Origin: Aestuariivita sp.
GTDB lineage: Bacteria > Pseudomonadota > Alphaproteobacteria > Rhodobacterales > Rhodobacteraceae
Assembly (NCBI RefSeq): GCF_021404545.1
Contig: NZ_JAAWWD010000005.1
Location: forward strand, 1-64,000
Length of the DNA stretch: 64,000 nucleotides
Reading direction: 5' to 3'
Shown piece by piece: positions 1 through 64,000 of this stretch. Below the pieces are notes generated by a model, which saw only the letters and a program-made list of their open reading frames with translations, was not told the origin of the DNA and ran no database searches. A program made the position numbers and the translations under genes. Every line of letters begins with the position of its first letter. Positions within the stretch are counted from its first letter, which is position 1.

Positions 1-120
1 GATGAAGATAATCCCGCTCAACACACGCCTATCATCGACGCGCGGCTTGCCGTGGGACTTGGGAAAGAAGGGCTCAAGACGCGCCATCTGCGCATCCGTC
101 AGCCAGAATAGATCAGACAT
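1..120 (-). CDS. IS5-family transposase, N-terminal part
   Basis: The first 40 residues are visible and the rest lies off the left edge. The start MSDLFWLTDAQMARLEPFFP and the following short basic segment are typical of IS5-family (IS427-like) transposases with the DUF4096-type N-terminal domain. The catalytic DDE residues are not in view. The gene reads away from the restriction locus, so the IS inserted with its 5' end abutting the S-subunit gene. Confidence 0.75.
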   Translation of the reverse strand, partial: MSDLFWLTDAQMARLEPFFPKSHGKPRVDDRRVLSGIIFI

Positions 121-150
121 AGTCACCGCTCGTTTTTGAGCCGTGAATCA
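1..150 (-). mobile_element. End of an IS5-family insertion sequence (partial)
   Basis: The window opens inside an insertion sequence. Its transposase start codon is at 120, and about 30 bp later the reading frame of the neighbouring S subunit ends at a TGA (148-150) in the sequence TGATTCACGGCTC. That string is probably the terminal repeat of the IS. The exact boundary is inferred, because the other terminus and any target duplication lie outside the window. Confidence 0.55.
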
Positions 151-861
151 TGCTGCCAAAGGAAAATCAATGGGTCCTGACCCTAGGTGTGACAGTAGCA
201 AATCTGTGGCCGAAGAACCATCAGAATGCGCAACAGCGTCCATTTTCGCAATTCGGTTGAAAGCGGCTTCAACACGTTTCTGGAACCCATCAGATGGCAA
301 AAAAACAGGCATCGTCTTTAGGTTAACAAGGCTGATATATGGGTTGATCTGCTCTGTCTTTTGTCGATCAGCAAAGGACTGGCCCACTCGAGACGACAGA
401 TAGCAAGCCAAGTAAGCGGAATTAACTCCTTGGCGAGGCTTGAGAAGAGCAACGTCCTGATTAATCGCCAATGGGAAACTTGGCGCTTCTGTCCAAGGGT
501 AGGCTTGGCATATTCTACGTTTAATTGTGCATAGCACCGAACCCTTGGTGATACGTTGTCGGCTGAATTCACCCGCATACTGATCATTGGTAACACGTTT
601 CAACTTGTCTTCATGGAAACGGAGCGGCGAAACGCATTCGACCGTAGCAAAGGCTACATCACCCTGGGTGACGTTGTGCTTGTACGGTGTATGACCGGAA
701 GAGATATGGGATAGCAGATCAGATAGAGGATGAACTTCTGGCCTTTTCACAAGTTGGTCTAAGTAGCTCGCCATCGGATGCGCCGCGTAATCTGCGTCGA
801 GCCGTTTGACCGAGTTCATCACGCTGACGGAAACCAAACGGGCACGAAGCCCCTCCAACAA
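148..861 (-). pseudogene. Restriction-modification S (specificity) subunit, truncated by an IS
   Basis: This is a DNA-recognition subunit of a type I or type IIB restriction-modification system, which gives the methylase its target site. Residues about 45-215 resemble one target recognition domain of HsdS proteins (HISSGHTP near the start, FPLAINQDVALLKP in the middle, then a helical conserved segment). S subunits are usually 340 residues or more; this frame has 237 and stops at the IS end, so the C-terminal part is missing. The frame opens with TTG at 861, 5 nt after the methylase stop; an internal ATG at residue 15 is an alternative start. Confidence 0.6.
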
Positions 862-866
862 GTCGC

Positions 867-2891
867 TTAGGCGGCTTTCGTCGAAGGGGCGTCCCGAAAA
901 AAACTGAGGTTCTCCTTGCGGGCAAATTCCGTGAAAGCTTCTGCGATCCCGTCTTCGGTCAACCCATCATGGTTAAACAAATCATGGGCGACGACGAAAT
1001 GCCCATGGGTGTCACGCAAAAAGGTTCCATCCGGGTTCTTGCGATAGACCTTCCGCCCCGAGTTGTCGACGCTCTCGATCTGTTGATTGGCGAAGAAGAT
1101 GTCGTAATCCTCAACCTTCGGGCATAGCGCTCCCGCGTCAGCGTCATCGTTCCATTTCTGAACGAAAAGAACGCTGGTCTTGGTGTTCGTATGCGGTTTG
1201 AAGCTATTGAAATGAAGACCGACAACAGCAAGAATACGACACCGCTCCATTATGTATTCCCGTACTCGCTGATCTGACTAGTTGTTGAACCGACCTTGCG
1301 GCAGCACGACGGCCATACGTCCACCGGGTTTGAGAAAATCAAGGTTTCGCTCGATGAATAGCAAGTCACGGGGAACTGACGTTTCACGCCGTCCGTTGAC
1401 TTTTTCAGCCAAATCGTATGGTGCCAGCATATCCGACTGCTTAATGTCGCCCGCGAAGGGCGGGTTGGCCATCAGCACATCGAAGGCGAAGTTGCGGTAA
1501 TCCTTCTGCCGAGTGTTCTCACGCAACTTGCGCAACCGCCGCCAACCATCACCGTAGGTGTCCTGCCAGTCGTCCTGCTTCACCGTCTCGTCCCACTTGG
1601 TGAAGTCGAGCGTGTTCAGATGCAGTACATTGGTTTCGCCGTCACCCGCGATCAGGTTCAGGCAGCGAGAGACACGGACGCTTTTCTCATCGAAGTCGAT
1701 GGCAAACACATTATCGCGCACGTAATCAACACAGCGTGCGGGCTTTTCGTCCATGGTGAAGAGATGGCTTTCCTCTTTGCCCATGTCCTTAATGATCTGC
1801 CGCCAGACGTGGAACATGCTGTGCACCGTGAACCCCGCAGAGCCACAGGCGGTGTCGATCACGGTCTCGCCCTCCTGCGGGTTCATCATCTTCACACACA
1901 TGTCGATTACCCAGCGCGGGGTGAAATACTGACCCTTCTCGCCCTTGGACGATTTCGAGACCAAGTATTCAAAGGCGTCGTCGATCACGTCGAGGTTGGA
2001 GTTGAACAGCTTCCACTCTTCCAGAGACCCGACGCAGACTTGCAAGTGGTCAGGTGACAAGCGGATGCGTTCATCTTCGAGGAATACGCCTTCCCACTTT
2101 TTCTTCGCCTCGTCGAACAGGTTCTGGATCGCCTCCTTGAGCTGGGCGGCGGTGTTCTGGTTGCGGAAGCGCAGCGCGGTGCCCCGGCGGTGCGAGGTCA
2201 TCTCGTCATAGAGCTTGGTGAAGATCAGCTTGAAGACTTCCTCGAAGACATCGACCCCGGCATTGGCCAGCACTTCGTCTTCCATGTCTTCGATCAGATC
2301 GCGCAGGGACCGGGCAAACTTGCCTTCCTTCACGCGCTCGTCTTCGAGGTCGATTAGGGTCTGGATCGTCCACGGCTGATCCACCACCTGCTCAATGGTC
2401 TGATCGGCCCGAGGCAGCTCGTGGATCGGCATGAAGTAGTTGGGGTTCTTGCGGTGCCAGACCTCGGCCAGAATGCCGTCGCTCCATACCGCAAGGGGTG
2501 CGCCAGTCGCATGGGCGTAGGACCGAAGTTGTTCCTTCCCATCCTTATACTTCTTTTGCTTCACTTCGATGATGATGTAGGGGACAGTTGGGCGGTGTTC
2601 GTCAAAAACGACAATGTCTGCTCGTTTTGATGTGTCACGCCCAAACGTAATTGGGTATTCAACCGCAATTCGTGAAGGGCTATATCCCAGCCTTTCTATT
2701 AAGTGGGCGAGCCAAAGCTGGCGGTTCCTCTCTTCCGGCTTGAGTTGAACATCTTTTTCGCGAACAAGGCAATTTACATATTTAACCTGCTTGCCGCGCA
2801 ATTCTTTTTCGAAACTTCTTTGATCGAGAGCTGCATTCTCCGCCTCAGAAAACAGCACGTATTCATTGAATTCTGAGGCAACAACATTCAT
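867..2891 (-). pseudogene. Nuclease-methylase (BcgIA/HsdM-like), interrupted by an in-frame TAG
   Basis: This is an adenine-specific DNA methyltransferase with an N-terminal nuclease-like domain, similar in plan to type IIB BcgI A subunits. Residues 70-115 hold a PD-(D/E)xK pattern (Asp92; Glu109-Val-Lys111, as in HSDR_N domains). The methylase part has GQYFTP, the SAM motif DTACGSAGF and catalytic NPPF at 476-479. After residue 537 (GRFNN) the frame meets TAG at 1278-1280, then continues in the same frame as SDQRVREYIMERCRIL to 867, exactly where the family continues. One base change would restore a protein of about 674 residues. The downstream part could start at an ATG at 1250. Confidence 0.75.
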
Positions 2892-3075
2892 TCGCTCATC
2901 CCATTATTTTTCTTGGCACCGTTTTGATTTCTGGACAACGGTGGCTTCTTGCACACTTGTACTCTGCGTTGAGACAGCTTCTCAAGCGAACATCTCTCTG
3001 ACGCTCAAAATTTGCTGGATGGCACCCACCCGAAGTACGCGCATGGCGTGATTGTCGGATGGGCTTCGGTGGCAT

Positions 3076-3537
3076 CTAGTCCAACGAAATCAGGGAAACG
3101 CGTGTATACTCCGCCTCGATGTCGTAATCGGTACGGGCGACGTAGGTGCTCAGAACAAGCCCGCCTAAGGCGTTTCGCGCCCGAACAGTGCCAACCACCA
3201 GAAAACTACAGTCGCCCGTGCGGGACACGCTAATCGCCTGCGCCGGAAATTCTGCGCTGTCGGGGTCATTCAGGCGCTGCCTCACATGGACCACCGCCGC
3301 AGCATAAGCCAAACGCGAGGCGCTATCCGTATCGTTGCAATAGCGTTCTTGACCCGAAGGGCCATTCGCAACGAAAACGGTGATGAGCACTATCGCCCCG
3401 ATAATGAAGAGAAATGGCTTTTTGATAGGTTGCCAAGCCTGCTTCATCTCCTCTCGCGTTTTGCGGATGTCCTCAACAGTTTTCGCCTCTAGATCTTTCA
3501 TGCGCTCGTCAAAGCTCTTTTTGTCTTTAGTACTCAT
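3076..3537 (-). CDS. Hypothetical membrane-anchored protein
   Basis: I do not recognise this 153-residue protein. The N-terminus is charged and helical (residues 1-38, Lys/Glu-rich), followed by one membrane segment (about 41-57, FLFIIGAIVLITVFVA) and an outer domain of about 95 residues with two cysteines (in ERYCNDTDSAS and TGDCSFLV). The segment RQRLNDPDSAEF is a pattern often seen in small secreted domains of unknown function. The ATG at 3537 is chosen because GGAGG lies just before it; the frame itself is open to 3603. Confidence 0.6.
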   Translation of the reverse strand: MSTKDKKSFDERMKDLEAKTVEDIRKTREEMKQAWQPIKKPFLFIIGAIVLITVFVANGPSGQERYCNDTDSASRLAYAAAVVHVRQRLNDPDSAEFPAQAISVSRTGDCSFLVVGTVRARNALGGLVLSTYVARTDYDIEAEYTRVSLISLD

Positions 3538-3632
3538 CCGTTTCCTCCCAGACCAAAGCGGAACGTTATGGGCGCACCAAAGCCCACACATTGTTCGTAG
3601 CACGTATTGCCAAACCAGAACAAAACGTTCCT

Positions 3633-3959
3633 ATGGAAGTGTTCAGCATAAACTTGAGGAACCGGGCTGCTGGACTGGGCATCTCGAACGCGGAGGTCGC
3701 CCGGCGGAGCGGGTTGAGCGAACGGCGTTATGCACATTATGTCAGCGGGGACCGCGAACCTGACCTTGCCACCCTTATTCGGATTGCAAATGCGCTTGCT
3801 GCAACGCCGAACCAATTGCTGAGGCTGGAAGACGCACCGCAGCGTTCGGCGCATGACGTGTTGACCCAACGCATATTGTCCGCCGCGCAAGGCATTTCGG
3901 AAACCACGCTTGAAGTGGTCGCGGTGCAGATCGAGGCACTGGCCGGGAAGCAGATGTAG
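3633..3959 (+). CDS. XRE-family HTH transcriptional regulator
   Basis: A 108-residue DNA-binding protein with a Cro/CI-type helix-turn-helix at about residues 8-62 (LGISNAEVARRSGLSERRYA, then an Ala/Leu-rich helix ending ATPNQLL). It probably regulates genes of the element, perhaps the recombinase that converges on it 20 bp downstream. The ATG at 3633 places the HTH at the usual distance from the N-terminus; the frame stays open to 3591 but that stretch adds nothing recognisable. The C-terminal 40 residues are helical and not assigned. Confidence 0.75.
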   Translation: MEVFSINLRNRAAGLGISNAEVARRSGLSERRYAHYVSGDREPDLATLIRIANALAATPNQLLRLEDAPQRSAHDVLTQRILSAAQGISETTLEVVAVQIEALAGKQM

Positions 3960-3979
3960 CGCCACCGTCCCGGCCTTGG

Positions 3980-4951
3980 TCACAACAGCACCCCTGCCGC
4001 GTTCCCGTCGAACATTTCCCCATCCCGCACGTAACGGCTCAGCATCGTGTCTGAGGCATGTCCAGTTTGCGCCCGTACCTTGTATGTCGGCACCCCGGCT
4101 TTGATGGCGCTGGTGGCAAGGCCAGCCCGTAGGCTATGGCCGCTGTAGCCATCGGACGCGATCCCGGCCCGGCAAACTCGGTCCCGCAGTATCGTGGAAA
4201 CAGCATCGCTGCGCAGGCGGTCGGGCGAGACATTGCCGTGACGATCAACCGGACGAAACAGGGGGCCAGTGTCATCTGCCAGAACATCACTCCACGCAGT
4301 CAGGGCGGCGACAGGGCAATGGCGGGTTCGGCCAAGTGGGATACCGATTTTGCGGCCTTGGCCTGTTTGGTCAGTTTTTGACTGGCGCAGGGTTAGGATC
4401 AGGCCTTCGCGCACCTCGTCGATTTCAGCGTGATCAAGCCCAACCAGTTCCGAGCAGCGAAAGCCCCCGGCCCAGCCAATCAGCAACAAGGCGCGGTCGC
4501 GGTGGTCGCGGGGCGTGCTGCCCATTGCGTCAAGGACCAGAAACAGGTCTTCGCGCAGTAATGGCTTGGCCTGATCCTGTGCGGTGCCTTTGACCCGCTT
4601 GATCCCACGCATCGTGGCCCGCACGACCTCACTTTGACATGGGTTGGACCAGTCGTTCGCGGCATGCACCTTGCTCAGGGTTGCGACACGCCGCGCAAGA
4701 CTGGACGGGGCCAGCGCATCGGCATGGTCGGCCAGATAGCGGGCGACCAATTCCGGCGTGGCGGGCAGAGTGCCGCCCCAAGCCGTGTAATGCGCGAGGT
4801 CGGAGCGATAGGCCTTGCGGGTGTTCTCAGAAATGCTGGCGCGTATGAAAGCTTCCGCTGCCTCGGACAGCGCATTCGGGCGTGCAAGAGCGGCATTTGT
4901 GGGTCGTGATAAGAGGATGTTATCCCGGTGTAGGGCCAAATGATCAGTCAT
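3980..4951 (-). CDS. Tyrosine recombinase (site-specific integrase)
   Basis: An integrase of about 323 residues. The N-terminal half (SAM-like core-binding fold) holds ISENTRKAYRSDLAHYTAW. The catalytic half shows the expected residues: Arg in GGFRCSELVGL, Lys in QSKTDQTG, HSLRAGLAT (His-x-x-Arg), GHASDTML (His) and the nucleophile Tyr in SRYVRDG. The start at 4951 overlaps the end of the upstream 357-residue gene and has GGAGG at good spacing, so the two are translationally coupled. It differs from the tRNA-proximal integrase and probably belongs to a separate element. Confidence 0.9.
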   Translation of the reverse strand: MTDHLALHRDNILLSRPTNAALARPNALSEAAEAFIRASISENTRKAYRSDLAHYTAWGGTLPATPELVARYLADHADALAPSSLARRVATLSKVHAANDWSNPCQSEVVRATMRGIKRVKGTAQDQAKPLLREDLFLVLDAMGSTPRDHRDRALLLIGWAGGFRCSELVGLDHAEIDEVREGLILTLRQSKTDQTGQGRKIGIPLGRTRHCPVAALTAWSDVLADDTGPLFRPVDRHGNVSPDRLRSDAVSTILRDRVCRAGIASDGYSGHSLRAGLATSAIKAGVPTYKVRAQTGHASDTMLSRYVRDGEMFDGNAAGVLL

Positions 4952-6017
4952 TACGCTGGCCCTCCATGATTTCAATGCGGCAAGCGTTGAGTTCGGGGAT
5001 CGCGTCTCGCATCAGTTTCAGCAGCCTATCTGCTTTCTCAATCTCGATCCCCAGGCATTCCCGCTCCATCTGGGATCGCAGCCTTTGGCCCTTCTGCCCA
5101 TCCAGACGGTTGCGGAGCAGACCGCTTTCCACCCGAAACACCGCCTCACCCAAAAGCCGCGTTCTGCCTGCGTATGGAAATGTAACCCGCGCATACCGGG
5201 CCACATCGCTTTTGCCAGCCATCAGGCGGCGGATGGCCGCTTTGCCTTCACGGGTGAACATGTCCAGCGCCCAACCGGGTATGCCCGCGATTTCAACCTC
5301 ATCCGGCATCTGGTCATCAGGGTTGGGCTGCCTCAGCCCGTTCTCTTGGGTCAGCAATCCCACCAAAAGCGGCAACATCGTGCGCGTGCGGGTCCAACCT
5401 TCGATCACCAACCATGAAACGGAGGGAGCAACGCCTAACGCATAAGTCAGCCTTGCTGCCACTTTATGCAGGGGCGAATTGCAATTAACTGCAAACATAT
5501 CGGCGGCAACGCATCTTGTAGTGGTATCGCCACATCCCGCCACGACCCCCAGAAGTTGGCGCTCGGACATCGCGGCCAGCTTCTGCGTCAATCCGGCGAT
5601 CATGGGATGGTCGGTCAGCACACACAGCAGATCATCGGCGGCCCGGTTCTTGGCGGATCGTGCAAGATCAGTAGCCAACCCCATCGCTACGCGGGCCTCA
5701 CCGCCGAACCCGCGCCGGAAGGTTTTTCCACGCTGGGCGATAGTGACCTGACCGACCAGCGGCAGATTGGCCAGTCCAATGTCTTCAAAGGCGATGACGC
5801 CCAACCTGCGCCAGAACCGGGTGGGGTCAGTCATCATCAGCGAGGATACCGCCAGCTGGGTGGGCGGAACATCGCCCCTGCGGATCGCCTTTTGCAATAA
5901 GCTGGCGGCTATCCACGGCGACATGGGTGGCGGGGGTATCAGCCCCTTGATCGGCCAAGTCTGGGCACGTTCGACCAGCAGACCTGCGAAGCGTTCGGGT
6001 GGTGAAATCGGTGGCAT
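4944..6017 (-). CDS. Unknown protein resembling the C-terminal part of MgsA/RarA
   Basis: A 357-residue protein without an obvious ATPase domain. Residues 40-84 (SLLQKAIRRGD, then DPTRFWRRLGVIAFEDIGLAN) closely resemble the helical segment that follows the AAA+ module in MgsA/RarA and clamp-loader-like proteins, where the motif is of the type RRL-x4-EDVGLAD. No Walker A or B is present. A strong GGAGGAG ribosome site precedes the ATG at 6017. The gene is coupled to the recombinase downstream, so a role in replication- or recombination-linked steps of the element is possible. This is inference from one motif. Confidence 0.55.
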   Translation of the reverse strand: MPPISPPERFAGLLVERAQTWPIKGLIPPPPMSPWIAASLLQKAIRRGDVPPTQLAVSSLMMTDPTRFWRRLGVIAFEDIGLANLPLVGQVTIAQRGKTFRRGFGGEARVAMGLATDLARSAKNRAADDLLCVLTDHPMIAGLTQKLAAMSERQLLGVVAGCGDTTTRCVAADMFAVNCNSPLHKVAARLTYALGVAPSVSWLVIEGWTRTRTMLPLLVGLLTQENGLRQPNPDDQMPDEVEIAGIPGWALDMFTREGKAAIRRLMAGKSDVARYARVTFPYAGRTRLLGEAVFRVESGLLRNRLDGQKGQRLRSQMERECLGIEIEKADRLLKLMRDAIPELNACRIEIMEGQRND

Positions 6018-6899
6018 AAGCTCCTCCTTTAGCGGGAGCTGGAACGGTGATGCCCTCGTTCGTCGTATCTGCTAGCGCAGTGCAGGGAAGAAAAATGCGT
6101 AAAAAAACGGACATAAATTCCGTAAGAAATTCGTCGAAAAATTCGCCGGTTTATCATTCTGGTGTGTCGGTCAGGGATGCACCGACTGCGGAATTTACGA
6201 ACGCGGTTGCCGTTTTCCGAAATGTCCCCATGCAGCCTGCGGTTTTCAACGGCTTCGGGCAGTAGAGTTATGCTTCTTTGTCTCTGGCCTTTGCGCTGGC
6301 AAGTGCGGCTTCCGAAGATTGAAACCATCGTACAGTGTCTCTGCCACAAGAACCCAGGCGCATTTCCACATTTGGTCCTATGCTCCCCCAGACCTCCCCC
6401 GCGGCAAAATTCAGAGGTGCCAATCCGTTGATCGGGGTAAAACCGCAGAAAATGTAAGCTTTCGGGGTCCATTCACCTCGGAACGTATTCTGGACCGGGG
6501 TTCGAGACACTAACAACCGAGCTGTCTTTCAAACTGTCCCGAGGACAGCTTCGCCAGTACTTGGGATTGTTTCGTTTCCCATCGAGCAAATCGGTCTCAC
6601 CAACCTATCTGGGTGTAGTCACGACGTGGGCTCGACAGCCCCTAGATGCAGCCAATATCATAACTGTGAAAGCCGTAGAATTGGCGCAAACCTTCAGGAC
6701 TGCAACGCCAAAATTGCTCGTCTGTGCAAGTCACTGATTTTTACACCTCTTCTCAACTAATTGAAATACAGCCAATAAAGCGACTTCATAGCGGCTTCTA
6801 GAGTTATGGGTGGTGCAAACTCTGTACCACCTTGATGTGCAGTGGATTGCCTAACTGACGCGTCGGCCACATGCTTAAGCCGAACACGGAGATCGTTAC
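6018..6899. other. 882-bp stretch without a convincing gene
   Basis: The left part should hold the promoter of the 6017-3980 operon. In the rest, short open frames exist on both strands (for example a minus frame at 6268-6516 opening with TTG, and a plus frame of about 100 codons ending near 6738 without a good start), but none shows a recognisable domain or ribosome site. The right end is the leader of the HTH-reverse transcriptase pair and contains the hairpin at 6809-6831. An RNA gene serving the reverse transcriptase could lie here, but none can be proved by eye. Confidence 0.5.
6809..6831 (+). other. Hairpin in the leader of the HTH-RT operon
   Basis: GGTGGTGC, a 7-nt loop and GTACCACC form an 8-bp stem with one G-T pair, 69 bp before the HTH gene. 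It has no T-run, so it is not an obvious terminator. It could be a regulator site or part of a structured RNA. Confidence 0.4.
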
Positions 6900-7130
6900 A
6901 TGAACAACATTGAACGCGCCTTGAACCAGCTATCCAATCCCCCCCTGCGCAAGACTGATTTCGTTTCAGTCGCTGAAGCAGCAGTAATCTTGAACAAATC
7001 CGTTCGCACCGTTCGATATTGGGAAAAGGCCGGGCTGATGCCCGCAAGAAAGCGGTTCGGGAAACAGCTGATGTACAAGCGGCAGGATGTTCTAGAGTTG
7101 GCGCCTGGTTGCGAGCAAACCGATGCTTGA
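6900..7130 (+). CDS. MerR-like/excisionase-type HTH protein
   Basis: A 76-residue protein that is essentially one winged helix-turn-helix: residues 20-66 read FVSVAEAAVILNKSVRTVRY and then a WEKAGLMPARKR wing, typical of MerR/HTH_17 domains. It has no effector domain. It overlaps the reverse transcriptase start by 8 nt, so the two are co-translated and probably act together. It may repress its own operon, act as an excisionase-like factor for the element, or guide the RT complex. GGAG precedes the ATG at about 10 nt. Confidence 0.75.
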   Translation: MNNIERALNQLSNPPLRKTDFVSVAEAAVILNKSVRTVRYWEKAGLMPARKRFGKQLMYKRQDVLELAPGCEQTDA

Positions 7131-8430
7131 TGCGCCCGCCCCGATTGATGCCCTGTTCGTACTGCAAAACGAAAAAGCGTGGCGTCGAGCACTTCACCGG
7201 GACCAAGTTCGCTACAACAAGAATCTCGGTCAGCTACACAAAGCGATTGCTGAAGGCGATCTGGCCAAGGTGGCGGAATATCAAGATTGGTTACTGACCT
7301 CCCCCAGCGCAAAACGGGTAGCCATTGCTCAGTTGCTGCAAGCTGGCAAAGACGTAAACGTCTGGACCTATGGTGATGTGAAAGCGCTGGCCGAAACTGT
7401 CACGGTACATGAGGCCATGGATGAGCCTGTTCGCTTGTTTACCAAAGAGAAAACCTCGAAAACAGGCTATAGGACAATTTTCTCATTTGGGGATCGGCAT
7501 CGGGTCGCGCAGCGGTTGCTGGCGAATGTGATCCAAGCGCATACGACGAAACAGCGTTTTCAGCTCTTCGATGCTGGGGTCCCCAAGGCCATAACGCGGG
7601 CTCTTTCCTTGATTAAAGCGGGCAACGTATGGCTCGCGCATCTGGATATCAAAGATTTCTACCCGTCCTTCACAATCAAAGGACTTTCGACCTTCGTACC
7701 GCTGCCGCAAACAGTGGTAGAAGCCGCCCTCACCGGGCGGAACATGGTGCTGGAGTGTGCACTACTACCTGAGGGGTTATCCCCACTATACTTAATCGAG
7801 GAAGCCCGCCGGGGCTTGCCACAAGGGGCGTCATCTTCGCCTGCAATCTCTCACCTGTGCGTATCACAGTTGGTACTGGATGTCGCGACCCTTGAGCATC
7901 TTTTTAACTACGCAGATGATTTCCTGCTTGTGGCGACAACACAGGCCGAACTGGAACATCGGATAGCAGCGTTGATGGATGCGGTTGGCAATCTTCCCGG
8001 CGGGCAATTCGAGCTATCGTTCAAGTGCGCCACCCATGTGAGCGAGGGGGTAGACTTTCTCGGACATCACCTCGTTATGCGTGACGGGGTACCAGTCGCG
8101 GAGCCAACCGAGGCGAACATGATGCGGCTGTTCAAACGTCTCCACGAGATTGATGAACGGTTTGGCGTCTACAATCACACGGGAGAGCAAGTGTGTCCGG
8201 ATGCAGTGTTGCAGAGTTGTGCAGATAAGTTCGCGTTGTATGAAGGCTGGCGGGCCGCATTTCAGGCCTGTGATCCAAACACCGAAGCGTGGGCAAGCAT
8301 CGAACTGGTTCCAACGCAAATTGTCGAGAGTATTTCAGGCATGGGGTTAGAGGGCGAAATACCGCTCCCACAGTCATCCCCAACCGCACAGCAGGGCCGG
8401 AAATTCTACTACTACAAATGGTTCGGCTAA
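7123..8430 (+). CDS. Reverse transcriptase of unassigned class
   Basis: A 435-residue RNA-directed DNA polymerase. Motifs in order: KTGYRTIFSFGDRHRVAQR (114-132, fingers), LDIKDFYPSF (174-183, motif A with Asp175), RRGLPQGASSSPAIS (229-243, motif B), FNYADDFLLVA (261-271, motif C with catalytic Asp265-Asp266) and DFLGHHLV (311-318, motif E). There is no group II maturase, HNH or endonuclease domain, and no retron-like VTG motif was seen. The first 100 residues and the 110-residue tail (ending KFYYYKWFG) are unassigned. The HTH partner and the location beside integrases fit a stand-alone RT, such as a defence RT, rather than an intron. Confidence 0.9.
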   Translation: MLDAPAPIDALFVLQNEKAWRRALHRDQVRYNKNLGQLHKAIAEGDLAKVAEYQDWLLTSPSAKRVAIAQLLQAGKDVNVWTYGDVKALAETVTVHEAMDEPVRLFTKEKTSKTGYRTIFSFGDRHRVAQRLLANVIQAHTTKQRFQLFDAGVPKAITRALSLIKAGNVWLAHLDIKDFYPSFTIKGLSTFVPLPQTVVEAALTGRNMVLECALLPEGLSPLYLIEEARRGLPQGASSSPAISHLCVSQLVLDVATLEHLFNYADDFLLVATTQAELEHRIAALMDAVGNLPGGQFELSFKCATHVSEGVDFLGHHLVMRDGVPVAEPTEANMMRLFKRLHEIDERFGVYNHTGEQVCPDAVLQSCADKFALYEGWRAAFQACDPNTEAWASIELVPTQIVESISGMGLEGEIPLPQSSPTAQQGRKFYYYKWFG

Positions 8431-8437
8431 CGCGCGT

Positions 8438-10165
8438 TCACCAATCCGACCCCGGTATCACGACTGGATAACTTACCTTCTCAATTTCCTCTTTCAGCCG
8501 CGACATGGAGGCCCCTTTGCCATAGCCCCAGTGCGCAGCATCATCGTCATGGCCACAAAGCTCCATTGAAATCGCGGTGGTCACATTGCCGTCATGCAAG
8601 GCATCCACGAAGTTGTGGCGGAAGCTGTGGAATACGTAGAGCTTAATTCCAAAATCCCACTTTTTACCAAGATTGCCCCAGAACTTGGACCACGGCTGAC
8701 TGTAGGTGCCATCAGTGCCAAGTTTCAGGTCGGGGAATAAACGTCCAGAGCCACAATCCGCAACGTAGTCGAGAAACCCGAGGTTCAAGATCGCTGAATG
8801 GATCGGCACCTTGCGATAACTTGACCCGGTCTTGATGCTCTTGATCTCCTCTTCACTTCCATCTTCCAATTTGGAAATGTCAAAATAAGCGGTGCCGTCC
8901 TCAGTGCGGATGTCCGATTTCAGCAACTGGATGATCTCACCCGAACGCATCCCCGCATAGAGCGCGATCACGGGCACCCAGTACCGCCCGTCTTTCAAAC
9001 GTAGATCACCCGGTGCGCCGGAATGCGTGACGCTGCGGCGACCCGTGTAGATCGGTGTCTTGAAAATCTTTTGAAGCTGATCTGCATTGTACGGCAGCCT
9101 CTTGGGTTTTCCTTTCGGTGGCTTTTTGACCAGAAGTTTAATGCCTGCCCCCGGAACCTTCGCGAGGTATTCTTCGGCAACCATCCACGCGACAAACCGC
9201 TTGAAAAAATCATAACGCTTTTTCTGGGTTTCATACCCCATCTTCGGCAGATGCTTGCCTGCTTCGACAGCGGCATTCGGGTCGAGATCACGTGTTTCGG
9301 GCTTCTTTTGGTAGTGCGCAGGGATATGCCCGATGATGTCGCGGAGCGCCTTTATGTCATTCGTGTCCAGCAGAGAGGCAGGCTTTCCGAAGTCGGTCAC
9401 AGCACGCGCAAGATCGAAGGACAGCCGAAGGTCACCAATCGTCTTGGCTTTGATCCCCTGAGCCGTGAGAAACTCTTCATACGACTTCGCCAGTTGGTCC
9501 AAAGATGGTGTCTGTGGAACCGCTGGCGCGGCGGCCTGTGCATGTGCGACCACCTGAATTGGGATGGTTGCGTCCGATTGCGGCTCAACACCTGCGAAAA
9601 GTGGGTCTGCTACAGCGGTTTGCGAATAGTCACCGTTCAGTTTCGTGATCAGCTGGCGGTCTGCCTCGATTTTTGCCCGCATAAGGCCTGCATGGGCTCG
9701 CTGTAGCGCCTGATAGCGGCTTGTAAGCTGTTCTGGGGGGATAGCCCCCACAAGAGCCTCAGCATCCGCTTGAACGTCGCTAGGAAAGTTTCTGAGGGCG
9801 AGGCGGCGTCGATGATCCGAAAGGCGGGTTTCTAGCGTCGAGATGCAATCTTCCACGTCGACTTCTGCATCTGGCGCGAAAATTTCAGCAAATTGCTGAC
9901 CCCAATCAAGCGCATCGCGGAAATACTCCCGGATCGCCTGATCAATAGCTGCATCTTGCGCTTGGCCCATCCTCCGCGCCTCCTTCACCACGAGATCGAC
10001 ATGGTTGCTGAACACGCGACACCTCAGTTGTGCCAATGATCGCTCAGCAGTCCTTAAGGAAATCTTAACCTCTTTTCGGCCAGCGACATCCCACAAATCC
10101 TGCGGAATGGAGGCGCGAAAATAGAAGGTTCGCCCGCGTGTAACCAGCCTTGGTGTCGTGGCCAT
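8438..10165 (-). CDS. Phage-type integrase with DUF6538-like N-terminus
   Basis: A 575-residue tyrosine recombinase. The N-terminus (RLVTRGRTFYFRASIP, then RKEVKISLRT) is the DUF6538-like arm-binding region of many alphaproteobacterial island integrases. The middle holds a core-binding domain. The catalytic residues appear in AGMRSGEIIQL, SIKTGSSYRKVP, HSFRHNFVDAL and GHDDDAAHWGYGKG. It starts 94 bp from the 3' end of tRNA-Ser, so it most likely catalysed integration there. It converges on the RT gene with only 7 bp between the stops. Confidence 0.92.
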   Translation of the reverse strand: MATTPRLVTRGRTFYFRASIPQDLWDVAGRKEVKISLRTAERSLAQLRCRVFSNHVDLVVKEARRMGQAQDAAIDQAIREYFRDALDWGQQFAEIFAPDAEVDVEDCISTLETRLSDHRRRLALRNFPSDVQADAEALVGAIPPEQLTSRYQALQRAHAGLMRAKIEADRQLITKLNGDYSQTAVADPLFAGVEPQSDATIPIQVVAHAQAAAPAVPQTPSLDQLAKSYEEFLTAQGIKAKTIGDLRLSFDLARAVTDFGKPASLLDTNDIKALRDIIGHIPAHYQKKPETRDLDPNAAVEAGKHLPKMGYETQKKRYDFFKRFVAWMVAEEYLAKVPGAGIKLLVKKPPKGKPKRLPYNADQLQKIFKTPIYTGRRSVTHSGAPGDLRLKDGRYWVPVIALYAGMRSGEIIQLLKSDIRTEDGTAYFDISKLEDGSEEEIKSIKTGSSYRKVPIHSAILNLGFLDYVADCGSGRLFPDLKLGTDGTYSQPWSKFWGNLGKKWDFGIKLYVFHSFRHNFVDALHDGNVTTAISMELCGHDDDAAHWGYGKGASMSRLKEEIEKVSYPVVIPGSDW

Positions 10166-10259
10166 CCTTGCCCCACTGTACCAGTAAACTGTACCAGGGC
10201 GCGGATTTCGGCCTTCCCGAAAACCAGTATCGTTTTAAATCAGTAGGTTAGCCATGAAA

Positions 10260-10349
10260 TGGCGGAGACGAAGGGATTCGAACCCTCGAGACGGTTTCCC
10301 GCCTACTCCCTTAGCAGGGGAGCGCCTTCGACCACTCGGCCACGTCTCC
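10260..10349 (-). tRNA. tRNA-Ser (anticodon GCU)
   Basis: The minus strand folds as a class II tRNA. The acceptor GGAGACG pairs with CGTCTCC, followed by G and an encoded CCA. The anticodon loop CTGCTAA gives GCU (reads AGC/AGU). A long variable arm and the T loop GGTTCGAATCC follow. The 3' end faces the integrase and is the likely attachment site of the island. Confidence 0.95.
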
Positions 10350-10891
10350 GTTGATCTGAATATGCGCCAAGCCCCTGTTATACAAGCGCTTTTTTTGAGG
10401 TCAGCACATGCGCTCTAAGCGTATGTTTTTATTGTTTTTTCCGCGCTGCTTGACATGCTTCAGAAGCAGATTGACACATGCCGGTTTCTGGTTTGTTCTT
10501 ATTTGGCCAAGGAAAGGGCATCGGCCGGGCAGGCGTTCATCAAGAGGTCGTGCGTGAGCGGCTCTATCGCGATACGGGCATTCGAGACCGCGAACATGTG
10601 ACAGGACAGAGATTCGACATCAATTGCTCGGAAGACGAAAACAAGAAGGTCGAAACTGGCACAACTCTGTTGATTGTCGGCCTCTTTCGTCGGTGGTAAG
10701 GACATGTCAATCGCATCCGCCCGGAGCGCGCCACCTATGGCGCCGATCGCTTTTCTCCAGACTGAATTGGACGGTCCATGTCAGCAATCCGGCTTCTGAA
10801 GAAATCCGTAAGTCACAGATATAGTTACGCTTTCTTTGAGGCAAAACGGTGATCAAAGGAAAAGCTTGACCTAGCGTGATTCTTGGAAAAT
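10350..10891. other. 542-bp stretch without a convincing gene
   Basis: Between tRNA-Ser and the first palindromic operator there are overlapping short frames on both strands (10478-10699 plus, 10499-10705 minus), neither with a recognisable domain nor a clear ribosome site. The stretch may be decayed sequence from the integration junction plus the upstream promoter region of the TRAP operon. Confidence 0.45.
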
Positions 10892-10907
10892 AGTTTGCAT
10901 ACTAATG
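10892..10907 (+). promoter_or_regulatory. Operator-like palindrome before dctP
   Basis: AGTTTGCATACTAATG matches the right half and centre of the palindrome CATTNGTATACNAATG found three more times in this cluster. It lies 60 bp before the dctP start and is probably bound by the cluster's MarR-type regulator (inference). Confidence 0.6.
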
Positions 10908-10967
10908 ACATAGAGGCCGAAAACCGCCCGATCAATCAGACACGTGTCGAACCAACAGGAGAGAAGA

Positions 10968-11951
10968 ATGAACATCAAGACTATTGCAGTCTCAATGTGC
11001 GTGGCCGCGGCGGTGCTTCCCGGCACGCTTTTGGCCCAGGATCGCGAATTCGGTGTGGGCCTCATTACGCCGCCGGTTCACGTTTGGAACCAAGAAGTTG
11101 ACGCAATGGGCGAGACACTGGGGCGACTGTCCGACGGGCGCTTTTCGGTGACTGCCTTTCCATCCGGGCAACTCGGCTCGGAAAGCGAAATGTTGCAACA
11201 GCTCCAAACCGGGGCCCTGGACATGGCGTGGCTCACGACGGCCGAGGTCACAACACGCGTGCCGGACATGAGCGCGCTGCACACGCCGTTCTTGGTGAGA
11301 AACATCGAAGATGCCGCCCGGGTGCTGCGCTCGGATGAGGCACGTGAAATTCTTGAGCAATTGCCAAGGGCGACAGGTGCCGTCGGCATTTGCTATGCTA
11401 TGACCGGTATGCGCCAGATGATGAGCCGTGAGGCTCTCGAACGTGCCGCCGATCTGGATGGCAAGCGCTTTCGTATCACGCCCGCGCCTCCGATGCGGTC
11501 GTTTTTCGAGATGATGGGCGCCGCCCCTGCGCCGATGCCCTTGACGCAAGTGTACGATTCGCTTGCAAACGGCCAGATTGACGCGATTGCGATGGACTAT
11601 GAATCCATCATCAACTTTGGGTATCACGAGCACGCGCCGCATTTGTTGCAGACCAACCACCAGATGTTCCCGATGGTCGCGCTGGTTTCCGGTCGTGTGT
11701 GGGCAAGCCTCTCGCCCGAGGATCAGGCCATCGTGCGTGAAGGTGTCCAGGCCCATTGCGACGCAACCATTGACCGTTTCGTTGCGGGCGAGGCTGGCAA
11801 GCTCGAAACGCTCCAGGCGGTTGACGGTCTGACGATTACAGAGAATGTCGGCCTGGACTTCTTCGGCGACGTTGTCACGCGGTGGGACGCCGAGTGGTCC
11901 GAGCAGACGGATTACGTTGAACGGTTGCGCGCACTGGTCGCAAGCTTCTAG
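10968..11951 (+). CDS. dctP: TRAP transporter solute-binding protein (DctP family)
   Basis: A 327-residue periplasmic protein that binds the substrate and delivers it to the DctQM permease. It has a signal peptide (residues 1-22, cleaved after LLAQ) and the DctP fold: PPVHVWNQEVDAMGETL, FPSGQLGSESEMLQQL, the Arg-containing segment GKRFRITPAPPMRSFFEMMG that normally contacts a carboxylate, and PLTQVYDSLANGQIDA. GGAGAG precedes the ATG. It heads dctP-dctQ-dctM and shares an operator with the catabolic genes, so its substrate is probably the aromatic acid degraded by them. Confidence 0.88.
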   Translation: MNIKTIAVSMCVAAAVLPGTLLAQDREFGVGLITPPVHVWNQEVDAMGETLGRLSDGRFSVTAFPSGQLGSESEMLQQLQTGALDMAWLTTAEVTTRVPDMSALHTPFLVRNIEDAARVLRSDEAREILEQLPRATGAVGICYAMTGMRQMMSREALERAADLDGKRFRITPAPPMRSFFEMMGAAPAPMPLTQVYDSLANGQIDAIAMDYESIINFGYHEHAPHLLQTNHQMFPMVALVSGRVWASLSPEDQAIVREGVQAHCDATIDRFVAGEAGKLETLQAVDGLTITENVGLDFFGDVVTRWDAEWSEQTDYVERLRALVASF

Positions 11952-11973
11952 TCTTGTGAGATACCGATCCGGG

Positions 11974-11994
11974 GCGTCCGCCAGGTGCGGACGC
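11974..11994 (+). other. Stem-loop between dctP and dctQ
   Basis: GCGTCCGC, a 5-nt loop and GCGGACGC form a perfect 8-bp stem 22 bp after the dctP stop, without a T-run. In many binding-protein operons such a stem stabilises the upstream mRNA so that the binding protein exceeds the permease; that role is inferred here. Confidence 0.6.
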
Positions 11995-12034
11995 TTCGGC
12001 CCCACGACAAACCTTTGAAAAAGCGGACCGCCTC

Positions 12035-12616
12035 TTGTTCATCGCTCGTGCCATCGTGCGGCTTTCATCTTTGGTCGTCGCGATTGAGAGACCCCTTCTT
12101 GGAGTGCTCATTGCGAGTATCGCGGTCTTCGTGCTGTCGAATGTCCTGCTCAGATTGGTCGGCATCACCATTGCCTGGGCGGACGAGATTGCCATTCATT
12201 CGATGATCCTGTCGGGCTTTGTCGGTGCATCGCTGATGCTACGCGGGCGCATTGATCCGGCGGTCTTCCTGCTGCATGAAATCCTGCCCGGCCGAATTGT
12301 CAAAGGGCTGAGGATTGTCATCTCGGTGCTTTCTGCCGGGTTTGGGATAGTGCTGTTTTATCTGTGTTGGCGCTGGTTTGATCCGCTTGGGCTGATCGCG
12401 GCGGACTTTGACGTCGGCACTTTCGAAGCAACGACCTTCAACTTCATCTACACGGACACAACGCCGGTAATGGGTGCGTCGTCGTTTTGGTTTTACCTGG
12501 TCATGCCCTGGTTTGCGGTCACTCTGACCATCCATGCGGCCGCAAATCTGATGGAAGATATCGGGGTGGTCGAACGCGTCGATAATCCTATCAGAGTGAC
12601 GGCATCGGAGGCCTGA
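12035..12616 (+). CDS. dctQ: TRAP transporter small membrane subunit (DctQ family)
   Basis: A protein of about 193 residues with four predicted membrane segments (about 19-40, 49-66, 91-110 and 143-170) and the DctQ-type region FVGASLMLRGRID. It forms the permease with DctM. The start is uncertain: the frame opens with TTG at 12035 and has GTG at 12056, with no ATG early enough. It lies 83 bp after dctP, behind a stem-loop, and its stop is 3 bp before dctM. Confidence 0.8.
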   Translation: MFIARAIVRLSSLVVAIERPLLGVLIASIAVFVLSNVLLRLVGITIAWADEIAIHSMILSGFVGASLMLRGRIDPAVFLLHEILPGRIVKGLRIVISVLSAGFGIVLFYLCWRWFDPLGLIAADFDVGTFEATTFNFIYTDTTPVMGASSFWFYLVMPWFAVTLTIHAAANLMEDIGVVERVDNPIRVTASEA

Positions 12617-12619
12617 GCC

Positions 12620-13879
12620 ATGGCTGCATTCGTTTTTGTCCTGCTGCTGTCTGTCGGTGTCTCGATCGGGCTGGTGCTGTGCATCACCGCGCTGACCTTC
12701 ATCATGTCGTCCGGAAATCCGCTCCTGCTGGACAGTTTCGCGCTTCAGCTGTTCGGCTCACTGAATAACTTTGGCCTTCTGGCGATCCCGCTGTTCATCC
12801 TGATCGGGGAATTGATGAATGGCGCCGGGATCACACAGCGCCTTGTGCGGCTGGCGGCGGCTTTTCTTGGCGCTCTGCGGGGTGGTCTTGCCTATATCAA
12901 CCTTGTTGCCAACATGATGGTTGCCTCCATTCTCGGCTCCGCGACGGCGCAGATTGCGATGATGAGCCAGGTCATGGTCCCGGAAATGGAACGTGAGGGC
13001 TATCGGCGCGATTTCTCGACGGCTGTAACGGCTTTTGGCGGGTTGCTGGGGCCGATCATCCCGCCCTCCATCGTATTCGTTGTCTATGCGGTTTTGGCAC
13101 AACTGGCCGTTCGGGACATGCTGTTGGCAGGGCTGTTGCCAGGTCTGATCCTCACGGGGCTCTTTCTGGGAACAATCGCGCTGCTGGGTCTGCGCTATGA
13201 GTATCCACGCGGCGCAAGGTTGAGCTGGCGAGAGAAGGGATTGGCCCTGCGCAAAGCGCTCCCGATGTTGACGATACCGGCGATCATTACAGGCACCATT
13301 CTGGGCGGCATCGGCTCACCAACCGAGGCGGCTGCCCTTGGCGCCCTTGCTGCCGCGTTGATCGGCTTGTTCGTCACCAAGACCCTGAAACTATCTGATT
13401 TTCCAACCATCCTGCTGAGGACGGGCATCAACTCTGCGCTGGTTCTTTTTCTGGTTGCATCGGCAAGTGTGTTCTCCTGGGTGCTGGTTTTTGGTCAGGT
13501 TCCCCAGTCGGCTGCCGTCTGGATACAGACCGTCGCCACGACCCCAACGGCGTTCATGCTGCTGGTACTGGTGATGCTGCTTTTGGTTGGAACCGTGATT
13601 GACGGGATCGCCGGTCTGATCATGGTTGTCCCAATCCTGCTTCCGATCGCAACAGAGGTCTATGGCATTCATCCGGTCCATTTCGGGGTGGTGGTCTCGA
13701 TCAACCTCATTCTCGGGCTGCTCTCTCCGCCTGTTGGAATTGGCCTTTATGTCGCGGCCTCGGTCGCTAAAGTCAGCCCATTGGCCGTTTTTCGGGTCGC
13801 GATGCCTTTCTTCATTGTCACCTGTCTGGCGCTGGTACTTTTGGCGCTTGTCCCATCAATCAGCCTTGCGCTCTTGTAA
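12620..13879 (+). CDS. dctM: TRAP transporter large permease (DctM family)
   Basis: A 419-residue protein with about 12 membrane helices that uses a sodium gradient to import the DctP-bound substrate. Typical segments are NFGLLAIPLFILIGELMN, TAFGGLLGPIIPPSIVFVVY, GGIGSPTEAAALG and SPPVGIGLYVA. The length is normal for DctM. It starts 3 bp after dctQ. Confidence 0.92.
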   Translation: MAAFVFVLLLSVGVSIGLVLCITALTFIMSSGNPLLLDSFALQLFGSLNNFGLLAIPLFILIGELMNGAGITQRLVRLAAAFLGALRGGLAYINLVANMMVASILGSATAQIAMMSQVMVPEMEREGYRRDFSTAVTAFGGLLGPIIPPSIVFVVYAVLAQLAVRDMLLAGLLPGLILTGLFLGTIALLGLRYEYPRGARLSWREKGLALRKALPMLTIPAIITGTILGGIGSPTEAAALGALAAALIGLFVTKTLKLSDFPTILLRTGINSALVLFLVASASVFSWVLVFGQVPQSAAVWIQTVATTPTAFMLLVLVMLLLVGTVIDGIAGLIMVVPILLPIATEVYGIHPVHFGVVVSINLILGLLSPPVGIGLYVAASVAKVSPLAVFRVAMPFFIVTCLALVLLALVPSISLALL

Positions 13880-14194
13880 TGGTCAAAAGCCGCCCGACAG
13901 TCGTATAGGACGTGCGAAGCGGCGATTGCCTTTCGGTCCTGTTTTCTATGGTGCGCTGTTCGACAAATGAAGACGCCGACCTCTGCCCGGCGTTCAGAGG
14001 GCGCCCTATGTGCCCTGAGCGATCATCCTAAGGCCAGCCAATGTGCAATTCGGCGGGCCAGTCAGGTTTGAACATCCGCTGTCTTGCAGGACTTTCTGCC
14101 GGTTCACAATGGGGCCAGCCTTTCTTGCCCGGCGCGATCCACTGGGTTTGCCCATGCAGATTCGCGATACGCAAGAGAGGCCGGGCCGATCTGT
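13880..14194. other. Intergenic stretch after dctM
   Basis: About 315 bp between the convergent dctM and fpr genes. A 6-bp stem ACGCCG/CGGCGT lies near 13975-13995 and could act as a weak terminator of the TRAP operon. No gene is apparent. Confidence 0.4.
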
Positions 14195-14224
14195 GGTGCA
14201 GACCGCCTTGGCGGTCAGACCACC
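14195..14224 (-). terminator. Hairpin abutting the fpr stop codon
   Basis: GACCGCC-TT-GGCGGTC is a perfect 7-bp stem extended by outer GGTG/CACC pairing, immediately after the fpr stop. There is no T-run, so it may be an mRNA-end stem rather than a strict intrinsic terminator. Confidence 0.45.
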
Positions 14225-15034
14225 TTAACCCACAAAGGCGCGTTCAACGACAAAGGTGTCGGGGCGGTTGTTCGATCCTTCGGCCAGGCCGAACCCTTCC
14301 AGTGCCGACTTCGTGTCACGCAGCATATCCATGGACCCGCAAATCATGCCGCGGTCGGTCTGAGGCGCGATCGGGTGCAGGCCGAGATCCTCGAAAACCT
14401 TCCCCGAGGCCATCAGATCGGTGATGCGCCCCATATACGGATAGTCTTCGCGGGTCGTTGAGTTGTAAAGGCGCAGGCCTTGAGCCAGTTCGCCGACCAA
14501 AGGGTCGTCCTTGATTGCGTCAACAAGCTCTTGCCCATATTTCAGTTCGGCGACATCGCGACAGGTATGGGTCAGAATGACCTCGTCGAATTTCTCATAG
14601 GTGCCCGGGTCACGTATCAGGCTGGCGAATGGCGCGATGCCCGTGCCCGTGGAAAACATCCAAAGCCGTTTTCCCGGCAACAGCGCGTCATTGACCAAAG
14701 TGCCCGTTGGTTTTTTGCGCATCAACACGGTGTCTCCGACCGCGATCTTCTGAAGATGCTCGGTCAGGGGTCCGTCCGGTACTTTGATCGAGTAGAACTC
14801 CAACTCGTCGTCCCAACTGGGCGATGCGATCGAATACGCCCGGAACACCGGTTTTTCGGCATTGGGCAGGCCGATCATCACAAACTCACCCGACCGAAAA
14901 CGGAACGTGGCGGGGCGTGTGATGCGGAATTTGAACAGCCGGTCCGTGTAATGTTCGACAGATGTGACTTTTTCAGCAAAGACACCGACTGGGGTCGGAA
15001 AGTCTGTGTCATGCTTTGCAACATCAAGGGACAT
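14225..15034 (-). CDS. fpr: Ferredoxin-NADP(+) reductase
   Basis: A 269-residue FAD enzyme that exchanges electrons between NADPH and ferredoxin. The FAD-binding pattern RAYSIASP, the NADP-binding STGTGIAPFASL and the C-terminal ICGSMDML fit bacterial FPR (subclass I). ATG 15034 is chosen because AGGAGC precedes it and the 42 extra upstream residues are low-complexity. Its presence beside 6-hydroxynicotinate reductase, a ferredoxin-dependent enzyme in Eubacterium barkeri, suggests it provides reduced ferredoxin. Two tiny frames and an operator palindrome lie upstream in the same orientation. Confidence 0.88.
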   Translation of the reverse strand: MSLDVAKHDTDFPTPVGVFAEKVTSVEHYTDRLFKFRITRPATFRFRSGEFVMIGLPNAEKPVFRAYSIASPSWDDELEFYSIKVPDGPLTEHLQKIAVGDTVLMRKKPTGTLVNDALLPGKRLWMFSTGTGIAPFASLIRDPGTYEKFDEVILTHTCRDVAELKYGQELVDAIKDDPLVGELAQGLRLYNSTTREDYPYMGRITDLMASGKVFEDLGLHPIAPQTDRGMICGSMDMLRDTKSALEGFGLAEGSNNRPDTFVVERAFVG

Positions 15035-15047
15035 CTTTGTCTGGCTC

Positions 15048-15224
15048 CTAATATGTGGGCGTTTCGGAAAAAAGATCCGGCCTGCCGGTCTTTTCGACCT
15101 CATCTTGGGCATCTGCGTAAGGGTCGTTGTTTTCCCAGATGTTGGGCGGTTTTTCTTCAAGGTGCTGGGTCACCGCGTTCCATACCGGCGCGTCCTGAGA
15201 GGTGGCGGGCTTGATCACGATCAT
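15048..15224 (-). CDS. Small acidic protein of unknown function
   Basis: A 58-residue frame reading MIVIKPATSQDAPVWNAV and then an acidic segment ending RPDLFSETPTY. It stops 13 bp before fpr, and the fpr ribosome site overlaps its end. Its ATG overlaps the stop of the frame before it (ATGA), as in coupled genes. I do not recognise it. Position, coupling and acidic composition argue for a real gene of the fpr operon, perhaps a subunit or partner. Confidence 0.5.
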   Translation of the reverse strand: MIVIKPATSQDAPVWNAVTQHLEEKPPNIWENNDPYADAQDEVEKTGRPDLFSETPTY

Positions 15225-15316
15225 GGCCCACCCGCATGGGGGTCATCCGCAGGCCGGGCCGGGGTACAACCGTGATCCTTGCGGGTTTTGAATGCGACGA
15301 TCACGGTATAGGACAT
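15221..15316 (-). CDS. Very short frame (31 aa) heading the fpr operon
   Basis: The frame starts MSYTVIVAFKTRKDHG, is rich in Pro and Gly at the end, and stops at a TGA overlapping the next start. It begins 13 bp from the operator palindrome at 15329-15344. It could be a leader peptide, a small protein, or the damaged start of a longer gene. No homology recognised. Confidence 0.35.
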   Translation of the reverse strand: MSYTVIVAFKTRKDHGCTPARPADDPHAGGP

Positions 15317-15328
15317 CAGATCTCATAT

Positions 15329-15344
15329 CATTAGTATACAAATG
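15329..15344. promoter_or_regulatory. Best copy of the cluster operator, before the fpr operon
   Basis: CATTAGTATACAAATG fits the palindrome CATTNGTATACNAATG exactly, being symmetrical except at the two N positions. It lies 13 bp before the first small frame of the fpr operon and is suited to a dimeric MarR-type repressor. Confidence 0.65.
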
Positions 15345-15429
15345 AATATTTGAGCGACCATACCCCTGTCAACCCCCCTCAAAGGCGTGTCGGGCGGGCG
15401 GATCTCTCTTGACCCATGCTTTGCGGTTA

Positions 15430-15445
15430 TGTTTGTGTGCTAATG
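15430..15445 (+). promoter_or_regulatory. Operator-like palindrome before the enamidase gene
   Basis: TGTTTGTGTGCTAATG keeps the CTAATG right half of the shared palindrome and a degenerate left half. It ends 20 bp before the enamidase start, so it probably overlaps the transcription start. Confidence 0.5.
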
Positions 15446-15465
15446 ATAATTTGAGGAGGGTTGCC

Positions 15466-16629
15466 GTGGAAAAGCTTGTCATCCGAAACATTGGCCAGAT
15501 TCTGTCTGGAAAGCTCGAAGAGCCTATTTTCGATGGTGATTGCATGATTGCCATCGACGGTAAGATCCACGAATGGGGATATGAGAAAGACCTCGATTGC
15601 GAAGCGGCGACGACAACAGTGGATGCCAGGGGCGTCACCCTTGCACCCGGTCTGATCGACAGTCACGTCCACCCGGTGGTGGGTGACTACACCCCGCGCC
15701 AGCAACAGCTCCACTGGATCGACTCGACCCTGCATGGCGGCGTCACCACATTGATCTCCGCCGGTGAGGTTCACATGCCTGGCCGACCCAAGGACATCGT
15801 GGGCCTCAAGGCGATGGCGATTGCCTCACAGCGCTGGTACGAGAATTTCCGCCCCTCGGGGATGAAGGTCCATGCCGGCGCACCGGTGATCGAAAAAGGC
15901 ATGGTAGAGGAAGATTTCAAAGAGATGGCCGATGCTGGCGTCACGCTTTTGGGCGAGGTTGGTCTGGGAACCGTAAAGGACGGCAAAACGGCGCAACAGA
16001 TGGTCGGCTGGGCGCGCAAATACGGGATGCAAAGCACCATTCATACCGGCGGGCCCTCCATACCCGGCTCTGGCCTGATCGACGCGGATATGGTGCTGGA
16101 GACCGGAACGGATGTGATCGGCCACATTAACGGGGGACACTCGGCCCTGCCGGACGATCAGATCATCTGCCTGTGTGAAAGCTGTCAGGCCGCATTTGAG
16201 ATCGTTCACAACGGCAATGAACGGGCAGCGGTTCTGACGGTAAACACCGCGCGCGAGCTGGGTAAGCTGGATCAGGTCATCCTTGGCACCGACGGGCCTG
16301 CCGGATCGGGGGTGCAACCGCTTGGAATTCTGCGGATGATCGCGATGCTGTCTGCCTTTGGCAATGTACCGGCGGCCGAGGCGTTCTGCTTTGGCAACGG
16401 CAATACCGCACGGCAGCGCGCGCTCGATACCGGTCTGATCGAAAAGGGCTATTGCGCGGATTTCGTGCTGCTTGATCAGGCGCAACACGCCCCCGGCGAG
16501 ACAATGCTGGCATCGGTGCAACTGGGCAATCTGCCCGGTGTGGGCATGACGATCATCGACGGTGTCATCCGGTCCGAAAGGTCCCGTAACACGCCGCCCG
16601 CACAACGCCTGCCCGAGCGCGTCGCCTAA
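15466..16629 (+). CDS. ena: Enamidase (amidohydrolase superfamily)
   Basis: A 387-residue metal-dependent hydrolase. It resembles Eubacterium barkeri enamidase, which opens 1,4,5,6-tetrahydro-6-oxonicotinate to 2-formylglutarate and ammonia. Metal-binding signatures are DSHVHPVVGD (His67, His69), MQSTIHTGG and VIGHINGGHSALP, with LGTDGPAGSG (Asp) near the end. The start is GTG at 15466, fixed by GAGGAGGG 6 nt before it; the frame is open to 15409 but the operator lies there. The family is clear; the substrate is inferred from the hydroxynicotinate reductase nearby. Confidence 0.8.
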   Translation: MEKLVIRNIGQILSGKLEEPIFDGDCMIAIDGKIHEWGYEKDLDCEAATTTVDARGVTLAPGLIDSHVHPVVGDYTPRQQQLHWIDSTLHGGVTTLISAGEVHMPGRPKDIVGLKAMAIASQRWYENFRPSGMKVHAGAPVIEKGMVEEDFKEMADAGVTLLGEVGLGTVKDGKTAQQMVGWARKYGMQSTIHTGGPSIPGSGLIDADMVLETGTDVIGHINGGHSALPDDQIICLCESCQAAFEIVHNGNERAAVLTVNTARELGKLDQVILGTDGPAGSGVQPLGILRMIAMLSAFGNVPAAEAFCFGNGNTARQRALDTGLIEKGYCADFVLLDQAQHAPGETMLASVQLGNLPGVGMTIIDGVIRSERSRNTPPAQRLPERVA

Positions 16630-16836
16630 GGCGCGTCGGCCGGATGTCAGCTTGCACCCCGCGTTGAGGGCTGGTGGATGGATCGGCCAGACGCTGTGTG
16701 ACCTTCGGGCGGGTGGGCTGATGGCCGTCGAAAACAACCGCCAGGTCAAAGCAGTTGGCCTGTGGCGCCCTTTATTCGAACACTCCCGCGCGCGCAGCCC
16801 AGCACCGACGGCGCGACAAGCACTTCTGCAGTTCCG

Positions 16837-17280
16837 TCAGGACATCTTCTTGAGAAGTTCAAGCAGTTTCTTTTGTTCTGAGGGTTTGAGCGGTGACAGG
16901 GTTTGCGTGCTGATGATTTGCCCATCCAGCCTGAGCTTGTGTATCAACTGCGCCCCGTCCCGGCTGAGCGAAATGATAGACCGCCGCTTGTCGTTCGGAT
17001 CCGGGTTCGTGATCAGGAGCCCTTTTTGCTTTAACCGGTCCACCACACCCTTTGTTGTCGCAATGTCCATCGCTGCCAAGCGACCGAGGTGGTTCTGAGA
17101 GACATGCCCATGTTCCGCAACCCGCATCAAAGTGGAAAACTGCGTGGGGGTCAGACGCTCCGATATGCGTTCTTGAAAAATGCCCGCATGGCGTTGACTG
17201 GCCAGGCGAAGCAAATAGCCGACCTGATCATCAAGCCGGTAGTCTTCGGTCTCATCGCTTGGCTTTGACAGTGTATCCAT
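16837..17280 (-). CDS. MarR-family regulator, likely of this catabolic cluster
   Basis: A 147-residue winged-helix protein: dimer helix at the N-terminus, LTPTQFSTLMRVAEHG, the recognition region NHLGRLAAMDIATTKGVVDR and the wing NPDPNDKRRSIISLS. ATG 17280 is chosen to match family length; upstream residues are unlike MarR. It lies 55 bp after the DUF1185 gene in the same orientation and is probably the last gene of the large operon. It is the best candidate to bind the four palindromes; the ligand could be the pathway substrate or the 6-hydroxy product. Confidence 0.85.
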   Translation of the reverse strand: MDTLSKPSDETEDYRLDDQVGYLLRLASQRHAGIFQERISERLTPTQFSTLMRVAEHGHVSQNHLGRLAAMDIATTKGVVDRLKQKGLLITNPDPNDKRRSIISLSRDGAQLIHKLRLDGQIISTQTLSPLKPSEQKKLLELLKKMS

Positions 17281-17335
17281 ACCCAAGTGTACTGGGCCGG
17301 CCGGCACCTGCGCAAGGCGGCATGATTGCAGCCTC

Positions 17336-17920
17336 TTACCGCAATCCATCTTTCCCTTCGGCGTCTTGATGGGTCAACCCACCCACCCGTGGCAGTGGGC
17401 GGCCGCCATCGGTCACGGCAACAGCGACGACAATCTCGTTCTGACGCGGCGCATCGTTCAGACGCACCTCGATCCCGTCAAAGTGACTGCGGACATAGGC
17501 GGCGTCTTTGTGTCCGAGGGGCACATCGAGCACCTGACCGGGGCTGCCCATCTTCTTGGACGAGGGCACAAGGGCTGCACCTTTCTCGACCTCGGCACGC
17601 AAAGGGGCGCCAAGTTTCGGATGCAGGATCGCGGCGGCATGTTCCAGTTCACCATTCTCACCCACCATCGCCGATTTGCCATAGCTTTCGGCCTGCTCAG
17701 GTGCAATCCCCAAGGCCTCGACGCATTTGCGACCCAAAAGCGCGCCAAGCTCCGCGCCGATCTCCATTAACTCCGAGAGGTCTTCGTGATAGACCCCGGC
17801 AAAAGGGTTTTCGATGACGGCCACTGCGACGGCCTTGCGCGTCGGGGGGATGATCTCGCGCCCGATCTCGCGATGTGTCTCTTCCACATTCACAGCAATT
17901 TTCCTGATCTTCGCGCTCAT
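17336..17920 (-). CDS. DUF1185 (AA_synth, PF06684-like) protein, copy A
   Basis: A 194-residue protein of the so-called amino acid synthesis family, whose biochemical role is not established. Family signatures are VIENPFAGVYHEDLSELM, GKSAMVGENGELEHAAAILHP, LVPSSKKMG, AAYVRSHFDGIEVRLNDAP and GRPLPRVGGL. It overlaps copy B by 4 nt (ATGA). Copies A and B share these motifs along their length, so they may form a heteromer or act on successive intermediates of the pathway. Confidence 0.8.
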   Translation of the reverse strand: MSAKIRKIAVNVEETHREIGREIIPPTRKAVAVAVIENPFAGVYHEDLSELMEIGAELGALLGRKCVEALGIAPEQAESYGKSAMVGENGELEHAAAILHPKLGAPLRAEVEKGAALVPSSKKMGSPGQVLDVPLGHKDAAYVRSHFDGIEVRLNDAPRQNEIVVAVAVTDGGRPLPRVGGLTHQDAEGKDGLR

Positions 17921-18498
17921 CGCAAACCGTCCTTTCCGACAATGTCCTCTGCGGCCAACCCGCCCGATCGGTTATGGATGCGGGCTCCGGTGCTCATCAC
18001 CAGAATCAAAGCCATTTCGTTGGCTTTGGGCGCATCGTTCAGACCGACTTCCATCGAATCGAAATGGCTGCGCACATAGGAGGCGTTGATATGGGTTATC
18101 GGGATATCCAGGCGTCCGCCGACGCCGACGACCTTCTTGCTTGACGGCACAATCGCGTTGGAATGGTCCAGAAGTTCGCGCATCGCATAGCCTCCGGGTG
18201 CATGCCAGAGCGCGCCATGCTCCAACTCTCCCGCTTCACCGATCATCGCACCTTTGCCATAGCCTTCGATCTGGTCTGCACCGCCCAGCATATCGACCAG
18301 CTGTTCCGCAATCGACAGCCCCAGTGGCTTTAGGTCGTCCATGAACCATTGAATATCCGGCTCGTACCGTCCAGCAAAGGGGTTTTCGATAACCGCCAAT
18401 CCCGCCGCGCGGCGCAGGCTGGTCTTTGCAACCGGGCCGCCGTCGTGGAAGATTTCTTCGACCGAATAGGCCGTTTTTCGGATGATCACATCAGCCAT
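17917..18498 (-). CDS. DUF1185 (AA_synth, PF06684-like) protein, copy B
   Basis: A 193-residue paralogue of the neighbouring gene with the same motif order (VIENPFAGRYEPDIQWFMDD, GKGAMIGEAGELEHGALWHA, IVPSSKKVVG, SYVRSHFDSMEVGLNDAPKA). The tandem pair is in an operon with UPF0280 and 6-hydroxynicotinate reductase. It overlaps UPF0280 by 8 nt and copy A by 4 nt. Function in the pathway unknown. Confidence 0.8.
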   Translation of the reverse strand: MADVIIRKTAYSVEEIFHDGGPVAKTSLRRAAGLAVIENPFAGRYEPDIQWFMDDLKPLGLSIAEQLVDMLGGADQIEGYGKGAMIGEAGELEHGALWHAPGGYAMRELLDHSNAIVPSSKKVVGVGGRLDIPITHINASYVRSHFDSMEVGLNDAPKANEMALILVMSTGARIHNRSGGLAAEDIVGKDGLR

Positions 18499-19387
18499 AA
18501 AGACGCTCCGGAGTTTGAGGTGTCAGCATTTGTTCGTTGGTCGTCATGACCTGCCCTTGCAGAAACATCCCGGCAGCGCAGATCATATTTTTCGCCTGAA
18601 AGGCAAGGGCGCGCGTCTTGCCCGAGCGCAACGCGGTTTGGCAGTCGGCAGGGGACAGCGGCGCGCACCCGATCACAACGGCCCGGTCGCCCAGGTCGCT
18701 ATCGTCGGTGATCGCATTGGCGCTGCGCCGTTCAATTGCCGGGTGTCCGGGCAGATCAACCGCATTGCCGATCAAGGTCGCCGCGACATCGGCCTGCGCG
18801 GCGGTGGCGGCCAGCACCGTCACGCTATCGGCAATGCCCAGGCTGAGGCTGCGCCCGTGCCGCCCGCTGGTCGCGATGCCGCGTATCGGATCCTCGGCGG
18901 TAATGGTGATGCGGCCAAGCTCCCGGCCTTCATGGCTGTGCATGGCGGTGGTGAACCGTCCGCCTTGCGCCAAATGCAACGCGATGTCGCCGCCGTTGTT
19001 GACATAGGCGCGCGACATATCCGCAGCATCCTTCATGGCGTGCAGCACCTCATCGGCCACGGACCCGGCAACTGCCGCCATGCGCGTCAGATACGCGGTT
19101 TCGCAAAACGGCACGGCTGCGTGATGCATCCGGGTTGCGATTGCACCCTGGGGGGCGGGCGTGGATGCCGACATCGGCCCGCGCAACGACGGCAGCTCGG
19201 CCACCAATTCCTCAAGCACCGTGGCAAAGCGGCGGGTTGCGGCCTCAAAGGCCGCCTGTCGCTCCCCCTCCGCGCCGATGATCAAATCAATCGGCCCATG
19301 TTGCAGGTGCAGACGGGTTCCGTCCGGCATGAGATTGGCGGTCGGACCCATCGGGTCAGGACCTCTTGGACCATCGGTAGTTGTCAT
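18491..19387 (-). CDS. UPF0280 family protein
   Basis: A protein of about 298 residues of the UPF0280 (COG2122) family, considered distantly related to ApbE flavin transferases. Typical segments are LHLQHGPIDLIIGAEG, AGSVADEVLHAM, YVNNGGDIALHL and GIATSGRHGRS, the last two recalling ApbE motifs. The start is uncertain: ATG 19387 overlaps the upstream reductase by 32 nt, while ATG 19351 has AAGAGG at good spacing and lies just after the reductase stop. It may modify or cofactor-load a partner enzyme; this is inference. Confidence 0.78.
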   Translation of the reverse strand: MTTTDGPRGPDPMGPTANLMPDGTRLHLQHGPIDLIIGAEGERQAAFEAATRRFATVLEELVAELPSLRGPMSASTPAPQGAIATRMHHAAVPFCETAYLTRMAAVAGSVADEVLHAMKDAADMSRAYVNNGGDIALHLAQGGRFTTAMHSHEGRELGRITITAEDPIRGIATSGRHGRSLSLGIADSVTVLAATAAQADVAATLIGNAVDLPGHPAIERRSANAITDDSDLGDRAVVIGCAPLSPADCQTALRSGKTRALAFQAKNMICAAGMFLQGQVMTTNEQMLTPQTPERLYG

Positions 19388-20843
19388 GCGCCATCGGATC
19401 TCGGGCGTTTGGGTTTTGCGACACATGGCGCGCGTCATCCCGGTTCACGTCCGCAACCTTCTTGAGATGCTCCATATGTCCCCCAAGGGTCTGATAGTCG
19501 CAGACGCGCAGCGTAAACTCGATCGGGGCGACAAGTGCCGGGGTCGGGACATAGCCAAAGGACTGCGTCGGCATATCGAGCACATCGACCATCACCGTGA
19601 TCCCGCCTCCGGGCCAGACATAGGCATCCGCTCCTCCGCAGGACACATGCGTCAACGACTGTTTGACCGACCGCGTCAACCGCACCGGATTTTCCGTCAC
19701 ACCTGCGCGCAGGCTGCCACCGGCACCGCCCATGAACAACACAGAACACACAGAAGGTTCGCAGTTCTCGGCGATCAGGTCGGCCGAGGCGGCCAACGGG
19801 GCGGGAATGTCCTTCCTCTGCGGCACAAGATCCGCATCGAGCTCGTAATACGCAACCTGCTCGCCTGTGGTCGAGACCATCAGCAGCCGCAGCCCTTGCC
19901 ACGCGATCCTGGGATTGAACGGGCCGAGGATCTTCAGCGGATCGTCGATATCCGTCCCACCCCAACCCGTGCCCGGGTTGGCCACCTGGAAATACCTGCC
20001 AGGGGTCGAACGACGGCCAAGGATCTTTATGCCGGTGGCAGGCACATCCAATTGCTTGCCGGTTTCATGTTCTGACAGAACGCCGGTGATGTGATCGTCC
20101 ACAACCACAACGTCATCCGCATGTCCGATCCACTGCATCGGAAACATACCGATGGTGGCCGATCCACAGCCGACGCGCATCAGGTTTTCGGTCACACCGT
20201 TCACAATCGGAGGCTTGCCGGCCTGCACCACGATTTCGGTCTGGTGATCGCCCTCTCCGACGGTCATCGTGACGGCCTCGCGGTTGCACAGGCGCAGCAG
20301 CGCGTCGCAGGTCACGCGGCCCTCTTTCTTGGAGCCGCCCGTCAGATGTTCGACACCGCCAAGCGACAGCATCTTCGAGCCATATTCGGACGTCGTCACA
20401 TGGCCGATCGGTTCGTCATCCACACGGACCACATCCCGTTCGTGACCAATGTGACGGTCCGTGTCGATCTTCACCTTCACACCGCAATAGCTGAAGATGC
20501 CCTCGGTCACGACGGTTACCATATCGACACCGTCGACCTCTTGGCTGACGATAAAGGGCGCGGGCTTGTAGTCGGGATAGGTTGTGCCCGCGCCGATCGC
20601 CGTGACGAAAGGCCGATCTCCCTTGATGATGTCGCCATCCCAATCGTTCTGCTCCGGGCCGCTGCCCATAAACGGGACCAGCTTTTGATCGGTGCCCTGG
20701 ATGATCGTCAGCGGATCCAGCCGCACCAGGTCGCCGCCGTGGTTGGCATAGCGGTCGCAGGCTCCGGATTTTCCATCGGCGATATAGCACATTACGGGGC
20801 AGGCATCGCAGCGGATCTTTTCGGGTTTTTCGACCTTTGTCAT
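19356..20843 (-). CDS. hnr: 6-hydroxynicotinate reductase-like protein
   Basis: A 495-residue protein resembling Hnr of Eubacterium barkeri, which reduces 6-hydroxynicotinate to 1,4,5,6-tetrahydro-6-oxonicotinate using reduced ferredoxin. The N-terminus has cysteines 12, 15, 19 and 29 (RCDACPVMCYIADG, then GACDRY), suited to an iron-sulfur cluster. Later come VTVVTEGIFSYCGVKVKIDT, PATGIKILGRRSTPGRYF and SCGGADAYVWPGGGITVMVD. ATG 20843 overlaps the end of the hydroxylase gene (ATGA). It is unusual in an aerobic phototroph because the reaction needs a strong reductant; fpr nearby may supply it. Confidence 0.82.
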   Translation of the reverse strand: MTKVEKPEKIRCDACPVMCYIADGKSGACDRYANHGGDLVRLDPLTIIQGTDQKLVPFMGSGPEQNDWDGDIIKGDRPFVTAIGAGTTYPDYKPAPFIVSQEVDGVDMVTVVTEGIFSYCGVKVKIDTDRHIGHERDVVRVDDEPIGHVTTSEYGSKMLSLGGVEHLTGGSKKEGRVTCDALLRLCNREAVTMTVGEGDHQTEIVVQAGKPPIVNGVTENLMRVGCGSATIGMFPMQWIGHADDVVVVDDHITGVLSEHETGKQLDVPATGIKILGRRSTPGRYFQVANPGTGWGGTDIDDPLKILGPFNPRIAWQGLRLLMVSTTGEQVAYYELDADLVPQRKDIPAPLAASADLIAENCEPSVCSVLFMGGAGGSLRAGVTENPVRLTRSVKQSLTHVSCGGADAYVWPGGGITVMVDVLDMPTQSFGYVPTPALVAPIEFTLRVCDYQTLGGHMEHLKKVADVNRDDARHVSQNPNARDPMAHDNYRWSKRS

Positions 20844-23575
20844 GATGCGCCTTTCAGGATGGCCGCGCGGACCCGGCAGGGCGTCGCAGGCACTTCGCAC
20901 ATCCGCGCGCCGGTTGCATGTTTGATCGCATTCAGAATGGCGGGCGCGGTGGGGATCAGCACGTGCTCGCCCAGCCCCTTGGCCCCGTAGGGCCCGTGTT
21001 CATCCGGCTCTTCGATAAGAATGGTCTCGATCGGGGGAACGTCCCCGATTGTCGGGATCAGATAGTCATGCAGGTTTTCGGTGCGGCCGGGAATGTATTC
21101 TTCCATCAACGCCATCCCAAGGCCTTGTGCGATGCCGCCATGCACCTGACCTTCGACCAACATGGGATTGATGGCCTGCCCAACATCGTGGGCCGCGACG
21201 AATCTGATGGGTTTGACGGATCCAAAGGCGGTATCGACCTCGATCACAACAAGATGGGCGGCGTACCCAAACTGCGCATAGGGGCTGCCCTGGCCATTTT
21301 CGTCCAAGGGTTTCGTTGGCGGATCATAGGTTTCTTCGGCCCGGAACACAAAGCCGTCCGCATCCGCAGGCAATCCCGACACGTCCAGAACGTGTTGCCC
21401 CGCGCCATCCGTGGCGATGATCTTGCCGTCTTCGATCACCAGCGACGCATCTTCGGCGACATTGATTTTCTCCAGAATGCGGGCCCGTAGTGCCGCACCG
21501 GACAGGCGTGCAGCATTGCCTGAAACGAAGGTCTGGCGGGAGGCGGATGTCTTGCCCGCATCCGGCGTGACATCCGTATCGGCGCCGACAAGGGCGATGC
21601 TCTGGACGGAGACACCCAAAGCCGTCGCGAAAATCTGAGCGATCACGGTATTGGCACCCTGGCCAATGTCCATGGCCCCCTGGTGCAACACCACGCGCCC
21701 ATCTGCACGGATGCCGGATTTGATCGTGGAGGGGTTCGGCAGGGACGTATTTCCGCACCCGTACCAGCCCGCCGCAAGACCGACGCCGCGCCTGAGCGTC
21801 GCAGTCTTTGCGTTGAAGCCATCGGCCGCCGCACGCTCCGAATGCCAGGCCGGGCGCAACGCTTCCAGACAGGCTTTGATACCGACGCCCTGATTGAACA
21901 CCTGACCACAGACGGTGGGCACACCGTTTTCCAGAGCATTCACGATCCGGAACTCCAGCGCATCCATACCCAGTTTCTCGGCCAAGTCATCAAACAGGCA
22001 TTCCTGAGCAATTGCCGATTGCGGCACACCGAATCCGCGGAAGGCCCCGGCAGGCGGGTTGTTCGTGTGGATCCCCCGCGATTCCGCACGGTAGTCAGCG
22101 ATCGCATAGGGACCCGACGCATGCACCGGAACGCGATTGGCCACTGTCGGGCCCCAACTTGCATAGGCTCCGGTGTCAAAATCGCCCTTGAAATCGAAGC
22201 CACAGATCTTGCCGTGCGTGTCGGCCCCGATTTTCAACCTGATGTCCGAGGGATGCCGCTTGGTCGAGCTCTGCATCGACTCTGTGCGGGTATAGCAGAG
22301 CCGGACAGGTTTGCCTGTCTTCATGGCTCCGAGGGCCAGATAGGGTTGCACCGATATATCCAGCTTCGATCCAAACCCGCCACCGACAGCGGTCGGAACA
22401 ATCCGGATCCGCGACGCGTCGATGCCCAGAATGGTCTCAAGGCTTTCCAGATCCATCACCGGCGCCTGGGTGCAGGCATACACTTCGACGCGGCCGTCCA
22501 CCATCTGCGCAAAACCTGCCTCGGGCTCGATATAGGCATGTTCCACAAAGCCGCTTCGGAAATGCCCTTCGACCGTCACATCGGCCTCCGCCAGCCGCTT
22601 GTCAGGCGCACCACATGTCACAAAGCCCCCGCACATCACGTTGCCGGACCGCCCGTCATGCAGCTGAGCAGCCGCAGCGCTTTGCGCAAAGGGCATATCA
22701 TGCGCCGCTGGCAGTTCGGTCCACGTGACGGGGAAATCCGCAGGGTCAAATGCTGCGATGATTTCGGGCCGGGCAATCAGTGCCGCAACGGCCTCGCCCC
22801 GGAACCGCGTCTCGCGCTCGGCAAAGACGGGCTGATCCACGAATTGCGGGATGACGCCGAACAGGTTCTTGCCCGGGACGTCAGCGGCGGTCAGGACGGC
22901 CTCAAGGCCCGCCGTCTCCACCAGGGCCTCCAGATCGCCAAGGCAGAACGCGGCCCTTGCAAAGGGCGAACGGATGATCAGGATTTCCAGGCAGGCGGGC
23001 GGGGCGACATCGTCGCCGAACAGCTCTTGGCCCAAGACCTTGGGAAGGCCATCGAGCCGCGGAATGGATGTGCCAAGCGCCCCGTCGCCTTGCTTGGCGA
23101 TCGCGGGGGCCTGTGTGACCGCGTCCAGGATTTTCCGATAGCCGGTGCAGCGGCACAGCACACCGCCCAGCGCGTCCTGCACCTGGGCCGTGGTCGGTGT
23201 CGGTGTTTCGCGCAGCAAAGCCACCGCCGACACCATCATCCCCGGCGTGCAAATCCCGCATTGTGCGGCGCCATGATCCTGAAAGCTTTGGGTGAGTGAC
23301 TTGGCATGCGGGTCGCTGTCGCACAGACCGGCCAGCGTCTCGACCTGGCGTCCTTCGGCCTGGTGGGCGGCCATAAGACAGGCGCAAACCGGCGCGCCAT
23401 CGACGAGAACCGTGCAGGCCCCGCAATCGCCCGCGTCACAGCCGATCTTGACGTCGCGCGCATTCAGCCCCTCGCGTAGCAGCGCGGAAAGCCGTTGCCC
23501 CGGGATGGCGGGCGCCGAGACCTCTGCACCGTTCAATTCAAACGAGATAGCCGTTGATGGGAAATGCTGGTTCAT
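20840..23575 (-). CDS. Xanthine dehydrogenase-family hydroxylase: fused 2Fe-2S and molybdenum subunits
   Basis: An enzyme subunit of about 911 residues combining two parts that are often separate. Residues 1-155 hold two [2Fe-2S] domains (GCDAGDCGACTVLVDG; CGICTPGMM and LCRCTGYRKI). The rest is the molybdopterin part, with VGGGFGSK, FRGFGVPQSA, GAMDIGQGANTV and the catalytic Glu in GAKGLGEHV. The family hydroxylates N-heterocycles next to the ring nitrogen, so nicotinate to 6-hydroxynicotinate is the likely reaction. The FAD subunit is encoded just upstream with a 4-nt overlap. ATG 23575 fits the ferredoxin domain start. Confidence 0.88.
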   Translation of the reverse strand: MNQHFPSTAISFELNGAEVSAPAIPGQRLSALLREGLNARDVKIGCDAGDCGACTVLVDGAPVCACLMAAHQAEGRQVETLAGLCDSDPHAKSLTQSFQDHGAAQCGICTPGMMVSAVALLRETPTPTTAQVQDALGGVLCRCTGYRKILDAVTQAPAIAKQGDGALGTSIPRLDGLPKVLGQELFGDDVAPPACLEILIIRSPFARAAFCLGDLEALVETAGLEAVLTAADVPGKNLFGVIPQFVDQPVFAERETRFRGEAVAALIARPEIIAAFDPADFPVTWTELPAAHDMPFAQSAAAAQLHDGRSGNVMCGGFVTCGAPDKRLAEADVTVEGHFRSGFVEHAYIEPEAGFAQMVDGRVEVYACTQAPVMDLESLETILGIDASRIRIVPTAVGGGFGSKLDISVQPYLALGAMKTGKPVRLCYTRTESMQSSTKRHPSDIRLKIGADTHGKICGFDFKGDFDTGAYASWGPTVANRVPVHASGPYAIADYRAESRGIHTNNPPAGAFRGFGVPQSAIAQECLFDDLAEKLGMDALEFRIVNALENGVPTVCGQVFNQGVGIKACLEALRPAWHSERAAADGFNAKTATLRRGVGLAAGWYGCGNTSLPNPSTIKSGIRADGRVVLHQGAMDIGQGANTVIAQIFATALGVSVQSIALVGADTDVTPDAGKTSASRQTFVSGNAARLSGAALRARILEKINVAEDASLVIEDGKIIATDGAGQHVLDVSGLPADADGFVFRAEETYDPPTKPLDENGQGSPYAQFGYAAHLVVIEVDTAFGSVKPIRFVAAHDVGQAINPMLVEGQVHGGIAQGLGMALMEEYIPGRTENLHDYLIPTIGDVPPIETILIEEPDEHGPYGAKGLGEHVLIPTAPAILNAIKHATGARMCEVPATPCRVRAAILKGAS

Positions 23576-24414
23576 ACCGTTCCTGCCCTTTGAATGGCGC
23601 GCTTGCATTGCTCTTGCACCGCATCCAGGCGATAGGCCCCGCTGCCCCGAACATCGTCTATCGGAGACAATGGCGACAGATGATCGACGTGGACTGTGAC
23701 ATCGTCCAACCGCCTGCCAATCAAATCAGCCTCAAGCGCAGGCAGACGCTGCGCCACCGCTGAACACGCGCCTACCGCGACACGGGCCTGCGCGATGCGC
23801 CCTTGCGCATCCATCAAGATATTGGCCGCCGTCATGCATATCGAGATGACCAGGTATCGGCGGCTCCCCAGTTTCTCAAACGCGGACCGGCTGCCGCCCG
23901 GTTGATCAGGGACCACGATTGCCGTGACCAACTCATCGGCAGCCAAGGCCGTTCTGCGCACGCCTTGGATGAAGTCCGACACAGCCAGGACGCGTGTCCC
24001 ACGCGCGGCACTCGCGACCTCGACCCGCGCCCCGAGCGCCAGCAACGGAGGCACCCCATCCGCCGCAGGCGAGGCGTTGCAGAGGTTACCCGCGAGGGTA
24101 CCCGCGTTCTGAATCTGCAGGCTTCCAACCTCACGCGCGGCCACCTTCAGGCCATCGAACGCCGCGGGCAGCTTGGCCTTGACGATATCGGTCCAGGTGG
24201 CGGCAGCACCGATACGCGTCGCTCCATTCCGGCGTGTAATGTCACCAAGACCGGCAATCCCTGTCACATCGAGAAACGCACAAGGCAGTTGGCCTTGTCC
24301 AAGCGCGGGAAATACATCCGTCCCGCCCGCCAAAACCTGAAACGCAGGCTCCCTCAAGGCTTCCAATGCAAGTTCGATATTGTCCGGACGTTCAAAAGCC
24401 AAAGCCAACCTCAT
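23572..24414 (-). CDS. FAD-binding subunit of the molybdenum hydroxylase
   Basis: A 280-residue CoxM/XdhB-type flavoprotein that takes electrons from the [2Fe-2S] clusters of its partner. The FAD signatures are LAGGTDVFPAL (28-38) and LQIQNAGTLAGNLCNASPAADG (98-120 region). It is the first gene of the six- or seven-gene operon running down to the MarR gene; all neighbours overlap by a few bases. The operator palindrome ends only 2 bp before the ATG and no ribosome site is visible, so the message may be leaderless. Confidence 0.9.
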   Translation of the reverse strand: MRLALAFERPDNIELALEALREPAFQVLAGGTDVFPALGQGQLPCAFLDVTGIAGLGDITRRNGATRIGAAATWTDIVKAKLPAAFDGLKVAAREVGSLQIQNAGTLAGNLCNASPAADGVPPLLALGARVEVASAARGTRVLAVSDFIQGVRRTALAADELVTAIVVPDQPGGSRSAFEKLGSRRYLVISICMTAANILMDAQGRIAQARVAVGACSAVAQRLPALEADLIGRRLDDVTVHVDHLSPLSPIDDVRGSGAYRLDAVQEQCKRAIQRAGTV

Positions 24415-24416
24415 AT

Positions 24417-24432
24417 CGTTCGCATACTAATG
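24417..24432 (-). promoter_or_regulatory. Operator-like palindrome at the head of the catabolic operon
   Basis: On the plus strand it reads CGTTCGCATACTAATG, matching the shared palindrome in the CATACTAATG half. It lies directly before the FAD-subunit start codon, so a bound repressor would block both transcription start and early elongation. Confidence 0.6.
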
Positions 24433-24552
24433 ATAGGGGAGCGCCATTTCTTCTGTCAACAGGATTGTGGAGAAGGGCCCGACAAGACAGGGCCACAGCA
24501 GAGGATCTGCTTTGATATTGGATATCACCCCAAGCCTGGCTAGGTTTGCACA

Positions 24553-24840
24553 ATGACAAAACTCGTTCTATCCACGCTGCTCATGGTTTTTTTCGCTTCG
24601 TCGGCCTCGGCGGAATGCTACGCAGACTACAAGGCCAAGCGAGACGATCCGTTGCGCCTGCATTACGGTGTCATCGAACTGCCCGGTGACATCTGTTCAC
24701 AAGGCAGCGCAGTACAAAGGTATATCGAAAGGCAGCTCAGCAACAACGATTGGGAGCTTCTGAATGTGCTCTCGGTCTTTGGGAGGGACGCGTTGGATGG
24801 CAAGAAAGCAGATGCAGGACAGTTCTACCTCCGCTATTGA
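24553..24840 (+). CDS. Small secreted protein of unknown function
   Basis: A 95-residue protein with a signal peptide (1-20, FFASSASA before the cut), then a mature part of about 75 residues with two cysteines (ECYADYKAKRDDPLRLHYGV and GDICSQGSA) that may form a disulfide. The segment LSNNDWELLNVLSVFG is helical. It overlaps the following membrane gene by 44 nt, so the two are probably coupled. No family recognised. Confidence 0.65.
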   Translation: MTKLVLSTLLMVFFASSASAECYADYKAKRDDPLRLHYGVIELPGDICSQGSAVQRYIERQLSNNDWELLNVLSVFGRDALDGKKADAGQFYLRY

Positions 24841-25516
24841 GACGCACCGATCAGTCAACCGTATTGTGGTGTTCGGTATGGTTGCGATCGTCGCGATCTT
24901 GGCGGGTGCTGCATTCTTTTTGTTTGCAAGCCTGCCGGATGCAAACGCGTTCAATTCCCGCGTCGAACAATTGTTCATTGAAAACAACGACCTGACTTCA
25001 AACGCCGAAGTGAAGCTGCTGGAGATCCTGGCCAATTCCGGCACGGCGTTTTCCGACACGTTGCGCAGCTACCGATTGGTCATTCTGGTGCTGATGGTGT
25101 TTGCCACAGCGCTCTTGATGGCCACGCTGGTTTTTCTGGTAACGGCGGTGATGCTGAACCGGCGCATGTCGGTCATCATCAAGCAGGGCATTCAAGTCTC
25201 GTCCTTGGTGATCAATCGCGGTCAGAACACGGTGTCGGTCAACGATCTGGAACTCAAGCTGACCCCGGCGGCCCTTGAAACGCTGTCGGTGCTGGCCGAG
25301 GCGCGCATGGATGACGACCTGCTGTCGGGTTCCGAGATCGAGGCGGTGATTTCCGGACGCAGCGCGTCCGATTGCGACGAAGCTGCCGGGGCCACCCGGA
25401 TCAAGCGATTGCGCGACACGATGGGCAATCAGTTGATCAGCGAGGTTCTGGTCAAGAACATCTCTCGCCAGGGATACACCCTAGATGTGGAAAAGGCCGT
25501 TATCCGTATGATTTAG
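24797..25516 (+). CDS. Membrane protein with C-terminal winged-helix domain
   Basis: A 239-residue protein with two membrane segments (about 23-45 and 91-120) around a short outer loop (PDANAFNSRVEQLF and following). The C-terminal domain (about 140-239) looks like an OmpR/ToxR-type winged helix: NDLELKLTPAALETLSVL, ATRIKRLRDTMG, then ISRQGYTLDV, matching the pattern RRLRxKL...RGxGYxL of Trans_reg_C domains. There is no receiver domain. With two membrane spans both ends would be cytoplasmic, so it may be a membrane-anchored regulator sensing with its small outer loop or with the secreted partner. ATG 24797 is chosen over the frame start at 24764. Confidence 0.6.
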   Translation: MARKQMQDSSTSAIETHRSVNRIVVFGMVAIVAILAGAAFFLFASLPDANAFNSRVEQLFIENNDLTSNAEVKLLEILANSGTAFSDTLRSYRLVILVLMVFATALLMATLVFLVTAVMLNRRMSVIIKQGIQVSSLVINRGQNTVSVNDLELKLTPAALETLSVLAEARMDDDLLSGSEIEAVISGRSASDCDEAAGATRIKRLRDTMGNQLISEVLVKNISRQGYTLDVEKAVIRMI

Positions 25517-25777
25517 GCGTCGCAGAGAGCGCCGGTGCGGACCCGAGATCTGCGCTGGCGGTCGTTGCGGATTTGCAAGCGGTGTGCCCGTCCATCGTTC
25601 CAAGCGAGCCTGTCGCCCGAGGGGCAGGCTCCGCAAGGGGGCTGTCCACCCGTGATCGGCCAAACGGGATCACGTCCTGGCAGTCGCGAACAGCCTGCCG
25701 CCCATTTGCCCACCGCTTTGAGGTCATCTTGTGTTGCGCACCTTTCGCGTGAGGATCGGGATAGCGCTTGGGCGGCG

Positions 25778-26470
25778 TCATTCCACAAAGGTCGAGATTT
25801 GATCGAGCGGCTTTTTCTTCTTGGCCACCGCGGGGACAGTGGCGTCTGGGGCAGGGTGGCCCACGGCGATGATCATCGTGGGTTTTTCCGAAGCCGGACG
25901 CCCCAGGGCGGGGGCCAGAAACTTCATCGGGTTGGGCGTGTGGGTCAAGGTGCACAGCCCCGCGTGATGGAGTGCGGCCAGAAGAAAACCCGTCGCGATG
26001 TTCACGCTCTCGGGAACATAGTAATTCTTGTACCGCGTGCCGTCCTCGAACTGCCCCCAGCGCTGGGCAAAGACCACGATCAGCCAGGGCGCGGTGGTCA
26101 GGTGGGGTTTGTCCGCACTGGTGCCAATCGGCTCCAGTGCCTTGATCCATTCATCGCCGCCGCCGCCCTCGTAAAAGCGGCGCTCCTCCTCCTCGGCCTC
26201 GGTGCGGATGCGGGCCTTCATGTCGGGATCCGAGATCGCCACGAAATGCCACGGCTGGTGATTGGCGCCCGACGGCGCGGAGCCGGCCGTGCGGATGCAG
26301 GTTTCGATCACCGCGCGGGGCACCGGCCGAGCGGTATAGTCACGCACGCTGTGCCGGGTGCGCATCCGGGCGTGGAACGCATCAACCTCGGCCTGCATCT
26401 GGGCATCCGACAGATCGGCCCGATCCGGCAGCGGCAGGGCCGTGTATTCCAGCGTTTCCTTGGCAAACAT
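25778..26470 (-). CDS. Nitroreductase-family FMN protein
   Basis: A 230-residue oxidoreductase of the nitroreductase fold, probably an NAD(P)H-dependent flavoenzyme. Signatures are MRTRHSVRDYTARPVP (FMN phosphate), TAGSAPSGANHQPWHFVAI, SVNIATGFLLAALHHAGLCTL and a C-terminal basic tail with KKKKPLDQ. It is a single gene with no clear operon partner. Substrate unknown; members act on nitroaromatics, quinones or, in some cases, dehalogenation. Confidence 0.85.
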   Translation of the reverse strand: MFAKETLEYTALPLPDRADLSDAQMQAEVDAFHARMRTRHSVRDYTARPVPRAVIETCIRTAGSAPSGANHQPWHFVAISDPDMKARIRTEAEEEERRFYEGGGGDEWIKALEPIGTSADKPHLTTAPWLIVVFAQRWGQFEDGTRYKNYYVPESVNIATGFLLAALHHAGLCTLTHTPNPMKFLAPALGRPASEKPTMIIAVGHPAPDATVPAVAKKKKPLDQISTFVE

Positions 26471-26519
26471 CTCAGGCTCCTCCGCGCATTTCCGCGCTCT
26501 TCATGACGTGGCCCGCGTG

Positions 26520-27398
26520 TCAGTGCAAGAGTTGCGCGCGGGCTGCCTGACGCACTGCCACGGTGACCGGCGCGATTGCCGCTGCCATCGCGCGGCTGAT
26601 CTGCCAGTCCAGGGGCACATCCAGCGCCAGATCCGGCCTGAGCGCGACCAGACGCCCCTGGGCCAGCGCTGCGCGGACCAGGGGCTCGGGGTTCATGCCC
26701 CAGCCCAGCCCGGCCTCGGCTGCCTCAACGAACGCGGTCGAGGAGGGCAGCATGTGGCGGGGCGGATTGGGCCTTGTGCCAGTCGCCAGTTCCACCCACC
26801 GTGCCTGAAGACGGTCCTTGGCATTGAACGTCAGACATGGCGCGCGCGCCAACGCAGCGGCGGTTGGGCCATCCTCGAACCAGCGGTCCCGGAAGGACGG
26901 GCTTGCCGTCGCCACGTAGCGCAATGCGCCCAGGGCATGCCGATCACACCCCCGCACGGGCTTGCCTGTGGCGGTGATCGCGGCGCTGACCTCACCGCGT
27001 TTCAGCCAGTCGGCAGAGTGATCCTGATCGTCAATCACCAACTCGAACACAAGATCGGGGACGGCGGCAAGGGCAGGCACGAACCAGGTTGCCAGGCTGT
27101 CTGCGTTGATTGCTAACCGCAGCCGCGCCTGCCCCCCGGTATCGAGCGACAGGTCGCGCATCAGCTGTGCCTCCAGCACGCCCAGATCCTCGGCATGTTT
27201 GGCGAGCCTTTGTCCGGCAGGGGTGGCGGTGCAGGGACTGCCCCGTTGGATCAGGGTGATGCCCATCCGTTCCTCCAGCGCCTTGATGCGCTGTGAGATC
27301 GCAGAGGGTGTCACGTGCAGCTCTGCGGCCGCCAGATCGAATGCGCCAGTGCGCAGCACGGCCGACAGAGCGGCAAGATGGGCGGGATCGAGATGCAT
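26520..27398 (-). CDS. LysR-family regulator, ArgP/LysG type
   Basis: A 292-residue LysR protein. The HTH is at residues 5-60 (LAALSAVLRTGAFDLAAAEL, then TPSAISQRIKALEERMG), with an effector-binding domain after residue 90. The sequence is of the ArgP/LysG (IciA) type, which senses lysine/arginine and activates an amino acid exporter. The divergent LysE/ArgO gene starts 86 bp away, a classic arrangement supporting this. Confidence 0.88.
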   Translation of the reverse strand: MHLDPAHLAALSAVLRTGAFDLAAAELHVTPSAISQRIKALEERMGITLIQRGSPCTATPAGQRLAKHAEDLGVLEAQLMRDLSLDTGGQARLRLAINADSLATWFVPALAAVPDLVFELVIDDQDHSADWLKRGEVSAAITATGKPVRGCDRHALGALRYVATASPSFRDRWFEDGPTAAALARAPCLTFNAKDRLQARWVELATGTRPNPPRHMLPSSTAFVEAAEAGLGWGMNPEPLVRAALAQGRLVALRPDLALDVPLDWQISRAMAAAIAPVTVAVRQAARAQLLH

Positions 27399-27484
27399 TA
27401 GCCTGGCTAATTCAACCTAAGAAGACTTAATTCGACTAATTCGCGCGCGCGGCATAGTCAACACAGAACACCCCTTGTGCGGAA

Positions 27485-28090
27485 ATGTTCATGATCGCCT
27501 CGTTCCTTCCCGGGTTCTTTCTGAGCCTCAGCCTGATCCTCGCCATAGGCGCGCAGAATGCCTTTGTGCTGCGCCAGGGATTGCGGCGCGCGCATGTGTT
27601 CTGGGTCTGTCTGGTTTGTGCCCTATCGGATGCGGTTCTGATCGCGGCGGGCGTTACCGGCTTTGGCAGGCTGGCGACGGCTCTGCCCTGGTTCGAGCCT
27701 TTGATGCGCTACGGAGGCGCTGCCTTTCTTGCGTGGTATGGGCTGCGCAATTTCATCTCTGCCTGGCGCGGCGGCGAGGTGCTGGAGGCGGCGCATGTGG
27801 ATCGTGCCGGGCTGCGCCGCACGGTGCTGACCGTTCTGGCGCTGACTTGGCTGAACCCGCATGTCTATCTCGATACGCTGATCCTGATCGGGTCGGTCTC
27901 GTCGCAATATCCCGACAGGGCGGCGTTTGGTGTCGGTGCCACGACCGCCAGTTTCCTGTTTTTCTTTGCGATGGGATACGGTGCGCGTCTGCTGGCACCG
28001 TTGTTCGTGCGGCCGCGGTCCTGGCAGGTTCTCGACGTGATCATCGGATGCACGATGTGGGCGATTGCCCTGAAACTTGTTGTCATGTGA
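27485..28090 (+). CDS. LysE/ArgO-family amino acid exporter
   Basis: A 201-residue membrane protein with six predicted helices. Signatures are the N-terminal FFLSLSLILAIGAQNAFVLRQG and LTWLNPHVYLDTLILIG, typical of LysE/ArgO. It exports basic amino acids and is very likely controlled by the divergent ArgP/LysG-type regulator. A second ATG at residue 3 is an alternative start. Confidence 0.9.
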   Translation: MFMIASFLPGFFLSLSLILAIGAQNAFVLRQGLRRAHVFWVCLVCALSDAVLIAAGVTGFGRLATALPWFEPLMRYGGAAFLAWYGLRNFISAWRGGEVLEAAHVDRAGLRRTVLTVLALTWLNPHVYLDTLILIGSVSSQYPDRAAFGVGATTASFLFFFAMGYGARLLAPLFVRPRSWQVLDVIIGCTMWAIALKLVVM

Positions 28091-28129
28091 AGGGTTGCAC
28101 CCCCCACCCGATTGGGTGTTGATACCGGC

Positions 28130-29035
28130 ATGGATCAACCCCGACCTCAGCGACCGCTTGTCGGCATCTTCTGGATGCTTGTGACCGGCATGTGCTTTGT
28201 CGCCGTGACCGCGCTGGTCAAATATATGGGCGACCGTATCCCCCCGGCCGAGGCGGCCTTTCTGCGTTATCTTCTGGGGCTGGTATTTCTCATTCCTATG
28301 CTGCCGGCGCTGCGCACGGCCAGGATCACAAAACGGCAATGGGCGCTCTTTGGTGGACGGGGTTTTTGCCATGCGTTCGGGGTGATCATGTGGTTTTTTG
28401 CCATGACCCGCATTCCCTTGGCCGAGGTGACGGCGATGAACTATCTCTCGCCTGTCTATGTGACGCTGGGGGCGGCGCTGTTTCTGGGCGAAAAGCTGGC
28501 AATGCGCCGGATCGCTGCCGTGATCTTTGCGCTGATCGGGGCCGCGATTATCCTGCGCCCGGGCTTTCGCGAGGTAAACCCGGGGCATTTGGCGATGCTC
28601 TTTACCGCTGTGGTTTTCGCGGGCTCCTATATGCTGGCCAAGGTGCTGGCGGATGAGGTGGCGCCGACCATCGTTGTCGCGATGCTGTCGATCATCGTGA
28701 CGCTGGTTCTGGCGCCCTTCGCGCTCATGTCATGGGTCACGCCGACCCTGGCCGAGCTTGCAATCCTCTTCGGTGTCGCGTTTTTCGCCACAGCCGGGCA
28801 CTATACGATGACGCTGGCGTTCAGGGCGGCACCGTTGACGGTCACCCAGCCGGTCACCTTTCTGCAACTGGTCTGGGCCGCGTCGCTGGGGGCGATTGTC
28901 TTTGGTGAAGCGGTGGATATCTGGGTCGTTCTGGGCGGCTGTGTGATCCTGGGTTCGGTCACCTTTATCACCTGGCGCGAGGCGGTAGTCCGGCGCAAGC
29001 ACATCACGCCCAGCACGCCCGAGACCAAGGTCTGA
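28130..29035 (+). CDS. DMT-superfamily (EamA) transporter
   Basis: A 301-residue permease with ten predicted helices and two EamA repeats (first repeat ending near AMNYLSPVYVTLGAALFLGEKL, second near QPVTFLQLVWAASLGAIVFGE). The substrate cannot be told; relatives export amino acids or other metabolites. ATG 28130 (MDQPRPQRP) is preferred to the frame start at 28112. It converges on the choline ABC genes with 3 bp between the stops. Confidence 0.85.
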   Translation: MDQPRPQRPLVGIFWMLVTGMCFVAVTALVKYMGDRIPPAEAAFLRYLLGLVFLIPMLPALRTARITKRQWALFGGRGFCHAFGVIMWFFAMTRIPLAEVTAMNYLSPVYVTLGAALFLGEKLAMRRIAAVIFALIGAAIILRPGFREVNPGHLAMLFTAVVFAGSYMLAKVLADEVAPTIVVAMLSIIVTLVLAPFALMSWVTPTLAELAILFGVAFFATAGHYTMTLAFRAAPLTVTQPVTFLQLVWAASLGAIVFGEAVDIWVVLGGCVILGSVTFITWREAVVRRKHITPSTPETKV

Positions 29036-29038
29036 GGG

Positions 29039-30073
29039 TCAGCCATGCGTCCCGCGCGGATCCAGCAGCCGGGTCAGCACATCGTCATAGGTGATCTGCC
29101 CCACCGCGGTTCCGTCCGTCACCACCCGAACAGGGCCAGAGGTGGCGACACAGGCCTCCATCACCTCCTGAATGGTCGCATCCGGCCCCACCGCGCCGGT
29201 GGCGCGATCTGTCAGCGGCTCCATCAGATCGCGCGCGCATAACACCCCCAGAGGGTTCATATGCGCCACGAAATCCGCGACATATTCGGTCGCGGGTGAG
29301 GTGAAGATCTCCTGCGGTGTTCCGCATTGCACGATCCGCCCGCCTTCCATGATTGCGATCCGGTTGCCGATCTTGAATGCTTCGTCCAGATCGTGGCTGA
29401 CAAAGATGATCGTGCGTTGCAGCTCTTGTTGCAGTTCGAGCAGCTCATCCTGCAGCCGCGTGCGGATCAGCGGGTCGAGCGCCGAGAACGGCTCATCCAT
29501 CAGCAGGATCGGCGCCTCGGTTGCAAAGGCGCGTGCCAGGCCCACCCGTTGCTGCATGCCGCCCGACAGCTCGCTCACCTTGCGGTCGGCCCAATCCGCA
29601 AGACCCACCAGTGCCAATTGCGTTTCGACCTTCTCGTGCCGTTCGGCTTTGGGCATGCCTGCCAGTTCAAGGCCCAGGCCCACATTCTCGCGCACGGTGC
29701 GCCAGGGCAGCAGACCGAATTGCTGAAACACCATGGCCACCCGGCTGAGCCGAAGGTTGCGCAACGTGCCTGCATCGGCCGCGCCCACGTCAATCATCCG
29801 CGCACCGTCATTGACCCGCACGGTGCCGCGGACCACCGGGTTGAGCCCATTGACCGCCCGCAACAATGTGGACTTGCCGGAACCCGACAGGCCCATCAGC
29901 ACGAGGATCTCGCCCTCTTCGACGTCCAGCGAACAGTTATGGACCCCCAGCACCTGCCCTGTGGCTGACTGGATCTCGGCGCGGTCCTGCCCCGCATCCA
30001 TCAGCGGAAGGGCGACTTTCGGTTTCTCGCCAAAGACGATGTTGACCTGATCGAACTCGACTGCGACCCCCAT
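29039..30073 (-). CDS. choV: Choline ABC transporter ATP-binding protein
   Basis: A 344-residue ABC ATPase of the glycine betaine/choline class. Walker A is GLSGSGKSTLL, the signature is LSGGMQQRVGLA and Walker B is ILLMDEPFSALD; after residue 280 come CBS-like regulatory repeats (ATIQEVMEACVATSGPVRVV). It energises ChoW. The last gene of choX-choW-choV, its ATG meets the choW stop. The choline assignment comes from the neighbouring betI-betC-betA genes. Confidence 0.88.
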   Translation of the reverse strand: MGVAVEFDQVNIVFGEKPKVALPLMDAGQDRAEIQSATGQVLGVHNCSLDVEEGEILVLMGLSGSGKSTLLRAVNGLNPVVRGTVRVNDGARMIDVGAADAGTLRNLRLSRVAMVFQQFGLLPWRTVRENVGLGLELAGMPKAERHEKVETQLALVGLADWADRKVSELSGGMQQRVGLARAFATEAPILLMDEPFSALDPLIRTRLQDELLELQQELQRTIIFVSHDLDEAFKIGNRIAIMEGGRIVQCGTPQEIFTSPATEYVADFVAHMNPLGVLCARDLMEPLTDRATGAVGPDATIQEVMEACVATSGPVRVVTDGTAVGQITYDDVLTRLLDPRGTHG

Positions 30074-30906
30074 CAGCGTCGCTCCATCCGCAACATGCGA
30101 TCCAGCATGATCGCGACCACCACGATGATGAACCCGCTCTCAAAGCCCAGTGAGGTGTTCACCTGGTTGAGCGCGCGCACCACCGGCACGCCCAGCCCGT
30201 CAGCCCCCACCAGTGCCGCGATCACCACCATGCTGAGCGACAGCATGATGGTCTGATTGAGCCCGGCCATGATCTGGGGCAGGGCATAGGGGAGTTCGAC
30301 CTTCCACAGGGTCTGCCGGGGGGTGGCGCCAAAGGCTTGCGCCGCCTCCAGGAGCGGTTGCGGCGTGGAGGTGACGCCCAGATGGGTCAGCCGGATCGGG
30401 GCGGGCAGCACAAAGATCACCGTTGCAATCAGGCCGGGCACCATGCCGATCCCGAAAAACACAATCGCTGGAATGAGATACACAAAAGTGGGCAGCGTCT
30501 GCATCAGATCCAGAATGGGTCGCATGAACCGGTAAAGGCGGGGCCGGTGCGCCGCCGCTATGCCAATCGGTACGCCAATCCCCATGCACACCACGCAGGC
30601 CGACAGGACCAATGTGAGGCTCTCGGTCGTTTCTTCCCAATATCCTTGGTTGAGGATGAAGAGAAAGCCCAGGACAACAAACAGGACCACTTTCCAGTTG
30701 CGTTGCAGCAGCCAGGTCAAAACGGCGAAACACGCGATCACAAAGAACGGGTGCGGCGATTGCAACACCCATAAAATGGCCTCGATCAGCCATTCCATTG
30801 CCAGTGCAAGCCCATCAAAAAACCACGCACCGTTGATCTGCAACCAGTCAAAGACGGCCGCCGCGGTGCGCCCCACGGGGATTTTCGTTTCGGTCAGCCA
30901 GTCCAT
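30073..30906 (-). CDS. choW: Choline ABC transporter permease
   Basis: A 277-residue inner-membrane protein with about six helices and the permease loop EAAQAFGATPRQTLWKVELP that couples to the ATPase. It has the ProW-like N-terminal WLTETKIPVG segment. It lies between choX (68 bp upstream) and choV (touching). Confidence 0.88.
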   Translation of the reverse strand: MDWLTETKIPVGRTAAAVFDWLQINGAWFFDGLALAMEWLIEAILWVLQSPHPFFVIACFAVLTWLLQRNWKVVLFVVLGFLFILNQGYWEETTESLTLVLSACVVCMGIGVPIGIAAAHRPRLYRFMRPILDLMQTLPTFVYLIPAIVFFGIGMVPGLIATVIFVLPAPIRLTHLGVTSTPQPLLEAAQAFGATPRQTLWKVELPYALPQIMAGLNQTIMLSLSMVVIAALVGADGLGVPVVRALNQVNTSLGFESGFIIVVVAIMLDRMLRMERR

Positions 30907-30974
30907 TACACTCTCAGCTTATTGGAGAACCCGCCGCCCGTCGGACGTGCGGCGGGTTGAAGGGGCGGACCGGA

Positions 30975-31904
30975 TCAGTCGATCAGCTGCGGCCTGGCGA
31001 CGCTAAACGCATCATCGTCGCCTTCGACATCTGTAACGCCCACCAACCAGGCCTGGAGTGTGTCGGGATTGCCCCTGATCCAGTCCGAGGCGGCCTCGGC
31101 GGGGTCTTTGCCCTCATCGAGGATCCCGGCCATGATCTCGTTCTCCATCGAAAGAGAGAATTCGAGGTTTTGCAGGAACCGCCCAACGTTCGGACAGGCC
31201 TCCACATATCCTGCGGTGGTGTTGGTATAGACTGTCGCACCGCCCAGATTGGGGCCAAAAAAGTCGTCGCCACCGGTCAGGTAGCTCAGATCGAAATTCG
31301 CGTTCATCGGATGTGGCTCCCATCCGAGAAAGACGATCGGATCCCCCCGGCGATCGGCCCGCGCGACCTGCGCCAGCATGCCTTGTTCCGAACTCTCGAC
31401 AACCTCGAACCCGTTCAGCCCGAACGCGTCGGATGCGATCATATCCATGATCAGACGGTTGCCATCATTGCCCGGCTCGATGCCATAGATCTTGCCGTCC
31501 AGCGCGTCCATCTGCGCGGCGATGTCCGCGAAATCGGTAATGCCCAGATCCGCGGCGACCTGGTTGACGGCCAGTGTGTATTTCGCCCCTTCGAGGTTGG
31601 CGCGCACGGTGTCGACGCTGCCTGCCTCGCGGTAGGGGGCGATATCGGCCTCCATCGTCGGCATCCAGTTGCCCAGGAACACATCCACATCGCCCGCCGC
31701 CATCGACGTATAGCTCACCGGGACCGACAGCACCTTGATTTCGGCATCATACCCCAACGCCTGCAGGACCACGGTCGCGGCAGCTGTGGTCGCGGTGATG
31801 TCCGTCCAGCCCACATCGGAAAAAACCACCCTCTCGCAATCGGCGAATGCGGGGCCGGCTGCGGCCATCAACGCCAGTGCGGATAGTGAGTATTTCAAGG
31901 TCAT
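30975..31904 (-). CDS. choX: Choline-binding periplasmic protein
   Basis: A 309-residue protein with a signal peptide (1-21, AAAGPAFA before the cut) and the OpuAC/ProX-type binding domain. Aromatic-rich segments such as FSDVGWTDITATTAA, VFLGNWMPTMEADIAPY and VFLGWEPHPMN are those that form the aromatic box around quaternary amines in ChoX. First gene of the operon; the divergent betI region supplies its promoter. Confidence 0.88.
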   Translation of the reverse strand: MTLKYSLSALALMAAAGPAFADCERVVFSDVGWTDITATTAAATVVLQALGYDAEIKVLSVPVSYTSMAAGDVDVFLGNWMPTMEADIAPYREAGSVDTVRANLEGAKYTLAVNQVAADLGITDFADIAAQMDALDGKIYGIEPGNDGNRLIMDMIASDAFGLNGFEVVESSEQGMLAQVARADRRGDPIVFLGWEPHPMNANFDLSYLTGGDDFFGPNLGGATVYTNTTAGYVEACPNVGRFLQNLEFSLSMENEIMAGILDEGKDPAEAASDWIRGNPDTLQAWLVGVTDVEGDDDAFSVARPQLID

Positions 31905-31956
31905 TGTCGTGTCTCCCGGTCGATTTTGTTTTGGTTGGCAGGCAGCGTGGTTGTTC

Positions 31957-31976
31957 TTGATTGACGAGTCAATAAA
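31957..31976. promoter_or_regulatory. Probable BetI operator
   Basis: TTGATTGACGAGTCAATAAA contains the perfect dyad ATTGAC-GA-GTCAAT between the divergent choX and betI genes. BetI, a TetR-type repressor, is known to bind a dyad in bet intergenic regions, so this is the best candidate; binding itself is inferred. Confidence 0.6.
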
Positions 31977-31995
31977 GAAACCCTAGCGTTTCTTT
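31974..31995. other. Perfect inverted repeat in the betI leader
   Basis: AAAGAAAC, a 6-nt loop and GTTTCTTT form an 8-bp stem directly beside the BetI-like dyad and 24 bp before betI. It could be a second regulator site or an mRNA hairpin. Confidence 0.5.
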
Positions 31996-32019
31996 CACCC
32001 TATCGTCAGGAGCCATCAC

Positions 32020-32598
32020 ATGCCCAAACTCGGAATGGAGCCTATCAGGCGCGATGCGCTCGTGAAAGCCGCGATTGTCGAGATCGGCGAGGCGGGTACA
32101 CTTGACGTCACAGTCAGCCAGATCGCGCGGCGCGCTGGCATGTCGAGCGCGCTGGCACATCATTATTTTGGCTCCAAGGAAGAGATGCTTGTGGCCGCGA
32201 TGCGCCATATTCTGACGCTGTTCGGGGCCGAGGTGCGCGGCGCGCTGATCATGGCGCGCGATCCTGCCGGGCGGATCGAGGCGGTTGTGCGCGCCTCTTT
32301 CGCGTCGCAGAATTTCCGGCCTGCAACGGCGGCCTCGTGGCTGCATTTTTATCTTCAGGCGCAAAGCTCCGACAAGACCAGACGGCTGTTGACGGTGTAT
32401 CACCGGCGGCTGCGGTCGAACCTGATGGTTGGGTTTCGCCCGCTTGTCTCTGATCCCGAGGCCGCGTCCGAGACCATCGGCGCGCTGATCGACGGGGTTT
32501 ATCTGCGTCAGGTCTTGCGCCCCGAGGCGATGTCGAACGCGGCGGCCATCGAGCTGGTTCTGGCCGCCGTCCACCGTCTGATTCGCGAGGGGTCATGA
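32020..32598 (+). CDS. betI: Transcriptional repressor BetI (TetR family)
   Basis: A 192-residue TetR-type repressor that responds to choline. The N-terminus PKLGMEPIRRDALVKAAIVE and the HTH region VSQIARRAGMSSALAHHYFGSKEEML are typical of BetI. The C-terminal ligand domain has WLHFYLQAQ. It overlaps betC by 4 nt (ATGA), so it is co-expressed with the enzymes it controls. Confidence 0.93.
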   Translation: MPKLGMEPIRRDALVKAAIVEIGEAGTLDVTVSQIARRAGMSSALAHHYFGSKEEMLVAAMRHILTLFGAEVRGALIMARDPAGRIEAVVRASFASQNFRPATAASWLHFYLQAQSSDKTRRLLTVYHRRLRSNLMVGFRPLVSDPEAASETIGALIDGVYLRQVLRPEAMSNAAAIELVLAAVHRLIREGS

Positions 32599-34103
32599 CC
32601 CACCCCAATATCCTGATCCTGATGGTCGATCAGTTGAACGGCACGCTTTTTCCCGAGGGACCCGCCGAGTGGCTGCACACGCCCAATCTGAGACAACTGG
32701 CCGACCGGTCGGTGCGGTTTGCCAATGCCTATACCGCCTCACCGCTGTGCGCGCCGGGCCGAGCGAGCTTCATGACCGGTCAACTGCCTTCGGCCACGGG
32801 TGTCTATGATAATGCGGCGGAGTTTCGCAGCGATCTGCCGACCTATGCCCATCATCTGCGCCGCGCGGGCTATCAGACCTGCCTGTCGGGCAAGATGCAT
32901 TTTGTGGGCCCCGATCAGCTGCATGGATTTGAGGAGCGTCTGACCACCGATATCTACCCGGCCGATTTCGGCTGGACGCCGGATTACCGCAAGCCGGGGC
33001 AGCGGATCGACTGGTGGTATCACAACATGGGCTCGGTCACCGGCGCGGGTGTGGCCGAAACGTCCAACCAGATCGAATATGACGACGAGGTGGCCTTTCA
33101 TGCCACGGCCAAGCTTTACGATCTGGCGCGGGGGCGCGACGACCGCCCCTGGTGCCTGACCGTCAGCTTTACGCATCCGCACGATCCTTACGTGGCGCGC
33201 CGCCGGTATTGGGACCTCTACGCCGATTGCGCGCATCTGATGCCGCGCGTTCCGGCGATGGAGTATGCAGACCACGATCCCCATTCCCAGCGCATCTTCG
33301 ACGCCAATGACTGGCGCGGCTTTGACATCTCCGAGGATGATACCGGGCGCGCGCGCCGGGCCTATTTCGCCAATATCTCCTATCTCGACCACAAGGTGGG
33401 CGAGATCCTGGATGTGCTCGACCGCATCGGCCAAGAGGCGATCATCGTCTTTGTGTCCGATCACGGCGATATGCTGGGCGAGCGCGGCTTGTGGTTCAAG
33501 ATGTCGTTTTATGAAGGCTCCGCGCGCGTGCCGCTGATGATCGCGGCCCCCGGGTTGGCGCCGCGCACCGTGGCCGAGCCGGTCTCGACCATCGACGTCT
33601 GCCCGACGCTCTGTGATCTGGCGGGAGTTTCCATGGACGAGGTGATGCCCTGGACCACCGGCGAAAGCCTGGTGCCCTATGCCGAAGGGGCCGTACGCAC
33701 CACCCCCGTCGCCATGGAATACGCGGCAGAGGCGTCTTATGCGCCGATGGTGTCGCTGCGCTATGGCAAGTGGAAATACAACGCTTGCACGCTGGATCCC
33801 GATCAGCTTTTCGATCTGGAGGCGGACCCGGATGAGCGGACCAACCTGGCCGGGGATCCGGCCCATGCGGGCACGCTCACAGCGCTGAAATCCAAGGCCG
33901 CGGCGCGCTGGGATCTGGAGCGGTTCGATGCCGAGATCCGCGCCAGCCAGGCCCGCCGCTGGGTGGTTTACGAGGCGCTGCGGCAGGGCGGCTATTACCC
34001 GTGGGATTACCAGCCGCTGCAAAAGGCCTCCGAGCGGTACATGCGCAACCACATGGACCTCAACGAGGTCGAGGAGCGGCAGCGCTTCCCGAGAGGCGCA
34101 TGA
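32595..34103 (+). CDS. betC: Choline-sulfatase
   Basis: A 502-residue type I sulfatase that releases choline from choline-O-sulfate. The catalytic formylglycine Cys is in SPLCAPGRASFMTG, within the C-x-P-G-R consensus; metal ligands are in NILILMVDQLNG and VFVSDHGDMLGERG. The C-terminal extension with FPRGA matches BetC family proteins. It overlaps betI and the following GST gene by 4 nt each. Confidence 0.93.
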   Translation: MTHPNILILMVDQLNGTLFPEGPAEWLHTPNLRQLADRSVRFANAYTASPLCAPGRASFMTGQLPSATGVYDNAAEFRSDLPTYAHHLRRAGYQTCLSGKMHFVGPDQLHGFEERLTTDIYPADFGWTPDYRKPGQRIDWWYHNMGSVTGAGVAETSNQIEYDDEVAFHATAKLYDLARGRDDRPWCLTVSFTHPHDPYVARRRYWDLYADCAHLMPRVPAMEYADHDPHSQRIFDANDWRGFDISEDDTGRARRAYFANISYLDHKVGEILDVLDRIGQEAIIVFVSDHGDMLGERGLWFKMSFYEGSARVPLMIAAPGLAPRTVAEPVSTIDVCPTLCDLAGVSMDEVMPWTTGESLVPYAEGAVRTTPVAMEYAAEASYAPMVSLRYGKWKYNACTLDPDQLFDLEADPDERTNLAGDPAHAGTLTALKSKAAARWDLERFDAEIRASQARRWVVYEALRQGGYYPWDYQPLQKASERYMRNHMDLNEVEERQRFPRGA

Positions 34104-34744
34104 TGCTGACGGTGTATGGACGCGCCACATCGTCGAATGTGCAGGCGGTGCTCTGGATGCTTGAGGAACTGGCGCTGGGCTATACCCGTCTGGATTATGG
34201 GGAGGTGTTCGGCGGGCTCGACAGCCCCGCTTTCACCGCGTTGACCCCGCATGGCAAGATCCCGGTGCTGACCGTCGGCGAGGTGGCGATCTGGGAAACC
34301 CCGGCGATCCTGCGCTATCTGGCGGGCGCATATGGCGACGCGGTCTTCTGGCCACGCGATCCGCTGGCACGGGCCGAGGTCGATATGTGGGCCGAATGGG
34401 CCAAGCATTCGGTGGCCGAGGCATTTACCGGCCCGGTCTTCTGGCGCAGCGCGCGCACCCGGCCCGAGAACCGCGACGCGGGTCTCATCCGCGCCAACCT
34501 CGCCACGCTGGAGGGCGAACTGGCAAAGACCGAGCCGCGCCTGGCGCAGACCGATTACCTCTGCGGTGCCGATCTGACCCTGGCCGATATCCAGTTCGGC
34601 CATGTGCTCTATCGCTATTTCGATATCGACATTCCGCGTGCGCCGCTGCCTGGCCTGCGCGCCTATTATGACCGGCTGTCCGACCGACCCGCATACCGCA
34701 AGACGGTGATGGTGTCCTACGAGAGCCTGCGCAACACATTCTGA
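34100..34744 (+). CDS. Glutathione S-transferase-family protein
   Basis: A 214-residue protein with an N-terminal thioredoxin-like domain ([42 protein letters not shown], with the cis-Pro and the ETPAI glutathione contact) and an all-helical C-terminal domain ([13 protein letters not shown]). It sits between betC and betA, overlapping betC and 13 bp before betA, so it is expressed with choline metabolism. Its role there is unknown; it might handle reactive by-products such as betaine aldehyde. Confidence 0.88.
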
Positions 34745-34757
34745 AAAGAGGGGCCTA

Positions 34758-36407
34758 ATGGAGGCTGATTTCGTCATCGTCGGTGCCGGCTCTGCGGGCT
34801 GCGCCATCGCCTATCGTCTGGCCGAGGCCGGTCAGTCGGTACTCGTTGTGGAACATGGGGGCACCGATTGGGGGCCCTTCATCCAGATGCCCGCCGCCCT
34901 CAGCTATCCGATGAATATGGCGTGCTATGACTGGGGCTACATGTCCGAACCCGAGCCCCATCTGGGCGGGCGCCGTCTGGCCTGTCCGCGCGGCAAGGTG
35001 ATCGGGGGATCGTCCTCGATCAACGGGATGGTGTATGTGCGTGGCCATGCCCATGATTACGACCATTGGGCGGAGACCGGCGCGGATGGCTGGGGCTATG
35101 CGGATGTGTTGCCCTATTTCAAGCGGATGGAGACCTGGCACGACGGTGGCCATGGAGGAGACCCGTCCTGGCGCGGCACCGATGGTCCGCTGCATGTCTC
35201 GCGCGGGCCGCGCGCAAACCCGCTTTATCATGCCTTTGTCGAGGCGGGCCGACAGGCAGGCTATCAGATCACCGATGATTACAACGGCAAAAAGCAGGAA
35301 GGGTTCGGCGCGTTCGAACAGACCGTCTGGCAGGGGCGCCGCTGGTCGGCGGCCAATGCCTATCTCCGCCCCGCATTGAAAAGACCGAATTGCGATCTGG
35401 TCAAAGGGCTGGTGGAGCGTGTGATCTTCAAGGACGGTCGCGCGGTCGGCGTGGCCCTGGCCGGGGGGCGCGAGGTGCGCGCGCGCCGCGAGGTGATCCT
35501 GGCGGCTTCGGCCATAAACTCGCCCAAACTGCTGATGCTGTCGGGCATCGGGCCGGGCGCCGACCTTGCCGCTCTTGGCCTGCCGGTCGTGGCCGACCGT
35601 CCCGGGGTGGGGGGCAATCTGCAGGACCATCTTGAGATGTATGTGCAGTATTCCAGCCTCCAGCCGATCACGCTTTACCGCTATTGGAACTGGATCTCCA
35701 AGGCATTGATCGGGGCGCGGTGGCTGTTCACCAAGACCGGGCATGGTGCGTCGAACCAGTTTGAAAGCTGCGGCTTCATCCGCTCGCGCCCGGGGCTGAC
35801 CTACCCGGATATCCAGTTTCATTTCCTGCCTTTGGCGGTGCGCTATGACGGTAAGGTCGCGGCCGAGGGGCACGGGTTTCAGGCCCATGTGGGCCCGATG
35901 CGCTCCAAAAGCCGGGGACGGGTCAGCCTCGCCTCCGCCGATCCCGCCGACAGCCCGCGCATCCGGTTCAACTACATGAGCCATCCCGACGACTGGGAAG
36001 AGTTCCGCACCGCCCTGCGCCTGACCCGAGAGGTTTTCGCGCAGGAGGCCTTCAAGCCCTTCGTCAAGGCCGAGCTTCAGCCAGGTGCCCATCTGGTCAG
36101 CGATGACGATCTGGATGCGGCCATCCGCGAGCATGCCGAAAGCGCCTATCACCCGTGTGGCACCTGTCGGATGGGGCGCGCCGATGACCCCGAGGCCGTG
36201 GTCGATCCGCAGGGCCGGGTGATCGGCGTCGAGGGGCTGCGCGTCGCTGACAGCAGCATCTTTCCCCGTATTACAAACGGCAATCTCAACGGCCCCTCGA
36301 TCCTGGTGGGCGAAAAGATGACCGATCACATTCTGGGGCGCGATCCGCTGCCGCGGGCCAACGCCGCCCCTTGGGTGCATCCCGACTGGGCCGAAGCGCA
36401 GCGTTAG
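34758..36407 (+). CDS. betA: Choline dehydrogenase (GMC oxidoreductase)
   Basis: A 549-residue FAD flavoenzyme that oxidises choline to betaine aldehyde. The N-terminal dinucleotide fold [20 protein letters not shown], the GMC signature [40 protein letters not shown] and the catalytic His region [11 protein letters not shown] followed by [14 protein letters not shown] identify the family. The length equals other BetA. The usual betaine aldehyde dehydrogenase gene betB does not follow it in this window. Confidence 0.92.
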
Positions 36408-36452
36408 GAGTTCTTACGATCTGGCCTTGCGTTGAGATAAGATGTGATACAC

Positions 36453-37115
36453 ATGCATCTTATGTTGAAGTTTGTCGCTATCTGTATGCTGACGATCCTG
36501 CCGGTGGCCGCGACTGCGGATCTGGCGGGGCCGGTGCGCGTGATCGACGCCGATACCTGGGATGTCGGAGATCAGCGCGTGCGCCTTCATGGCATAGACG
36601 CGCCGGAACATAATCAGACCTGTCGAGATGCGGATGAACGCGAATGGCGCTGCGGAGCCTGGGCCACAGCCCAGACCCGCGCGCTGTTCGAAGGGGTTCG
36701 CGCGAGTTGCAAGGTCCTGGATCGCGACAGGTATGATCGCCTTGTTGCGCGTTGTTTCGTCGGAGATCTGGATGCCGCGCACCACATTGTCGCAGAAGGG
36801 TGGGCCATGGCCTATCTGCGCTATGCAGACGATTATCTCGAGGTTGAGCGCGCCGCAGCGTCGCGCGCGCTGGGCCTGCACAGAACGCGTGTGGCCGCCC
36901 CAGATGCATATCGCCGCGGGCAATCGACGGGTCAGGACCCATCCGGGTCAGGCTGCGCGATCAAGGGCAATATCAACGCCAAGGGCGACCGCATCTATCA
37001 TAGGCCCGAGCAGGCCTTTTATGGCCGCACCCAGATCAACCCGCAAAGGGGCGAGCGCTGGTTCTGCGACCCCGAGGAAGCGCGCGCGGCCGGGTGGAGA
37101 CCGGCCAAACGTTGA
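36453..37115 (+). CDS. Secreted thermonuclease-like (SNase) protein
   Basis: A protein of about 220 residues with a signal peptide (cut near VAATADL) and a staphylococcal nuclease-like OB fold: VRVIDADTWDVGDQRVRLHGIDAPE, CRDADEREWRCGAWA and DRDRYDRLVARCFV. The Arg/Asp/Glu pattern of the active site is largely kept. The C-terminal part (GCAIKGNINAKGDRIYH, ERWFCDPEEARAAGWRPA) is an excalibur/Ada-like tail seen in some of these proteins. Several starts are possible (36453 or 36462); the frame opens at a GTG at 36444. Confidence 0.8.
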   Translation: MHLMLKFVAICMLTILPVAATADLAGPVRVIDADTWDVGDQRVRLHGIDAPEHNQTCRDADEREWRCGAWATAQTRALFEGVRASCKVLDRDRYDRLVARCFVGDLDAAHHIVAEGWAMAYLRYADDYLEVERAAASRALGLHRTRVAAPDAYRRGQSTGQDPSGSGCAIKGNINAKGDRIYHRPEQAFYGRTQINPQRGERWFCDPEEARAAGWRPAKR

Positions 37116-37200
37116 GCGTGTCCTTATTGACGGCCAAACCCGCGTCCCGGACCGACCGGCAATTGACAGCGCCGGGAACATATGGCCCGTTGCCCGCAGT

Positions 37201-37214
37201 TTGATTCCCATCAA
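37201..37214. promoter_or_regulatory. FNR/FnrL box
   Basis: TTGATTCCCATCAA fits the FNR consensus TTGAT-N4-ATCAA exactly. It lies 61 bp before the DUF465 gene, the only gene downstream in that direction, so it probably switches this gene on at low oxygen. A possible -10 (TTAGGC) lies about 30 bp after it. Confidence 0.65.
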
Positions 37215-37274
37215 AGACCGCCGCTTGTCCCACAGACAGGTTAGGCGCAACCACTCAACAAGGGAGATTGAGAG

Positions 37275-37514
37275 ATGTCACACACGCCCCACGAGCTTGC
37301 CGAGGAATTCCCCGACAAGGTCGAACTGATGAGCACGCTCAAACAGACCGACAACCACTTTGCCCGGCTGGCCGAAGAGTATCACGAGATCAACCGCGCC
37401 GTGCACCGCGCCGAGACCAATGTCGAGCCGATGGAAGAGCTGGCCGAGGTCGAACTGCGCAAGAAACGCGCCCATCTCAAGGATGAGATCTGGGGCATTC
37501 TGTCGAAAGCCTGA
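37275..37514 (+). CDS. DUF465 (YdcH-like) small protein
   Basis: A 79-residue coiled-coil-like protein of the DUF465/YdcH family: HELAEEFPDKVELMSTLKQT, FARLAEEYHEINRAVHRAE and ELRKKRAHLKDEIWGIL. The family is widespread in proteobacteria and its function is not established. A strong GGGAG site lies before the ATG. The perfect FNR box upstream suggests oxygen control. Confidence 0.88.
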   Translation: MSHTPHELAEEFPDKVELMSTLKQTDNHFARLAEEYHEINRAVHRAETNVEPMEELAEVELRKKRAHLKDEIWGILSKA

Positions 37515-37533
37515 TCCGCCGTCTGTCAGACGG

Positions 37534-38154
37534 TCACGGCCATTTCGATCCGTTTCCGTCTGACAGAAACTTCTCAACGACACGCCCTTCGCAAAAGCAA
37601 AAGAACTGCGGCACAACTTCCGTGCCGCCCTTATTGGCGCGCTCCACGCGGGTGACTTCAGCGCTCTGCGTTGGCGAAATCTCATAACGCACACCGCCCC
37701 CCTCCATGGTCACGGGGGTGATATTCAGGCAGGGTGCAACTTTCTCTTTCAAGTCCGACAGCAGGTCCGCAGGATTGTCCGACTGCGGAATTCTAAGGTT
37801 ACGACAGACGCGGATCATTTCAATCTCGGGTGGCTTGAAAAGAAGACCGCCTGAGCCATCCAAAGCCTGTTCCGCGTCGGAGAACACACCCGCGATAAAG
37901 GTGTATCCTGCTAAACCATCCATCGTGTTGGTTTGTAGATCGGAGATTGCCGGGCGATCCGGTTGAAATGGCACCCAGTCTGGAAGCGAAAGGAAGTCCA
38001 TCCGCACTCCGAACACCGCACCGCCTAATGCCAGAACAATAACAACAGCTGCCCGAAGCAGCCATTTAAGCCCGTCTTTGACAAGCTCGTCGACAGCGGA
38101 TCTGGCGAGGTCCGATATCCTGCGTCGCGGTCTTCCCTGGGGGTTTTCCCTCAT
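37534..38154 (-). CDS. Hypothetical membrane-anchored protein
   Basis: A 206-residue protein that I do not recognise. A basic N-terminus (MRENPQGRPRRR) precedes one membrane segment (about 32-51, LLRAAVVIVLALGGAVFGV). The rest is probably periplasmic, with a cysteine pair region (VCRNLRIP, APCLNITP, FFCFCEG). It overlaps the secreted protein gene upstream by 4 nt. The two seem to form a unit whose role cannot be told. Confidence 0.6.
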   Translation of the reverse strand: MRENPQGRPRRRISDLARSAVDELVKDGLKWLLRAAVVIVLALGGAVFGVRMDFLSLPDWVPFQPDRPAISDLQTNTMDGLAGYTFIAGVFSDAEQALDGSGGLLFKPPEIEMIRVCRNLRIPQSDNPADLLSDLKEKVAPCLNITPVTMEGGGVRYEISPTQSAEVTRVERANKGGTEVVPQFFCFCEGRVVEKFLSDGNGSKWP

Positions 38155-38750
38155 TGCACGGGGAAAGAGACAAGGTTCCAGACGGCGTCACGTCGAACGA
38201 CAATGCTCATCCGCGCGACCTGCAAGCCATCCGTCGAGATGGACCGGAATGGGCCGATTTCAAAAAACTCACCATCGCCAAAGGATGGAAACACAGCACA
38301 TTCAACAGTAAACCCGAAAGGATCCTGGAACGAGCGCGGCTGATTTTGACCCGCCGCGAAGACGCATTCGTCCAGCACAAAGCTTGAGTTAAGAAGCATG
38401 TTCTCTAGTTCGGAAGGATCGGTGTCTGGTCCTGCGGCGGCAAGCAGGACGGCCATTGCCTCAAATGGAAACTCTGATTGCATCAAGAATTGATTTGCTG
38501 TGCCAGGGCCTCCAAACAATTGACGTCGAGCGTCATTGATTTGATCCTGGGGCGGGCTGCCAGTACGTGCGCCGTTCACCGAAAAGCGGCATGTATCATC
38601 ATCGGTATCTGCGTGAACAGTCACAATATCAAAGTCAAAATGACCGGCAACCGCCAGGCTGTCGACTGCATCGCATTCTTTTAGCTCACCTGCCCAAGCC
38701 ACAGGGGTCCATATCACCAAGAAAACGAAGAAACAAAGCGATCTCATCAT
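38151..38750 (-). CDS. Hypothetical secreted protein
   Basis: A 199-residue protein with a signal peptide (1-20, TPVAWA before the cut) and about 180 mature residues with four cysteines (LKECDAVDS, DDTCRFSVNG, LDECVFAAG, TVECAVFP) that could form two disulfides. The end FRSISTDGLQVARMSIVVRR looks like a beta-rich domain. No family recognised. Its stop overlaps the start of the membrane protein downstream. Confidence 0.6.
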   Translation of the reverse strand: MMRSLCFFVFLVIWTPVAWAGELKECDAVDSLAVAGHFDFDIVTVHADTDDDTCRFSVNGARTGSPPQDQINDARRQLFGGPGTANQFLMQSEFPFEAMAVLLAAAGPDTDPSELENMLLNSSFVLDECVFAAGQNQPRSFQDPFGFTVECAVFPSFGDGEFFEIGPFRSISTDGLQVARMSIVVRRDAVWNLVSFPVQ

Positions 38751-38809
38751 TCCAAATCCAAATCGTAATAGAATTCAAATTACCATAGTTCGCAGTAATT
38801 TTCTATACG

Positions 38810-40204
38810 CTATCTCACCTGATAGGGCAGCACGCCGCGTTCATGCACATCGACCGACAGCCTGCGCTCCAGCGGCGGGACCGAGCGTTGATGACAGGAT
38901 TTGCGCTCGCAGATGCGGCAGGAAATGCCGATCGGCTCGAACGCGCTGTCATTGGACACATCCAGCGTATCGGCATAGACGAGCGAGCCCGCATGGCGCA
39001 GCTCGCACCCCAGCGCGATGGCATAGCGGCGCACCGGCGCGCCGTAGGAGCCGCCTGATTTCGACACGTCCCGCGCCAGACTGATGTAACGGACACCATC
39101 GGGCGTCTCGGCAAGTTGCCTGAGGAACCGTCCGGGCGTCTCGAAGGCCCGGTGGACATTCCACAAAGGGCAGGCGCCGCCAAACCGGGCAAATTGCAGC
39201 CGGGTGGCGGAATGGCGCTTGGTGATCGTGCCGGCCTGATCGACCCGGACAAAGAAGAACGGGATCCCCTTGGCCCCGGGCCGCTGCATGGTCGACAGGC
39301 GATGCGCCACCTGCTCGATCGAGGCGCCGAACCGGCCGCCCAGAACCTCCAGATCGTGGCGGACCTCCTGTGCGGCCTCCAGAAACGCGCGGTAGGGCAT
39401 GAGTGCTGCCCCGGCAAAGTAATTGGCCAGGCCGATCTTGGCGATGGCGCGGGCCTCGTCGCTTTGAAACCGCGCCAGATCGAGGGTCGCTTCGAGCAGC
39501 TTGTCCTGGGTCAGCAGCGCGATTTGCAACAGCATCTGGAAGAGCTGTGTCTCGGGCGCCGCGCGCGCCAACAGATAAAGCGTGCCAGTCGCGGGCTCGT
39601 ACTGGCGCACCGGACCGTCATCGCGGCGCAGGATGGTGAGCCCAAGATCACGCAAGCGCCGCTCGGCGGCCTCGCGCATGCCGCCACGGGCCTGTGCGGC
39701 AAAGCTCTCGGCGGCGCGGTCCACCGCGTCGATGTAATTGTCGCAATAGTGAAAGAAGTCGCGCACCTCGTCCCAGGGGCTGGTTTGGCTGCGCGCATCC
39801 TCGCGCCCCAGCGCTTCGTCCAGGGAGGCGAGCCGTTCATGGGTCTGGCGATAGGCGCGGTGCAGCTCGATCAATGCGCGCGCCAGCGCGGGGGCGTTCG
39901 ATGCGGTCAGGCGCAGATCGGCCAAAGGCGGCATCGCATCGGCAAAGACCGGATCCGACAGCGCCTCGCGCATGTCGCTCACCAGCCGCTCGCTGTCGCC
40001 GGTGCTCAGCTCGGTCACGTCGATGCCGAACTCCTGCGCCAGCGCCAGCACGACCGAGGTGCTGACAGGCCGGTTGTTGTTCTCCATCTGGTTGAGATAG
40101 GGCAGGGAAACGCCCAGCTTGGCCGCGCAGGCCTTTTGCGTCAGCCCCATGCGCGTGCGGATCTCGCGCAGCTTGGCCCCGGCATAGAGTTTCTGGATCG
40201 CCAT
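38810..40204 (-). CDS. pccR: Short-chain fatty acyl-CoA regulator PccR
   Basis: A 464-residue regulator of the ScfR family, like Rhodobacter sphaeroides PccR, which controls propionyl-CoA carboxylase. The N-terminal XRE HTH (about 9-63) reads KLREIRTRMGLTQKACAAKL, then GVSLPYLNQMENNNRPVS. The C-terminal half has the family acyl-CoA-sensing region (GACPLWNVHRAFETPGRFLRQ-like) and a cysteine cluster (SCRICERKSCHQRSVPPLERR-type, C-x2-C-x4-C). TTTGCAA repeats before it suggest self-regulation. Confidence 0.87.
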   Translation of the reverse strand: MAIQKLYAGAKLREIRTRMGLTQKACAAKLGVSLPYLNQMENNNRPVSTSVVLALAQEFGIDVTELSTGDSERLVSDMREALSDPVFADAMPPLADLRLTASNAPALARALIELHRAYRQTHERLASLDEALGREDARSQTSPWDEVRDFFHYCDNYIDAVDRAAESFAAQARGGMREAAERRLRDLGLTILRRDDGPVRQYEPATGTLYLLARAAPETQLFQMLLQIALLTQDKLLEATLDLARFQSDEARAIAKIGLANYFAGAALMPYRAFLEAAQEVRHDLEVLGGRFGASIEQVAHRLSTMQRPGAKGIPFFFVRVDQAGTITKRHSATRLQFARFGGACPLWNVHRAFETPGRFLRQLAETPDGVRYISLARDVSKSGGSYGAPVRRYAIALGCELRHAGSLVYADTLDVSNDSAFEPIGISCRICERKSCHQRSVPPLERRLSVDVHERGVLPYQVR

Positions 40205-40213
40205 CTCGGCACC

Positions 40214-40252
40214 TTTGCAAATCAGGGGTCGGCTTCTTGCTAACCTTGCAAA
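40214..40252. promoter_or_regulatory. PccR-type repeats before pccR
   Basis: TTTGCAAA at 40214-40221, and the tandem CTTGCTAA-C-CTTGCAAA at 40236-40252 (TTTGCAAG-G-TTAGCAAG on the other strand), lie within 50 bp of the pccR start. TTTGCAAA pairs are the known binding element of PccR in Rhodobacter sphaeroides. Confidence 0.6.
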
Positions 40253-40270
40253 GCGATGTGCGCAAGCGCG

Positions 40271-41485
40271 TCAGAGGTTCAGCTGCCGCGCGCGCCAGAT
40301 CACCACCCGGATCGACACCACGCCCATGAAAGAGGTGGCAAACATCAGCCACAAAAGCGGCGTCGCCCCGGTGCCCGGGCCCAGCAAGGCACCGGCAAAG
40401 GCGCTCAAGGCCGCGCCTCCGCCGATCATCAGCGCTCCGCCCAGGCCAGATGCGGTTCCCGCCAGATGCGGGCGCACCGACAACATGCCCGAAGTGGCAT
40501 TGGGAATGGTCATGCCATTGCCGAGCCCGATAAAGGTCATCAGGCCAAAAAACGAATTGACCGTTCCGAAGCCCGTCAGAAACACCGCCAGCGAAAGGGC
40601 CAGACCGAAGGTGCAAATCAGGCACCCCCATTGGATCATCCGGTTGATCCCAAATCGCACCGAATAGCGTCCCGACACGAAGTTGCCGATGAAATAGCCA
40701 ATTGCAGGCGCGCCGAAATAGATGCCCAACTGGGCCGGGGTCAAATCAAAGACTTCGGTTCCGACAAAGGGCGCACCACCCAAATAGGCAAAGAATGCCC
40801 CCGAGGTGAAGGCCGCTGCCATCGCATAGCCCCAGAACCGGGGCGAGGTCAGCAATTCGGGGTATTCGCGGAACTGCTCGATCAGCGTCTTGCCGCTGGT
40901 TTGCGCCGTCTCTCCCAGATCGCCCCAAACCAGACCAAGGCAAAGCACACCGAGCCCGAACAGCATCCAGAAATTCGCCTGCCAGCCGAACACTTCGTCC
41001 AGTGCGCCTCCGATCGCGGGGCCGATCATCGGTACCACCGCCATGCCCATCGTGACATAACCGATCATCGAGGCGGCCTTGTCCTCGGGATACATGTCGC
41101 GCACCGCGGCCCGGCTGAGCACCATGGCAACCGTGATCACCGCCTGCGCCATACGAAAGGCCAGAAAGATCTCGGCGGTGGGCGCCACAATGCAACCCAG
41201 CGTGGCGATCAGGAACAGGACCATGCCCCATAACAGAACCGGACGTCGTCCGAACCGATCCGAAATCGGCCCGATCAGTATTTGCAGCGCGGCATTAAAG
41301 GCCAGATAGACTGCAACCGACAATTGCATCACGCGGTAATCGGTTTCGAAATAGGCGGTCATGCCCGGCAGGCTGGGCAGAAAGATGTTCATCGCCAGCG
41401 CCGAGAGGCCCGCAATCAGGATCAGGGTCGTGACATGCGGCGGCGTCCTGCGGTCAAAGAAACGGATATCGGACGATTCAGCCAT
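40271..41485 (-). CDS. Bcr/CflA-type MFS drug exporter
   Basis: A 404-residue permease with 12 predicted helices. Signatures are the loop GPISDRFGRRPVLLWGM (MFS motif A), FRMAQAVITVAMVLSRAAVRDMYP typical of Bcr/CflA, and AMAVVPMIGPAIGGALDEVFGW (motif C). The substrate is unknown. It stops 66 bp before pccR starts and reads the same way, so it could be expressed with it, though a metabolic link to propionate is not evident. Confidence 0.9.
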   Translation of the reverse strand: MAESSDIRFFDRRTPPHVTTLILIAGLSALAMNIFLPSLPGMTAYFETDYRVMQLSVAVYLAFNAALQILIGPISDRFGRRPVLLWGMVLFLIATLGCIVAPTAEIFLAFRMAQAVITVAMVLSRAAVRDMYPEDKAASMIGYVTMGMAVVPMIGPAIGGALDEVFGWQANFWMLFGLGVLCLGLVWGDLGETAQTSGKTLIEQFREYPELLTSPRFWGYAMAAAFTSGAFFAYLGGAPFVGTEVFDLTPAQLGIYFGAPAIGYFIGNFVSGRYSVRFGINRMIQWGCLICTFGLALSLAVFLTGFGTVNSFFGLMTFIGLGNGMTIPNATSGMLSVRPHLAGTASGLGGALMIGGGAALSAFAGALLGPGTGATPLLWLMFATSFMGVVSIRVVIWRARQLNL

Positions 41486-41546
41486 GGGTTGCGACTTATG
41501 ACCCGGCTCGTGGGATGTCCATCTCGACGTCGGGTCTCAGGTGGAG

Positions 41547-41600
41547 TTAGCAATATTTGCAATTAGCGAGCGCATCAATGCAGATGATTTGCAAATTTGC
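41547..41600. promoter_or_regulatory. PccR-type repeats before pccB
   Basis: TTAGCAAT-A-TTTGCAAT (41547-41563) and TTTGCAAATTTGC (41588-41600) lie 69-120 bp before pccB. They match the TTTGCAAA element of PccR and share the two-unit form (one TTTGCAA, one TTAGCAA) with the site before pccR. Confidence 0.6.
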
Positions 41601-41668
41601 CGTTTTCCGCTTTGGTAGACTGCGTTGCATGTTTATAACCGCGCAAACGCATTTTGGGGACAGACCAC

Positions 41669-43201
41669 ATGAAAGATATCCTGACGGAGCTGGAAAACCG
41701 CCGCGAAACCGCGCGGCTGGGCGGCGGGCAAAAGCGGATCGACGCGCAGCATGGCCGCGGCAAGCTGACGGCGCGCGAACGGATCGACCTGTTGCTCGAC
41801 GAAGACAGCTTTGAAGAGTTTGACATGTTCGTCACCCATCGCTGCACCGATTTCGGGATGGAGAGCCAAAAGCCCGCAGGCGATGGCGTGGTCACTGGCT
41901 GGGGCACGATCAACGGCCGCCAGGTCTATGTTTTCTCACAGGATTTCACGGTTCTGGGCGGGTCGGTCTCGGCCACCCATGCGATGAAGATCTGCAAGAT
42001 CATGGATATGGCGATGCAAAACGGCGCACCGGTGATCGGGATCAACGATTCCGGCGGCGCGCGGATCCAGGAAGGTGTGGACTCGCTGGCAGGATATGGC
42101 GACGTCTTTCAGCGCAATATCGAGGCCTCGGGCGTGGTGCCGCAGATCAGCGTGATCATGGGGCCGTGCGCGGGTGGCGCGGTCTATTCGCCCGCGATGA
42201 CGGACTTCATCTTCATGGTGAAGGATTCGTCCTATATGTTCGTGACCGGGCCGGATGTGGTCAAAACCGTTACCAACGAGGTCGTCACCGCCGAGGAGCT
42301 GGGCGGCGCATCCACCCATACCAAGAAATCATCGGTCGCCGATGCCGCGTTCGAGAACGATGTCGAGGCGCTGGCCGAGGTGCGTCGCCTGGTCGATTTC
42401 CTGCCTCTCAACAATCAATCCAAGCCGCCGGTGCGCCCGTTCTTTGACGATCCGGGCCGTATCGAACCCTCGCTCGATACGCTGGTGCCGGAAAACCCCA
42501 ACCAGCCCTATGACATGAAAGAACTGATCCTGAAGCTGGCCGATGAGGGCGATTTCTATGAGATCCAGGAGGATTTCGCCAAGAACATCATCACCGGATT
42601 TATCCGCCTCGAAGGCCAGACCGTGGGCGTTGTGGCCAATCAACCGATGGTTCTGGCTGGCGTGCTGGACATCGACAGCGCCCGCAAGGCGGCCCGGTTC
42701 GTGCGGTTCTGCGATTGTTTCGAGATCCCGCTTTTGACGCTGGTCGATGTGCCGGGCTTTCTTCCGGGCACCAGCCAGGAGTATAACGGCGTGATCAAAC
42801 ATGGGGCCAAGCTGCTCTTTGCCTATGGCGAAGCAACCGTGCCCAAGGTCACGGTAATTACCCGCAAGGCCTATGGCGGGGCCTATGTGGTGATGGCGTC
42901 GAAACATCTGCGCGCCGATATCAACTATGCCTGGCCCACCTCCGAGGTGGCGGTGATGGGCGCCAAAGGCGCGACCGAGATCATCCACCGCGCCGATCTG
43001 AACGACCCCGACAAAATCGCCGCCCACGCCGCCGAATACGAGGCCCGCTTCGCCAACCCCTTCGTGGCCGCCGAGCGCGGCTTTATCGACGAGGTGATCC
43101 AGCCCCGGTCAACGCGCAAACGTGTGGCACGGGCCTTTGCCTCGCTGCGCGGCAAGAAGAAACCGATGCCGTGGAAGAAGCACAACAACATCCCGCTGTA
43201 G
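41669..43201 (+). CDS. pccB: Propionyl-CoA carboxylase beta subunit
   Basis: A 510-residue carboxyltransferase subunit that moves CO2 from biotin to propionyl-CoA, giving methylmalonyl-CoA. Signatures are [60 protein letters not shown] (acyl-CoA oxyanion loop), [20 protein letters not shown] and the end [19 protein letters not shown] 41669 is chosen on length; the frame is open a few codons further. Its stop codon lies inside an inverted-repeat element. Confidence 0.95.
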
Positions 43202-43251
43202 GGTGGGACTTGTCCCACCCCACCGGGGCGGCGGGACAAGTCCCGCCCTAC
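43198..43251. repeat. REP-like inverted-repeat doublet after pccB
   Basis: Two arms of 22-23 bp, GTAGGGTGGGACTTGTCCCA (then CCC) at 43198-43220 and GGCGGGACAAGTCCCGCCCT (then AC) at 43230-43251, are near-perfect inverted copies. Each arm is itself a hairpin (GGGAC-TT-GTCCC; GGCGGGAC-AA-GTCCCGCC). The pccB stop TAG is inside the first arm. It may be a mobile palindromic element or an mRNA-end structure. Confidence 0.75.
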
Positions 43252-43261
43252 GGAGAGCGCC

Positions 43262-43663
43262 ATGACCCAGCTTTGGAAAACCCAGGCCTTCAGCATTGCC
43301 CATGCCGATGATGGCAAGTTCGTGGGCGAGGGGCTGCGCGCCTTCTTTGAATACCGCGATCTGGGGATCAAGGACGCGACCAAGGGCCAGTTCGGGGCGC
43401 ATGTGATTCGGGCTGTACCGGGGATGGAGAGCCCCGGCGCGTGGCATTCTCACGATCTCGACTTCCAGATGGTCTATGTCACCAAGGGCTGGGTTGTCTT
43501 TGAATACGAGGGGCAGGGCGAACATCTCATGCGCGCAGGCTCTTGCGTGCTGCAACCGCCCGGCATCAAACATCGCGAGGTTCGGCATTCCGACGACATG
43601 GAGCTGATCGAGATCGTGTCTCCGGCCGCATTTGACACAAATGATGCACCTGTCCCATCATGA
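43262..43663 (+). CDS. Cupin-domain protein
   Basis: A 133-residue single-cupin protein. The beta-barrel motifs are HSHDLDFQMVYVTKGWVVFEY (motif 1, two His and Glu-like positions partly altered) and PPGIKHREVRH (motif 2). Often seen in pcc loci of this group; its role is not known. It starts 10 bp after the palindromic repeat and overlaps the following gene by 4 nt. Confidence 0.8.
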   Translation: MTQLWKTQAFSIAHADDGKFVGEGLRAFFEYRDLGIKDATKGQFGAHVIRAVPGMESPGAWHSHDLDFQMVYVTKGWVVFEYEGQGEHLMRAGSCVLQPPGIKHREVRHSDDMELIEIVSPAAFDTNDAPVPS

Positions 43664-44124
43664 CAGCCCGCATATCAGACACGTGGGCCATCGGCCTGCG
43701 ATTGGCAGCCCCGGCAGGAGGAGCCCGCTTGCGGGGCCGGGGCTGCATTTTCGCGGCGCTGCTGGGTGCCACGCAAGCCGGGGCCGAGACCTCGTTTCCA
43801 ACCCCGTCGGGGCAGGAGGTGACGCTGGCCGAAGTGCTGCTGGACGAAAATCCCGGCGCGCTCTGGGTGCGGTTCCGCTTTGTTGCGCCCGACATTGCGC
43901 GCGAGGGAGGGGCGACGGATGTGGACAGCGCCATGGGCGACTTGCAGCATCTGTGCGACGAGATCGCCGTGCCTTACCTATCGCAGCACGATATCTCACC
44001 CTCTCGCATCGTGATTTCATTCTCCGACAGGTTTGTCCCCTTTGGGCAACCCGCCGCCGATGCAACCCAGTATTTCGAGCTCTTCAGCCCGGAAAACGGG
44101 GCCTGCATCTGGGAGGAATTCTGA
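43660..44124 (+). CDS. DUF6497-like secreted or membrane-anchored protein
   Basis: A 154-residue protein with an Ala/Gly-rich N-terminus that may be a signal (LRGRGCIFAALLGATQAGAE) and a mature domain reading PTPSGQEVTLAEVLLDENPG, then ALWVRFRFVAPDIARE and HDISPSRIVISFSDRFVPFG. This matches a domain of unknown function frequent in Rhodobacteraceae. It overlaps the cupin gene (ATGA), so the two are co-expressed. Confidence 0.7.
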   Translation: MTARISDTWAIGLRLAAPAGGARLRGRGCIFAALLGATQAGAETSFPTPSGQEVTLAEVLLDENPGALWVRFRFVAPDIAREGGATDVDSAMGDLQHLCDEIAVPYLSQHDISPSRIVISFSDRFVPFGQPAADATQYFELFSPENGACIWEEF

Positions 44125-44338
44125 TGCAACCACAACATCTTGCGGATCAAAGCTTAAGCAAAGGGCGATTTGAGGCTTTGGCGTCACATCCACAGGCCTT
44201 GGCGCCCTGTGGATATCTTTTAAGTGGGCCATGGACTATGATCCATCCAAGGTTTACCCAGGTGAACCTTACCTCGAGGTGGGGACAGGCAGGGTCCGAG
44301 GACCCCTCTGGTTCCATAAAAAACGACAGGAGACATAG

Positions 44339-44479
44339 ATGTCCAAGAGCATCAAGCTTCTTGCATTGGCAGGCCTTTTGGCCGGTCTTGCAGCCTGTGC
44401 ACAGCCGCAGGAAGAATTTGTCGTGGTCGAGCAAGAACCGATTTCGGTCGAGCCCGTCTACACCGGCAAGTACAAGTAA
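44339..44479 (+). CDS. Very small lipoprotein
   Basis: A 46-residue frame: MSKSIKLLALAGLLAGLAAC is a lipoprotein signal with lipobox LAAC, followed by AQPQEEFVVVEQEPISVEPV and a short basic end. CAGGAG precedes the ATG. The mature part is only about 27 residues, acidic and Val/Glu/Pro-rich. Similar tiny lipoproteins are common in this group; function unknown. Confidence 0.75.
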   Translation: MSKSIKLLALAGLLAGLAACAQPQEEFVVVEQEPISVEPVYTGKYK

Positions 44480-44551
44480 CCATGTCGCGGGAGGGGCCGT
44501 TCGGTCCCTTCCGCACACCGCCGCGCGCCCCCGGGTGGCAGGGGGGCGGAT

Positions 44552-44899
44552 ATGCTAAAGCATCGCGGATTTCCCGGACGTCTGGCCGGTACCGATTTTC
44601 AGTTCACCATCCGCAGGGCCAATCCAAAAGGCGCGACGCCGCTGACACAGCGCGAGCGGTTCGCTGACCGTAGACCCGCCGACCGGCGCGCCGATGCGGC
44701 CTTTCTTGCAGCTCTGTGGGCTCAGTTCGGGGACGCGCCGTTCGAGCGCGGCAATCTGGATGCGGGCCGACTGAGCTGGCTGTTCGGACGTGAGGTGATC
44801 GCTGCTGAAGATCCCTTTGATCCTGCCAGCTACGAGGCGCTGCTGAAGATTGACGCCGCTGTTGCGCGGGTGTCCTACCCCGAGGCCGTGGGCTCATGA
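44552..44899 (+). CDS. Hypothetical small protein
   Basis: A 115-residue protein with basic N-terminal half (FQFTIRRANPKGATPLTQRE, RRPADRRADAAFLAALWAQF) and a helical C-terminal part (ASYEALLKIDAAVARVSYPE). No family recognised. The reading is supported by codon use like its neighbours and a purine-rich ribosome site before the ATG. Followed by an intergenic stretch with a strong stem-loop. Confidence 0.55.
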   Translation: MLKHRGFPGRLAGTDFQFTIRRANPKGATPLTQRERFADRRPADRRADAAFLAALWAQFGDAPFERGNLDAGRLSWLFGREVIAAEDPFDPASYEALLKIDAAVARVSYPEAVGS

Positions 44900-45266
44900 T
44901 CGGCGGTTTTCTGCATCGTGCCGCCCCGATTGGGCACAATTCGGCCCATTCTCGCCTCACCGAAATTGGGGAGTTGGCATTGGGTGAGTTTTTGCGCAAC
45001 ACTCTACCTGTAGGCGAAACCGCCATCCCGGGGACGTCTGCAGTACACCTATTCCGTACCCCTTCCCTAGACGGGCAGAACAGCGATCATATCCCTGCTC
45101 TGCCCGTCATTTTCTTGTGCCGGATCGGCTCGCGCGGCCGCAGACTTGCAGCGCTTGGGCACAGATCTGCCCATTTCCACGCGCCGTTACGAAAGGGTTT
45201 GCGCCCGCTGACCAGTATGGCATCCGTGGTTTCGTCAAGTGGTAAACCAAGACAAGGATGGGTGGC
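44900..45266. other. Intergenic stretch before the glycine-zipper lipoprotein
   Basis: About 367 bp without a convincing gene; an open plus frame runs through it (from 44896) but overlaps real genes and lacks any domain. It holds the stem-loop at 45070-45108 and presumably the promoter of the 45267 gene. Confidence 0.45.
45070..45116 (+). terminator. Strong stem-loop followed by a T-rich tail
   Basis: GACGGGCAGA and TCTGCCCGTC form a perfect 10-bp stem, extended inward by CAG/CTG beyond one mismatch, followed by ATTTTCTT. It fits an intrinsic terminator for a transcript from upstream. Confidence 0.65.
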
Positions 45267-45470
45267 ATGCAAAACTCAAGAATTTGGCTGGCATTGGCCG
45301 TGGTCGGCGGGCTCGCAGCCTGCGGCGACACAGCGGGCGAACAGGCTCTCATCGGCGGTGCCGTGGGGGCAGGAACCGCAGCGGTGCTCGATGGCAACCT
45401 CGCGGCTGGTGCAGCCGTCGGTGCGGCGGGTAACCTGCTCTTCTGCCAGCAAAACCCCAGCAGATGCTGA
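45267..45470 (+). CDS. Small glycine-zipper lipoprotein
   Basis: A 67-residue protein: signal MQNSRIWLALAVVGGLAAC with lipobox LAAC, then GGAVGAGTAAVLDGNLAAGA, a Gly/Ala zipper that may insert in or bind a membrane, and an end with two more cysteines (LLFCQQNPSRC). It resembles short SmpA/osmotically induced-type glycine-zipper lipoproteins. ATG 45267 is preferred over 45258 because AAGG precedes it at proper spacing. Confidence 0.7.
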   Translation: MQNSRIWLALAVVGGLAACGDTAGEQALIGGAVGAGTAAVLDGNLAAGAAVGAAGNLLFCQQNPSRC

Positions 45471-45596
45471 TCTGACCGGGCCGCGCGCCCGGTCTGACGT
45501 TTTCTCATGTTCACAGGCCGCGCTCCGGGACACTCCGGTGCGCGGTTTTTGCTGTGTTCCCCTTTCCAAGACAAAGCCCAAGACAAAGGACGTTCC

Positions 45597-47642
45597 ATGT
45601 TCAAAAAGATCCTGATCGCAAATCGGGGCGAAATTGCCTGCCGTGTCATCAAAACAGCCCGCAAGATGGGTATCCCGACGGTTGCGATCTATTCGGATGC
45701 CGACAAGGCGGCGCTGCATGTGCAGATGGCCGATGAGGCGGTTCATATCGGCCCGCCGCCGGCCAACCAATCCTACATCGTGATCGACAACGTGATGCAG
45801 GCGATCCGCGACAGCGGCGCCGAAGCGGTGCATCCCGGTTATGGCTTTCTCAGCGAGAACGCCAAATTCGCCGAAGCGCTGGAAGCCGAAGGTGTGGCGT
45901 TCGTCGGCCCGCCCAAAGGGGCGATCGAGGCGATGGGCGACAAGATCACCTCCAAGAAGATCGCGCAGGAGGCCAACGTCTCGACCGTGCCGGGCTATAT
46001 GGGGCTGATCGCGGATGCCGAGGAGGCGGTCAAGATCTCCAACGAGATTGGTTATCCGGTGATGATCAAGGCCTCCGCCGGGGGGGGTGGCAAGGGCATG
46101 CGCATCGCCTGGGATGACGACGAGGCGCGCGAAGGCTTCCAGTCCTCCAAGAACGAGGCGGCCAGCAGCTTTGGCGACGACCGGATCTTTATCGAGAAAT
46201 TCGTCACCCAGCCCCGGCATATCGAGATCCAGGTGCTGTGCGACGGGCATGGCAACGGCATCTATCTGGGCGAGCGGGAATGTTCGATCCAGCGCCGCAA
46301 CCAGAAGGTCGTCGAAGAGGCGCCGAGCCCGTTTCTGGACGAGGCAACCCGTCGCGCGATGGGCGAGCAATCCGTGGCCCTGGCCAAGGCCGTGGGCTAT
46401 GCCAGCGCGGGCACGGTCGAATTCATCGTCGATGGCGACAAGAACTTCTACTTCCTGGAGATGAATACGCGGCTCCAGGTGGAGCATCCCGTCACCGAGC
46501 TGATCACCGGGGTCGATCTGGTCGAACAGATGATCCGCGTGGCGGCAGGCGAGCCGCTGTCGATTACCCAGGACGATGTCACCCTGACCGGCTGGGCGAT
46601 TGAAAACCGGCTTTATGCCGAGGATCCTTACCGCGGCTTCCTGCCCTCCATCGGGCGGCTGACCCGCTATCGCCCGCCGATGGAGATTGCGGCAGGTCCA
46701 TTGCTGGATCAGGGCAAATGGCATGGCGATGCGCCCTCGGGTGCGGCGGCGGTGCGCAACGATACCGGCGTCTATGAGGGCGGCGAGATCAGCATGTATT
46801 ACGACCCGATGATCGCCAAGCTGTGCACCTGGGCACCGACCCGCGATCAGGCGATCGAGGCGATGCGCGTGGCGCTGGACAGTTTCGAGGTCGAAGGCAT
46901 CGGGCATAACCTGCCCTTCCTGAGCGCTGTGATGGATCATCCGATCTTTATTGCCGGGGACATGACCACCGCCTTTATCGCCGAGCAATATCCCGACGGG
47001 TTCGAGGGGGTCACGCTTGCCGATGACGATCTGCAAAGGGTCGCGGCCTCTTGTGCCGCGATGCACCGCGTCGCGGAGATCCGGCGCACCCGCGTGTCGG
47101 GCCGTATGGACAATCACGAGCGCAAGGTCGGCTCGGACTGGGTTGTCACGGCGCAGGGCAGCCGGTTCGATGTGCATATCGCGGCCGACCCGCAGGGCTC
47201 GACCGTGACGTTCGCGGATGGCGGCGTGTTCCGGGTGACCAGCGATTGGACACCGGGTCAGACATTGGCGCGTGTGGATGTGGATGGGCATCCGTTGGTG
47301 CTCAAGACCGGCAAGATCTCCGGCGGGTTCCATATCCGTACCCGGGGGGCTGAGTTGAACGTACATGTCCGCACTCCGCGTCAGGCCGAACTGGCCGGGC
47401 TGATGCCGGAGAAACTGCCGCCCGATACCTCGAAGATGCTGCTCTGCCCGATGCCCGGCCTGATTGTGAAGGTCGATGTCGAGGTTGGTGATGAGGTGCA
47501 GGACGGTCAGTCCCTGTGCACGATTGAGGCGATGAAGATGGAGAACATTCTGCGCGCCGAGCGCAAGGGCGTGGTGTCGAAGATCAACGCAGGGCCCGGC
47601 GACAGCCTCGCGGTGGACGACGTGATCATGGAGTTCGAATAA
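45597..47642 (+). CDS. pccA: Propionyl-CoA carboxylase alpha subunit
   Basis: A 681-residue biotin-dependent subunit. The biotin carboxylase part starts MFKKILIANRGEIACRVIKT and includes GYGFLSENAKFAEAL, KASAGGGGKGMRIAW (ATP-grasp) and EMNTRLQVEHPVTELITG. A linker domain follows, then the biotinyl domain with EAMKMEN (biotin Lys about 647). ATG 45597 is chosen because the enzyme family begins there. Works with PccB encoded 2.4 kb upstream; the genes between are small and not needed for catalysis. Confidence 0.95.
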   Translation: MFKKILIANRGEIACRVIKTARKMGIPTVAIYSDADKAALHVQMADEAVHIGPPPANQSYIVIDNVMQAIRDSGAEAVHPGYGFLSENAKFAEALEAEGVAFVGPPKGAIEAMGDKITSKKIAQEANVSTVPGYMGLIADAEEAVKISNEIGYPVMIKASAGGGGKGMRIAWDDDEAREGFQSSKNEAASSFGDDRIFIEKFVTQPRHIEIQVLCDGHGNGIYLGERECSIQRRNQKVVEEAPSPFLDEATRRAMGEQSVALAKAVGYASAGTVEFIVDGDKNFYFLEMNTRLQVEHPVTELITGVDLVEQMIRVAAGEPLSITQDDVTLTGWAIENRLYAEDPYRGFLPSIGRLTRYRPPMEIAAGPLLDQGKWHGDAPSGAAAVRNDTGVYEGGEISMYYDPMIAKLCTWAPTRDQAIEAMRVALDSFEVEGIGHNLPFLSAVMDHPIFIAGDMTTAFIAEQYPDGFEGVTLADDDLQRVAASCAAMHRVAEIRRTRVSGRMDNHERKVGSDWVVTAQGSRFDVHIAADPQGSTVTFADGGVFRVTSDWTPGQTLARVDVDGHPLVLKTGKISGGFHIRTRGAELNVHVRTPRQAELAGLMPEKLPPDTSKMLLCPMPGLIVKVDVEVGDEVQDGQSLCTIEAMKMENILRAERKGVVSKINAGPGDSLAVDDVIMEFE

Positions 47643-47649
47643 CCTCTCT

Positions 47650-48231
47650 ATGCTGCCCCAGGACTGGATAGGCCCGGCAATTGTTGCCGCGACCATTGCG
47701 GCGCTGGTCACGGTTCTGGGGTGGTTTGTCGCCAGCAAGCGCGAGGTCGGTCGTGACCGGCGCAGGCGGCGAGAACGGGAACGGGATGTGCAGACGGCAT
47801 TGCGGGCTGAGATTCAGCACTATGTCGATGCGCTCTCGGACCCTGAATACGACCCCATGGTCGTTTGGAAGGATGTTGTGGCCCTGATGGAAGCCGATGC
47901 AGAATATGTCCCGATGATTCCGAGTGAGCGCAACGATGCCGTTTTTCAGGCGCTCATCGGGGATATCAGCATTCTACCTGAACCGGTCATCGGTCCGGTT
48001 GTGCGGTACTACAACCAGGTCTTTGCGATTGACGCACTGATCACCGACCTGCGCAATGACGGGTTTCGGGCGTTGTCACAATCCCAGCGGATCGGGCTTT
48101 ATACCGATTACATTTCTCTCAAGCTGGAAGCGCGACGTATGGGAAATGAGGCCACGGATGGTCTGAGCCGCAGCCTTGCGAACCTGAACGGCGTCAGTAG
48201 CCCGGGCGCGGCCCGGTCTGACCGGTCCTAG
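47650..48231 (+). CDS. Hypothetical membrane-anchored protein
   Basis: A 193-residue protein with one N-terminal membrane segment (about 8-28, GPAIVAATIAALVTVLGWFV), a very basic stretch (VGRDRRRRRERERD) and a helical cytoplasmic domain. No family recognised. It follows pccA by only 7 bp, so it is probably co-transcribed, but the link to propionate is unclear. Confidence 0.6.
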   Translation: MLPQDWIGPAIVAATIAALVTVLGWFVASKREVGRDRRRRRERERDVQTALRAEIQHYVDALSDPEYDPMVVWKDVVALMEADAEYVPMIPSERNDAVFQALIGDISILPEPVIGPVVRYYNQVFAIDALITDLRNDGFRALSQSQRIGLYTDYISLKLEARRMGNEATDGLSRSLANLNGVSSPGAARSDRS

Positions 48232-48326
48232 GGGGAGGTGATTTCGGTGTCACGGACATGGACAGATCCTTTCCATTCAACTCTTAATATAGGGTTGAAC
48301 AAAGGTGCGCGCAATGGTGTGCGGAT

Positions 48327-48773
48327 CTACCCGTCTCCGCGCCGTTCGCGGATCTCGCGTTGGCGCATGGGCATCTTGTCGATGGACCGGCCCAGTTCGC
48401 GTACGTTCCAGGGAAACGGTTTGCGCAGATACACCGTACCATCCTTGCCCACCAGAACCAGCATGAAGCCGCGCGGCCTGAGCTTTGTGCGCAGCGGCGA
48501 GGCCGCGTCCGGGTCGGTGTCGGTCAGGATGACCACATCGCGCTCGCCCAGTTCGTCGAGCCGGTCGTTCAAAAGCTCCATCTGTTCGGCAAAGCGCGGG
48601 TCGGCCGGGCTGTCGGCAAAAACGATAACCGGCCGCTTTATCCATAAAAATTCGCTCAAATCCGATTCGCCAGCGGGCAGGATGATATCGGATGGCGGTG
48701 TCTGGTCCGCATCTTCGGCCATCGCCGAAACCGGGAATAATACAGCCAAAACAACGGCTAGTGTGTGCTTCAT
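48327..48773 (-). CDS. DUF4174 secreted protein
   Basis: A 148-residue protein with a signal peptide (1-19, LFPVSAMA before the cut) and a thioredoxin-like DUF4174 domain: FLWIKRPVIVFADSPADPRF, ERDVVILTDTDP and PRGFMLVLVGKDGTVYLRK. No CxxC pair is present, so it is not a usual thiol oxidoreductase. Ends with a basic tail. GGAGG precedes the ATG. It reads against the pcc genes. Confidence 0.78.
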   Translation of the reverse strand: MKHTLAVVLAVLFPVSAMAEDADQTPPSDIILPAGESDLSEFLWIKRPVIVFADSPADPRFAEQMELLNDRLDELGERDVVILTDTDPDAASPLRTKLRPRGFMLVLVGKDGTVYLRKPFPWNVRELGRSIDKMPMRQREIRERRGDG

Positions 48774-48950
48774 GAGGCCTCCTGTCGTTCCTGATATAGA
48801 CCCTGACGACGACAATGCGAACACCTTGATTGGCAGCTCACGCAATATTTTGATGGTTAATCGCTTTGTCAGGAGTGTCTGCCCATGATCGCCCCGTTTC
48901 CCGCGATGCAGCCGTTTGGGGCGGCGCTTTGGCAAAAGGCACTCAGAGCA

Positions 48951-49910
48951 ATGGACGTCATCCTGCATATCGGCGCACATCGTTGCGCAAACACAAGCTT
49001 TCAGGCCTATCTGCGGGCCAACACCGAGCCACTGGCGACAGCCGGGATCGGGTTCTGGGGGCCGATCCGCACACGGTCCGGCCTTTTTCGCGGGATCCAG
49101 CCCGGGCCGGTGATCGCGCCGGGCCGCAACGCCAGGACACGGGCACTGGGGCGGGTGCAGCTGGGCTGTGGCGAACATGCGCGTGACGGGGTGGAAACGC
49201 TGGTTGTGTGCGATCAGTACATGCTCGGCAGCATGCGGGCCAACCTGCGGCTGGCGGATCTTTACTGCGGCGCGGGCGAACGCATGGCGCGGTTCGCCGA
49301 GGCATTTCAGGGGTATCTCGGCGGTGTCGTTCTGACGATCCGCAGCCCGGAGCATTACTGGGCATCTCTGCTGGCCTGTTACGCCTCCAATGGGCGTGGC
49401 ACGCCGCCGCCGGGGCTCTTGCAGCGTGTTGCGGAGAGCTCGCGCAGCTGGCGCGATGTGATCACCGATATCGCCTGCGCCGTCCCCGGCATCAAGGTCG
49501 GCGTGATGCCCTTTGAGACCTTCGCGGGCCGCCCCGAGGCACAGTTGCAGGGCATCACCGGCCAGCCCGCCCCGCGCACCGCATCGCGCGAGTGGCACAA
49601 CAAGGCCCCCAACCTGGCCGCGCTGCGCGCCATGATGGATCCGGCCGAGGGGGTACTGCCCGAAGGCGACGGGCGGTGGATGCCGTTCTGCCAAGGCCAG
49701 TGCGCGACCTTTCGCGAACGATATGCCGATGATCTGATGTGGCTTGCCGCCGGGGCCGACGGCCTGGCGCGGCTGATTGGTGATCCGGCACCCGAAAAAG
49801 CAGGGCAAAACCTGCCAATACCTGACATGACAAGAGGAAGAGATGATGAAAGGCGACACATCAAAGTGGCGCGCGCTGGCCGAAAAGGAACTGCGCGGCA
49901 AGCCGGTTGA
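48951..49910 (+). CDS. Sulfotransferase-like protein
   Basis: A protein of about 319 residues with an N-terminal P-loop-like segment ([20 protein letters not shown]) like the 5'-phosphosulfate loop of sulfotransferases, and a later Arg-Ser region ([19 protein letters not shown]) like the 3'-phosphate site of PAPS enzymes. The acceptor is unknown. The last 68 bp overlap the start of methylmalonyl-CoA mutase in another frame, an unusually long overlap. ATG 48951 is chosen because the P-loop begins there; the frame is open to 48885. Confidence 0.65.
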
Positions 49911-51975
49911 AGATCTGACATGGACCACCCTCGAAGGGATCGCGGTCAAGCCGCTCTACACCGAGGCTGATACCGAGGGGCTGGACCATCTGGGCGGCAT
50001 CCCCGGTGAAGGCCCCTATACGCGCGGGGTCAAGGCCACGATGTATGCGGGTCGTCCCTGGACGATACGGCAGTATGCCGGGTTCTCGACGGCCGAGGAG
50101 TCAAACGCCTTCTACCGCCGGGGGCTGGCGGCGGGCCAGCAGGGCGTGTCGGTCGCGTTCGATCTGGCCACGCATCGCGGCTATGACAGCGATCATCCCC
50201 GCGTTGTGGGCGATGTGGGCAAGGCCGGTGTGGCCATCGACAGTGTCGAGGATATGAAGATCCTCTTCGACGGCATTCCCTTGGACAAGGTGTCTGTGTC
50301 GATGACCATGAACGGGGCCGTGATCCCGGTTCTGGCCAGTTTCATCGTGACCGGCCAGGAGCAGGGGCATGACAAGTCGCTGCTGGCCGGGACCATTCAG
50401 AACGACATTCTCAAAGAGTTCATGGTCCGCAATACCTATATCTATCCGCCCGAACACTCGATGCGGATCGTGGCGGATATCATTGAATACACCTCCGACC
50501 ACATGCCCAAGTTCAACTCGATCTCGATCTCGGGCTATCACATGCAGGAGGCTGGCGCGAACCTGGTGCAGGAGCTGGCCTATACGCTGGCCGATGGGCG
50601 GGAATATGTGCGCGCGGCGATTGAGCGTGGCATGGATGTGGACAAATTCGCAGGCCGTCTGTCGTTTTTCTTTGCCATCGGCATGAACTTCTTCATGGAA
50701 GCGGCCAAACTGCGCGCCGCGCGGCTGCTCTGGCATCGCATCATGTCCGAGTTCGAGCCGAAAAACCCCAAATCCTCGATGCTGCGGACCCATTGCCAGA
50801 CCTCGGGCGTGTCCTTGCAGGAGCAAGACCCCTACAACAATGTGATCCGCACCGCGTATGAGGCGATGGCGGCGGTGCTGGGCGGCACCCAGTCGCTGCA
50901 TACCAATGCGCTGGACGAGGCGATTGCGCTGCCCACGGATTTCAGCGCGCGCATCGCCCGCAACACTCAGCTGATTTTGCAGGAAGAAACCGGCATCACC
51001 AATGTGGTCGATCCGCTGGCAGGCTCCTACTATGTCGAGACGCTGACCGCGCAACTGGCCGACGAGGCCTGGAAGCTGATCGAGGAGGTTGAGGAGATGG
51101 GTGGCATGACCAAGGCCGTCGCCTCCGGCCTGCCCAAGCTCCGGATCGAGGAATCGGCCGCTACCCGACAGGCGATGATCGACCGCGGCGATGAGGTGAT
51201 TGTCGGCGTCAACAAGTATCGCAAGGACAAAGAAGATCCGATCGACATTCTGGAGATCGACAACCAGCAGGTTCGCGACGGCCAGATCGCCCGTCTTGAG
51301 CGGATCCGGGCAGAGCGGGACGACGCCGCCTGCGAGGCCGCGTTGGCCGAATTGGCGCGCCGCGCGGGCGAGGGTGGCAATCTTTTGGACGCAGCGGTCG
51401 AGGCGGCGCGGGCACGCGCCTCGGTGGGAGAGATCAGTATGGCAATGGAAAAGGTATTCGGACGGCACCGCGCCGAGGTCAAAACACTCGCTGGTGTCTA
51501 TGGCGCGGCCTATGAGGGCGACGAGGGCTTTGCCGCAATTCAGAAGGATGTCGAAGCCTTCGCCAAGGCAGAAGGGCGGCGTCCGCGCATGCTGGTCGTC
51601 AAGATGGGCCAGGACGGCCATGACCGGGGCGCCAAGGTGATTGCCACGGCCTTTGCCGATATCGGCTTTGACGTGGATGTAGGCCCCCTGTTCCAAACCC
51701 CTGAAGAGGCCGCCCAGGATGCGGTCGACAATGACGTGCATGTGGTGGGCATCTCTTCTCAGGCGGCCGGCCACAAGACATTGGCGCCGCAGCTTGTCAC
51801 CGCGCTGAAAGAGGCAGGGGCGGAAGATATCATCGTGATTTGCGGCGGGGTTATCCCGCAACAGGATTACGAGTTCCTCTATAACAACGGCGTCAAGGCG
51901 ATCTTTGGCCCGGGCACGAATATTCCCGAAGCCGCACGCGATATTCTGCGGCTGATCGGTGGCCCGCGCCCGTGA
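49843..51975 (+). CDS. mcm: Methylmalonyl-CoA mutase
   Basis: A 710-residue adenosylcobalamin enzyme that converts (R)-methylmalonyl-CoA to succinyl-CoA. Catalytic part: [59 protein letters not shown] and [18 protein letters not shown]-terminal B12 domain: [18 protein letters not shown] with the DxHxxG motif, and [14 protein letters not shown]. Full length in one chain. It completes propionyl-CoA assimilation with pccBA. ATG at 49843 or 49846. Confidence 0.96.
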
Positions 51976-52358
51976 CCGTTCTGGGACCTCTTGCGCGCCA
52001 GGTGGCCGAGATGGAGGCCGCCCTGGGCCAGCAGGAGTGGGGCAGGGCGGCAGAGTTCCTGTCGCCCGATATCCGCTATGTGGTGGGCGGCCAGGAGCCG
52101 CGCTATGGGATCGCGGGGATCCGCGACTATATGGCGGCCCAGTCGGCGGTGGTGGAGTGGGTCGGGCATGATCTGCTCGCCTCGGTCGAGACCGCCGATA
52201 TGGTTGTGATCGAGGTCATCTCGCGCTTTTGCCGGGTCTCGGATCGGAGGCCGCTTGCGTTGCCATGCACTGATATCTACCGGTTCGGCGATGGTGTGAT
52301 CCGGGATTGGCGCGTCTATGCGGATCTTGCGGCGATTGGCCTTGGCCGACCGGAGTGA
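51972..52358 (+). CDS. NTF2-like (SnoaL-type) protein
   Basis: A 128-residue single-domain protein of the NTF2-like fold: [40 protein letters not shown] and [20 protein letters not shown]. Such proteins are small enzymes or binding proteins; function not predictable here. It starts at a GTG overlapping the mutase stop (GTGA), so it is co-translated with mcm. Confidence 0.75.
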
Positions 52359-52387
52359 ATGAGGGGAGCTTGAGTTTGAGCATCACA

Positions 52388-53002
52388 ATGGCGCTTGATC
52401 ACATCGCGGTCGCCGGAGAGACGCTTGAGGCCGCGACGGAGGCGGTCGAGACCGCGCTTGGTGTGCCCGTGCAGGCTGGTGGCGCGCATGATGTCTTTTT
52501 TACCCACAACACGCTTTTGGGACTGCAAGATGGCCTCTATCTGGAGGCCATTGCGATTAACCCAGGCGCGCCGGTTCCCGATTGTCCGCGCTGGTTCGAT
52601 CTGGACCGGTTCGAGGGTCCGCCCCGGTTGACCAACTGGATTTGCCGGACCGATGATCTGGACGGGCTCTTGACCATCCTGCCCACGGGCGCCGGACGCG
52701 CGGTCAGCCTTCAACGCGGCGATCTGCACTGGCAGATGGCAGTGCCGCAGGATGGTCGTTTGCCCTTTGACAATCTGCACCCGGCCCTGATCCAGTGGGG
52801 CGGTGATCTGCATCCCGCCAGCATGTTGACGCAGCAGGGATGTCGGCTGCGACGCCTGATCATCGCACATCCCAGCGCGGAGGCCTTGCGCGCGCGCCTC
52901 GGCCCGCATTTGGAAGACAGTCGACTTGTCTTCGAGCCTGGCGAACACCCGCAGATGATGGCCGAATTCGAGACGCCGCACGGGCGGCGCGTGTTGCGGT
53001 GA
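52388..53002 (+). CDS. Glyoxalase-like (VOC-type) domain protein
   Basis: A protein of about 204 residues: [40 protein letters not shown] and [20 protein letters not shown] fit the glyoxalase_3/VOC-like proteins. Metal ligands (His in LDHIAV, Glu in YLEAIAI) are kept. The start is uncertain: ATG 52388 or TTG 52376, the latter having GAGGGGAG at better spacing. It overlaps the acetyltransferase gene downstream by 4 nt. Confidence 0.75.
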
Positions 53003-53478
53003 TCCTGCGTCGGGCCACCCCGGAGGATGCCTCGGGGATTTGTGCGATCTCCAACGCCCTGATCCGCGACACGCTGATCACCTTTACCACGACGCCCCGT
53101 TCCGAGGCCCGGACGCGCCAGACGATCCATGCCGCCGAAGGTGCCTTTTGGGTTGCAGAGATGGATGGCCAGATCCTCGGCTTTGCAAGCTATGGTGCCT
53201 TTCGCGACGGTCCGGGCTATGCTCACACCAAAGAGCATTCGATCCAGCTGGCTGACGGCGCGCGGGGGCGCGGGATCGGGCGCGCGCTGATGGAACGGCT
53301 GGAGGATCACGCCCGGACCAAGGGCGTGCATGTCCTGGTTGCCGGGATCAGCAGCGCAAACCCCGGCGGTCTGGCATTTCACGAGGCCATGGGCTTTGTC
53401 CAGACCGGCCGCATGCCCGACGTCGGGCGCAAGGCGGATCAGTGGCTCGACCTGATCCTGATGCAGAAAACCCTCTGA
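52999..53478 (+). CDS. GNAT acetyltransferase, phosphinothricin-type
   Basis: A 159-residue N-acetyltransferase: [20 protein letters not shown]-like start, [20 protein letters not shown] (acetyl-CoA loop R-x-x-G-x-G/A) and [22 protein letters not shown], typical of PAT/YwnH proteins that acetylate amino acid-like compounds. It begins at a GTG in GTGA, overlapping the VOC gene; frame evidence favours this start over the long upstream extension. Confidence 0.87.
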
Positions 53479-53599
53479 CGGCGTGCTTCGGTCATCTTTG
53501 CACACTCTCTGGGATGACCCGCCTGCCGAGTGAGCCAAATCGTACCATATCTGCGATGGGACAATGACTTCGCCTGCGCCCGCCGATAGGGTGCGCGCG

Positions 53600-54280
53600 A
53601 TGTCGATCTGGACCCGCATAACCGACGCGCTTTCGGCGCTGACCCAGGGCGAAAGCCTGACAGCGGTCTTTGACAAGTTACGCACGCCGCCTCAGCGCAG
53701 CGTGGCTTTTGCCATTGCCGTGATCGCGCTGGGCGCCAAGATGGCCAAGGCAGACGGGCAGGTGACCCGCGACGAAGTGGCGGCGTTTCGCGACGTATTC
53801 AACATCGCCCGCGAGGATGAGGCGGGAGCGGCACGGGTCTTCAACCTCGCGCGGCAGGACGTGGCGGGTTACCGTGATTACGCCGCGCGCATCGGCAGCA
53901 TGTTTCAGGGCGATCCCGCCACGCTCAACGACCTGATGGAGGGGTTGTTTCACATCGCCATGGCCGATGGGTTCTATCACCCGGGCGAAGATATGTTCCT
54001 GGAAGATGTGGCGCAGATTTTCGGCCTGCCCGAAACCAGCTTTCGCGCGATGAAGGCCCGTTTCGTCCCCAATGCCGAGCCGGACCCCTACACCGTGCTC
54101 GGGGTCAGCCCGGACATGGACCGAGAGGCGATCCGCGCCGCCTGGCGCCAATTGGTGCGCGACAATCACCCTGACCGGATGATGGCGCGGGGCGTGCCGG
54201 AAGAGGCCGTCCAACTGGCCCAGAAACGCCTGATCGACATCAACCGCGCCTGGGATGAGATCAGCGGCAGCGTGGGCTGA
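53600..54280 (+). CDS. TerB-DnaJ (DjlA-like) protein
   Basis: A 226-residue protein: N-terminal TerB-like helical domain (FAIAVIALGAKMAKADGQVT, DLMEGLFHIAMADGFYHPGE) and a C-terminal J-domain (DPYTVLGVSPDMDREAIRAA, RDNHPDRM with the HPD motif). The J-domain would stimulate DnaK on specific clients. Resembles DjlA but has no membrane segment. Its stop TGA overlaps the ATG of the next gene. Confidence 0.88.
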   Translation: MSIWTRITDALSALTQGESLTAVFDKLRTPPQRSVAFAIAVIALGAKMAKADGQVTRDEVAAFRDVFNIAREDEAGAARVFNLARQDVAGYRDYAARIGSMFQGDPATLNDLMEGLFHIAMADGFYHPGEDMFLEDVAQIFGLPETSFRAMKARFVPNAEPDPYTVLGVSPDMDREAIRAAWRQLVRDNHPDRMMARGVPEEAVQLAQKRLIDINRAWDEISGSVG

Positions 54281-55302
54281 TGCGGCTGGCAAGCTACAAC
54301 ATAGAATGGTTCAGCAATCTCTTCGATGATGACAACAATCTGAATGTCGATCACCAGCCGTCTGGCCGTTACGAGGTGAGCCGCGCGGATCAGACCGGCG
54401 CAATTGCCCATGTCCTCAAGGCGCTGGATGCCGATGCGGTGATGGTGATCGAGGCACCGGACCAAAGCCGCAGGCGCGACACCGTGGCGGCCCTGGAGCA
54501 CTTCGCCGACGTTCTGGAATTGCGCACGTCCAAAGCGGTCATGGGCTTTCGCAACGACACCCAGCAGGAGATCGCGCTGCTTTACGATCCGAAGCGGTTG
54601 ACCGCAGAGCATGACCCTCTGGGCGACATTTACGACGCGCAGGCCCCCCGTTTCGACGGCCAGTTCCGTATTGACCTGGATATTGACGCGACCCGGGATG
54701 TGGTGCGATTTTCGAAACCTCCGCTGGAGCTTTCGGTGACCACTGCCGAGGGGCGGCGCCTGCGCTTGATCGGCGCACATCTGAAATCCAAAGCACCGCA
54801 TGGTGCGACCACCCGTGACGCGATCATGCGCCAGTCCATTGCGAACCGGCGCAAGCAGCTGGCCCAGGCCATCTGGCTGCGTGCGCGGATTGACGGACAT
54901 CTGAGCGCTGGCGACACGCTGATCGTGATGGGCGATCTCAACGACGGGCCGGGGCTGGATGAATACGAGCACCTCTTTGGCCGATCCTCGGTCGAGATTG
55001 TGATGGGCGATCCGGGGGGGGCAGGCTCGCTCTATGATCCGCACGCGCACCGCGCGCTGCAACGCAAGCTGGGGGCCAATCCGACCACCGCCCGGTTCTT
55101 CATCGAGCAGGAGAACCGATTTCTTCAGGCACTTCTCGATTACATCATGGTTTCGCCCGACCTGATGTCAGCGCGACCCTGCTGGCGGATCTGGCATCCG
55201 TTTGACGATCCGGAATGCTGGACGACGCCCGCGCTGCGCGAGGCGCTGCTCATGGCCTCCGATCACTTCCCTGTGACGTTGGATATCGAGCTCCGAGGTT
55301 AA
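54280..55302 (+). CDS. Endonuclease/exonuclease/phosphatase-family protein
   Basis: A 340-residue protein of the EEP fold (DNase I/APE-like hydrolases): RLASYNIEWFSNLFDDDNN (Asn and Glu of the active site), RLIGAHLKSKAPHGATTR, TLIVMGDLNDGPGLDEYEH (Asp, Asn) and SDHFPVTLDI (final His). No signal peptide. The substrate, DNA or a phosphoester, cannot be told. It is coupled to the TerB-DnaJ gene. Confidence 0.87.
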   Translation: MRLASYNIEWFSNLFDDDNNLNVDHQPSGRYEVSRADQTGAIAHVLKALDADAVMVIEAPDQSRRRDTVAALEHFADVLELRTSKAVMGFRNDTQQEIALLYDPKRLTAEHDPLGDIYDAQAPRFDGQFRIDLDIDATRDVVRFSKPPLELSVTTAEGRRLRLIGAHLKSKAPHGATTRDAIMRQSIANRRKQLAQAIWLRARIDGHLSAGDTLIVMGDLNDGPGLDEYEHLFGRSSVEIVMGDPGGAGSLYDPHAHRALQRKLGANPTTARFFIEQENRFLQALLDYIMVSPDLMSARPCWRIWHPFDDPECWTTPALREALLMASDHFPVTLDIELRG

Positions 55303-55333
55303 AGTTCCCGGCATCTTGGGCTATATTGATCTC

Positions 55334-55702
55334 ATGAAACCGATTGCTGTTCTTGTTTGCCTGGCCCTGACCAGTCCCGCCCTTGCCGAAGAGACGGACC
55401 CGCCCGGCCTGATGGAGCGGGGCGCGCAGATGTTTCTGGAAGGGTTGATGCAGGAGGTGGAGCCGCGGCTTGACGACCTTCAGGGGTTGGCGGACTCCTT
55501 TGGCCCAGCGATGCGCGGGTTTTTTGAGGAGATGGGCCCCGCCCTTGCCGATCTGGTGGAGCAGGTGGAGGATTGGTCTGTCTATCACCCGCCCGAGATT
55601 CTGCCCAACGGCGATATCATCATCCGGCGCAAGCAGGCTGCGCCAGAACCTGAGGACACGCCCGGTGAGGATTCCGATCCAAGCGGACCGGTTGAGCTCT
55701 GA
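55334..55702 (+). CDS. Small secreted acidic protein
   Basis: A 122-residue protein with a signal peptide (1-18, TSPALAEE region) and an acidic, helical mature part (GAQMFLEGLMQEVEPRLDDL, FFEEMGPALADLVEQVEDWS) ending in a Pro/Glu-rich tail. It belongs to a conserved roseobacter type sometimes labelled AAA+ family ATPase in annotations, but no ATPase motif is present. Function unknown. Confidence 0.7.
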   Translation: MKPIAVLVCLALTSPALAEETDPPGLMERGAQMFLEGLMQEVEPRLDDLQGLADSFGPAMRGFFEEMGPALADLVEQVEDWSVYHPPEILPNGDIIIRRKQAAPEPEDTPGEDSDPSGPVEL

Positions 55703-55708
55703 GCGGTT

Positions 55709-57244
55709 TCAGGTCGGCATCATCCGCACACGCACCTCCGCCTCCAGCGAGGCGGCGAGTGACATCAGGCGGGCTTCTGCCACCTCTCCGTAAAGTGCGC
55801 TGGCGGCTTTGGGAAAGCGGAGCTCCAGCACCTTTTTCTGTGGGAACCACCGGAACTCTCCCATGGGGACATCCGGCTGCATCCAGAACATCGCGCCGAA
55901 GCGCATGGCCTTGCCCAGAATCTCGGCCTGCAACTGTTCTTTGTCGCAGACCAGATTATAGAGATCCTCGAACCGCGTCCCCTCGCGCTTGTTGCGATAG
56001 CGGTGCAGCAGGGCAAGCCCCAGAAACACCCGTTCGGCATGTTTCAGACCGCCCAGATTGGCGCGGGTGGCATTGTCAAAACACGTCTCCGCCCGGTAGT
56101 CGGGATGCGCACGCCAGCTCACGTCGTGCAACAGGCACGCAGCCCGGATCAGCCGCAGCCGCGCGGGTGGGGCAGACCGAAAGAGCGGCAGGACGAAATC
56201 GTAAAGCGTCTTGCCGAACCCGGGCAGGCGGGCGTCCTTGGCCTCGGCAAACCGGCAGGCTTCGATCAGCGGATCGCGGTCGCGCAGCCGTTGCGGCATC
56301 TGCTCATAGAGCATGCCCTCGCGGATGCCATAGCTTGAGATCGCGATATCCTTGGGCCGGAAGGTGCGCACCAACCGTTTGAGGACTTCGGCGGCGTAGG
56401 GCACCAGCGCCATGCGTGTCGATGAAATGCCACAGGCCGCGCGCAGCGTCTCGGGGTCGGAATCGGCGATATACTTGGCCGTAGCCGATACCGAACTGGC
56501 CGTCATGCGGTATTCGTGCAGCACATGCAGGGGGTAGCCGCGCCGTTCCATGTCGATCCGGGCAATCGCGCGCCAGGACCCGCCGACCAGAAACAGCCGG
56601 TCACGTTGCGGGCCCATGCGATGGGCAAGATCCTCCATCACCTGACGGATATGGGCCTTGCGCCCGGCCTTGCCACCCGCGACCGCCTGAAGCTTCAGCG
56701 GGCCGAGGTTGGATGTCACGCGGCGGCCCACCCGACCCTCGCGGATCTCGGCCAATTCCATCGACGAGCCGCCGATATCGCAGACCAGACCGTAAGAACC
56801 CGGCCAGCCCAACAGCACGCCCTGGGCCGAAAGCCGGGCCTCTTCCTCTCCGTCGATGACCCATATGCGCAGGCCGGTCTCGCGCTGGACGTCCTCGCGA
56901 AAGGCCGGACCGTCTTCGGCATCGCGCACGGCGGCCGTGGCCACGGCCGTGAGCGGCGGCAAGTTCATTCCCTGTGCAAGAAGCTGAAACCGCTTGATCG
57001 CGGCCAGCGCCCTTTCGCGTCCACTTGGGTTCAGGCGCCCGGTCTCGGACAGGCCGGCACCCAGACCGCACATGATTTTTTCGTTGTAAAAGTAGGCCGG
57101 GCTGCGTGCTGCGCCGTCAAACACCACCAATCGAACCGAATTCGAGCCAACATCAATCACTCCCACGCGCGACAGCGCGCGCGCGGACGGATCGTCGAAC
57201 AAGGGCCTGCCAAACGGTTCCCACTGATCTGACAAGTCGTTCAT
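55709..57244 (-). CDS. ppx: Ppx/GppA phosphatase (exopolyphosphatase)
   Basis: A 511-residue protein of the ASKHA fold that removes phosphate from polyphosphate or pppGpp. Signatures are VGVIDVGSNSVRLVVFDG (phosphate 1 loop), VATAAVRDAEDGPAFREDVQ, GLVCDIGGSSMELAEIREG (phosphate 2) and the C-terminal HD-like domain (LLHDVSWRAHPDYRAE). It reads in the same direction as ppk, 54 bp downstream of it, so the pair controls polyphosphate turnover. Confidence 0.92.
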   Translation of the reverse strand: MNDLSDQWEPFGRPLFDDPSARALSRVGVIDVGSNSVRLVVFDGAARSPAYFYNEKIMCGLGAGLSETGRLNPSGRERALAAIKRFQLLAQGMNLPPLTAVATAAVRDAEDGPAFREDVQRETGLRIWVIDGEEEARLSAQGVLLGWPGSYGLVCDIGGSSMELAEIREGRVGRRVTSNLGPLKLQAVAGGKAGRKAHIRQVMEDLAHRMGPQRDRLFLVGGSWRAIARIDMERRGYPLHVLHEYRMTASSVSATAKYIADSDPETLRAACGISSTRMALVPYAAEVLKRLVRTFRPKDIAISSYGIREGMLYEQMPQRLRDRDPLIEACRFAEAKDARLPGFGKTLYDFVLPLFRSAPPARLRLIRAACLLHDVSWRAHPDYRAETCFDNATRANLGGLKHAERVFLGLALLHRYRNKREGTRFEDLYNLVCDKEQLQAEILGKAMRFGAMFWMQPDVPMGEFRWFPQKKVLELRFPKAASALYGEVAEARLMSLAASLEAEVRVRMMPT

Positions 57245-57298
57245 TCATCCCCCGGACCTGCACCGCCACCATGCGCATTGCAGGGTGCCCGGTCAATC

Positions 57299-59473
57299 TT
57301 ACTCCTCGGTATGCGTCAGTTTGGGCACATCCGATGCTCCCGCCGATCCCCGACCCGACAGCGACGGGTTCTCCATGAAGAACCGGTGGCAGTTAAACGC
57401 AAATGCCCCCTCGGGCACTTGTGCGCGGGTGAAACTGCCGTCGGGGTTCATCACCCAGCTTTGCGCGACATCGGCCAGATTGGCAGCCATCACCTGATTG
57501 ACGATCTGCGCCTTGACCGTTGCATTGGTGGTTTCAACCAGGGTTTCAACCCGCCGGTTGAGGTTGCGGCCCATCCAGTCTGCCGAAGAGATAAAGACCC
57601 GCGCCTTTTTCGACGGCAGGCCCGCGCCATTGCCGAAACACACGATGCGGGAATGTTCCAGAAACCGGCCCACGATGGATTTCACGCGGATGTTTTCCGA
57701 CAGACCCTTGATGCCGGGACGCAACCCGCAGATGCCCCGGATGACCAGGCTGATCTTGACGCCCGCCTGTGAGGCGGCATAAAGCGCGTCGATGACCTCG
57801 CTTTCGATCAGCGAGTTCATCTTGGCCCAGATCTCTGCCGGACGCCCGGCCTGCGCATGCTCGATCTCGGCCGCGATCCTCTCCAGGAGGCGCGGTTTGA
57901 GCGAGGTCGGCGAAATCGCCAGGTTTTCCAGGCTGTCGGGCTGGGCATAGCCCGACAGATAGTTAAAGACCTTTGTGGCATCGCGCCCCAGGGCGGTATC
58001 GCAGGTGAAAAAGCTCAGATCGGTATAGATGCGCGCCGTGATCGGGTGATAATTGCCGGTGCCGTAATGGGTATAGGTGACCAGGTTGTCGCCCTCGCGC
58101 CGGACCACGGTTGAGATTTTCGCATGCGTCTTGAGGTCCAAAAACCCATAGACCACATGCGCGCCCGCCCGTTCCAGACGGCGCGACTGGCGGATATTGG
58201 CGGCTTCGTCAAAGCGCGCTTTCAACTCCACCAGAGCGGTGACGGATTTGCCATCCTCGGCGGCCTCACACAGCGCCTCGACCACCGGGGAATTCTTCGA
58301 CGTTCGGTACAGCGTCTGTTTGATCGCCACCACGTCAGGGTCGCGCGCGGCCTGTTGCAAGAACCGGATAACCATGTCGAAGGTCTCGTAAGGATGATGC
58401 AGCAGCATGTCCTTTTGGCGGATTGCCGCGAACATATCGCCGTCATGATCCTGCACCCGTTCGGGCACGCGCGGGGTAAAGGGCGGCCAGAGAAGATCGG
58501 GGCGCTCGTCCAGCACCAGCTCGCTCAGGTCCGCGACACCGATCATGCCGTCAATCTCAACCAGCTCATCCTCGGTCACGTGGAGCTGATCCATGATCAG
58601 GCTTTTGAGCTTGGGCGGTGCGCCCGCAGAATGGGTCATGCGCACCACCTCGCCCCGGCGGCGGCGCTTGAGGGCAACCTCGAACTCGCGCACCAGATCC
58701 TCGGCCTCCTCCTCGACCTCCAGATCGCTGTCGCGCAGCACACGAAAGGCAAAGTGGTTTTTGACTTTATAGCCGGGGAACAGATGGTCGATCTTCAACA
58801 GCAGCAGATCTTCGAGGGGCAGGAAACGTTGCGTTCCCGGCTCGGACGGCAGGCGCACGAACCGGTTCACCTGTGCCGGGATCGGGAGAAGAGCCTGCAA
58901 GGGCCGCTTGTCTCGGATCCGCTCCAGTTGCAGGGCCAGCGAAAAACCGGTGTTGGGCAGGAACGGAAAGGGGTGGGCGGGATCGATCGCAAGCGGCGAC
59001 AGAACGGCAAACACGCGATTGAGAAACACATCATCAAGGTGCTGGCGATCCGTCTGTGTCAGCGCGTCGCTGTGCAGGATGGAAATCCCCTGCGCCTCCA
59101 TTTCGGTCTTGAGAGTGGCCAGCACCGCCTGTTGCGACATCAAAAGACGCCGCGCGTCCTCGCTGATCAGCACCAGTTGCTCTGCCGGGGTCAGCCCGTC
59201 GGCGGCCGGCGTTATGTTGCCAGCATGGGCCAGTTCGCGCAGGCCCGCCACGCGCACGGTGTAGAACTCATCGAGATTGGTGGCCGAAATCGACAGGAAC
59301 CGCAGCCGCTCCAGGAGCGGCACACGGGGATTTTCGGCCTCTTCCAGAACGCGCCAGTTGAAGCCGACCCAGCTCAGTTCACGATTGAAGAACCGGCCCG
59401 GGCCCGTTGGGTCCAGATCGGCCAGTTCCGCAGGTTCAGGGAACGGGGATTTCAGAAAATCTGCAAGTGTCAT
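57299..59473 (-). CDS. ppk: Polyphosphate kinase 1
   Basis: A 724-residue kinase that makes polyphosphate from ATP. Signatures are [56 protein letters not shown] (autophosphorylated His in the phospholipase-D-like fold), [20 protein letters not shown] and [20 protein letters not shown]. The length is normal for PPK1. ppx lies just downstream and hda upstream, all on the minus strand. Confidence 0.95.
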
Positions 59474-59518
59474 AGGCGCTTGATCGCGGGGGGATGTGTC
59501 AGGAGCATGACGACGATG

Positions 59519-60199
59519 TTACGCGGTCTTGTCGGCAGGGCCAAGCACATCCGCAGCAAGTCGCCGCGTGAGAGGCCGCCCCTTGGACAGGCTGGCGTGA
59601 TCGAGGCGATCAACAACGCTCTGGGCGGCGGCAAAGGACCGTTCCATCCGTTTGACCAGATATGGGATCAGGTCCGGTTTCGGGGCAATCTGGCGATCTG
59701 CGAACAGCTTTGCCAAAAGCGCGGACAGCAGCAGATCGTCGGGGGGCTCAAGCGTGACAGACTGTGTCCCCTCCATCCGGCTTTGCAGATCCGGCAGGGT
59801 CAGCCCCCAATGGCGCGGTGTGCCTTGCCCGGTCAGCAACAGTGTATGCCCATTGGCCAATATCAGATTGTGAAGGTGAAACAGGGCCTCTTGCGGTCCG
59901 TGCTGCCCCGCGAGGGCAGGGATATCCTCGACGCACACGGGCCCCTCGGCCAGCTCTGCGATGTCTGCCTCCGCAAGAGCCGTCGCCGGTACGATCCGGG
60001 CATTGGTCTGGGCGGCCCAGACATGGGCCAGATGGGTTTTGCCTGCGCCTTCAGGCCCGCTCAGGATCAGCTTGCCGCTTGACCAGCGCGCACTGTTTTC
60101 CACCATCGCGACGGCCAAGGCGTTCGACGGGGCAACAAAGAAATCCTCCCGCCCCAGCGCCGCCTTGCCGGGCAGATCGAAACTCAGCTGTTCGGGCAT
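59519..60199 (-). CDS. hda: DnaA-like Hda regulator
   Basis: A 226-residue AAA+ protein without the DnaA DNA-binding domain, as in HdaA, which helps inactivate DnaA-ATP at the replisome. Walker A is LSGPEGAGKTHLAHVWAA. The N-terminal QLSFDLPGKAALGREDF carries a clamp-binding-like Q-L-S-F sequence. Walker B is VCVEDIPAL. ATG 60199 overlaps the permease stop (ATGA); the long open frame upstream is not real. Confidence 0.85.
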   Translation of the reverse strand: MPEQLSFDLPGKAALGREDFFVAPSNALAVAMVENSARWSSGKLILSGPEGAGKTHLAHVWAAQTNARIVPATALAEADIAELAEGPVCVEDIPALAGQHGPQEALFHLHNLILANGHTLLLTGQGTPRHWGLTLPDLQSRMEGTQSVTLEPPDDLLLSALLAKLFADRQIAPKPDLIPYLVKRMERSFAAAQSVVDRLDHASLSKGRPLTRRLAADVLGPADKTA

Positions 60200-61266
60200 C
60201 AGCTCTTGTCCTGGTCCGAAAGCCCACGGTAAAGACGGCTGTCTTTGTATTGATCCACGGCAAATCGGGTGAGTACACCCAGCGCTGCGGCCACCGGCAC
60301 CGCGATCAACATCCCGACAAAGCCAAAGAGCGTGCCAAACACGCTGAGCGCCAGAAGCAGCCAGACAGGGTGCAGCCCGACCGAGCTGCCTACCAGCTTG
60401 GGGGTCAGCACATTGCCCTCGACCACCTGGCCCAGCATGAAGATGCCCGCCACCAGACCCAGCGAGATCCAGTCCCCCCAGAACTGAAAGAGACCCAGCC
60501 CCAGCGCCAGCGCCCCGCCCAAGAGGGCGCCCAGATACGGAATAAACGTGATGAGCCCGGCAACAAATCCAACCACCATCCCGAATTGCAGCCCGACCAG
60601 CATCAGCGCGATGGCGTAATACGTGCCCAGGATCAGGCAAACCGTTCCCATCCCACGGATGAACGAGGCCAGGGTATCGTCGATCTCGGCCGCCAGTCTG
60701 CGGATCACCGGCGCATGATCGCGCGGCAGCATCTCGTCGATGCGCGCGATCATCCGATCCCAATCCAGCAGCAGGTAAACCGCCACCACCGGCGCCACCA
60801 CAAGCAAGATCACGACATTCAGCACACCCATCGCCGAACTCAGCAGCGTATTGAGCAACTCACCGCCTCGGGACTGGATCGTCTCACCGATCGAGGTCAG
60901 CGTCTGGCGCAGGGTTGACCCTTCGTCCAGCGCGGAGGGAAAGCGCTCACTGACCACGGTGTGCAGATCGCGAAAGAGCTGCGGCGCCGTGTTCACAAGC
61001 TGGACCGACTGGCTGACCAATGTCGGGATCACCAAAAGCGCCATGATCACAAAAATCAGCACGCCAACAATGGTGATGACCGCCGTCGCGATCGCGCGCG
61101 ACAGGCCCATTCGTTCCAGTCGGTCCGCCACCGGATCGAGGAAATAGGCGATTGCTCCGCCGATCACAAAGGGCAGCAGGACATCCCCCAAAAGCCATAA
61201 CAACAGCACGAAAAGCGCTGTCGCAAGTCCCCAGTATTTCAGCTGATCCCGAACGGGCAGCGCCAT
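60199..61266 (-). CDS. AI-2E family (PerM-like) permease
   Basis: A 355-residue membrane protein with about eight helices, of the AI-2E/PerM type: FVIGGAIAYFLDPVADRLER, LTFIPYLGALLGGALALGL-like region (FIPYLGALLGGALALGLGLF) and GFVGMLIAVPVAAALGVL. Substrates differ within the family. ATG 61266 is chosen to match family start (MALPVRDQLKYWG). It precedes hda with a 4-nt overlap, an order common in this group. Confidence 0.9.
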   Translation of the reverse strand: MALPVRDQLKYWGLATALFVLLLWLLGDVLLPFVIGGAIAYFLDPVADRLERMGLSRAIATAVITIVGVLIFVIMALLVIPTLVSQSVQLVNTAPQLFRDLHTVVSERFPSALDEGSTLRQTLTSIGETIQSRGGELLNTLLSSAMGVLNVVILLVVAPVVAVYLLLDWDRMIARIDEMLPRDHAPVIRRLAAEIDDTLASFIRGMGTVCLILGTYYAIALMLVGLQFGMVVGFVAGLITFIPYLGALLGGALALGLGLFQFWGDWISLGLVAGIFMLGQVVEGNVLTPKLVGSSVGLHPVWLLLALSVFGTLFGFVGMLIAVPVAAALGVLTRFAVDQYKDSRLYRGLSDQDKS

Positions 61267-61426
61267 GACATATGCTCCTCTTTCCCAAGAGATGACCCAG
61301 CCTGCGCGGCGGTGCAACCCGATCCTTGATTCCGTGCGCGGCATAGTGATGTTAGCGTTAAACTCCACCCAGAGCGTCTGAAAAAGGGCTGGGTTTACCG
61401 TCCATTACAGCGAATATCGCCGAAAC

Positions 61427-61444
61427 TGTAACGAAATATTGACA
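61427..61444. promoter_or_regulatory. PpsR/CrtJ site 1
   Basis: TGT-N12-ACA, the binding element of the aerobic photosynthesis-gene repressor PpsR/CrtJ. It overlaps the putative -35 hexamer, a position where binding would block the polymerase. Confidence 0.7.
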
Positions 61445-61452
61445 CATATATA

Positions 61453-61470
61453 TGTCAAGCTAAGCTTACA
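61453..61470. promoter_or_regulatory. PpsR/CrtJ site 2
   Basis: A second TGT-N12-ACA element, 8 bp after the first, overlapping the putative -10. Two sites at this spacing suit cooperative binding as known for PpsR/CrtJ at puc and bch promoters. Confidence 0.7.
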
Positions 61471-61596
61471 CTAGCGAGATCCGGCCCAACATCGCAGGCT
61501 GTCTGTGTTGGCTCGGTGGGGTGTGACGGCGGGAGCGAGACCGATCCAGATACCTGCACATCTGAAGTACAGCCTATGGACACGGAGGATACGAAC

Positions 61597-61755
61597 ATGT
61601 CCGATAACGATCCCGACAAAGTCTGGCCAACCGGTCTGACGCTGAGGGAAGCTGAGGAGGTTCACAGCTATCTCATTGACGGAACCCGGGTCTTCGGGGT
61701 GATTGCGCTTCTGGCGCATGTCCTCGTTGCGGCCACCACACCGTGGCTGGGATAA
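61597..61755 (+). CDS. pucB: Light-harvesting 2 beta polypeptide
   Basis: A 52-residue antenna protein. KVWPTGLTLREAEEVHSYLI (His23) and GTRVFGVIALLAHVLVAATT, then PWLG, match LH2 beta; His41 would ligate the ring bacteriochlorophyll. ATG 61597 has GGAGG 9 nt before it. It pairs with PucA, starting 10 bp downstream. Confidence 0.95.
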   Translation: MSDNDPDKVWPTGLTLREAEEVHSYLIDGTRVFGVIALLAHVLVAATTPWLG

Positions 61756-61765
61756 GGAGAGCGTC

Positions 61766-62101
61766 ATGAACAATTCGAAAATGTGGCTTGTGGTGAAGCC
61801 GACCGTTGGCGTTCCGCTGTTTCTGTCGGCAGTGGCCATCGGCTCTTTTGCTGTGCATGTGGCGGTTCTGACGAACACCTCGTGGGTGTCGGATTTCCTG
61901 TCCGGCGTGCCGATGGGGACGGGCGATCAGACTGCGGCTCTGGAACGGGATGCGGCAACTGCGCAGGCATCGTTCGATGCCCAGGCGATGGATGGTCAGG
62001 CCATTCTGGTCACGCTTCCCGATGGCACCACGGCGCGCGCGGTCATCGAACTGCCCAAGGCTTTGGCCGCGGCACAGTCCGGAACGTTGCCCGACGGGTA
62101 A
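61766..62101 (+). CDS. pucA: Light-harvesting 2 alpha polypeptide, with C-terminal extension
   Basis: A 111-residue antenna protein; usual LH2 alpha is 50-60. Residues 1-47 align without gaps: MWLVVKPTVGVPLFLSAVAI, His31 ligand in FAVHVAVLTNTSW. Positions 44-45 are Phe-Leu, where 850-nm LH2 has Tyr with Tyr or Trp. Residues 50-111 are a hydrophilic extension (TGDQTAALERDAATAQASFD, ending QSGTLPDG) probably at the periplasmic face. GGAGAG precedes the ATG. Confidence 0.93.
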   Translation: MNNSKMWLVVKPTVGVPLFLSAVAIGSFAVHVAVLTNTSWVSDFLSGVPMGTGDQTAALERDAATAQASFDAQAMDGQAILVTLPDGTTARAVIELPKALAAAQSGTLPDG

Positions 62102-62136
62102 CGCGCAGCGGTCTGCGTCAAGATCAGAGCGTCTGA

Positions 62137-62161
62137 CCCGGCGAGAGTGCGTCGGGCCGGG
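62137..62161 (+). other. Stem after pucA
   Basis: CCCGGC and GCCGGG pair across a 13-nt loop 36 bp after pucA. Stems after pucBA are known in Rhodobacter to stabilise the antenna message relative to pucC. Confidence 0.45.
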
Positions 62162-62166
62162 CCTCA

Positions 62167-62203
62167 TCCCTCACATGTGATGTGTTTTTCGCGCGGTGAG
62201 GGA
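62167..62203 (+). other. Stem before pucC
   Basis: TCCCTCAC and GTGAGGGA form a perfect 8-bp stem whose end is 1 bp from the pucC ribosome site (GGGGAGG). It may protect pucBA mRNA or dampen pucC translation. Confidence 0.5.
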
Positions 62204-62216
62204 CGGGGAGGACGGC

Positions 62217-63731
62217 ATGTTTAACTACCGACAATTTGCCTATAATCGCTTGGCGCGGATCGCGCCGCGATACCTTCCTTTTGCCGATGTCGCGACCGAG
62301 GATGTGCCGCTGTCGCGGCTTTTGCGTCTGTCGCTGTTTCAGGTCACGGTCGGCATGGCGCTTGTGTTGATGGTGGGTACGCTCAACCGTGTGATGATCG
62401 TCGAACTGAATGTCCCGGCCTCTTTGGTGGCGGGGATGATCGCGCTGCCTTTGGTCTTTGCGCCATTTCGCGCGCTGATCGGCTTCAAGTCCGATACCTT
62501 TACATCTGCGCTGGGCTGGCGACGGGTGCCGTTCATCTGGAAGGGCTCGATGTGGCAGTTCGGCGGCTTTGCCATCATGCCCTTTGCCCTTCTGGTGCTC
62601 TCGGGCTATGGCGAGGCGGTGGATGCGCCGCGCTGGCTGGGTCTGGGATCGGCCGCGCTGTCGTTCCTGCTGGTGGGGGCGGGCATGCACACAGTGCAGA
62701 CCGTGGGCCTTGCGCTGGCCACCGATCTGGTGCCCGAAGAAGATCAGCCCAAGGTCGTGGGACTGATGTATGTGATGCTCCTTTTGGGGATGGTCGTGTC
62801 GGCCTTCGTCTTCGGAGCCTTGTTGGAGAATTACACGCCCGGACGCCTCATTCAGGTCATCCAGGGCTGCGCGGTGGTCACGATCGTGCTCAACGCGATT
62901 GCCATGTGGCAGCAGGAGCCGCGCGACCGCGTGCGCGCTCAACAGATGCGCAACCGCACCAGCACCCCGTCCTTTGCCCAAAGCTGGCGTGGCCTGGTGC
63001 GGTACGATGGGGCGATGCGGCTGCTGGTGGTGATCGGGCTGGGCACCTTCGCCTATGGCATGGCCGATGTGCTGCTGGAACCCTATGGCGGTCAGGTCCT
63101 GGGGATGAGCGTGGCCCAGACCACGAAACTCACCGCCGTTCTGGCGGGGGGCACGCTGATCGGCTTCGCGCTGGCCTCTTACACGCTGGGGCGGGGGGCC
63201 AATCCGCTGCGCCTGGCGCGGCTGGGGGCGCTGGTGGGCGTTCCGGGCTTTGTGGCGATCGTGCTGGCGGCGCACAGCGGCGATCTGTCGATCTTTATTC
63301 TGGGCACTTTCGCGATCGGGTTCGGCGCGGGGCTTTTCAGCCATGGCACGCTGACGGCCACGATGCGCCGCGCCCCGCGCGACCAGATCGGTCTGGCGCT
63401 GGGCGCCTGGGGGGCCGTGCAGGCGACCGCGGCGGGCGTCGGCGTCGCGCTGGGCGGGATCTTGCGCGATATCGTGCTGCATCTGCCCATCGCCGAGGCT
63501 GTGGATGCCGCCACGCCCTATATCACTGTCTTTGCGCTGGAGGGGGCGGTGCTGCTGATGGCTCTGATCGCGTCGCTGCGTCTGACTGGCGCCGGGCGCG
63601 TCGCATCCGGCCCCGAAGGCACTGTATCAAATTTCGAGTTGCAGCTCGAACCTGCGAGGAGGGGTGAGGGATCACCGCAGGGTCTTAACCGACCTCACAC
63701 GCAGTCACCGCGACCACAGGAGGTAACATGA
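62217..63731 (+). CDS. pucC: LH2 assembly protein PucC
   Basis: A 504-residue MFS-like membrane protein of the PucC/LhaA (BCD) family with 12 predicted helices, needed for LH2 assembly or bacteriochlorophyll delivery. Signatures are LRLSLFQVTVGMALVLMVGT, NRVMIVELNVPASLVA, PFIWKGSMWQFGGFAIMPFA and GMADVLLEPYGGQVLGMSVA. The C-terminal 45 residues are extra, polar and partly basic. It overlaps the next gene by 4 nt (ATGA). Confidence 0.93.
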   Translation: MFNYRQFAYNRLARIAPRYLPFADVATEDVPLSRLLRLSLFQVTVGMALVLMVGTLNRVMIVELNVPASLVAGMIALPLVFAPFRALIGFKSDTFTSALGWRRVPFIWKGSMWQFGGFAIMPFALLVLSGYGEAVDAPRWLGLGSAALSFLLVGAGMHTVQTVGLALATDLVPEEDQPKVVGLMYVMLLLGMVVSAFVFGALLENYTPGRLIQVIQGCAVVTIVLNAIAMWQQEPRDRVRAQQMRNRTSTPSFAQSWRGLVRYDGAMRLLVVIGLGTFAYGMADVLLEPYGGQVLGMSVAQTTKLTAVLAGGTLIGFALASYTLGRGANPLRLARLGALVGVPGFVAIVLAAHSGDLSIFILGTFAIGFGAGLFSHGTLTATMRRAPRDQIGLALGAWGAVQATAAGVGVALGGILRDIVLHLPIAEAVDAATPYITVFALEGAVLLMALIASLRLTGAGRVASGPEGTVSNFELQLEPARRGEGSPQGLNRPHTQSPRPQEVT

Positions 63732-64000
63732 CCACAGTAATTTCACGCCTTTATGCGGATGAGGCCACCGCGCACGGGGTCGTTGACGCCTTGCGGGCCG
63801 AAGGATTTCCGCAAAACACGATCGACACGATCACACAGAAAGACGCGGACGCGATTGCCGCCACCCGGATCAATGCGGATGACGCGGCAATCTACGCCAA
63901 CCGGATGGAGGCGGGCAATGTCCTCGTCGTGGTCCGCGCGCCGCTCACGCCCTTTGGTGCCGCGCGCCGGGCCATGGCCATCGTCGACGAGGCCCAGAGC
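63728..64000 (+). CDS. Partial gene after pucC, function unknown
   Basis: The first 91 residues are visible: MTTVISRLYADEATAHGVVD, then ALRAEGFPQNTIDTITQKDA and IYANRMEAGNVLVVVRAPL. It resembles the general-stress/YflT-like ferredoxin fold, where a small alpha-beta unit is repeated. Coupled to pucC by ATGA, so it belongs to the puc operon. The rest is beyond the right edge. Confidence 0.6.
   Translation, partial: MTTVISRLYADEATAHGVVDALRAEGFPQNTIDTITQKDADAIAATRINADDAAIYANRMEAGNVLVVVRAPLTPFGAARRAMAIVDEAQS

Follow-up and report, generated by a model that had tools for sequence, protein, structure and literature searches.

The single pucBA pair of Aestuariivita sp. lies within a 64,000-nucleotide stretch of contig NZ_JAAWWD010000005.1 (the window, positions 1 to 64,000 of the contig), and its alpha subunit has phenylalanine and leucine at residues 44 and 45. 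The question raised by this locus is to which spectral class the encoded LH2 antenna belongs and where it would absorb. The preliminary description had taken Phe44-Leu45 as the signature of LH3, the blue-shifted B800-820 complex, had mentioned in second place the roseobacter LH2 that absorbs near 805 nm, and had expected a peak well below 850 nm. In the published structures the wavelength is set by the hydrogen bond donors: the comparison of nine LH2 structures in PMC9618040 associated two hydrogen bonds to the C3-acetyl groups with absorption near 850 nm, one with about 825 nm and none with about 800 nm, and its Table 1 placed the C3-acetyl bonding sites of the alpha subunit at residues 41, 44 and 45.

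The gene was identified as that of an LH2 alpha subunit from 1) the match of its product to PF00556, 2) the presence of the histidine ligand, His31, 3) the adjoining pucB and pucC genes and 4) the location of pufA elsewhere, on contig C92. The features of the locus are collected in Table 1.

Table 1. Annotated features of the puc locus, in window coordinates
Feature	Position	Strand	Evidence
pucB, LH2 beta subunit, 52 aa, H23 and H41, C-terminal TPWLG	61597..61755	+	PF00556, 43 bits; matched stretches aligned with 7ze3_B and 7pbw_BA, gap-free
pucA, LH2 alpha subunit, 111 aa	61766..62101	+	Pfam PF00556, 44.5 bits (cut-off 23); phmmer to solved LH2 alpha chains
Codons V41 S42 D43 F44 L45; Tyr, Trp and His absent at alpha 41, 44 and 45	61886..61900	+	Sequence; donor sites as given in PMC9618040, Table 1
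C-terminal extension of PucA, residues 48-111, with conserved D86-G87 and lacking Trp, Tyr and His	61907..62098	+	Conservation in 91 entries; dN < dS
pucC, PUCC-family protein (ATG start at 62217 chosen by the authors)	62217..63731	+	PF03209, 497.7 bits for 62220-63731
Next gene of the cluster, 196 aa in all, running past the window to contig C3 position 64318	63728..64000	+	ATGA overlap with the pucC stop
Two tandem TGTN12ACA sites (61427-61444, 61453-61470), putative PpsR/CrtJ-like operator	61427..61470	+	Pattern search; upstream of pucB

The translated product reads Trp40-Val41-Ser42-Asp43-Phe44-Leu45 across the region of interest. Residues 1-47 were aligned by phmmer, gap-free, with residues 1-47 of both the B800-820 complex (1ijd) and 7pbw, the Rba. 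sphaeroides LH2 of PMC9618040, and residues 1-49 were aligned in the same way with the Rps. palustris PucD-LH2 (7ze3). The solved alpha chains that were matched are just 48-71 residues long, compared with the extended PucA found here. The first two claims of the preliminary description, a gap-free fit of the first 47 residues to classical LH2 alpha chains and Phe-Leu at 44-45, were borne out; in the alignment the pair is Phe44-Leu45 in 1ijd, as in the window, and Tyr44-Tyr45 in 7pbw. Beyond Trp40 the sequence lacks Trp, Tyr and His throughout, up to residue 111. The pair is not a product of chance, since F44 is conserved at 95% and L45 at 99% in 91 distinct entries of 95-125 residues and the gene lies between pucB and pucC.

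The assignment to LH3, on the other hand, stood only in part. Phe44-Leu45 is indeed common to the window and to the LH3 of Rbl. acidophilus 7050 (1ijd), but the latter, having lost the bonds of residues 44 and 45, keeps one acetyl bond from Tyr41 (PMC9618040, with which PMC9897067 agrees), whereas the window has Val41. Phe44-Leu45 alone is not the mark of LH3, and the LH3 class was rejected because of the valine found where 1ijd and Table 1 of PMC9618040 have Tyr41. The two antennas also differ in that the LH3 of strain 7050 replaces LH2 in low light (PMC9897067), whereas the window genome has one pucBA. At positions 40-45 the alignment gives WVAKFM for PucD in 7ze3 and WYAAFL for LH3, and the W40-V41-x-x-F44-L45 of the window is nearer to PucD. 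The PucD complex, which has zero C3 bonds and peaks at 803 nm according to PMC9618040, resembles the window antenna in W40 V41, in F44, in the absence of donors at 41, 44 and 45 and in the PWL ending of the beta chain. It differs in having a multigene puc family with a gamma subunit, a 59-residue alpha chain that lacks the long tail, and Met45 in place of Leu45, the last of which counts against the analogy. Section 7 of PMC9618040 names alpha-Met-44 and Phe-45 in PucD-LH2, whereas the legend to its Fig. 3 and the 7ze3 sequence have Phe44-Met45.

With Val41 as in the 803-nm PucD-LH2, the LH3 label gives way to a closer class, the High-800 or LH4-like antennas, so that the roseobacter LH2 absorbing near 805 nm, the second suggestion of the preliminary description, proved the better match. 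The window antenna combines F44L45 with no donor at 41 (the Val41 part being our addition to the published motif), and pucBA is the only peripheral antenna pair found in the assembly. PMC12654162 assigns the LH4 type, whose one peripheral peak lies near 800 nm, to Roseobacter denitrificans, R. litoralis, Dinoroseobacter shibae, Roseicyclus mahoneyensis and Rubrimonas cliftonensis, and its Table 2 lists peaks of 806 nm for R. litoralis, 804 nm for D. shibae and 806 nm for R. mahoneyensis. Section 3.4.2 of that paper names a common F44L45 motif, citing Niedzwiedzki 2011 on R. denitrificans, and leaves unspecified in that section the strains whose sequences were checked. The complex of R. denitrificans is described in PMC5313593 as an LH2 in which B800 and B850 overlap at 800 nm, and PMC5783997 and PMC9618040 cite Duquesne 2011 for its High-800 LH2. 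It shares with the window the same F44L45 (according to PMC12654162), the status of sole peripheral antenna and the roseobacter lineage. F44L45 in such antennas is already in print, and the window antenna is the ordinary state for its lineage.

We consider it probable that pucBA encodes a High-800 (LH4-like, PucD-like) LH2 that would absorb beside LH1. Both bacteriochlorophylls of each alpha-beta pair would be held by histidine as normal, while their C3 acetyls, left unbonded by residues 41, 44 and 45 of the alpha chain, would not be fixed in the plane of the ring, which would raise the site energies. With the 850-nm band thereby moved up to or beside the 800-nm band, one peak, single or fused, would be expected at about 800-815 nm. 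PMC13209277 gives an LH1 band at 866 nm and was uninformative on LH2 residues. The earlier expectation of a peak well below 850 nm was sound in direction, given the absent donors, the lack of a second pucA in the assembly and the published structure-spectrum pairs, the peak itself being a prediction. A firm value of 805 nm is opposed by the Rba. sphaeroides LH2 at 826 nm described next and by Limnohabitans planktonicus, listed at 799/813 nm in PMC12654162, if its PucA resembles the chains of eight Burkholderiales-type loci that also have V41, F44 and L45; donorless 41, 44 and 45 may then not always mean 805 nm.

The residual red shift is the point on which a second reading turns. In Rba. sphaeroides LH2, alpha-Ser27 bonds the 13-1 keto group of the beta-B850 pigment, and the complex deprived of the Tyr44 and Tyr45 bonds, with Ser27 kept, absorbs at 826 nm (PMC9618040). 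Window PucA has Ser27 in common with this protein, differing from it at 44 and 45 as described, and 7pbw was the best-scoring solved chain for the PucA core. If the contact of Ser27 with the 13-1 keto, or one from Trp40 or beta-Trp50, kept part of the red shift, the complex would have LH3-like maxima near 800 and 820-826 nm, which we regard as unlikely although it is the main rival reading. Ser27 occurs in all 107 of the proteins with Phe44-Leu45 in the set described below, but also in 30 of the 31 without it, so that it does not separate the classes; its loss alone left the B850 of Rba. sphaeroides unaffected (PMC9618040), the bond that the 7050 LH3 retains is removed by Val41, and the LH4-type roseobacters in PMC12654162 peak at 804-806 nm. 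As a cause of the blue shift, Ser27 was rejected on the same 107 of 107 and 30 of 31 counts. Duquesne 2011, on the High-800 LH2, reportedly implicates a serine together with the 13-1 carbonyl.

Donors could also lie outside the three alpha sites. A near-normal band at 835-855 nm would be expected if beta-Trp50, which is present in PucB, or polar residues of the long tail bonded the acetyls, and the beta-chain tryptophan is a donor in Phs. molischianum LH2 and a weak one in Mch. purpuratum LH2 (PMC9618040). However, PucB ends in PWLG, and the beta tryptophan need not be a donor since the PWL ending is shared with the 803-nm PucD complex, in which that bond is absent (PMC9618040), and residues 48-111 of PucA contain no Trp, Tyr or His. 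We therefore hold this reading to be improbable.

The genome was searched for other antenna genes. The assembly (4.82 Mb, 99.96% complete, 109 contigs) gave four PF00556 matches, pucB and pucA in the window and pufB and pufA on contig C92, where pufBA are followed by two reaction-centre genes (Photo_RC matches, assigned as pufL and pufM by their order). A second pucA or a donor-bearing alpha chain was not found in this assembly, in a gap of which a copy could lie, and the plasmid records searched for PucA gave no match. PucB passes the NCBIfam equivalog NF040862, "LH1 beta" (pufB_517_ASD), at 65.2 compared with a cut-off of 61, despite its pucBAC setting, and an LH1-beta name taken from this model would mislead annotation. 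The 196-residue open reading frame downstream of pucC has no Pfam or NCBIfam family, as searched with its first 91 residues, those inside the window; the same residues matched 29 of the 69 loci L005-L073 at E 1e-5 or better, L053 being the one match on the opposite strand.

An antenna that is no longer made or is decaying would deprive the residue of spectral meaning. Some genomes gave no match to the puc genes: G277, the only other genome of the same genus compared, has pufBA and no pucBA match, which may point to a loss or gain of LH2 inside the genus of the window, and 5 of the 19 genomes of genus g267 have no PucA match. Here, however, pucBAC is intact and preceded by the tandem sites, TGTN12ACA being what we take to be the PpsR site. 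The total of such sites in the window is unremarkable (11 matches compared with 7.5 expected, a number reached in 10 of 100 shuffles), and only the tandem pair upstream of pucB stands out. Moreover, dN was below dS in comparisons with L005, L006 and L063, both in the core (dN 0.08-0.11, dS 1.5-1.8) and in the tail (dN 0.22-0.32, dS 1.2-3.8, the largest dS being saturated). Decay is thus highly improbable.

The tail is a conserved element in its own right. D86 and G87, part of an LPDGTTA-like motif, are retained at 98% and 99% in the 91 entries of 95-125 residues, one of which (L125) carries an Ala/Glu-rich tail of a different kind. The AlphaFold2 model of PucA has a low-confidence hairpin (78-83/89-94), and with a mean pLDDT of 60.6 and a pTM of 0.27 the prediction is too weak to base a fold search on. 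Packing or assembly as the function of the tail would be conjecture.

The distribution of the motif was surveyed in a pool of 138 distinct full-length PucA-like proteins. Phe44-Leu45 was found in 107, all of which also have V41, and not in the other 31, a share that is probably an overestimate because the set was found in part with contig scan patterns derived from window PucA, including NTSWVSDF, which covers the motif and favours such proteins. The genome-search sets were obtained without that pattern, having been drawn by similarity to P0001 or L114. By raw position, 29 of the 31 have Tyr41, Tyr44 or Trp, Tyr or His at 45; the other two, L199 and L200, have a two-residue insertion and read W-Y-x-P-Y-V once anchored on their Trp. 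In genus g267, probably Roseobacter, PucA was matched in 14 of 19 genomes and all 14 read WV[SA]DFL. Fragments from L058 (2), L119 (2) and L073 (1) were dropped before counting, and four very weak places (G034, G152, G008 and G374; E 1.7e-4 to 9.6e-4) together with G639 stand outside the counts, while the second weak piece of G296 falls inside L119. The pucA of L058 and L119 keeps the family frame up to about residue 21 and then leaves it, ending at 34, which reflects a broken gene or a sequencing error.

Among the long-form roseobacter-type PucA proteins (95-125 residues, PucC downstream), Tyr44 occurs in 11 of 107 rows: L039, L149 (=L114), L150 (=L105), L151 (=L111), L162, L170, L172, L174, L179, L199 and L200. 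Nine of these have WYxxYL or WYxxYV, and so also Tyr41, and two, L172 and L174, have WVSDYL; L131, which reads Tyr44-Trp45, is not among the long-form rows. Trees were built from PucC, which does not contain the trait; they were quick, with many open forks, and omit nine entries that lack a downstream PucC, all Tyr44 proteins of short- or Ala/Glu-tailed types. The final tree was confined to 104 of the 107 long-form rows, three being omitted for long or suspect branches. The Tyr44/Phe44 label required 10 changes on the PucC tree, 8 of them forced by well-supported branches, and a single clade of the 11 Tyr44 rows was rejected on the 104 rows (AU p 2.8e-9), as a single clade of the first four had been in an earlier test on 108 rows (p 1.2e-5). 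Tyr44 clustered no more than shuffled labels on the 104-row tree (171 of 500 were as low), a result consistent with scattered origins but also with pucA-pucC recombination. Both states occur within four genera, with one PucA match per genome, Tyr44 being found in 1 of 2 genomes of g236, 1 of 7 of g241, 2 of 4 of g369 and 2 of 7 of g378. The codons of the block are clearly different in L150, while L149, L151 and L039 share more, and part of the spread of Tyr44 may be exchange of short segments, not repeated mutation.

There is about an even chance that PucA position 44, in many cases jointly with 41, has served repeatedly as a spectral switch in roseobacters, Tyr44 having been regained some ten times from Phe44/Val41 (a direction taken from the Phe44 majority), even between species of one genus. 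Congeners with one pucA each would then differ in their LH2 band, at about 805 compared with about 825-850 nm. A within-genus difference of the expected type is seen in Table 2 of PMC12654162, where R. mahoneyensis is given at 806 nm and Roseicyclus elongatum at 802 nm plus a shoulder at 850, a comparison of spectra that carries no tie to sequence. Such a switch was not described among the literature matches listed for Tyr41 and aerobic phototrophs, which is weak evidence of novelty.

For the window itself, the analysis corrects the class of the antenna from LH3 to High-800/LH4-like and supplies a wavelength prediction that can be tested. Related species with one PucA match each, carrying either Phe44 or Tyr44, form a natural series that could show whether donors at 41 and 44 suffice to take the band from 805 nm to 825-850 nm in a native setting, and also why the blue shift of the Rba. 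sphaeroides double mutant ends at 826 nm.
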